From contig NZ_LJIC01000110.1 in NCBI RefSeq assembly GCF_001295845.1, positions 1-36,904 of the forward strand: a stretch of 36,904 nt of DNA, in the 5' to 3' direction. Source of the DNA: Rhodopseudomonas sp. AAP120. GTDB taxonomy: Bacteria; Pseudomonadota; Alphaproteobacteria; Rhizobiales; Xanthobacteraceae. A program made the translations under genes and the position numbers. Positions 1-36,904 of the stretch are shown here, in pieces; position 1 is the stretch's first letter, and every line of letters starts with the position of its first letter. The notes under the pieces were generated by a model. That model was not told the origin of the DNA, did not search any database, and worked only from the letters and a program-made list of their open reading frames with translations.

Positions 1-56
1 CCGATCGTCCCGATGTTGCAATGCGGCTTGGTACGTTCAAACTTTGCTTTGGCCAT
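1..56 (-). CDS. tuf: Elongation factor Tu, 5' end only (proximal copy)
   Basis: Only the first 18 or so codons lie in the window. They read MAKAKFERTKPHCNIGTIG, the standard start of bacterial EF-Tu, which carries aminoacyl-tRNA to the ribosome with GTP. The start is ATG at 56-54, preceded by GGAGAAG. The gene follows fusA by 39 nt, so it is the last gene of the str operon (rpsL-rpsG-fusA-tuf). A second tuf copy is cut by the other edge of the window. The remainder of this gene, including the GTP-binding motifs, is outside the window. Confidence 0.95.
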   Translation of the reverse strand, partial: MAKAKFERTKPHCNIGTI

Positions 57-95
57 CGCTCTTCTCCGTTCAGTCGCAGCTTACGCCGGCGACAA

Positions 96-2168
<2,073 letters not shown>

Positions 2169-2198
2169 GACGTCTTCCTTGATTCCGTTGCTTCGCCG

Positions 2199-2684
<486 letters not shown>

Positions 2685-3056
2685 TTACTTGGGACGCTTC
2701 GCGCCGTACTTCGAACGGCGCTGCTTACGGTTCTTGACGCCCTGGGTATCGAGGACGCCGCGGAGGATGTGGTAGCGCACGCCCGGCAAGTCCTTGACGC
2801 GGCCGCCGCGGATCATCACCACCGAGTGCTCCTGAAGGTTGTGACCCTCACCCGGGATGTAGCCGATCACCTCGAAGCCGTTGGTCAGCCGAACCTTGGC
2901 GACCTTACGAAGCGCCGAGTTCGGCTTCTTCGGCGTCGTGGTGTAGACGCGGGTGCACACGCCGCGCTTCTGCGGCGACTGCTGGAGCGCCGGAACCTTC
3001 TTGCGCGACTTCTGCACAACGCGCGGATTTGCGATCAGCTGGTTGATCGTCGGCAT
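2685..3056 (-). CDS. rpsL: 30S ribosomal protein S12
   Basis: S12 sits at the decoding centre of the 30S subunit. The start is the ATG at 3056 ([10 protein letters not shown]), preceded by an AAGGGTGAAGG-type site. The open frame extends 43 codons upstream, but that extension has no S12 character. The product has 123 residues, as expected. The streptomycin-related positions are wild type: Lys43 in PKKPNSA and Lys88 in GRVKDLPG. It is the first gene of the str operon and is expressed from the promoter proposed at 3457-3485. Confidence 0.99.
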
Positions 3057-3940
3057 CTTCGCCTTCACCCTTAGCTTCGCGCGAAACCTCGAGGGTTTCG
3101 CAAATTCGTTCGGGGCACCCGCCCCAGCGGCCGCCTCACCCGACCGGACACGTCCGACCACGCAAAGCGAAATTGCGCCAGCCACTCATCGCTGAGCGGA
3201 AAGCGCTTCCATGCAACAGAGGACCGCAGCAAAAACCGGGCAGCTTATGCTGACCGGCCGATACCGAGGTCATGCTTCCAAAACCGCCCTCAGGAGAAAA
3301 TTGCTCGAGAGAACGCTGAACGTCCTGGCATTGCCTGGCTTATAGAGACAGCGTTTGAGCGTCTTGGGTCGAGGTTGGTGCCCGAGATCCGTGAAGGACG
3401 CCCGGGTGGTCCGTTCCGACGTTGGCGAAGCTCACCGCCTGTCTTGAAGTGCGCGGTTTTTATCGGTGCGGCACCTGCAAGTCAAGGCCAAACCGTGTGT
3501 TTGATGACGTTATCACGTCAATGCACCGCCCCTGCCCGCTTTGCAGGAAACGCCCACAGGTCGCGGACTTCTCGCGCCCTCAGGGAAGCGCCCAACATCG
3601 CTGCGCAGCGCCTCGCGGCAGGCCGGGAACCACGGCTGGAGCGCCTCGCCGGCCGGAATCGGCGGGAATCGATGCCCGGCGAGTCTCCGCCGAGCGGCGA
3701 CAGTCGCGAGTCTGTTGCACGATTCGGGTGAACGATTCGTGACCCTAGAGCGCGTTCCAGACCTCAGAAGCCCCGCAGCAATCACAATCAATGATAGATT
3801 ATTTTGGTATCACTCGTTATGCGCGATGACCGGCGCGTAGACTGTAGCTGCAGATTGCCACCGACGGTCCGAGGTGCTTACTGACCGGATCGAACCACGT
3901 CCGTGGTGGAGAACAGCCGCTCGATGCTGTGGGTCTTCAG
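3057..3940. other. Gene-free stretch between rpsL and the outer-membrane-type gene
   Basis: About 880 bases with no convincing gene. The right part (3457-3520) holds the proposed str promoter and an inverted repeat, so 3057-3450 would be an unusually long leader of nearly 400 nt. A second -10-like TATAAG (minus strand, about 3341-3346) lacks a good -35. A short plus-strand frame from 3422 has two CxxC pairs but starts with TTG on top of the str promoter and has no recognisable family. The A+T-rich segment 3780-3820 may hold the promoter of the downstream plus-strand gene, though no clear -35/-10 pair was found. Confidence 0.5.
3457..3485 (-). promoter_or_regulatory. Probable sigma70 promoter of the str operon
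   Basis: On the minus strand the -35 is TTGACT (3485-3480) and the -10 is TAAAAA (3462-3457), separated by exactly 17 nt. Transcription would start near 3450 and read towards rpsL. About 20 bp upstream of the -35 lies an inverted repeat, TGACGT-4 nt-ACGTCA (3505-3520), a possible activator or repressor site. The hexamers match the consensus well, but no start site is known. Confidence 0.6.
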
Positions 3941-4828
3941 ATGAGCAAGCAGCCGGGACGCCAGGTCGCTGTCGGCTGGCTGGCGCTGGCCGGCTTTCTC
4001 GCCTTCCCCACCGCAGTGCTCGCCGACGACGATGAAGACGACGACGCCAAGCCGGCTAGGCCACAGGTCTACGTCGACTTCCGCACATCCTATTCCCGAG
4101 TCCCGGCCGGCGTGCTGGCGATCGGCTTCAGCAACCCGTACGGCCTGCTGTCGCGGCTGTCGGAACTGACCACCCGACCGACGCCGTCGCTGCCGGCCAG
4201 CCAGGGCGTGACGCTGGACGTGCCGCTGACCGTCGACATCAACGACCACGTCTCGCTGTATGGCGGCTTCAGCGCCAGCGCCTCGAAGGCCGGCGATTTT
4301 GACTGGAGCCCATTTGCGGTCACCAGCTGGAGCGTCGGCGCGCAGGCGGAGATTTACCGGCAGGACGGCGGCGCGTGGCCGACTCTGACGCTGCAGACGA
4401 CGCTGACCCGCGCAGTCCCCTCGGGACCACTCGCGACGACCTCGCTGAACAACGTGCTCGAGGCCAGCTACGCGCTCGACGCCGACGAAACGCGCGGCCT
4501 GCTCGCCGGCGTTCAGTCCACCCTGACGGCGATTGACGCCGACCGCGCCGAGATCCGGCCGAACTGGGTCGGCTATCTCGGCGGCTTCTATCAGGGGGAG
4601 CAAAACTGGAAGGTCACCGGCCGCGCCGGCGTGCAGTCGTTCGGCGGCGCCAAGCTGCTCGCCTTGGCGCCCGTCGCCGCCTTTACCCAGCCGATCGTCC
4701 GATTCGACCTCGACAAGATGGACGACGACGACAACCGCCTGTTCGGCGTCACCGCTCAGATTTCCTGGACGCCGAAGCCGGCGTATCAACTCACGCTGCG
4801 CACACCGCTGTATCTGACGCCGCGCTGA
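3941..4828 (+). CDS. Putative outer-membrane or exported beta-rich protein, function unknown
   Basis: The product has about 295 residues. It begins with a Sec signal peptide (hydrophobic VGWLALAGFLAFPTAVLA, likely cleaved after ALA), followed by an acidic stretch DDDEDDDAK. The rest is rich in alternating, aromatic-containing segments typical of outer-membrane beta strands. The C-terminus (YQLTLRTPLYL) resembles a final barrel strand but ends in Arg rather than Phe. A DKMDDDDN segment could bind cations. The ATG at 3941 is chosen; an in-frame GTG at 3929 would add four residues, and neither has a strong ribosome binding site. I do not recognise a specific family. It is convergent with the AraC-type regulator that ends at 4861. 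Confidence 0.75.
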   Translation: MSKQPGRQVAVGWLALAGFLAFPTAVLADDDEDDDAKPARPQVYVDFRTSYSRVPAGVLAIGFSNPYGLLSRLSELTTRPTPSLPASQGVTLDVPLTVDINDHVSLYGGFSASASKAGDFDWSPFAVTSWSVGAQAEIYRQDGGAWPTLTLQTTLTRAVPSGPLATTSLNNVLEASYALDADETRGLLAGVQSTLTAIDADRAEIRPNWVGYLGGFYQGEQNWKVTGRAGVQSFGGAKLLALAPVAAFTQPIVRFDLDKMDDDDNRLFGVTAQISWTPKPAYQLTLRTPLYLTPR

Positions 4829-4860
4829 CGCGAGCGTGTCCGCTGTGCAAACAAGCCCTG

Positions 4861-5697
4861 CTAACGCCTCGCCTTTCGACCGGCGTGGCGCTCCGCCATG
4901 TATCTGCCCGGAGACGTGCCCAGCATCTTGCGGAACATGGTGACGAAGCTCGTAACGCTTTCATAACCGAGGTCGCCGGATACCTGCTGGATCGTGGCGC
5001 CATCGGCCAGCCACTGCACCGCGAGCATGACGCCGAGTTGCTGGCGCCAGCGCCCGAAGCTCATTCCGGTCTCACGGCTGATCACCCGCCCGAGCGTCCG
5101 CCCGCTGAGGCCGGCGCGCTTCGCCCAGCCCTCCAGTGAGCCGCGCTCGGCGGGCGCGGCCATCATCAGATCGGCCAAAGCGCGCAGCCGCGGATCTGAA
5201 GGCATCGGCAAATGCAGATCCTCTATCTTGGCCGCCGCGGTCTCGTCCAGCAACACCGCGATCAGCCGCGCACTCGCTCCGTCCTGATCGTACAGCAACG
5301 GCAGGCTGGCGGCGCGGAACAGCAGTTCGCGCAGCAGAGGCGTCACCGAGACCGTGCAGCAGCGTTGCGGCAGTCCCACATCGATGTCGGTGGCGACGAA
5401 CGCAGCATAACCCTCGAGCGTGCCTGTCGCCCTGATCGCGTGCATCGTGCCACCGGGTATCCAGACGGCGCTGCCCGGCGGAACGATCCACAATCCGCCT
5501 TCCACCCGGCAACTGAGCGCACCGCGCTGCACCAGCAAGATCTGCGCCTTGGCGTGGCAGTGCATGTCGATCTCGAACGAACCGATCATCGCCGACGCCA
5601 TGCCATAGGCCACGACCGGGCGCGGGACCTCGTCGGGCTCGACCCAGTCGGACGCAGTGGAGCTGTCGGTGAGAAGTGGCATGGTTCGACCTACCAT
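4861..5697 (-). CDS. AraC-family transcriptional regulator with N-terminal cupin domain
   Basis: A 278-residue DNA-binding regulator. Residues about 25-105 form a cupin-like sensor (GSFEIDMHCHAKAQILLVQRG, then IVPPGSAVWIPGGTMHAI). The last hundred or so residues are the two-helix-turn-helix AraC domain, ending in the characteristic GYESVTSFVTMFRKMLGTSPGRY. The architecture is that of the NimR-like AraC subgroup. Start codons at 5697 and 5682 are both possible; the second has a better-placed AGG. The gene is divergent from the O-methyltransferase at 5819, with a 7-bp inverted repeat in the shared 120-bp region, so control of that gene and autoregulation are the obvious inferences. The ligand is unknown. 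Confidence 0.9.
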   Translation of the reverse strand: MVGRTMPLLTDSSTASDWVEPDEVPRPVVAYGMASAMIGSFEIDMHCHAKAQILLVQRGALSCRVEGGLWIVPPGSAVWIPGGTMHAIRATGTLEGYAAFVATDIDVGLPQRCCTVSVTPLLRELLFRAASLPLLYDQDGASARLIAVLLDETAAAKIEDLHLPMPSDPRLRALADLMMAAPAERGSLEGWAKRAGLSGRTLGRVISRETGMSFGRWRQQLGVMLAVQWLADGATIQQVSGDLGYESVTSFVTMFRKMLGTSPGRYMAERHAGRKARR

Positions 5698-5702
5698 GCC
5701 GC

Positions 5703-5749
5703 TTGGCGTGAATGGATAATAATCTGTCTAGGCTTCGTAATGACGCCAA
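5703..5749. promoter_or_regulatory. Inverted half-sites in the araC-type / O-methyltransferase divergent region
   Basis: TTGGCGT (5703-5709) and ACGCCAA (5743-5749) are perfect inverted copies whose centres are 40 bp apart, close to four helical turns. They flank an A+T-rich segment. Their place between two divergent genes fits paired half-sites for the AraC-type regulator. This is inferred from arrangement only. Confidence 0.4.
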
Positions 5750-5818
5750 AGCGACCTCGCTTTAATTCCCTTGGGCAGCCGGGGCCAAAACGGTCTCGAC
5801 ATACCTAAGGTGGCTTTC

Positions 5819-6514
5819 ATGACATCGCTGAGCAGCAAGCGCGTTGCAGAGACGCTCGACAAACTCCACGCACAGGCCGAGGCCGCGGATCGCGAGTTGA
5901 TGGCCGAGATGAGGGCCCACGCCGAGACGTCCGGTGAAACGCTGAATGATCTGGCGGCCAAATTCGTCGCCGAGGAACGGCTGAACTATCGAGCGACGTA
6001 TCGGGGACACGCCGATCATTTTCTGGCGATTTCTCCGGCCTACGGCCGCTTCCTGTACGCGATCGCGCGCGCACGCAGGGCGACCCGGATCGTCGAATTC
6101 GGCACCTCGATGGGGATCTCGACGATCTACCTCGCGGCCGCGCTTCGCGACAACGGCGGCGGAAAGTTGATCGGCTCCGAGCTCGAACCCACGAAAATCG
6201 CGCGGGCGCGGGCTCACCTCGAAGCGGCGGGGCTGGCCGACCTGGTGGAGATCCGCGAGGGCGATGCGCTCGACACGCTCAAGGACGTCGGCGGCGAGGT
6301 CGATGTTCTATCGATCGATGGTGCGTTTTCGCTGTACCTGCCGGTGCTCGGGATGATCGAGCCGCGGCTGACGCCCGGCGCCGTGATCCTCGGGGAGAAC
6401 GCCTTTGCGCAGGACTATCTCGATTACGTCCGCGATCCGACCAACGGTTACTTCTCCCGGTCGCTCGACATCGACCAAGGCCGCGGTAACGAATTCACCG
6501 TGCGGGTCGGGTAA
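5819..6514 (+). CDS. Class I SAM-dependent O-methyltransferase
   Basis: The protein (231 residues) has the fold signature of the catechol/caffeoyl-CoA O-methyltransferase group. An N-terminal helical part is followed by motif I VEFGTSMGISTIYLA, an acidic loop GSELEPTKIARARAHL that would hold the SAM ribose, and DVLSIDGAFSLYLPVLGMIEPRLTPGA around the catalytic region. The family moves a methyl group from SAM to a hydroxyl; the acceptor cannot be read from sequence. The ATG at 5819 is chosen because AAGG precedes it at a good distance; the frame is open 16 codons further upstream. It is divergent from the AraC-type gene and convergent with the ABC exporter. Confidence 0.88.
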   Translation: MTSLSSKRVAETLDKLHAQAEAADRELMAEMRAHAETSGETLNDLAAKFVAEERLNYRATYRGHADHFLAISPAYGRFLYAIARARRATRIVEFGTSMGISTIYLAAALRDNGGGKLIGSELEPTKIARARAHLEAAGLADLVEIREGDALDTLKDVGGEVDVLSIDGAFSLYLPVLGMIEPRLTPGAVILGENAFAQDYLDYVRDPTNGYFSRSLDIDQGRGNEFTVRVG

Positions 6515-6555
6515 CGCCACCCCGCAGGGCAACGGTCACGCCGCAGCGCCTCGCC

Positions 6556-8646
6556 TCACTCGTCGTCCTCATCCTCGTCATCATCGTCGTCGTCGTCATC
6601 GTCCGCGACACGGCCGTGGTTGCTCTGGTCGTCCCACAGCTTGCGATAGACGCCGTTCTTGGCGAGCAGCTCCTTGTGCGAGCCGCGTTCAATCGCCTGG
6701 CCGCCGGAAATGACGATGATCTCGTCCATCTCGACCACCGAGGTCAGGCGGTGGGTCGAGAAGATCATGGTGCGGCCGCGGGCAAGCTTGAGCAGCGTCT
6801 TGTTGATCGCCGCCTCGGTGGTCTGGTCGAGCGCCGAGGTGGCTTCGTCGAGCAGCAGCACCGAGGGATCGCGGACGATGGCGCGGGCGATCGCCAGACG
6901 CTGGCGCTGGCCGCCGGACAGGGTGTCGCCGCGCTCGCCAACCTGGGTGTCGTATTTGTCCGGCAGGCTCATGATGTAGCGATGGATCTCGGCCTTCTTG
7001 GCGGCCTCGACCACCTCCTCGTCGGTGGCGCCCTCCTTGCCGAGCCGGATGTTTTCGCGGATCGACATGTTGAACAGCATGTTCTCCTGGAACACCACCG
7101 CCATGCTCTGGCGCAGCGACTCCAGCGTCACCTTGCGGATATCGACGCCGTCGACGCTGACGCGGCCCTCGTCGGGCTGATACAGCCGCAGAATCATGTT
7201 GAGCAGCGTGCTCTTGCCCGAGCCGCTCGGGCCGACGATGGCGATCGTCCTGCCGGCCTTCAGCTTGAGGCTGAGATTGTCGAGCACCGGCCGCTCAGCG
7301 CCCTCGTAGCCGAACGTCACACGCTCGAAGGCGATGTTGTCGGTGATGCGCGGCAGCTCGGCCGCGCCCGGCCGGTCGGCGATCGGCGTCGGCTCGTCGA
7401 GCAATTCTTCCATGTGGCGCACCGCGGCCGCAGCCTGGATCGCCACCGGGATGAACTGCATCAGATGGGCGATGTTGTACGACACCTCCCAGAATGCGCT
7501 CTCGAAGGTGACGAATGTGCCGACCGTGATCTGACCTTTGGTGGCGAGATATGCGCCGATCGCCAGCACCACCAAATGCAACAGCAGCACCGCAACGGTC
7601 ACCGAGCGCTCGACCATCGAGCGCAGGAACACCGCCTCGGCGATCTTGTTTCGCGTCGTGTTGTTGCGCAGCGTGAAGAAGCCGAACATCTTGCGCTGCA
7701 GGCTGAACGCCTTGACCACCGCTTGCGCAGCGACGTTTTCCTGCACCATGCCGAGCAGCCCGGCCTCCTGGACCTTCTGCTCGTAGTTCGCCTGCACCGC
7801 CTTCGGCGTCAGGATGCGCGGGCCGATCAGCGTGATCGGGAAGATCAGCAGCGCCACCACGGCGAGCTGCCAGTTCAGGAACAGCATCAGGATGATGCCG
7901 GCGATCAATTCGAGCAGCGGCAGCATTGCCGTATTGGCGAAGATCTCGACGACGTTCTCGAAGGCCGCCATGTCGATCGAGAACCGCGACAGCGTCTCGC
8001 CGCGCTTGGTCCGGGCAAAATAGCCGGCCGGCAGTTTCTGGACGTGGTCGAACAGCCGGGTGCGCACGTCGGTGATGACCGACGCGGCGAGCCGCGCATC
8101 CCAGCGCTCGTACCACACCGCGACGATCGAGGTGATCACGCCGGCAACGGCGAGGATCGAGAGGATCTTGTAGAGTTCCTGGAAGTCTTCCTCGCCGAGC
8201 GCATCGTCGATCAGGAACTTCAGGCTGAGCGGCATGATGACGTTGAACAGCGTCTCGACCACGACGCCGAACACCACGATCGCTACCATCTTCCGATAGT
8301 TCGGCAGGATCGGCCTGACGTGGCGCGCGATCGTCGCCAACGCGCCGGCAGCCTCGCGGGCGGTGAAGACGACGAGCTCCTCGTCGTCATCGTCATCGTC
8401 GTCTTCATCATCCTCGTCGTCATCCGCCGCCTTGGCTTTGGCTTTCGGATCCGGCGTCTTGTCCTGAACGATCTGCTTCACCGGCGGCCGTGTGCTCGGC
8501 ACCGGCGAGGCCACGGCGCCGACCGGGATGGCGAATTTCTCGTCGAGCGGCGACGCCGCTGCGCCCTCCGCGACCGGCTCCCCTGCCGGGGCGGCCGGAG
8601 GCTGATCGCCAGCATCGGCGGGCGGATTGGGTGGCTTGCGCGTCAT
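6556..8646 (-). CDS. ABC exporter, fused transmembrane and ATPase domains, with poly-acidic ends
   Basis: A 696-residue half-transporter of the MsbA/type IV exporter type, which would dimerise in the inner membrane. An N-terminal Pro/Ala-rich and acidic cytoplasmic extension precedes a six-helix domain (about 120-410). In the ATPase, Walker A GPSGSGKST is at 472-480, LSGGQ at 576-580, Walker B VLLLDE at 596-601 and the H-loop His at 632. Residues 682-696 are an uninterrupted run of Asp/Glu with nine Asp in a row, and a second run of about 16 lies near residue 80. The ATG at 8646 is preferred; a frame opening at 8736 would begin beyond a terminator-like hairpin, and neither start has a clear ribosome binding site. 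The gene follows the oxidase/methyltransferase gene and may export its product, which is inference. Confidence 0.92.
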   Translation of the reverse strand: MTRKPPNPPADAGDQPPAAPAGEPVAEGAAASPLDEKFAIPVGAVASPVPSTRPPVKQIVQDKTPDPKAKAKAADDDEDDEDDDDDDDEELVVFTAREAAGALATIARHVRPILPNYRKMVAIVVFGVVVETLFNVIMPLSLKFLIDDALGEEDFQELYKILSILAVAGVITSIVAVWYERWDARLAASVITDVRTRLFDHVQKLPAGYFARTKRGETLSRFSIDMAAFENVVEIFANTAMLPLLELIAGIILMLFLNWQLAVVALLIFPITLIGPRILTPKAVQANYEQKVQEAGLLGMVQENVAAQAVVKAFSLQRKMFGFFTLRNNTTRNKIAEAVFLRSMVERSVTVAVLLLHLVVLAIGAYLATKGQITVGTFVTFESAFWEVSYNIAHLMQFIPVAIQAAAAVRHMEELLDEPTPIADRPGAAELPRITDNIAFERVTFGYEGAERPVLDNLSLKLKAGRTIAIVGPSGSGKSTLLNMILRLYQPDEGRVSVDGVDIRKVTLESLRQSMAVVFQENMLFNMSIRENIRLGKEGATDEEVVEAAKKAEIHRYIMSLPDKYDTQVGERGDTLSGGQRQRLAIARAIVRDPSVLLLDEATSALDQTTEAAINKTLLKLARGRTMIFSTHRLTSVVEMDEIIVISGGQAIERGSHKELLAKNGVYRKLWDDQSNHGRVADDDDDDDDDEDEDDE

Positions 8647-8701
8647 GAAGCGGAACCGTTGCTGGCCGAAGGGAGACGAACTGGCTGGAAACGAAAATGA
8701 T

Positions 8702-8733
8702 CGACGCCGTGACTCGTTCGAGCCACGGCGTCG
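8702..8733 (-). terminator. Hairpin between the oxidase/methyltransferase gene and the ABC exporter gene
   Basis: GACGCCGTG (8703-8711) and CACGGCGTC (8724-8732) are perfect inverted arms, extended by one outer pair and by an inner CTC/GAG. On the minus strand the stem is followed by GATCATTTTCG, a short T-run. It lies about 45 nt beyond the FAD gene stop and would partly uncouple the exporter from it. A bare stem-loop or operator is also possible. Confidence 0.5.
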
Positions 8734-8777
8734 CAATCCTTAAGCGAGGTTGGCCGGATCGGCCAAGCCGTTCGTGC

Positions 8778-10832
8778 TCAATCTTCCTCGTCGACCTTGT
8801 CGAAGAACGAATAGCGCAGGCTGTCCGCGTCGCCGTACCACTGGCCCGGCCCCTTGCCGGCCTTCAGCGTGGCTTCCCAGAGCTGGTCGCTGCAATCCTT
8901 GCGGTGCATCGACAGGTCGAAGCCGTTGTTGAAGAACAGCTCCGACCACTCCCACCAGGTGCCGAGCTTCTTCACCGCGCGCAGCAGGTCGTAGCGATCG
9001 ACCACCTTCGGATCCATGTCGCTGGTGACCGAGCCGAACACCAGGCCGGTGCGGGTGACGCGATTAAGCTCGCGGACCGCCTTGACCACGCGCGCCTCCG
9101 GCACGTGGCACAGGCTGGTCTCGAACACGAAGTCGAACGAGCCGTCTTCGAACGGCAATTCGGCGATCGAGCCGAACTGATTGTATGGCTTCAGCGCCTC
9201 CGGGGTCTTGGCGAGGATGCCGCGATTGTTCTCGACACCGAAGGCGTCGATGCCGCGCTCCCGCAGTGCGCCGACCAGTTCCCCGCTCGCCGAGCCGGCG
9301 ACCAGCAGCTTGGCGCCCTGCGGCACGTCCCACACCATGCGGATCATCTCGAGCAGATAATCGGGGTTGGTGAACTGCTGCCAAACCTCGCGATACGGTC
9401 CCTGGTTGCGATAGTTGTCGAAATACGACGCGTCGATCTTGTCCGACATCGCCTTCTCGGCCAGCGCCCGGGCGCGGCGCAGCTTCATCGTTTCGGTGAC
9501 GATGATGTCGGTCGCGGCATCCGAAGAGTCGAGCAATCCATTCAGCGTCGAGTCGAACAGATAGTCGCCGACCACGACGAAGCCGGGATGGTTCTTGGGC
9601 TCCGGCCGGTGGTTCGTCATCACGTCGCGCACCGGCAGGCCGCCGGGGATGCAGTTGACCGACGACAGCCAGCGATGGGTCTTGCCTTCAAGGAAGTGAT
9701 CGCGCGCATCGCCGATCGCCGCCGGCAGCGACTTCAGCGCGAGATCGATCAGTTCCTTGTCGGTGAGGTTCGAGAACGCCAGCGCGTCCGAACCGGCCAC
9801 CAGGAAGTTCAGTACGCCGTATTTGCCGACGTCATGCCGCGAACCTTCGTTGTACACGCAGCAGCCGCCGAAGGCTTCCGACATGAACCAGGAGCCCGGG
9901 ATCTTGTCGCCCCAGAACGGCTTGTCGAACAGCAGCGAGATCCGCAGATAGTGCGCTGGCCGGTCGAAATAGGCGACGTGCTTGACCATCGCCTTGCGCA
10001 GCTGCTCGTCGCCCCACGCCAGCGTCGCCAGCCAGTTGTGCGGCAGGCACATCAGCACGAGATCGAAATCCCGCGTCTCCGGTCCCTTGCCGTTCATCAT
10101 GTTCAGCTCGTAGCGCCCGCTCTCGGTCTTGCCGACCTTGAGGACGCGGTGGTTGAGCTGGATCTCGGCGTCGACCTCGGAGCGCAGCCCTTCGATCAGT
10201 TGCTCGTTGCCGTTCTGGATCGAGTACAGGCCGATATAGCCGTCGATATCCATCACGAAATTCTTCAGCGCGTTGAGGCCGTTGGTGTTGTGGCTCTCGG
10301 TCGCGATGTCGGAGCGGGCCATCACCTTGAAGAACTTCTTGGCGATCGGATCGTCGACTTCCTTGTCGAGCAGCTGCTCGCAATTGATCCAGGCCCAGGG
10401 ATGCTCGTTATCGTGGGCGCCGACGCCCTCGTAGTACTCGACAGGGGTGATCTGCTCGGTGAGCTTCTTGCGAAACGCCGTGATCGCGTCGGCAGTCTTG
10501 TCGCCGTACTTCTTGCGCATCCCGGGCACGTCGTTGAGCAGTTCGCCGTCGAGCTGCACCTGTTCGGCGTCCATCGGGATGGTCTGCAGCCCGAAATGCT
10601 GGACCAGTTCGCGCAGCGGATCCGGCCCCGTCATCGAGTAGTCGTACAGCTCGGCCACACCTGCTTCGTAAAGCGCCGGAGCGCTATCGAACGTCCTGGA
10701 GACGATCTTGCCGCCGAGGCGGTCCGATGCTTCGAAAATCGTGATCCGGCACAACGGGCCGAGCTTCTTCTTCAGGTACCAGGCGCTCATCAGGCCGCCC
10801 GGGCCGCCACCAACGATTGCAAGGTCAAACAT
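8778..10832 (-). CDS. FAD-dependent amine-oxidase-like protein fused to a SAM methyltransferase
   Basis: A 684-residue two-domain enzyme. Residues 1 to about 460 are a flavin amine-oxidase/desaturase-type domain: GGGPGG at 8-13 binds the FAD diphosphate, Glu34 in FEASDRLGGK would hold the ribose, and FVVVGDYLFDSTLNGLLDSS is the C-terminal FAD contact. Residues from about 506 are a class I methyltransferase of the Methyltransf_11 type, with a degenerate motif I (LLVAGSASGELV) and a clear AELPFEDGSFDFVFETSLCHVPEA. The substrate is unknown. It has its own promoter (10913-10941) overlapped by an inverted repeat. It sits between the LuxI/FeeM-like gene and the exporter, all on one strand, which suggests it tailors a product made or exported by them. 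Confidence 0.85.
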   Translation of the reverse strand: MFDLAIVGGGPGGLMSAWYLKKKLGPLCRITIFEASDRLGGKIVSRTFDSAPALYEAGVAELYDYSMTGPDPLRELVQHFGLQTIPMDAEQVQLDGELLNDVPGMRKKYGDKTADAITAFRKKLTEQITPVEYYEGVGAHDNEHPWAWINCEQLLDKEVDDPIAKKFFKVMARSDIATESHNTNGLNALKNFVMDIDGYIGLYSIQNGNEQLIEGLRSEVDAEIQLNHRVLKVGKTESGRYELNMMNGKGPETRDFDLVLMCLPHNWLATLAWGDEQLRKAMVKHVAYFDRPAHYLRISLLFDKPFWGDKIPGSWFMSEAFGGCCVYNEGSRHDVGKYGVLNFLVAGSDALAFSNLTDKELIDLALKSLPAAIGDARDHFLEGKTHRWLSSVNCIPGGLPVRDVMTNHRPEPKNHPGFVVVGDYLFDSTLNGLLDSSDAATDIIVTETMKLRRARALAEKAMSDKIDASYFDNYRNQGPYREVWQQFTNPDYLLEMIRMVWDVPQGAKLLVAGSASGELVGALRERGIDAFGVENNRGILAKTPEALKPYNQFGSIAELPFEDGSFDFVFETSLCHVPEARVVKAVRELNRVTRTGLVFGSVTSDMDPKVVDRYDLLRAVKKLGTWWEWSELFFNNGFDLSMHRKDCSDQLWEATLKAGKGPGQWYGDADSLRYSFFDKVDEED

Positions 10833-10912
10833 CTCGGTCTTTCAACGCATCGCGCAGGCCGTTTGCCGCGCCGCCAAACCCGATCCGCACCACCGGCGAT
10901 CGAGTGGATTCG

Positions 10913-10941
10913 ATTCTCTGTGAAAATCAGCTTGGGTTCAA
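10913..10941 (-). promoter_or_regulatory. Probable promoter of the oxidase/methyltransferase gene
   Basis: On the minus strand the -35 is TTGAAC (10941-10936), then 17 nt, then -10 GAGAAT (10918-10913). The start of transcription would lie about 75 nt before the ATG at 10832. One arm of the inverted repeat described separately falls inside the spacer, so this promoter looks regulated. Confidence 0.5.
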
Positions 10942-10959
10942 TGGCTTAAGGCTGATTTT
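10923..10959. promoter_or_regulatory. Inverted repeat straddling the -35 of the oxidase/methyltransferase promoter
   Basis: AAAATCAGC (10923-10931) and GCTGATTTT (10951-10959) are perfect 9-bp inverted arms 19 bp apart. One arm lies in the promoter spacer and the other just upstream of the -35, as expected for a dimeric regulator. The LuxR-type protein two genes upstream is the nearest candidate, but nothing in the sequence proves it. Confidence 0.5.
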
Positions 10960-11077
10960 GACGTCGAACCGGCGCCCCTGCCGGAAGGATCGCGTCGTTC
11001 ATCAACAGGTAGGCGCTTTTCACCTGAAGGAAAGATGAACGGAGCGTGAGAACGGGCTTAAAACCCTGTCCTGCCAC

Positions 11078-11102
11078 AAAAAACGCCAGCCGCGCGAGCC
11101 GG
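11078..11102 (-). terminator. Likely intrinsic terminator of the LuxI/FeeM-like gene
   Basis: On the minus strand a G+C-rich stem (six pairs including two G-U, loop CGCGC, 11102-11086) is followed two bases later by six T residues (11083-11078). It lies 80 nt past the stop at 11182 and before the separate promoter of the next gene. The stem is modest, so termination may be incomplete. Confidence 0.5.
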
Positions 11103-11181
11103 TCAGAGATCTTTTGAGACGATGCGGCGGGGTCGATGCCCGTGCAGTCTCGTCCGCGGGAGTGAGGTCTGCCCCTCCCCC

Positions 11182-11895
11182 CTAGCGACGCCCCCCGTTG
11201 CGGCGTCTGAAAAAATCGTCGGCCACGCTGACGAGAGGGGAGCCGGCGTCTCGCAGACGGTCCAGGTCCAGCCGTTCGTGCCGGAGCACGTGCATGGTCC
11301 CGGCCTCCAGGTCGACGAAGGTTCGGCCGATCCATTGCCAGCCGCGCGCGGCAAACGTCGGGACCATTCGCGTCGGCACCGCCATGAAGCTCTGAACGGC
11401 CCCCGCCAGGCAGGCGCTTCGATAGGCCTGCAGCAGCATCGGCACGATCAAGGCGTGAGCTTGCGGATCGGGCAGCACCGCAAAGCGCGACATCACGATC
11501 GCCGCGCCGGAATCTTCAGGCTTGGCAACCTCGAGCAGCAAACCGAGATGCGGGTCGTTGATCGCGTCCGCCGCCCGGGTCAGCCGGATCGTGCCGACGG
11601 CCTCGCCGCGGTACTCCGCGACGAAGACCAGACTGCAGCGATCGACCTGCTCGATCAGCGCCGGACTGCCGAACTCGCCTTCCCTCGAGGTGGCACGTCC
11701 GTCGCGAGACAGCGCGTGACGCAGACGCCCGACCCGCGAAAGGTCCGCCGTCGAGCGAACCACATGGATCGCCGGATCGGTCGAACCGATCGCTGCATCC
11801 GGCCATCCTGAGAGAGCAAGATCCGGGTCCGTTGTCCGGGCATGGACAACAGACTTGGACCTGCTGACAAAATCGGAGGCTTGCATGCTTGGCAT
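11182..11895 (-). CDS. LuxI/FeeM-like acyltransferase (putative N-acyl amino acid or acyl-signal synthase)
   Basis: A 237-residue protein with GNAT-fold landmarks of the autoinducer-synthase and N-acyl amino acid synthase group. These are GRLRHAL at 56-62, an acidic segment REGEF at 71-75, VGTIRLT at 100-106 and IVMSRFAVLPD at 133-143, where SRFAV is the best-conserved LuxI/FeeM motif. A Cys/Ala helix and a beta-rich C-terminus follow. The family transfers a fatty acyl chain from acyl-ACP to homoserine lactone precursors or an amino acid such as tyrosine. The canonical LuxI Glu before SRFAV is Met here, so a classic acyl-homoserine-lactone product is unlikely. The start may be ATG 11895 or 11886. 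It lies 97 nt after a LuxR-type regulator on the same strand, with a palindrome in the gap. No acyl carrier protein is nearby. A plain acetyltransferase is the alternative. Confidence 0.7.
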   Translation of the reverse strand: MPSMQASDFVSRSKSVVHARTTDPDLALSGWPDAAIGSTDPAIHVVRSTADLSRVGRLRHALSRDGRATSREGEFGSPALIEQVDRCSLVFVAEYRGEAVGTIRLTRAADAINDPHLGLLLEVAKPEDSGAAIVMSRFAVLPDPQAHALIVPMLLQAYRSACLAGAVQSFMAVPTRMVPTFAARGWQWIGRTFVDLEAGTMHVLRHERLDLDRLRDAGSPLVSVADDFFRRRNGGRR

Positions 11896-11944
11896 CCGCG
11901 CTGCTTGACCGAAGTAATTTGCAGTTGCAGCGGCGGCGTGACAT

Positions 11945-11969
11945 CACCCAAATGGGTGCCCTCTGGGCA
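11945..11969. promoter_or_regulatory. Two abutting palindromes upstream of the LuxI/FeeM-like gene
   Basis: CACCC-AAAT-GGGTG (11945-11958) is immediately followed, with a two-base overlap, by TGCCC-TCT-GGGCA (11957-11969). They lie about 50-75 bp before the start of the acyltransferase gene, the place of a lux-box-like operator, and within 50 bp of the end of the regulator gene. As RNA they could form alternative hairpins, but no T-run follows. Confidence 0.4.
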
Positions 11970-11992
11970 ATTCGGCAGGGTCCGATCAGCAG

Positions 11993-13072
11993 TCAGCCGA
12001 ACGGCAGCTGGCGCCCTGCCAGCAGGCTGACCAGTTCCTGCTGCCGCGACAGGCCGGTCTTCGCCATCACCGCCTTCAATTGCGCCCGCACGGTTTCGCG
12101 GGAAACGCCTTGGGCCGCGGCGATGTCCTCGACCGAGCGGGCTTCTCCGATGCTGCGCGCCACCTTGGCCTCGGCGGGCGTCAGGTCGAACAGCCCCTGG
12201 ATGACTTCGGCGCTGGGCACCAGCGCGCGGTCGACCGGCGTCACGACCAGCAACAATCGGCCGACCGAAAATACATCATTGGCGACGCCGGCTATTGGCA
12301 GCAAATGCACGATCATCGCGGTCCGTCCGATCGCCGCCGCGATGGGTATCGATCGTCCACCGGCGACGGGCATCGCCTGGTTGCTGACGACGGCCTCGAA
12401 CAAGCCATCGGCGAGCGGATCGGATAGCACCAGCCGATGTCGTCGATCCTGCAATGTGGTTGGGACCAGCGCATCCAAAAGCGCGTTACTGGCGACCAAG
12501 CGACCACGACGATCGAGCACGCCGCCGGGTAGTCCCAGCGCCAGAAGCGTATCGGCCATCGATCTCGCGCGCTCCAGCCCGAGCCGCGCGGCCAGCATCG
12601 CGCCGCGGGCGAGGTGCGGCCGGATCCGATCGAACCCGTGAACGACCTCGAGGGGGACCGGCCCTTTGGCAAATGCCCGTTCGAACGAGAAGACCATCGA
12701 GTCCCCGGACGGCGTGTCGAGCATCGTGCCGACGGCCCAGCCGATCCCCCGGCTTCGGTAGAACGCGTAGACCGGATCGCGGTCCAATTCCTCGGCCGTG
12801 AAGAAATCGCTGTCGCGCACAAAACCCGGATGATTGGCGGCCGACAACCGGACTGGACGCGGATTGATCGCCGCCCATCCGTCACGCAGGAACTCGATGA
12901 ACGTCTCCCGCAGATCCGACGACGTGGTCCAGGACATGTCTTCCCGGGCGAACGTGAACAACACCGCACCGTCGCCGGACACCTCCCGCGACATCGATCC
13001 GAGTACGTCCGGCCACTTCTCTGGGACGACGGCAGCTTCGTAAATGCCGTCGATATGCTGCAGGAGATCCAA
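11993..13072 (-). CDS. LuxR-type HTH transcriptional regulator
   Basis: A 359-residue regulator. The last 65 or so residues are a LuxR/GerE helix-turn-helix: LTPAEAKVARSIGEARSVED, then GVSRETVRAQLKAVMAKTG, where the second part is the recognition helix. The N-terminal 290 residues are a sensor region, with a PAS-like fold suggested around GGVLDRRGRLVASNALLDAL. The classical acyl-homoserine-lactone-binding domain of LuxR is not seen. The start is TTG at 13072 with GGAG about 10 bases before it; no ATG in frame gives a better site. It is on the same strand as the LuxI/FeeM-like gene, 97 nt upstream, which suggests a sensor-synthase pair. It is separated from rpoC by a strong bidirectional terminator. 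The ligand is unknown. Confidence 0.88.
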   Translation of the reverse strand: MDLLQHIDGIYEAAVVPEKWPDVLGSMSREVSGDGAVLFTFAREDMSWTTSSDLRETFIEFLRDGWAAINPRPVRLSAANHPGFVRDSDFFTAEELDRDPVYAFYRSRGIGWAVGTMLDTPSGDSMVFSFERAFAKGPVPLEVVHGFDRIRPHLARGAMLAARLGLERARSMADTLLALGLPGGVLDRRGRLVASNALLDALVPTTLQDRRHRLVLSDPLADGLFEAVVSNQAMPVAGGRSIPIAAAIGRTAMIVHLLPIAGVANDVFSVGRLLLVVTPVDRALVPSAEVIQGLFDLTPAEAKVARSIGEARSVEDIAAAQGVSRETVRAQLKAVMAKTGLSRQQELVSLLAGRQLPFG

Positions 13073-13188
13073 CGCCTGCGCTCCGGGACATCAAAAATAG
13101 TAACACGAATGAATTTCAATCTGAGATTTACAGGAGTTCAGGCTCGGAGGAAATCGAAACCTGAACGCGACGAGCGCCGACACGACGC

Positions 13189-13219
13189 AAAAAAGGCCGG
13201 GAGTGATCCCGGCCTTTTT
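13189..13219. terminator. Strong bidirectional intrinsic terminator after rpoC
   Basis: A perfect 8-bp stem GGCCGGGA / TCCCGGCC (13195-13202 and 13207-13214) with a GTGA loop is flanked by six A residues on the left and five T on the right. On the minus strand it ends the rplJL-rpoBC transcript 24 nt after the rpoC stop. It would also stop plus-strand transcription. Confidence 0.93.
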
Positions 13220-13242
13220 CGATTTGCTCGCGGTGCGCCGGC

Positions 13243-16200
13243 TTATTCGGCCGGCGGCAGCTGCAGCGGTTCGGCTTCCGGCGTGGCCGGCGGCACGATG
13301 GTGGCCTGCTTCTCGCGTTCGTCGAGGATCAGCCGGTCGCGCTTCAGAGCGACTTCGCGGATCTTCGCCATCGAGGCGCCGGTGCCGGCCGGGATCAGGC
13401 GACCGACGATGACGTTTTCCTTGAGGCCTTCCAGCGGGTCCACCTTGCCGTTGACGGCGGCTTCGGTGAGCACGCGGGTGGTCTCCTGGAACGACGCCGC
13501 CGAGAAGAACGACCGGGTCTGCAGCGAGGCCTTGGTGATGCCGAGCAGCACGGGATTGCCGGTGGCAATCTTCTTGCCCTCTTCCTTCGCCTTGGCGTTG
13601 ATCGCGTCGAACTCGATCTTGTCGATCTGCTCGCCGGAGATCATGTCGGTCTCGCCCTGGTCGGTGATCTCGACCTTCTGCAGCATCTGGCGAACGATCA
13701 CCTCGATGTGCTTGTCGTTGATCAACACGCCCTGCAGTCGGTAGACCTCCTGGATTTCGTTGACCAGGTAGGCAGCGAGTTCCTCGATGCCCTTGATCGC
13801 CAGGATGTCGTGCGGCGCCGGGTTGCCTTCGACGATGAAGTCGCCCTTTTCGACGATGTCGCCGTCCTGAAGGTGGATGTGCTTGCCCTTCGGGATCAGG
13901 TACTCGCGCGCCTCTTCTTCCTTGTCCATCGGTTCGATCGAGATCCGACGCTTGTTCTTGTAGTCGCGGCCGAACCGGATGGTGCCGGCGATTTCCGCGA
14001 TGATGGCGGCGTCCTTCGGCTTGCGGGCCTCGAACAACTCCGCCACCCGCGGCAGACCGCCGGTGATGTCGCGGGTCTTGGCGCTCTCGGTCGAGATACG
14101 CGCCAGGATGTCGCCGGGCTTCACCTGGGCGCCGATATCGACCGACAGAATGGCGTCGACCGACAGCATGTACCGGGCGTCACCGCCACGGGCCAGCTTC
14201 AGCACCTTGCCGTCCTTGCCCTTCACCACGATCGCCGGACGCAGGTCCGCACCACCACGGCTCGAGCGCCAGTCGATGACGATACGCTTGGCGATACCGG
14301 TCGACTCGTCGAGCGTTTCCGAGATCGACTGATCTTCGATCAGATCCTCGAAATCGATCGTACCCTCGACCTCGGTGAGGATCGGACGGGTGTACGGATC
14401 CCACTCGGCGATACGCTGACCGCGCTTCACCTGATCGCCCTCGTCGACGTGCATGCGCGCGCCGTACTGGATGCGGTGGGTCGCACGCTCGGTGCCGTCC
14501 GGATCGACGATCGCAACCACCATGTTGCGGACCATCGCCACGTTGTGGTTTTCGCCGTTCCGCGCGATCGCCCGGTTCTTGATGACGACCTTACCCTCGA
14601 AGTTCGACTCGATCACCGACTGCTCGTTGATCTGCGCCGCACCGCCGATGTGGAAGGTACGCATCGTCAGCTGCGTGCCCGGTTCGCCGATCGACTGCGC
14701 GGCGATAACACCGACCGCTTCGCCGTGGTTGACCGGCGTACCGCGGGCGAGATCGCGCCCGTAGCACTTGCCGCAGATGCCGTTGACCAGCTCGCAGGTC
14801 AGCGCCGAGCGGATCTTCACTTCCTGCACGCCAGCCGCCTGGATTCGCTCGATGTCACGCTCTTCCATCAGCGTGCCGCGCGGGACGATCACCTCGTTGC
14901 TGTTCGGATCGCGCACGTCCTCGCCCGCGGTGCGGCCGAGAATACGCGAGCCGAGCGAGGCCACCACGGTGCCGGCGTCGACGATCGCGCGCATCTTGAT
15001 GCCGAGCGAGGTGCCGCAATCATCCTGCGTGATGATGCAGTCCTGCGCCACGTCGACCAGACGGCGGGTCAGGTAACCGGAGTTCGCGGTCTTCAGCGCG
15101 GTGTCCGCGAGACCCTTACGGGCGCCGTGGGTCGAGTTGAAGTACTCGAGAACCGAGAGGCCTTCCTTGAAGTTCGAGATGATCGGCGTCTCGATGATCT
15201 CACCCGACGGCTTGGCCATCAGGCCGCGCATACCGGCCAGCTGACGCATCTGCGCCGGCGAACCACGCGCACCGGAGTGGGCCATCATGTAGATCGAGTT
15301 GACCTGGTTGTCGGCGCCGTCCGCGTTCTTTCGGATCGCGGAAATCTCCTTCATCATCTCCTTGGCGATTTCCTCGGAGGCCTTCGACCAGGCGTCGACC
15401 ACCTTGTTATACTTCTCGCCATGGGTGATCAGACCGTCGTTGTACTGCTGTTCGAAATCCTTCGTCAGCGTGCGGGTGGTCTCGACGATCTTCCACTTCG
15501 AGCCCGGCACGACCATGTCGTCCTTGCCGAACGAAATGCCCGCCTTGAACGCGTTGAAGAAGCCCAGCGCCATGATGCGGTCGCAGAAGATCACCGTCTC
15601 CTTCTGACCGCAGTGGCGATAGACCTGATCGATCACGCCGGAGATCTCGCGCTTGGTCATCAGCTTGTTGATGACCTCGAACGGCAGCTTCACCGACTTC
15701 GGCAGCACCTGGCCGAGCAGGATACGGCCCGCGGTGGTTTCGATCAGCCGCAGATACGGCTTGCCCTCTTCGTTGAGGGATTCCCAACGGTAGCGGATCT
15801 TGGTGTGCAGGTGGATGACCTTGGAGTGCAGCGCGTGCTCCAGCTCCGCGAGGTCGCCGAACACCTTGCCCTCGCCCGGCAGGCCTTCCCGCATGATCGA
15901 CAGGTAGTACAGGCCGAGCACGATGTCCTGCGACGGCACGATGATCGGCTGGCCGTTCGCCGGATGCAGGATGTTGTTGGTCGACATCATCAGCACGCGC
16001 GCTTCCAGCTGCGCTTCGAGCGACAGCGGGACGTGCACGGCCATCTGGTCACCGTCGAAGTCGGCGTTGAACGCCGCGCAGACCAGCGGATGAAGCTGGA
16101 TCGCCTTGCCCTCGATCAGCACCGGCTCGAACGCCTGAATGCCGAGACGATGCAGCGTCGGCGCGCGGTTCAGCAGCACCGGATGTTCGCGGATCACCTC

Positions 16201-17445
16201 GTCGAGGATGTCCCAAACCTCCGGCCGCTCCTTCTCGACCAGCTTCTTGGCCTGCTTGACGGTGGTCGACAGACCCTTGGCGTCGAGCCGCGAGTAGATG
16301 AACGGCTTGAACAGCTCGAGCGCCATCTTCTTCGGCAGGCCGCACTGATGCAGCTTGAGTTCGGGACCCACCACGATCACCGAACGGCCCGAATAGTCGA
16401 CGCGCTTGCCGAGCAGGTTCTGACGGAACCGGCCCTGCTTGCCCTTCAGCATGTCGGCGAGCGACTTCAACGGACGCTTGTTGGCGCCGGTGATGACGCG
16501 GCCGCGGCGGCCGTTGTCGAACAGCGCGTCCACAGCTTCCTGCAGCATGCGCTTTTCGTTGCGGATGATGATGTCCGGCGCGCGCAGCTCCATCAGGCGC
16601 TTCAACCGGTTGTTGCGGTTGATGACGCGGCGATAGAGGTCGTTGAGGTCCGAGGTCGCGAAGCGGCCGCCGTCGAGCGGCACCAGCGGACGCAGGTCCG
16701 GCGGGATCACCGGGACGACGGTGAGGATCATCCACTCCGGCTTGTTGCCGGAGAAGCGGAACGCTTCGACGATCTTCAGGCGCTTGGCGAGCTTCTTGTG
16801 CTTGATGTCGCTATCGGTCTCGGCCATCTCGACGCGCAGCTGCGCATCGATCTTTTCGAGATCGAGGCCCTTCAGCAATTCACGAATCGCCTCGGCGCCG
16901 ATCATGGCGGTGAAGCTGTCCTGGCCGAATTCGTCCTGGGCGCGGAGGTACTCTTCCTCCGACAGCAACTGACGCTCCTTGAGCGAGGTCAGACCCGGCT
17001 CCAGCACCACGTAGTATTCGAAGTACAGGATGCGCTCGAGGTCCTTCAGCGTCATGTCGAGCAGCTGCCCGATGCGCGACGGAAGCGACTTCAGGAACCA
17101 GATGTGGGCGACCGGCGCGGCCAGCTCGATGTGGCCCATGCGCTCGCGACGGACGCGAGACAGAGTCACCTCGACCGAGCACTTCTCGCAGATGATGCCC
17201 TTGTACTTCATCCGCTTGTACTTGCCGCACAAGCACTCGTAGTCCTTGATCGGCCCGAAGATGCGGGCGCAGAACAGGCCGTCGCGCTCCGGCTTGAAGG
17301 TGCGGTAGTTGATGGTCTCCGGCTTCTTGATCTCGCCGTAGGACCACGACAGAATCTTCTCCGGCGACGCGATCGAAATCCGGATCTGGTCGAAGACCTG
17401 AGCCGGCGTCGTCGGATTGAACAGATTCATAATCTCTTGGTTCAT
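13243..17445 (-). CDS. rpoC: DNA-directed RNA polymerase subunit beta'
   Basis: The largest core subunit of RNA polymerase, 1400 residues. It has the N-terminal zinc site (Cys71, Cys73, Cys86, Cys89), the rudder and lid region around [18 protein letters not shown], and the catalytic magnesium motif NADFDGDQM at about 460-468. The second zinc cluster ([13 protein letters not shown]) and the trigger loop region ([21 protein letters not shown]) follow. The length and order are normal for an alphaproteobacterium. It starts with ATG at 17445, 151 nt after rpoB, and is followed by a strong terminator. In most relatives rpsL comes next; here about 10 kb of other genes intervene. Confidence 0.99.
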
Positions 17446-17596
17446 CGTCTTCTCCTCGCGTACCGGTCGTCACCGGCAGCAAATTCGAATGTCTGAGGCA
17501 GCTCCCGACCGCGCGCATCGCGCCTGCGCGGAAGGGACGCCCGGCCGGGGCGCGCGAACCGAATGTCGCGCGTCCCGCCGGGTCTGACGCATCGTT

Positions 17597-21721
<4,125 letters not shown>

Positions 21722-22120
21722 CGTGGCCTCTCATGTCGTCGCCCGGCGGGGCGAACCTTCCGAGGCGCGATCCGCACCGCCCCCGGGTTGAATTACCGCA
21801 CATCCGAAATTCAGAAACTGGATGTCAGGAACTAAATCCTAAATCCATGCAACACGAATTCCGAACGCAAAACGACGTGCGGGGCGCCAGCGCACCCGCC
21901 CGTCAAAACCATCTCGTCACAGACCGAAAAAGCCCGAAATTGCCGATTCTCCTAGAGGCTGCGCGGAATGTTACCATATCCATCGCGCCTGCGCTTTCGT
22001 GCTGCCGAACCAATATGGGACGGCAATATGAAGATTCGAGGGGCGATCCCCACTCCTCCCCACACATTCCTGTGACGGTCATCCGGGAGCAGCGGATCCT
22101 CCGCTCCCACCGCCGCGACC

Positions 22121-22140
22121 GGGGCCGGCGAACCGGCCCC
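22121..22140 (-). other. Perfect UUCG-tetraloop hairpin in the rplL-rpoB spacer
   Basis: On the minus strand GGGGCCGG-TTCG-CCGGCCCC is an 8-bp all G-C stem with a UUCG loop, with no T-run after it. It could be a processing site, an RNA-stability element or part of an attenuator that lowers rpoBC relative to rplJL. A shorter version of the same hairpin precedes rplK (26114-26127). Confidence 0.6.
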
Positions 22141-22171
22141 AACCGCTGAGTATTTTCGCCCCGTCCGTCAT

Positions 22172-22238
22172 GGCCGGGCTTGATCCGGCCATCCACGTCT
22201 TGAGGCAGATCCCCGGGTCTCGCTGCGCTCGCCCGGGG
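22172..22238. repeat. REP-like palindromic element between rplL and rpoB
   Basis: Two palindromes lie side by side: GGCCGG/CCGGCC (22172-22177 and 22185-22190) within a TCATGGCCGGGCTTGATCC context, and CCCCGGG/CCCGGGG (22211-22217 and 22232-22238). The first closely resembles the unit at 26231-26249. From memory, sequences of this form recur between genes in Bradyrhizobium and Rhodopseudomonas genomes. It starts 22 nt past the rplL stop. Confidence 0.7.
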
Positions 22239-22260
22239 ACCGAACTCGAGTAACCGATGG

Positions 22261-22641
<381 letters not shown>

Positions 22642-22696
22642 TGAATCAGTTCCTTACGGGTATCAGTTCGAACCAGGGTTGAATGAGATGGAAGCG

Positions 22697-23215
22697 TCAG
22701 GCCGCTTCGCTTTTGGAGGCATAGGCCTGAACCACCCGCGCGACCTTGGCCGCGGGAGCAGTCGACAGCTGCGCGATCTTGGTGGCCGGCGCGACCAGAA
22801 GGCCGACCAGCTTGCCACGCAGTTCGTCGAGCGACGGCAGCGAGGCCAGAGCCTTCACACCGTCGACGTTCAGGACAGTCTTGCCCATCGAACCGCCGAG
22901 GATGACGAACTTCTCGTTCGCCTTGGCGAATTCGACGGCAATCTTCGGCGCCGCCACCGGATCGTCGGAAGTCGCGATCACGGTCGGCCCCTTGAGCAGG
23001 GAGCCGATGGCAACGACGTCGGTGCCTTCAAGAGCAATTTTGGCGAGACGGTTCTTCGAGACCTTCACCGACGCGCCCGCCTGCTTCATCTGCTGACGCA
23101 GCTTCTGCATCTGGGCCACGGTGAGGCCGGAATAATGAGCGACGACCGCAACGCTGGTGGTCTGGAACAGACCATTCAGCGAATCGACCGCCTCTTTCTT
23201 TGCCGCTCTATCCAC
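22697..23215 (-). CDS. rplJ: 50S ribosomal protein L10
   Basis: L10 anchors L7/L12 dimers to the 23S GTPase-associated region. The start is GTG at 23215 ([15 protein letters not shown]), which matches the family N-terminus and has GGAAAGAG before it; an ATG 37 codons upstream would add unrelated residues. The product has 172 residues, the usual length, and ends in an L12-binding helix ([20 protein letters not shown]). In other bacteria the L10-L12 complex represses this mRNA through a leader hairpin; a candidate lies at 23249-23278. A dehydrogenase gene separates it from rplA, which is not the usual arrangement. Confidence 0.97.
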
Positions 23216-23248
23216 AGCAAGCTCTTTCCGGTTGGCGGCCTCTGCGAA

Positions 23249-23278
23249 CAGGACCGCCGGGTTGCACCCTTCGTCCTG
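23249..23278 (-). promoter_or_regulatory. Candidate L10-binding leader hairpin before rplJ
   Basis: On the minus strand CAGGAC pairs with GTCCTG. An asymmetric internal loop (GAA opposite GGCG) separates this stem from a small GGGT-GCA-ACCC tip. It ends 34 nt before the GTG start of rplJ. L10 leaders contain a bulged hairpin next to a kink-turn; the purine-rich internal loop is compatible, but no covariation can be seen from one sequence. Confidence 0.4.
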
Positions 23279-23720
23279 CCCCAAACCATCCACAAGACAC
23301 ACGGCCTTCAGACACCCGGGGCACAACGAATCTTAAGCCTGCCCTCCCGATCGGACGCCGGCCGAAGCCATTGCCCGCGCGGGGTGTCGAGGTTCGAACC
23401 CACTCCGCACCCTGCCGTTACGACAGGGCACAAAATCCGGTTTTCACCCGTCTATGCAGGTCATTCGATTAAGCGTCTGACGAAAATAGCTTTCGTCGTC
23501 GGCACCTGCAGTCTTGGACAGGACGGGATCGATCGACAGCAGCCCCGGCGAACCGGTACCACTCCCCAGCGACCCCTGCCCGCACTCACACCGCAACGAC
23601 AACCGCCCTTCCTTCAGGTGATCCAGCGTGGATGACTTGAAGGGCAGGTCTCCTGTCGATACCGTGATCGGAATGCGCGCACGGGCGCGCCAGCAACGGC
23701 CAGCACGCCCGGAAGGAACT

Positions 23721-23748
23721 GTTTAACGAGTCTTTTCCGACTTGCCAA
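23721..23748 (-). promoter_or_regulatory. Possible promoter for rplJL-rpoBC
   Basis: On the minus strand TTGGCA (23748-23743), 16 nt, TTAAAC (23726-23721). It is the best pair of hexamers I could find upstream of rplJ, but the -10 is imperfect and the leader would be about 500 nt. Confidence 0.3.
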
Positions 23749-23920
23749 GGCCGATTCGGGGAAATCGGCATCTTTTATGCAGGGAAGCCGGTGGGCCGCG
23801 ATCAAGTGATCCTTCACCCGGTGGAGCTAAAGTCCGCCCTCACCGGCAATTCTCGCCCCCTGTGACGAATCAGGATCAAGGCGACCGGAGACTCACCCGC
23901 CGGCTGCCCGGCCAATGGCG

Positions 23921-24868
23921 CTACGCGACCTTGTACGGCAGCTCCCGCCCGGCGAAGAACGCCGCCAGATTGGCGATCACGCAGTCTTGCATCGCGACGT
24001 GAGCATCCAAGGTATGACCGCCGATATGCGGGGTCAGCACCACGTTCGGCAGTTCGCTGAGCTTATCCGGCGCATAGGGTTCCTGCTCGAACACGTCGAG
24101 CCCCGCCCCTGCGATCGTGCCGTCGGCCAGCGCGGCGACCAGCGCCGGCTGGTCGATCACCGAGCCGCGCGAGATGTTGACCAGCACACCGTCCTTGCCG
24201 AGCCGCTTCAGCATCGCGGCGTCGATGATCCGCTGGGTGTCGGATCCGGCGCGGACCGCGATCAGCAGCACGTCGCACCAGTCGACCAGTTCGCCGAGAT
24301 CGCCGATGTAGCGATACGGCACGTCGTGCTGACTGCGGCTGTGATAGGCGACCTCGGTCTCGAACGGGGCGACGCGCGCCGCGATCTTCCGGCCAATCTC
24401 GCCCATGCCGTAAACGCCGACCTTGGCGCCCGTCATGCCGCGCGGCGGCTTCAGTAGCGGAGACGGCTTGGCGCCGGACCAGCCACCGCTGCGCAGATAG
24501 GCGTCGGCCGGGATCACCCGGCGCATCAACGCCAATAGCAACGTCATCGCCAAATCTGCCACCGCGGAAGCGTTGGCTGCCGGGCTGTTGCCGATGACGA
24601 TGCCGCGCTCGGCCGCCGCCTTCAGGTCCACGCCATCATAGCCGGTGCCATAGCAGACGACCGCGCCGAGCGAGGGCAGCAGTCCGAAGGTTTCGCGGCC
24701 GAGCGGCTGGGCGCCCATGGTGATCAGCGCGCGCACATCCGCGAGTTCGTCCGCGCTGAACACCTCGTTGGCCGGCTTGCCGCCGGTCTCCAGCAGCTCG
24801 AATTTCTCTCCGAACCGCGCCAGCATCGACTTCGCAAAGCGCGAGAACACCAGAACCTTGTCCGCCAT
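23921..24868 (-). CDS. D-2-hydroxyacid dehydrogenase (NAD(P)-dependent)
   Basis: A 315-residue member of the D-isomer 2-hydroxyacid dehydrogenase family, which reduces 2-keto acids such as glyoxylate, hydroxypyruvate or phenylpyruvate. The nucleotide-binding loop is VGVYGMGEIGRKIA, near the middle. The catalytic set is visible: Arg in LLIAVRAGSDT, Glu in GLDVFEQEP and His in TPHIGGHT, along with NISRGSVID. The chosen ATG at 24868 has an excellent AAAAGGAGAG site. The substrate cannot be fixed. It sits between rplA and rplJ, and only 45 nt separate its start from the rplKA terminator, so it is probably transcribed by readthrough or from a promoter inside that short gap. Housekeeping genes surround it on both sides. 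Confidence 0.92.
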   Translation of the reverse strand: MADKVLVFSRFAKSMLARFGEKFELLETGGKPANEVFSADELADVRALITMGAQPLGRETFGLLPSLGAVVCYGTGYDGVDLKAAAERGIVIGNSPAANASAVADLAMTLLLALMRRVIPADAYLRSGGWSGAKPSPLLKPPRGMTGAKVGVYGMGEIGRKIAARVAPFETEVAYHSRSQHDVPYRYIGDLGELVDWCDVLLIAVRAGSDTQRIIDAAMLKRLGKDGVLVNISRGSVIDQPALVAALADGTIAGAGLDVFEQEPYAPDKLSELPNVVLTPHIGGHTLDAHVAMQDCVIANLAAFFAGRELPYKVA

Positions 24869-24912
24869 GCCGCTCTCCTTTTCTTGTTGTTGTGTCTGGT
24901 GGACGCAAAGCA

Positions 24913-24942
24913 AAGGGCGGACCGGTTGCCCGGTCCGCCCTT
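24913..24942 (-). terminator. Intrinsic terminator of the rplKA transcript
   Basis: A perfect 13-bp stem (24913-24925 and 24930-24942, arms AAGGGCGGACCGG and its complement) with a 4-nt loop, followed on the minus strand by TTTGCTTTGCG counting the last T bases of the stem. It begins about 30 nt after the rplA stop. The T-run is interrupted, so some readthrough into the dehydrogenase gene is likely. Confidence 0.8.
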
Positions 24943-24973
24943 GCTATTCAATGATCACCGCGCCGCGAGCGGC

Positions 24974-25663
24974 TTAGTGCACCGAGCCCGGCTCGACCTT
25001 GACGCCCGGTCCCATGGTCGAGGACACGGCGACGCGCTGGACATAGGTGCCCTTGGCGCCGCTCGGCTTCGCCTTGTTGACCGCATCCGCCAGCGCCTTG
25101 ATGTTCTCGACCAGCTTGTCGGCCTCGAACGACGCCTTGCCGACGCCGGCCTGGATGATGCCGGCCTTCTCGACGCGGAACTCGACCGAACCGCCCTTGG
25201 CGCCCTTGACGGCGCCGGCGACGTCCATGGTCACGGTGCCGATCTTCGGGTTCGGCATCATGCCGCGCGGGCCGAGCACCTTACCGAGGCGACCGACCAG
25301 CGGCATCATGTCCGGGGTGGCGATGCAGCGGTCGAAATTGATGTTGCCGGCCTGCACCTGCTCCACCAGATCTTCCGCGCCGACGACGTCGGCACCCGCG
25401 GCCTTGGCTTCGTCAGCCTTGGCGCCGCGCGCGAACACGCCGACCCGCACGGTGCGGCCGGTGCCGTTCGGCAGCATCACCACGCCGCGGACCATCTGGT
25501 CGGCGTGACGCGGATCGACGCCGAGGTTCAGCGCGACTTCGATGGTCTCGTCGAACTTCGAGGTCGCACGCTCCTTCACCATCTTCACCGCCTCTTCCAG
25601 CGGATACAGCTTGGTGCGGTCGATGCCTTCGCGGATCTTCTTCGTTCGCTTACCGATTGCCAT
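24974..25663 (-). CDS. rplA: 50S ribosomal protein L1
   Basis: L1 forms the mobile stalk that handles E-site tRNA and is a translational repressor of its own operon. The product has 229 residues, starts [20 protein letters not shown] and contains the strongly conserved [19 protein letters not shown] (about 125-143). It follows rplK by 6 nt, which implies coupled translation. Its likely mRNA target, a copy of the 23S L1 site, lies in the rplK leader (26141-26188). It is followed at once by an intrinsic terminator. Confidence 0.99.
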
Positions 25664-25669
25664 GATGCG

Positions 25670-26098
25670 TTACCCCTCGACCCGCAGGCCCATCGAACGG
25701 GCAGAGCCTTCGACCATGCGCATCGCCGAATCGACGCTGTCGCAATTGAGATCCTTCATCTTCTTCTCGGCGATCTCGCGCACCTGGGCGGAGGTCACAG
25801 AGCCGGCGACGTCGCGGCCCGGCAGCTTGGAGCCGGACTGGATCTTCGCCGCCTGCTTGAGGAAGTAGGACATCGGCGGGGTCTTCATCTCGAAGGTGAA
25901 CGACCGATCGGCGTAGATCGTGATCACCACCGGAATCGGCGTGTTCTTCTCCTCCTTCTGGGTCTGCGCGTTGAACGCCTTGCAGAACTCCATGATGTTG
26001 AGGCCGCGCTGACCAAGCGCGGGACCGATCGGAGGCGACGGGTTCGCCGCTCCGGCCGGCACCTGCAACTTCAGGTATCCGGTCACTTTCTTTGCCAT
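25670..26098 (-). CDS. rplK: 50S ribosomal protein L11
   Basis: L11 binds the GTPase-associated region of 23S rRNA and is needed for RelA activation. The product has 142 residues, with the N-terminal [35 protein letters not shown] split across the proline hinge, and the RNA-binding C-terminal domain ending [20 protein letters not shown] 26098 has AGGAGAG at a good distance. It starts the rplK-rplA pair. Between it and nusG lie a REP-like element and an L1-site-like leader. Confidence 0.99.
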
Positions 26099-26113
26099 AC
26101 CAACTCTCCTGTT

Positions 26114-26127
26114 GCCGGCGAACCGGC
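26114..26127 (-). other. UUCG-tetraloop hairpin just before the rplK ribosome binding site
   Basis: On the minus strand GCCGG-TTCG-CCGGC forms a 5-bp stem with a UUCG loop, directly upstream of the AGGAGAG site of rplK. It lies between the L1-like element and the start codon and may isolate the two structurally. It repeats the core of the hairpin at 22121-22140. Confidence 0.6.
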
Positions 26128-26140
26128 GGTTTCAGGGCTC

Positions 26141-26188
26141 GTGGTGGGGCGCTGTCCAATGACTGGCGATCACCGGCACGCCTCCCAC
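26141..26188 (-). promoter_or_regulatory. Probable L1 autoregulatory site (23S rRNA mimic) in the rplK leader
   Basis: Read on the minus strand, the leader contains GTGGGAGGC, then CGCCAGTC, then TTGGACAGC and CCACCAC in that order. The E. coli 23S L1-binding stalk (helices 76-78), as I remember it, has GTGGGAGGC, CGCCAGTC, TGGAGC and a closing CCACC in the same order. The outer GTGG and CCAC can pair. The element ends 42 nt before the rplK ATG. L1 is known to repress its own operon in E. coli by binding the leader, so the function follows from homology. Confidence 0.75.
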
Positions 26189-26230
26189 GTCAGTTCAGAG
26201 CAAGGCGCGAACCTCGCTCACTCCCGTCAT

Positions 26231-26308
26231 GCCCGGACTTGATCCGGGCATCCATCCTCTTCGCAAGACTCTCACGAAGAAGATGGATTGCCGGGTCAAG
26301 CCCGGCAA
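26231..26308. repeat. REP-like palindrome pair between nusG and rplK
   Basis: GCCCGGA/TCCGGGC (26231-26237 and 26243-26249) and TTGCCGGG/CCCGGCAA (26288-26295 and 26301-26308) are two palindromes facing each other. The intervening sequence itself pairs over about 12 bp (CCATCCTCTTCG against CGAAGAAGATGG, one mismatch), so the whole can fold into one long cruciform. It is the same type as the element after rplL, here in an essential operon spacer. Confidence 0.75.
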
Positions 26309-26314
26309 TGACAC

Positions 26315-26340
26315 CGTGGCCGGGGGAAGCCCCTGCCACG
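26315..26340 (-). terminator. Hairpin directly after nusG
   Basis: CGTGGC/GCCACG (26315-26320 and 26335-26340) plus GGGG/CCCC with a GAAG loop, one mismatch between the two stems. It lies 11 nt beyond the nusG stop. No T-run follows on the minus strand, so it is more likely a 3'-end protecting or processing hairpin than a full intrinsic terminator. Confidence 0.45.
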
Positions 26341-26351
26341 ACCTCGAACGA

Positions 26352-26882
26352 TCAGACCTTCTCGACCTGACCGAATTCCAGTTCGACCGGGGTCGCACGG
26401 CCGAAGATCGACACCGCGACCTTCACGCGCGAACGCGCCTCGTCGATTTCCTCGACCACGCCGGAGAACGACGCGAACGGGCCGTCGGCGACGCGGACGT
26501 TTTCGCCGATCTCGAACGACACCGACGGCTTCGGGCGCTCCACGCCTTCCTGCACCTGGTGCAGGATACGCATCGCCTCGGACTCCGAGATCGGCATCGG
26601 CTTGTTCTCGGCGCCGAGGAAGCCGGTCACCTTCGGGGTGTTCTTGATCAGGTGGAAGGCTTCGTCGGTGAGGTTCATCTTCACCAGCACGTAGCCCGGG
26701 AAGAACTTGCGCTCGGCATCGACCTTGCGGCCGCGGCGCACCTCGGTGACCTTCTCGGTCGGCACCAGCACCTGCTCGAACAGGTCCTCGACGCCGCGCT
26801 GCTTGGCCTGCTCGCGGATCGATTCTGCGACCTTCTTCTCGAAGTTCGAATAGGCGTGGACGATGTACCAGCGCATGCTCAT
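26352..26882 (-). CDS. nusG: Transcription termination/antitermination factor NusG
   Basis: NusG binds RNA polymerase through its N-terminal domain and contacts Rho or ribosomal protein S10 through its KOW domain. The 176-residue product starts MSMRWYIVHAYSNFEKKV and contains RRGRKVDAERKFFPGYVLVKM. The KOW motif VADGPFASFSGVVEEID begins at about residue 125. It follows secE by 17 nt, the universal secE-nusG pair. There is no unusual insertion between the domains. Confidence 0.99.
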   Translation of the reverse strand: MSMRWYIVHAYSNFEKKVAESIREQAKQRGVEDLFEQVLVPTEKVTEVRRGRKVDAERKFFPGYVLVKMNLTDEAFHLIKNTPKVTGFLGAENKPMPISESEAMRILHQVQEGVERPKPSVSFEIGENVRVADGPFASFSGVVEEIDEARSRVKVAVSIFGRATPVELEFGQVEKV

Positions 26883-26899
26883 GGGTCGAAGGCCTGCCG

Positions 26900-27088
26900 T
26901 TAAACGCCGAGAATGAAGGTGATCAGAATCCTGATCAGCTGGTCGGCGAAAAAGAAAAAGATCGACGCGAGCGCCACCATGATGAACACCATGATGGTGG
27001 TGATCGTGACTTCGCGGCGCGTCGGCCAGGTCACCTTGGCGGTTTCGCTCCGCACTTCCTGCAGGAATTTGAACGGGCTGAAAGCCAT
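26900..27088 (-). CDS. secE: Preprotein translocase subunit SecE
   Basis: SecE clamps SecY in the Sec translocon. The short form with one transmembrane helix is present: 62 residues, MAFSPFKFLQEVRSETAKVTWPT, then a membrane segment at about 29-60 (TTIMVFIMVALASIFFFF). The conserved amphipathic KVTWPTRREV lies just before it. The ATG at 27088 is chosen over one 22 codons upstream because the added residues have no family character; the ribosome binding site is weak. It is the first gene of secE-nusG, with its own promoter at 27263-27291. Confidence 0.97.
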   Translation of the reverse strand: MAFSPFKFLQEVRSETAKVTWPTRREVTITTIMVFIMVALASIFFFFADQLIRILITFILGV

Positions 27089-27262
27089 CGTGTGATCCAG
27101 ATCGTCAGTCGAATGTCGGGGTTTGCGAAAATCAGACAGCCCTGTTGCGCCCAACCCTTGCCAAGGAACCCCTTGCCGCAGGATGAGCCGCCAACCGGGC
27201 TCTGTTTTCGGGAAATCAAGCCGCGCCGGAAATCCGCAAAACGGGCCGGCAGCGAGTGACGC

Positions 27263-27291
27263 CTTTTATGGCCAGTTGGCGCCAACGTCAA
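27263..27291 (-). promoter_or_regulatory. Probable sigma70 promoter of secE-nusG
   Basis: On the minus strand -35 TTGACG (27291-27286), exactly 17 nt, -10 TAAAAG (27268-27263). The spacer contains the perfect palindrome TTGGCGCCAA (27276-27285). Transcription would start near 27256, giving a leader of about 170 nt before secE. It isolates secE-nusG from the liv genes upstream. The hexamers are similar to those of the proposed str promoter. Confidence 0.65.
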
Positions 27292-27451
27292 GCTGAGGGC
27301 GATACCGGCCGCCCCTCCGACGACTTCACCCTGGTTCTCCCCCGACTGGATTATGCTTTTTCAACCAGAAGCTTGCGCCAAATCCCTCGCGCCACGCGCG
27401 ATCCAGGTCAAGCAATGCCTCAACCGAGCTGCGGCCTTTCGACCAAGCGCG
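27292..27451. other. Spacer between livF and the secE promoter
   Basis: With the secE leader this makes a 363-bp gene-free interval (27089-27451). I see no intrinsic terminator after livF, so liv transcripts might run into secE unless ended by Rho. Confidence 0.4.
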
Positions 27452-28171
27452 TCAGCCGATCCCGACCCCGAGCAGCGAGTCGACCAGTCCGCGGTCACCA
27501 CGCAGCTGGGTGCCCTGCCCCTGCCAGACGATGCGACCGCGCTCGATCACCAGCACGTCGTCGGCGAAATCGAGCGCGCGTTCGATCTGCTGTTCGACCA
27601 GCACCACCGTCATCTCGCCGGACTGCGCCAGCCTGACGATAGTCTCCATCAGTTGGTCGCAAATCACCGGCGCGAGGCCCTCGAGCGGCTCGTCGAGCAG
27701 CAGCACCTGCGGCTTGCCGAGCAGCGTCCGGGCCAGCGACAGCATCTGCTGCTCGCCGCCAGACAGCTGCATGCCGCCGTGGTTGCGCCGCTCGGCCAGC
27801 CGGGGGAACATCGCGTAGACGGAATCGAGCTCGGTCCGCGGCCGGCCCTTGAGGCCGGTGAACAGGTTTTCTTCGACGGTGAGCGAGCGAAACACGTCAC
27901 GGGTCTGCGGCACATAGCCGAGGCCGGCGGCGGCGCGGGCGAAGGTCTTCAGGCCGGTGACGTCGCGCTCGCCGATCCGGACCGCACCGCCCTTGTGGGT
28001 GGTCAGCCCCATCAGCGTCGCCAGCAGCGTGGTCTTGCCGACGCCGTTGCGGCCGAGCACGGTCAGCCGGCCGCCGGCCGGGACGGCGAAGCTGATGTCG
28101 CTCAAGATGCTCACCGAGCCGTAGCCGGCGGCGAGACGGTCGACCTCAAGACGCGCGGCGGGCATCGGCAT
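27452..28171 (-). CDS. livF: Branched-chain-amino-acid-type ABC transporter ATPase (LivF)
   Basis: One of the two ATPases of a HAAT/Liv-type importer. It has about 239 residues: Walker A GRNGVGKTT, signature LSGGEQQML, Walker B VLLLDEPLEGLAP and the switch region VLVEQQIERAL, all characteristic of LivF. ATG 28171 is preferred because GGGAAG precedes it; it overlaps the end of livG by 26 nt. Starts at 28201 and 28165 are in frame. It is the last gene of the livKHMGF cluster and faces secE. Liv-type systems in this bacterial group carry amino acids, aromatic acids, urea or amides, so the name does not fix the substrate. Confidence 0.93.
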   Translation of the reverse strand: MPMPAARLEVDRLAAGYGSVSILSDISFAVPAGGRLTVLGRNGVGKTTLLATLMGLTTHKGGAVRIGERDVTGLKTFARAAAGLGYVPQTRDVFRSLTVEENLFTGLKGRPRTELDSVYAMFPRLAERRNHGGMQLSGGEQQMLSLARTLLGKPQVLLLDEPLEGLAPVICDQLMETIVRLAQSGEMTVVLVEQQIERALDFADDVLVIERGRIVWQGQGTQLRGDRGLVDSLLGVGIG

Positions 28172-28910
28172 AGCTTCCCAGATAGGCCGCACGAACGGCA
28201 TCGTTTTCCTTCACCTCGGCGGGTGTGCCCTCGAAGATCAGTGCACCGTTCGCCAGCACCAGTACGCGCTTGGCGAATTTGAACACCAGATCCATATCGT
28301 GCTCGATCATCAGGATCGCGATCTCCGGCGACATCCGGCCGATCGCCTCGAGGATGCGCGGGGACTCGTCGTGCGGCACGCCGGCGGCGGGTTCGTCGAG
28401 CACCAGCACGCGCGGCTTCATGGCAAGGCCGATGGCGAGGTCGAGCAGCCGCTGCTGGCCATAGGCCAGCTTGGTCACCGGCGTCGCCGCGAGATGGCCG
28501 ATGCCGAGCAGGTTGAGCACGCCCTGCCACTCGTCACGGATATCGGCCTTGTTGATGATCGAGGAGAACATCCGCTTGGTCAGGCCGCGGCGCTGCATCA
28601 CTGCCAGCGCGACGTTCTCGGCCACGGTCAGGCTGGTGAACAGCCGCGTCACCTGGAAGGTGCGCACCAGCCCACGCTCGACCCGGTGGGCGATCGAGGC
28701 GTGGGTGACATCCTCGCCGGCCAGCAGGATGCGGCCGTCGGACGGCGGCAGGTCGCCGGACAGCTGATTCACCAGCGTAGTCTTGCCGGCGCCGTTCGGC
28801 CCGATCAGCGCGACGCGATCGCCGCTCGACAGCGTAAACGAGACATCGTCGGTGACGCGCAGGCCACCGAACGCCTTCGACAAGCGCTGGACTTCGAGCA
28901 AAGTGGTCAT
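28146..28910 (-). CDS. livG: Branched-chain-amino-acid-type ABC transporter ATPase (LivG)
   Basis: The second ATPase, 254 residues: MTTLLEVQRLSKAFGGL, Walker A GPNGAGKTT, signature region KLAYGQQRLLDLAIGLA and Walker B VLVLDEPAAGVPHDES. The H-loop is in ILMIEHDMDLVF. The LivG type is shown by the tyrosine-containing signature in place of LSGGQ. The start ATG at 28910 overlaps the livM stop as ATGA, so the two are translationally coupled. The frame stays open far upstream inside livM, but that part is not LivG. Confidence 0.94.
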   Translation of the reverse strand: MTTLLEVQRLSKAFGGLRVTDDVSFTLSSGDRVALIGPNGAGKTTLVNQLSGDLPPSDGRILLAGEDVTHASIAHRVERGLVRTFQVTRLFTSLTVAENVALAVMQRRGLTKRMFSSIINKADIRDEWQGVLNLLGIGHLAATPVTKLAYGQQRLLDLAIGLAMKPRVLVLDEPAAGVPHDESPRILEAIGRMSPEIAILMIEHDMDLVFKFAKRVLVLANGALIFEGTPAEVKENDAVRAAYLGSYADARRAS

Positions 28911-29905
28911 CGCGCCGCCCTCGCCTGCCGGAAGTCGCCGAACCGGCGGGTGACCTCGTTGACCAGGCCCTTGGGGAAGAACAGAACCACGACGATCAGG
29001 AGCACGCCGATCAGGATCATCCAGTGGAAGGGGCTGGCGGCCGAGACGTAGTGGTGAAACAGCTCGAACAGGATGGCGCCGATCAGCGCGCCCCACAGAT
29101 TGCCGGCGCCGCCGAGGATCAGCATGATCAGCGCTTCGGCCGAGCGCTCGAAACTGACGCCATCGAGCCCGACCACGCCGGTGTTGATCGCCGTCAGCCC
29201 GCCGCCGATGCCAGCGACCGCGCCGGCGACGCAGTACATCACCACCAGCCGCGGATAGACCGAGACCCCGATCATCCGGGTACGCAGCGTGTCGTCCTTG
29301 ATGGCGCGGCACATCAGCGCGAACGGCGAGCGCGCGAACCGCAGCAGCACCACCATCGTGATCAGCAGCACCACCACAGAGAACACGTAGCCGGTGCGGC
29401 CGAACATATCGAAATTGAAGATGCCGAACACCGGCCCCGGCGTGATGCCGGCGAGGCCGTCGCTGCCGCCGGTGATCGACGACAGCTTGTTGGCGAGCGC
29501 GGCGACGAGCTGGCCGAACGCGATCGACAGCACCAGTTGCGGCAGGCCGCGGAAGCGCGTCACCAGGAGGCCCGACATCAGCCCGGTCGCGGTGCCGGCC
29601 AGTGCGCCGATCAGCAGCATCAGGATCGGATCGGTGATGCCGGCCAGCGCTGCATTGCCGGCCGCATAGGCGGCGACGCCGAACAGCGCCGCGTGGCCGA
29701 GCGTGGCGACGCCGCAATAGCCGGTGACGAGATCGAGCGAGATCACCAGGAACGCCAGACCGATCACCCGGATCAGGAAGGCGAGATCGTCCGGATAGAC
29801 GAAATAGCCGATCGCGCCGAGCAAGGCGATCACGGCGGCGGCGATCAGGTCATTGCGCAAACCGGCCCAGGCCGGCGGCGCGGTGGTGACGGACAAGGTC
29901 GCCAT
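28907..29905 (-). CDS. livM: Branched-chain-amino-acid-type ABC transporter permease (LivM)
   Basis: A 332-residue inner-membrane permease with about nine or ten hydrophobic segments. The LivM features are FLVISLDLVTGYCGVATLGHAALFGVAAYAAG near residues 50-85 and the coupling region FALMCRAIKDDTLRTRMIGVSV that contacts the ATPases. It starts one base after livH ends and overlaps livG, so livHMG form a tight unit. The C-terminus ends in a short basic cytosolic tail. Confidence 0.94.
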   Translation of the reverse strand: MATLSVTTAPPAWAGLRNDLIAAAVIALLGAIGYFVYPDDLAFLIRVIGLAFLVISLDLVTGYCGVATLGHAALFGVAAYAAGNAALAGITDPILMLLIGALAGTATGLMSGLLVTRFRGLPQLVLSIAFGQLVAALANKLSSITGGSDGLAGITPGPVFGIFNFDMFGRTGYVFSVVVLLITMVVLLRFARSPFALMCRAIKDDTLRTRMIGVSVYPRLVVMYCVAGAVAGIGGGLTAINTGVVGLDGVSFERSAEALIMLILGGAGNLWGALIGAILFELFHHYVSAASPFHWMILIGVLLIVVVLFFPKGLVNEVTRRFGDFRQARAAR

Positions 29906-29906
29906 C

Positions 29907-30773
29907 TCAATGCGCCTTTCCGAACAGGCCGTGGGGGAACACGTAGACGATCACGATCACCGCAACATAGAAGAAGAACTCGCCGAACTCCGGCGCCAGA
30001 TATTTGCCGGTGGTGTCGGCGAGGCCGAGCAGCAGCGACGCCGCCATCGCGCCGGTGACCGATCCGGCGCCGCCGACCGACACGACGACCAGGAATGTCA
30101 CCATGTAGCGCAGCGCGTAAAACGGCTCGACCGGCAGCAGCTCGGCGCCGACCACGCCGCCGAACGCCGCGAGACCGACCGCCAGCGCGAAGGTGACCGA
30201 GTAGACAATCTGGGTGCGGATGCCGAGCGCCTCGGCCATATCGCCATTGTCGACCGCGGCGCGCAGCCGCACGCCGAACTCGGTCTTCTCGATCAGCAAC
30301 CACAGCGCCACCGCGGTGACCACGCCGCAGCCGATCACGAACAGCCGGTGCGCCGGGATCATGCGGAAGCCGAGATCGAACGGCCCCTTCAGCATCTCCG
30401 GGACCGGGATCGGCTTCGAGGTCGGGCCGAAAATATAGTTGGCGATGCCGACGATGAAGAAGGTAATGCCGATCGTCAGCAGGATCTGGGTCAGTTCGTC
30501 TGAGCGGCGGTAGATCCGGCGATACAGCAGGAATTCGAACGGCACCGAGATGATCACCGCGCCGATCACCGCGATCAGGATCGCGATCGGATAGGAGACG
30601 CCGAGCGACACCAGCGCGAACGAGGCGAGATAGCCGCCGATCATCGCGAAGGCGCCGTGGGCGAGGTTCACCACCCGCATCAACCCCATCATGATCGACA
30701 GGCCGATCGAGATCGTGAACAGCACCATGCCATAGGCCAGCGCGTCCGGCAGGATTCCGAGAATCGTCCGCAT
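29907..30773 (-). CDS. livH: Branched-chain-amino-acid-type ABC transporter permease (LivH)
   Basis: A 288-residue permease with roughly eight membrane segments. The family motif GLMRVVNLAHGAFAMIGGYL is near residues 30-49 and the coupling helix FGVRLRAAVDNGDMAEALGI near 166-185. VVSVGGAGSVTGAMAASLLLG precedes the last segments. It forms the membrane pore with LivM. It is separated from livK by 377 bp holding a REP-like composite element, which may set the usual excess of binding protein over membrane components. Confidence 0.94.
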   Translation of the reverse strand: MRTILGILPDALAYGMVLFTISIGLSIMMGLMRVVNLAHGAFAMIGGYLASFALVSLGVSYPIAILIAVIGAVIISVPFEFLLYRRIYRRSDELTQILLTIGITFFIVGIANYIFGPTSKPIPVPEMLKGPFDLGFRMIPAHRLFVIGCGVVTAVALWLLIEKTEFGVRLRAAVDNGDMAEALGIRTQIVYSVTFALAVGLAAFGGVVGAELLPVEPFYALRYMVTFLVVVSVGGAGSVTGAMAASLLLGLADTTGKYLAPEFGEFFFYVAVIVIVYVFPHGLFGKAH

Positions 30774-31150
30774 CAGGTCTGTGTCCTTGCGGACGCCGCT
30801 GATCCCGTGCGATTCAATCCAGCCTTCACAACCCGACTCCCCAATCTCGCTTTGACGCCGCTGTCCTAGAGCGTTTCACCGAATGATTGAAGCGCTCTCG
30901 CCGCTTCCACTTTGCACTGACTCCTCATCCTGAGGAGCCCGGCGCAGCCGGGCGTCTCGAAGGATGGGGCCGCGCAGTCCTGCGGCCCATGGTTCGAGAC
31001 GGCGCTTCGCGCCTCCTCACCAGGAGGTCGTGCTTGTGGCAGCGGTCCCGATCGCCAATCCAATTGCTCGGACCAACTGCCCCGTACTAGTCGACAAGAG
31101 CGCTCCGCGCCAAGACGAGAACGCAGGCGCGGAGGGCTCAAAGTTTCGGC
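30774..31150. other. livK-livH spacer
   Basis: 377 bp without a supported gene; most of its centre is the composite palindromic repeat at 30921-31028. No intrinsic terminator with a T-run follows livK. The part next to livH holds no clear promoter. Confidence 0.5.
30921..31028. repeat. Composite REP-like element of several nested palindromes
   Basis: In order: CTCCTCA/TGAGGAG (30921-30937), CCCGGC-GCA-GCCGGG (30938-30952), then an outer CGTCTCGAA/TTCGAGACG pair enclosing GGGCCGC/GCGGCCC, then GGCGC-TTC-GCGCC, then CCTC/GAGG at the end. From memory, repeats beginning CTCATCCTGAGGAG are common between genes of Bradyrhizobium and Rhodopseudomonas. As RNA it would be a strong block against 3' exonucleases after livK. 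Confidence 0.8.
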
Positions 31151-32326
31151 TTACTGCTTAACGAGACCCCAATCCGGCTGCGCCTTGAAGGTCTCGATCT
31201 CCTTGTTGATCAGCTTGCCGTCGGCCTTCTCCACTTCGCGCAGATAGACGTTCTGCGTGATGTGTCGGGTCTCGGGATCGATCGACACCGGGCCGCGCGG
31301 GCTGGTCCACTGCATGCCCTTCACGGCCGCGATCGCCTTGTCCGGATCCTGCTTGCCGCCGGTCGCCTCGATCATCTTGTAGATCAGCCGGGCGCCGTCA
31401 TAGGCCGCGACCGAGGTCATGGTGACTTCGTCGAGCTTGCCGCCGTCCTTCTGCAGCTGCGCCAAGAACGCCTTGTTCTCCGGCGAGTCGTGGGACACCG
31501 CGTAGTGGTAGGTCGACAGGATGCCGAGGCCGGATTCGCCAATGTTCGGCAGATCCGGCTCTGTGACGACGTCGCCGGTCGACATCAGCTTGACGTTCGC
31601 AGCCTTCAGACCGTTGTCGATATAGGCCTTGACGAAGCCCAGCGTCGGCGGGCCGGCCGGCAGGAAGGTGAAGATCATGTCGGCGCCGGAGTCCTTGATG
31701 CGCTGCATGATCGGACCGAAGTCGGTGGTCGACAGCGGCATGCGGATCGCCTCGACGACCTTGCCGCCTTCGGCTTCGAAGGTCTTCTTGAACGCAGTCT
31801 CGGCATCGATGCCCGGGCCGTAATCGCTGACCGCGATCGCGACCTTGGTGGCGCCCTTCTGCTTGGCGACCTTGGCGGCCGGCACCGTGTTCTGGAACAT
31901 CGTGAACGAGGTGCGGACGATGTAGGGGCTCTTCTCGGTGATCGACGAGGTGGCGGCGTTCAGCACCACCATCGGCACCTTGGCCTCCTGCAGCAGCGGC
32001 GCCACCGCCATCGCGTTCGGCGTGAAGTACAGGCCGGCGAGGTACTGCACCTTCTCCTTGACGATCAGTTCCTGCGCCAGCGCCTTGGACTGCGCCGGGT
32101 TCGGCGAGACTTCGTCACGATAAACGAACTCGACGGTGTGGCCGCCGACCTTGTTGCCGTGCTCGGCCACCCAGGCGTCGATGCCCATCTTGTAGTTCTT
32201 GCCGAACAACGCGTACGGCCCGGACATCGTGCCGATCACGCCGACCTTGATGGTGTCGGCCTGCGCGGCGCCGACACTGAACGAAATCGCCGCGGCCGCG
32301 CACAGCCACCCAACTGCTTTCACCAT
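31151..32326 (-). CDS. livK: Periplasmic ligand-binding protein of a Liv-type ABC importer
   Basis: A 391-residue type I periplasmic binding protein (Peripla_BP_6). Signal peptide residues 1-23 end in GAAQA before DTIKVGVIGTMSGPYALFG. The two-lobed fold follows, with KALAQELIVKEKVQYLAG and YKMIEATGGKQDPDKAIAAVKG typical of the family. In this bacterial group related proteins bind aromatic acids, amino acids, amides or urea; the ligand here cannot be told from sequence. An AGGAGAGGGAGA site precedes the ATG at 32326. It follows the glutamine-synthetase-like gene by 48 nt, suggesting one transcript from the Rieske gene onwards. Confidence 0.93.
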   Translation of the reverse strand: MVKAVGWLCAAAAISFSVGAAQADTIKVGVIGTMSGPYALFGKNYKMGIDAWVAEHGNKVGGHTVEFVYRDEVSPNPAQSKALAQELIVKEKVQYLAGLYFTPNAMAVAPLLQEAKVPMVVLNAATSSITEKSPYIVRTSFTMFQNTVPAAKVAKQKGATKVAIAVSDYGPGIDAETAFKKTFEAEGGKVVEAIRMPLSTTDFGPIMQRIKDSGADMIFTFLPAGPPTLGFVKAYIDNGLKAANVKLMSTGDVVTEPDLPNIGESGLGILSTYHYAVSHDSPENKAFLAQLQKDGGKLDEVTMTSVAAYDGARLIYKMIEATGGKQDPDKAIAAVKGMQWTSPRGPVSIDPETRHITQNVYLREVEKADGKLINKEIETFKAQPDWGLVKQ

Positions 32327-32374
32327 CCGTCTCCCTCTCCTCTGCCTGATCCAGTTGTTTGCGTTTGGTTATGC

Positions 32375-33835
32375 TCAGAACATTTCGAAATATTCGCGCT
32401 GCTCCCATTCCGTCACTTCGGCCTGGAAGCGCTCGATCTCGGCGTTCTTGATGAACGTATAGTAATCGACGAACTCGCCGCCCAACGCCGTACGGAAGAA
32501 CGGATCGTCGCGCAGCGCGAAGATCGCCTCGCGCAGCGATTTCGGCAATAGGTCCGCCTTGGTCTCATACGGCGTATCCGCCGACGGGCCCGGATCGAGC
32601 TTGCGGTCGACGCCGTCGAGGCCGGACAGGATTTGCGACGCCATGTAGAGATACGGATTGGCGGCCGGCTCGCCGACGCGGTTCTCGATCCGCGTCGCCT
32701 TGTCGCCCGCCCCGCCGAGCACGCGCAGCATCACGCCGCGGTTGTCGCGGCCCCAGATCGCACGATCCGGCGCCAGCGAATAGGAGCGATAGCGCTTGTA
32801 GCCATTGATGGTCGGAGTCGTGAACACCGTCGCGGCGCGCGCATGCGTCATCAGGCCGGCGAGATAGTGCTTGCCGAAATCCGACAGCACGTCGCTGTCC
32901 GACATGAAGGCATTGCGCCCGCCATCACGCGCCACCACCGACTGATGCAGATGCCAGCCCGACGACACCACGTTGGGGATCCGCGGCCGGCACATGAAAG
33001 TGGCATGATAACCGTGACGCCGGCAGATCTGCTTCACGGCGGCGCGGAACAGCACCATCAGGTCGGCCGGTAGTAAGCCGACGGTCGGCTGGAACGTGAA
33101 CTCGCACTGGCTCGGGCCGAACTCCACCTCGATCGAGCGCAGCGGAAGGCCGAGCGCGACGACGTCGCGGCGGATCAGTTCGAGCACCGGCTCCATCTGA
33201 TCGTAGCGCTGCTCGGTGAGATACTGATAGCCGTGCGACAGTAGGCTGACTTCCGGCGGCTCGCCGGGCTGGCCGGCATGCTCGGGGCGCATCTTGCTGT
33301 CGACGACCTTGAAGACGTGAAACTCGACTTCCAGCCCGGCCTTGTAGTCATAGCCGCGGTCGGCGAGCTTCTGCAGCGCCGAGCGATAGATGTTGCGGGT
33401 GGCGAACTGCACCGGACGGCCATCGGCGAAGTACAGATCGCACAGCACCCAGCCGGTGGTCGGCGCCCACGGCAGCACGCGGAACGTTGTCGGGTCCGGC
33501 AGCATGACGACGTCGGCGCCGCCCTGCATCTCCGACATGCCGAAGCCGCCGCCGGCCTGAAACACCGGGAACACCGTCTTGTGCGAGGTGTCCTTGGCCA
33601 ACATCGTGGTGGTGATGGTGGCGCCGTTGTCGAGGCTGTTCAGCGCTTCGGACGCGACCAGCGTCTTGCCGCGCAAAATGCCGTGCTGATCGGGGAACGA
33701 GAACCGGATGGTCTCGAGCCCCTGCTCCTCGGCGACGCGGCGGACGCGCGCCGCCGCATCGATCTGTTCTTCGGACCACAGTCCGTGCTTGGCCGCTAAG
33801 CTGTCGCCCATGGCGTATCGCTGATGCACGTTCAT
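32375..33835 (-). CDS. Glutamine-synthetase-like ligase (putative gamma-glutamyl-amide synthetase)
   Basis: A 486-residue protein of the glutamine synthetase fold. The N-terminal beta-grasp part contains FPDQHGILRGK. The catalytic part shows metal-binding acidic motifs EVEFHVF and EVEFGPSQCEFTFQ, the ATP/metal His in SGWHLHQS, the Arg region KRYRSYSLAPDRAIWG and ENRVGEPAANPYLYMA. Members outside true GlnA ligate glutamate to amines: PuuA (putrescine), IpuC (isopropylamine) and the aniline gamma-glutamylanilide synthases. ATG 33835 overlaps the Rieske gene stop as ATGA, so the two are translationally coupled. This pairing is recalled from aniline degradation, where such a ligase works with a dioxygenase. 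The real substrate is unknown, and no gamma-glutamyl hydrolase is present here. Confidence 0.87.
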   Translation of the reverse strand: MNVHQRYAMGDSLAAKHGLWSEEQIDAAARVRRVAEEQGLETIRFSFPDQHGILRGKTLVASEALNSLDNGATITTTMLAKDTSHKTVFPVFQAGGGFGMSEMQGGADVVMLPDPTTFRVLPWAPTTGWVLCDLYFADGRPVQFATRNIYRSALQKLADRGYDYKAGLEVEFHVFKVVDSKMRPEHAGQPGEPPEVSLLSHGYQYLTEQRYDQMEPVLELIRRDVVALGLPLRSIEVEFGPSQCEFTFQPTVGLLPADLMVLFRAAVKQICRRHGYHATFMCRPRIPNVVSSGWHLHQSVVARDGGRNAFMSDSDVLSDFGKHYLAGLMTHARAATVFTTPTINGYKRYRSYSLAPDRAIWGRDNRGVMLRVLGGAGDKATRIENRVGEPAANPYLYMASQILSGLDGVDRKLDPGPSADTPYETKADLLPKSLREAIFALRDDPFFRTALGGEFVDYYTFIKNAEIERFQAEVTEWEQREYFEMF

Positions 33836-35190
33836 TCGGCGGCCGTCAGATGCGGGACCTTCGCGGCGATCTCGGCCGGCACCGGCGCGGCCCACGGCGC
33901 ACCGCGGCGACGCTTGACGTCGACTTCCATCCAATAGGTCTCCCAGCCACGGCTCGGGCCGATGCCGTCCATCGTCGCCGGGCCCTGGATGCCGCGCGCG
34001 CTGGCCTCGTCGAGCGCCAGCAGCGGACGCTGACCGGCTTCGGCCTTGGCGATCTCCTGGCGCAGCAGCCGGCGATACTGGATGATCGCCTTGTCACTCT
34101 GGCCGAGATGCTCGCGGGTGCGATCCTGGATCTTGCCCATCGATTCCACCGCCCACTGGTCGTGGACGTTGATGTCGGCACCCATGCCGGTGTAGGTCGA
34201 GGTCGCCTGCTCGTGCGGATCGAAGCCGTAGTCGTTGCGCTTGTTCTTGCGCGACGTGTAGTCCGGCAGTTCGTAGAGTTCGAGGCGCTGCTCGCGCATC
34301 TTCACCTTGTCGACCGGCTGGGTGTAGCTGGTGAAAATGGCGTACCAGTAGCAGTTCTCGTCGTCGACCGGGACGTGCCACTGCGTGATCGTCATCTCGG
34401 TGCTCATCGGGATGACGAAGCCGTGCGGGAACAGCTGATTGGTGACGCGCACATGGGTGCGCTCGTCGTCGATCTGGCGCAGCGCGATCAGGCGCAGGCC
34501 GTATTCGGTGTGCTCGACATTGATGATCGGGCGATCATATTCGCGCAGCACCTTGGTCATCGGCATTTCGCTGCCGGCCGACGCGCCGCGGAACTGCTTG
34601 CCGTAAGCGTGCGAAGTGTCCTCGTCCTCGAAGAAGCGATGCAGGAACGAGGCGTGCGCCGGATCGATGCCGACTTCCAGCGCCTGCAGCCAGTTGCACT
34701 CGAACAGGCCCTTGAAGGCGAAGACGTGCGTATCGGGCGCGGTGAAGCAGTCGATCTCCGGAAACGCCGGCGGCTCGCCGGCGCCGAGATAGGCCCACAG
34801 GATGCCGCCCTTCTCGACCACCGGAAACGAGCGCTGCTTGATGTTGGCGCACAGCGGCGAGCCGGCCGGCTCGGCCGGAGTCTCGAGGCACTTGCCCTCG
34901 ACGTCGAACAGCCAGCCATGGAAGGCGCAGCGCAGGCCGCCGCCTTCCAGCCGGCCGAACGCCAGGTCAGCGCCGCGATGCGGGCAGTCGCGATCGATCA
35001 GGCCGTAACGCCCCTGCTCGTCCTTGAACAGCACGAAGTCCTCGCCGAGCAGACGCACCGGACGGATCGGCCGCTCGCCTTCCAGCTCGGCGACCAGCGC
35101 CGCCGGCTGCCAATAGGCTCTCATCAGTTTGCCACAAGGCGTGGCGGGTCCGACCCGGGTGATCAGATCGTTCTGTTCCTGACTCATCAT
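33832..35190 (-). CDS. Rieske non-haem iron oxygenase, phthalate-dioxygenase type
   Basis: A 452-residue terminal oxygenase. The Rieske [2Fe-2S] ligands are Cys69 and His71 (CPHRGADL) and Cys88 and His91 (CAFHGWLF). The mononuclear iron site has His179 and His184 in GIDPAHASFLH, with Asp176 the likely bridge to the next subunit. The length and absence of a small-subunit gene fit the alpha-only phthalate 4,5-dioxygenase group, which hydroxylates, demethylates or opens aromatic substrates. ATG 35190 is chosen for its AGGAGG site nine bases before it; the open frame upstream is non-coding. No reductase is in the window, so electrons must come from a protein encoded elsewhere. It is the first gene of the proposed catabolic transcript and divergent from the IclR-type gene. 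Confidence 0.93.
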   Translation of the reverse strand: MMSQEQNDLITRVGPATPCGKLMRAYWQPAALVAELEGERPIRPVRLLGEDFVLFKDEQGRYGLIDRDCPHRGADLAFGRLEGGGLRCAFHGWLFDVEGKCLETPAEPAGSPLCANIKQRSFPVVEKGGILWAYLGAGEPPAFPEIDCFTAPDTHVFAFKGLFECNWLQALEVGIDPAHASFLHRFFEDEDTSHAYGKQFRGASAGSEMPMTKVLREYDRPIINVEHTEYGLRLIALRQIDDERTHVRVTNQLFPHGFVIPMSTEMTITQWHVPVDDENCYWYAIFTSYTQPVDKVKMREQRLELYELPDYTSRKNKRNDYGFDPHEQATSTYTGMGADINVHDQWAVESMGKIQDRTREHLGQSDKAIIQYRRLLRQEIAKAEAGQRPLLALDEASARGIQGPATMDGIGPSRGWETYWMEVDVKRRRGAPWAAPVPAEIAAKVPHLTAAE

Positions 35191-35310
35191 GGCGTTAGCC
35201 TCCTGCGGGCAGCTCGCGACGTGCTGCCTCGTGTTTGAAGGCGACAAGGCTGGGTGCCGCAAAGGCTCTGTAAAAGCCAGCGCGCGCTTGTCGCAGATTT
35301 CCGGCGCAAG

Positions 35311-35331
35311 TTCGTTCGATAGGCGAACGAA
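35311..35331. promoter_or_regulatory. Operator A, palindrome GTTCGATAGGCGAAC (core 35314-35328)
   Basis: The core GTTCG-ATAGG-CGAAC is extended to 8-bp arms (35311-35318 and 35324-35331). It lies just downstream of the proposed Rieske-gene promoter. A lone half-site GTTCGATA follows at 35333-35340, overlapping the -10. The form is typical of an IclR-family operator. Confidence 0.7.
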
Positions 35332-35336
35332 TGTTC

Positions 35337-35365
35337 GATATGATAAGATTGCCTCTGATGTGCAA
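35337..35365 (-). promoter_or_regulatory. Probable promoter of the Rieske/GS-like/liv genes
   Basis: On the minus strand -35 TTGCAC (35365-35360), 17 nt, -10 CATATC (35342-35337). The half-site 35333-35340 overlaps the -10 and operator A covers the start region, as expected for a promoter that is repressed or controlled by the IclR-type protein. Confidence 0.45.
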
Positions 35366-35451
35366 CTTGAGCAAGCTGAAATTCTCGGCGTCCATTGCTC
35401 ATCGGCCTTGCAGCGCAACCATTCAACGAAATCCCGCGAAGCCGAACTTGT

Positions 35452-35466
35452 GTTCGATAGGCGAAC
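35452..35466. promoter_or_regulatory. Operator B, second exact copy of GTTCGATAGGCGAAC
   Basis: All 15 bases are identical to the core of operator A, 138 bp away and in the same orientation. It lies 59-73 bp before the start of the IclR-type gene. The exact repetition and divergent context make regulator binding likely. Confidence 0.7.
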
Positions 35467-35524
35467 GACATAACAGGATGAAGGTAGGTGGTGCAGCACC
35501 CAAACCGAGAGCGTCCAGTCTGAT

Positions 35525-36313
35525 ATGCCGAAGATGAAACGTCCGGAGACCGACGCCAGCGAGGCGCCGGAGATCATCGAAAGCCTGGCGCGCGGCCTGC
35601 GGGTGATCGAAGCGTTCGGCGCCGAACGCCGGCCGATGACGCTGAGCGATCTGGCCAAGGCCTGCAGCCTGCCCCGCGCCACTGTGCGCCGGGTGCTGAC
35701 GACGCTGCGCAGCGCCGGCTACGCGACCAGCGACGACCGACTGTTCGCCCTCACCCCGCGGGTGCTCGGTCTTGCTTCTTCCTATTTGGCCTCGAACCAG
35801 ATCAGCGCGGTGCTGCAGCCGCTGATGGACGAGGTCTCGGCCGTCGCCAAGGAAGTCTGCTCGCTGGCGATTCTCGACGGCGACGACGCGGTGTTCGTGG
35901 CGCGGGCCAGTCCGGCGCGAGTGTTCTCGGCGGGAATCGATCTCGGCTACCGGCTGCCGCTGTTCTGCACCTCGGTCGGCCGGGTGCTGCTCGGCCGGCT
36001 GGGCAACGAGGCGCTAACGGCGACCATCGAGGCGATGACGCTGACGGCGCAGACGCCCGAAACCATCACCGACAAACCGACCGTGGTGGCGACCATCATC
36101 GCCGACCGCACCCGCAGCTATTCGCTGGTCGACCAGGAAGCCGAGCCCGGCTTCCGATCGATCGCCGTGCCGATCTGCCGCTACGACGGCACCATCGTGG
36201 CCGCCGCCAACATCGGCGCCCATGTCGACCGCATCACCACCGGCGAAATGATCGACCGCTTCCTGCCGCCGCTGCAGAAGATGGCCGAAGAGGCGCGGCC
36301 GCTGATCGTGTGA
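35525..36313 (+). CDS. IclR-family transcriptional regulator
   Basis: A 262-residue regulator. The N-terminal winged helix-turn-helix (about 16-80) contains ESLARGLRVIEAFGAERRPMT and ACSLPRATVRRVLTTLRSAGY. The C-terminal effector domain has GYRLPLFCTSVGRVLLGRL and YSLVDQEAEPGFRSIAVPI. The look is that of the PcaR/PobR/PcaU branch, which responds to aromatic acids in the beta-ketoadipate pathway. It is divergent from the Rieske gene and shares with it a region containing two identical 15-bp palindromes, so it very likely controls that operon. ATG 35525 has no clear ribosome binding site; the ATG at 35534 is an alternative. Confidence 0.93.
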   Translation: MPKMKRPETDASEAPEIIESLARGLRVIEAFGAERRPMTLSDLAKACSLPRATVRRVLTTLRSAGYATSDDRLFALTPRVLGLASSYLASNQISAVLQPLMDEVSAVAKEVCSLAILDGDDAVFVARASPARVFSAGIDLGYRLPLFCTSVGRVLLGRLGNEALTATIEAMTLTAQTPETITDKPTVVATIIADRTRSYSLVDQEAEPGFRSIAVPICRYDGTIVAAANIGAHVDRITTGEMIDRFLPPLQKMAEEARPLIV

Positions 36314-36338
36314 TTTTGGGAGGGGAAGATCTCGGACT

Positions 36339-36359
36339 GCCGAGCCGGCTACGCTCGGC
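36339..36359 (-). other. Hairpin directly after tRNA-Trp
   Basis: GCCGAGC (36339-36345) and GCTCGGC (36353-36359) form a 7-bp stem immediately downstream of the tRNA CCA end on the minus strand. No T-run follows. It could assist 3' processing or be a weak terminator between the convergent tRNA and IclR-type gene. Confidence 0.4.
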
Positions 36360-36435
36360 TGGCAGGAGTGGCAGGGCTCGAACCTGCGACCCCCGGTTTT
36401 GGAGACCGGTGCTCTACCAATTGAGCTACACTCCT
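36360..36435 (-). tRNA. trnW: tRNA-Trp (anticodon CCA)
   Basis: The 76-nt gene folds into a full cloverleaf. The 7-bp acceptor stem is AGGAGTG/CACTCCT, the D arm has GCTCAATTGGTAGAGC, the anticodon loop has CTCCAAA, and the T arm has GCAGGTTCGAGCCCTGC. The CCA end is encoded. Many bacteria have tuf - trnW - secE - nusG in this order; here the catabolic block separates it from secE. Confidence 0.98.
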
Positions 36436-36517
36436 ACGTCGACGTCGCCGCCGAACGGTGCCGTTGAAGCATAGGCAGGCCCCCGCTGGCAAGTGGGATG
36501 CGCGGTTCGGCTTTGGT

Positions 36518-36835
36518 CTAATCGGTGGGTTCCACAGGTGCGGCGCCTGGCGCGGGTCCGGACGTTGGGTTCGATCGGGGCGCCAGCGCACACTCCCGGT
36601 TCTCACCCGTCCCGGGTGCATTCTCGAACACGCAGCGGCTTGGCGGCGTGCCGCAGAGCTTGTCTAGCTCCCGGAAGCCGACGCAGTGGCCGTCCGGGGC
36701 CCGATAGCCGGTGCCGCCCTTGCAGCCGCAGCCTTTGCACGGCGGTCGATCGGGGCACGCCGCCTGCGCCTTGGCCGGCACTAGTGCCAAAAGAAAAGCC
36801 GCGAGCACGATGGAGCGTGCTCGCGGCCCTGTCAT
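36518..36835 (-). CDS. Small secreted cysteine-rich protein, function unknown
   Basis: A 105-residue product with a signal peptide (hydrophobic core SIVLAAFLLALVPA, cleavage likely after AKAQA). The mature part contains eight cysteines (27, 33, 36, 38, 51, 61, 68, 82), including CKGCGC and HCVGF, and a Pro-rich tail. An even number of cysteines in an exported protein suggests disulphides. I do not recognise a family. It starts 13 nt after tuf, with no clear ribosome binding site, and its signal-peptide codons overlap the tuf terminator. Expression would thus need readthrough. It may be a real, weakly expressed gene or a conserved-looking chance frame. Confidence 0.55.
   Translation of the reverse strand: MTGPRARSIVLAAFLLALVPAKAQAACPDRPPCKGCGCKGGTGYRAPDGHCVGFRELDKLCGTPPSRCVFENAPGTGENRECALAPRSNPTSGPAPGAAPVEPTD
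36791..36827 (-). terminator. Intrinsic terminator of the distal tuf
   Basis: A perfect 12-bp stem (36798-36809 and 36816-36827) with a 6-nt loop is followed on the minus strand by TTTTCTT (36797-36791). It begins 21 nt after the tuf stop. It lies wholly inside the first codons of the small cysteine-rich frame. Confidence 0.9.
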
Positions 36836-36848
36836 CGCGTGAGCGATG

Positions 36849-36904
36849 TTACTCGATGATCGCGGCGACGACGCCTGCGCCGACGGTGCGGCCGCCTTCG
36901 CGGA
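36849..36904 (-). CDS. tuf: Elongation factor Tu, 3' end only (distal copy)
   Basis: The last 17 or so codons end in GGRTVGAGVVAAIIE and TAA at 36851-36849, the EF-Tu C-terminus. It is a second gene, not the same as the copy at the left edge, because each edge cuts a different part. It precedes trnW, the usual tufB position. It is in the same orientation as the left copy. It ends in a strong terminator 21 nt downstream. Confidence 0.95.
   Translation of the reverse strand, partial: REGGRTVGAGVVAAIIE

What the first reader, a model, noticed from the sequence alone, without database searches (positions are those of the whole stretch)
6556..13072. Possible undescribed acyl-signal or lipid-metabolite locus inserted between rpoC and rpsL
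Four minus-strand genes lie in order: a LuxR-type regulator without the usual homoserine-lactone-binding domain, a LuxI/FeeM-like acyltransferase, an amine-oxidase/methyltransferase fusion and an ABC exporter. Regulator, synthase, tailoring enzyme and exporter are the minimum parts of a signalling or small-metabolite system. A methyltransferase with its own AraC regulator lies next to it. Seen: the domains and order. Known: FeeM makes N-acyl amino acids and LuxI makes acyl-homoserine lactones. Inferred: that these genes act together.
Basis: partly seen in the sequence, partly recalled or inferred. Interest (0 to 1): 0.85.

Follow-up and report, generated by a model that had tools for sequence, protein, structure and literature searches.

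The report
LuxR regulator with FeeM-like synthase
Beside the RNA polymerase genes of some Rhodopseudomonas bacteria sits a small, fast-changing two-gene unit that looks like a chemical signalling switch: a quorum-sensing-type regulator, a palindromic DNA site and an enzyme that probably joins a fatty acid to a small molecule.

Summary
The gene order is confirmed; the grouping is not. Oxidase/methyltransferase (AOMT) and ABC exporter are core: all 16 searched genus genomes keep rpoC, AOMT, ABC. Only regulator (REG) and acyltransferase (SYN) form a unit, in 6 of 16. REG is not without a signal domain: its predicted N-terminal fold matches acyl-homoserine-lactone receptors best. SYN's model matches AHL synthases first, with FeeM and ordinary GNATs close behind. 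New here: a lux-box-like palindrome, TCACCC-N4-GGGTGA (11 or 12 of 12 positions), before 7 of 7 SYN genes, 56-60 nt from the start codon (window: if its second ATG is used). The box also lies beside REG in 26 of 75 loci of other genera (26 sites in 63 kb; 1 in the other 973 kb) and twice beside a SYN on a Rhizobium plasmid. REG and SYN alleles are much older than their flanks (dS 1.57 and 1.17 against 0.37), and their trees conflict. Best reading: a LuxR/LuxI-type regulator-synthase switch with a FeeM-like synthase, polymorphic at a fixed site. Substrate, product and autoinduction are inferred. Three of seven SYN proteins lack a presumed core residue; 49 of 75 REG loci have no box; some copies may be decaying.

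The parts
11993..13072 (-). REG: LuxR-family regulator, 359 aa (TTG start); N-terminal domain with AHL-receptor-like predicted fold, middle domain (PAS-like, inferred), C-terminal LuxR-type HTH
   Evidence: GerE 19.8 bits, below the 23.5 cut-off, in the window protein, matched in 35 of 47 relatives at E<=1; AlphaFold2 pLDDT 83.5; Foldseek best hits SdiA, TraR, CepR2, LasR
11944..11959 (.). Box: lux-box-like palindrome, minus strand GCACCCATTTGGGTGA, 11 of 12 matches to TCACCC-N4-GGGTGA
11182..11895 (-). SYN: acyltransferase of the LuxI/FeeM superfamily; the start is probably the second ATG, at 11886, which aligns with the relatives' starts
13190..13219 (-). Hairpin followed by T run behind rpoC, upstream border of the REG-SYN cassette
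   Evidence: palindrome listed in all six cassette genomes
11021..11040 (-). Conserved element GTTCATCTTTCCTTCAGGTG about 200 bp before AOMT; downstream border of the cassette, present with and without it
   Evidence: core found in 15 of 16 genus genomes, the other is N-masked there
8778..10832 (-). AOMT: amine-oxidase/methyltransferase fusion; neighbour, judged not part of the unit
6556..8736 (-). ABC exporter; neighbour, judged not part of the unit

Best explanation
REG and SYN form a LuxR/LuxI-type regulator-synthase switch with a non-standard, FeeM-like synthase. Shown by computation: REG is a LuxR-family protein whose predicted N-terminal domain resembles acyl-homoserine-lactone receptors; a palindromic box (TCACCC-N4-GGGTGA) lies at a near-constant distance before each of 7 SYN genes; the same box accompanies REG in other genera in front of other genes. 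Inferred: REG binds the box and controls SYN; SYN joins an acyl chain (from acyl-ACP or acyl-CoA) to an amine, more likely an amino acid or similar amine than S-adenosylmethionine; the product or a derivative binds REG, closing a positive loop. The pair is an exchangeable cassette at a fixed site: alleles differ strongly in sensor domain and synthase but keep the DNA-binding domain and the box, as in polymorphic signal ('pherotype') loci. AOMT and the ABC exporter are an independent conserved pair next door; no export role for the SYN product is shown.
For: REG and SYN present together in 6 of 16 genus genomes, both absent from the locus in the other 10. Box with >=11 of 12 before 7 of 7 SYN genes; in the same 16 regions (323,365 bp) only 2 further sites reach that score. 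Box to start codon 56-60 nt in 6 copies, 48 or 57 in the window according to the start used. Test outside the discovery set: 26 sites within 400 bp of REG in 75 loci of other genera (63,083 bp) against 1 in 973,373 bp elsewhere. Plasmid NZ_CP121657.1, found by SYN alone, has REG-family genes on both sides and two 11/12 boxes in the REG-SYN gap. Folds. Old, recombining alleles between younger flanks. Sensor domains 36-47% and HTH 73-82% identical between allele types.
Against: 49 of 75 other REG loci have no box within 400 bp at this threshold; most REG loci have no SYN (5 of 80 loci score with the SYN profile, all Rhodopseudomonas). G027 and G749 have REG beside SYN without a box. REG and SYN trees conflict, so receptor and synthase do not strictly co-evolve. 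R137, equivalent to a LuxI core residue by the alignment, is missing in 3 of 7 SYN, and G181 keeps only 1 of the 5 residues checked. The window SYN is under the FeeM cut-off. Outside the locus, exact boxes are no commoner in genomes with the cassette (7 in 6) than without it (11 in 10). Ligand, substrate and product are untested.
Confidence: 0.5

Rival explanations
1. REG is a LuxR solo that senses some other ligand and switches on whatever lies behind its box; SYN is one of several interchangeable outputs and makes an acyl-amino-acid lipid or surfactant that is not REG's ligand.
For: REG mostly occurs without SYN; in 25 of 75 other loci it sits as rpoC-REG-AOMT without SYN, with the box before REG itself in 17 of those 25; in 9 loci the box lies behind REG, 8 of them in front of a 67-residue protein. 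REG and SYN trees conflict.
Against: SYN and REG are neighbours in four independent settings (Rhodopseudomonas, G027, G749, Rhizobium plasmid), and the REG N-terminal fold is of the AHL-receptor type.
Confidence: 0.27
2. SYN is a true AHL synthase (LuxI) with diverged sequence.
For: Best structural match is the AHL synthase MesI; hhalign to the genus LuxI set is better (probability 30) than to the genus FeeM set (5.8).
Against: No PF00765 hit for the window SYN or any SYN place, whereas the FeeM model passes its cut-off for G199 (both) and G202. The Trp of LuxI's substrate region (role recalled) is not kept in the aligned SYN. Both hhalign scores are weak.
Confidence: 0.08
3. SYN is decaying and has no present function in many strains.
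For: pN/pS 0.45 and 0.48 in the two closest pairs; core residues lost in 3 of 7 and an internal deletion in G028; no FeeM hit in G181 and G028.
Against: 7 of 7 copies have open frames of 210-274 codons; third positions differ about twice as often as first and second in the closest pairs; box and spacing are kept in 7 of 7; the window, G202 and both G199 copies keep the residues checked (position 82 is Asp in G202).
Confidence: 0.1
4. One reading: regulator, synthase, oxidase/methyltransferase and exporter are one metabolite operon.
For: Same strand and adjacency; in 25 of 75 other loci REG stands beside AOMT and ABC, so REG might also act on them.
Against: AOMT and ABC stay when REG and SYN are absent (10 of 16); own conserved upstream element; G027, G749 and the plasmid have REG-SYN without AOMT in the DNA examined (AOMT was searched only in G027).
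Confidence: 0.05

Closest known systems
LuxR/LuxI acyl-homoserine-lactone quorum sensing (RpaR/RpaI, BjaI; recalled, with solved structures MesI 6wns, BjaI 5w8g, RpaI 6wn0)
   Same: LuxR-type regulator beside a LuxI-superfamily acyltransferase; AHL-receptor-like fold; palindromic operator before the synthase gene
   Different: No PF00765 or PF03472 match; synthase nearer FeeM by Pfam; extra middle domain in the regulator; different operator letters from the lux box (recalled)
FeeM, N-acyl amino acid synthase (2g0b; PF21926)
   Same: Only Pfam hit of the window SYN; close relatives pass the cut-off; same superfamily fold
   Different: Window copy below the cut-off; every one of 16 genus genomes has a separate, strong FeeM (148-172 bits) elsewhere; here it sits in a LuxR-type arrangement
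LuxR solos
   Same: REG without a synthase in most loci seen
   Different: Here paired with an acyltransferase and a shared box
Polymorphic signal loci such as agr or comQXPA pherotypes (recalled)
   Same: Fixed site, conserved flanks, divergent sensor and synthase, conserved DNA-binding part
   Different: Acyl chemistry inferred instead of peptides; REG and SYN appear to reassort

Membership tests
FeeM family (PF21926) | Pfam gathering score (27 bits) | tested here: not met
   Window SYN 21.3 bits; met by G199 SYN1 43.1 and SYN2 30.8 and G202 31.6; G067 14.3, G181 and G028 no hit
FeeM family (PF21926) | Fold of 2g0b | tested here: met
   Foldseek E 1.7e-6 to 5.7e-6, TM by target 0.60-0.69; ordinary GNATs score alike, so not specific
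FeeM family (PF21926) | Makes N-acyl amino acids | not testable with these tools
   Needs LC-MS
LuxI AHL synthase (PF00765) | Sequence match to the family | tested here: not met
   No SYN place among the PF00765 matches of 16 genomes
LuxI AHL synthase (PF00765) | Fold of AHL synthases | tested here: met
   Best hit MesI, E 1.1e-7, TM by target 0.64; GNAT SACOL1063 second, E 2.5e-7
LuxI AHL synthase (PF00765) | Conserved Arg/Asp/Arg core residues | tested here: inconclusive
   Window keeps R59, E82, D85, R104, R137; equivalence rests on a weak hhalign alignment; 3 of 7 SYN lack some
LuxR-type AHL receptor | LuxR-type HTH | tested here: met
   GerE in 35 of 47 relatives at E<=1; window 19.8 bits, below the 23.5 cut-off
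LuxR-type AHL receptor | Autoinducer-binding domain | tested here: inconclusive
   Predicted fold matches SdiA, TraR, CepR2 (target TM 0.63-0.66 for CepR2 domain chains), LasR; no PF03472 by sequence
LuxR/LuxI-type circuit | Palindromic operator before the synthase gene | tested here: met
   7 of 7 SYN, two on the Rhizobium plasmid, one in G358; none in G027 and G749
LuxR/LuxI-type circuit | Synthase product is the regulator's ligand | not testable with these tools
   Needs a reporter and extract experiment

The most novel reading that the evidence does not exclude
An undescribed class of acyl-signal system in Hyphomicrobiales: LuxR-family receptors with their own operator (TCACCC-N4-GGGTGA) paired with FeeM-like synthases that make a non-AHL signal, in some lineages tailored by an overlapping haem-oxygenase-like iron enzyme, and kept in Rhodopseudomonas as an allelic 'pherotype' cassette exchanged by recombination between rpoC and a core gene.
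Probability: 0.3. Interest if true: 0.87.

Novelty: new variant of a known kind. Interest (0 to 1): 0.7.

Why it matters
FeeM-type synthases are structural cousins of AHL synthases, but in the open-access paper searches made here (listings, plus passages of three papers) I saw no report of one in a LuxR-type regulatory loop. This locus offers a small, testable candidate (two genes and one operator). The predicted operator makes REG targets in Bradyrhizobium and Rhizobium searchable, and the diverged alleles are a natural set for asking how signal specificity changes.

Tried and rejected
Four-gene operon: rejected. A terminator behind SYN (11086-11102) as border evidence: dropped, since the scan found 1 terminator-like site against a shuffle mean of 2.7 and the fold z-score is 0.14. 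Box regulon elsewhere in the genome: no support. Own genome has 15 places at <=1 mismatch against 3 for the reversed-pattern control; the 16 genus genomes have 22 exact sites against 0 for that control, but outside the cassette locus there are 7 in the 6 cassette genomes and 11 in the 10 without; these places were not examined gene by gene. Profile search of SYN against solved structures gave no meaningful hit. hhalign of SYN with genus FeeM and LuxI sets is weak (one FeeM row, L173, was a 41-residue fragment). AOMT against solved structures: the 8 listed are protoporphyrinogen oxidase and amine/amino-acid oxidase chains. SYN alone in genome contigs found nothing. Wider SYN searches: 6 of 198 family genomes; 12 of 391 with the alignment (only 7 candidates per genome scored); 11 of 397 of the order (at most 6 candidates scored), own included each time. 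Of the 6 non-genus genomes, G027 has a strong REG beside SYN and G358 a short LuxR-type gene (46 bits to REG); the other 4 have no REG in the DNA examined. Of the 10 non-own genomes only G749 has one; the other 9 have longer frames (360-454 aa) and no box. The SYN tree with G027 had an unreliable long branch and was rebuilt without it. In one search the 5 Rhodopseudomonas loci were left out (75 of 80 used); the 80 were the best of 145 by REG similarity and many are close relatives, so sites are not independent events. The clades tested were chosen after seeing the trees.
Full report
What is there. The window is contig C14 of a 6.16-Mb genome in 228 contigs. On the minus strand the order is rpoB, rpoC, REG, SYN, AOMT, ABC, then (after a methyltransferase on the plus strand and an AraC regulator) rpsL, rpsG, fusA. 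SYN's only Pfam hit is FeeM at 21.3 bits, below the cut-off of 27.

Which genes belong together. The genus search covers 16 genomes, own included. AOMT is in 16 of 16, at 81-95% identity in the other 15, and in all 16 regions rpoC, AOMT and ABC follow one another. SYN is in 6 of 16, in 7 copies. REG lies at the locus in the same 6 and in none of the other 10. The rpoC-AOMT distance is 294-346 bp without the pair and 2388-4065 bp with it. The core of an element about 200 bp before AOMT, GTTCATCTT-CCTTCAGGTG, is found in 15 of 16 genomes in both states; the sixteenth is N-masked there. So REG-SYN is a two-gene cassette between the rpoC hairpin and the AOMT upstream region. The AraC/methyltransferase pair is in 2 of 16 regions.

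Outside the genus. A scan with the REG alignment gave 145 loci; the best 80 were kept. Of the 75 that are not Rhodopseudomonas, 25 show rpoC-REG-AOMT; the SYN profile scores only in the 5 Rhodopseudomonas loci of the 80. REG and SYN are neighbours in G027, between rpoC and rpsL and without AOMT, and divergent neighbours in G749. On Rhizobium sp. CB3171 plasmid NZ_CP121657.1 a SYN relative (46% identity over 62% of the G199 copy) and a gene annotated as iron-containing redox enzyme overlap by 32 bases and lie between two REG-family genes (122 and 299 bits). In G358 a short LuxR-type gene, a box and SYN are followed by another Haem_oxygenas_2 protein overlapping by 4 bases. In G199 an ORF that overlaps the first SYN as ATGA, without a Pfam match but with a hit to the haem-oxygenase-like structure 3dde at E 2.1e-5, stands before the second SYN. 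The window has no such gene.

The box. Between REG and SYN there is a palindrome: G067 TCACATCACCCATTTGGGTGATGTGA, G181 and G028 TCACCCGATCGGGTGA, window GCACCCATTTGGGTGA. Scored against TCACCC-N4-GGGTGA, 7 of 7 SYN genes have a site with 11 or 12 of 12 matches, one for each SYN of G199; the same 16 regions (323,365 bp) hold 2 further sites of that score. The distance to the start codon is 56-60 nt in six copies and 48 in the window, or 57 if the window's second ATG is used, the one that aligns with the relatives' starts. Since the motif was read off these loci, the fair test is elsewhere. In the 75 other loci, 26 sites lie within 400 bp of REG (63,083 bp) and 1 in the other 973,373 bp; 49 of the 75 have none. 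Of the 26, 17 precede REG, all in rpoC-REG-AOMT loci, and 9 follow it; in 8 of those 9 the box stands before a conserved 67-residue protein, at 63-65 nt in 7 of them and 108 in one (distances from the coordinates). The Rhizobium plasmid has two 11/12 sites between a REG-family gene and SYN. G027 and G749 have none. Elsewhere in the genomes the motif gives no sign of a regulon tied to the cassette (figures under Tried and rejected).

Structures. The SYN model (7 sequences, mean pLDDT 78.0) matches AHL synthase MesI best; TofI, BjaI, RpaI and FeeM follow, with ordinary GNATs among them from rank 2. The REG model (47 sequences, mean pLDDT 83.5) matches SdiA, TraR, CepR2, LasR and RhlR; full-length TM by query stays at or below 0.35, and the CepR2 ligand-domain chains reach target TM 0.63-0.66. 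Both are predictions. By the alignment to genus LuxI proteins (weak) the window SYN keeps R59, E82, D85, R104 and R137. R104 is kept in 7 of 7, R137 in 4 of 7, and G181 keeps only R104. The genomes also have true LuxI genes elsewhere (over the cut-off in 14 of 16, own included) and a strong FeeM elsewhere in 16 of 16.

Evolution. Between window and G067 dS is 0.37 in AOMT, 1.57 in REG and 1.17 in SYN. REG falls into three types: window/G202, grouping with Afipia; G067/G199; G181/G028, the last two grouping with Bradyrhizobium. One Rhodopseudomonas REG clade is rejected (p-AU 6.7e-85). AOMT groups window with G067, then G199. SYN groups window with G067 (100/98); REG groups window with G202 (100/100). 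Window+G202 is rejected for SYN (p-AU 0.0026) and window+G067 for REG (3.3e-5). Between REG types the sensor region shares 36-47%, the middle 46-62%, the HTH 73-82%; HTH regions are commonly better conserved, so this is only suggestive. SYN changes fast (pN/pS 0.45 and 0.48 in the two closest pairs) but third positions differ about twice as often as the others, as in a translated gene.

Reading. The anatomy is that of a LuxR/LuxI regulator-synthase switch with a FeeM-like synthase. That REG acts on SYN through the box is the best-supported inference. That the SYN product is REG's ligand is likely but untested; the conflict of trees and REG's frequent life without SYN count against it. Oxidase and exporter should not be counted as parts.

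Literature. Paper searches, open-access PMC only: searches found 0 papers; some searches gave listings (61 listed 20 of 243). Passages seen: PMC10134790 on LuxR solos (no FeeM in its main text), PMC9654057 (FeeM resembles AHL synthases in structure but not in sequence; [quoted passage not shown]). None of the listings or passages describes this pair or box. Statements about agr, comQXPA, lux boxes and LuxI residue roles are recalled.

Noticed in passing
L055 (G199) 5001-5729; L163 (G358) 10292-11020; L259 (Rhizobium plasmid) 5587-6315: A haem-oxygenase-like protein overlaps the SYN gene in three separate settings (PF14518 in two, structure hit 3dde in the G199 one): a possible tailoring enzyme for the acyl product.
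   Followed up: partly
L088 1504-7120: Five REG-family genes in tandem between rpoC and rpsL in a metagenome-assembled Pseudomonadota contig.
   Followed up: no
L091 8237-8437 and seven more loci (L097, L102, L105, L106, L107, L114, L116): A conserved protein of about 67 residues of unknown function directly behind a REG gene and a box.
   Followed up: partly
window 6556-8736 and 8778-10832: AOMT-ABC: a flavin amine-oxidase/methyltransferase fusion with an MsbA-like exporter, behind rpoC in 16 of 16 genus genomes and in 25 of 75 other REG loci; function unknown.
   Followed up: partly
G000:C115:40508-40984 (L181): A strong FeeM-family protein (153.5 bits) outside the window, with a counterpart in 16 of 16 genus genomes.
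   Followed up: no
window 4861-6514: Divergent AraC regulator and methyltransferase, found at this place in one other genus genome (G181/L056, 85% and 79%).
   Followed up: no
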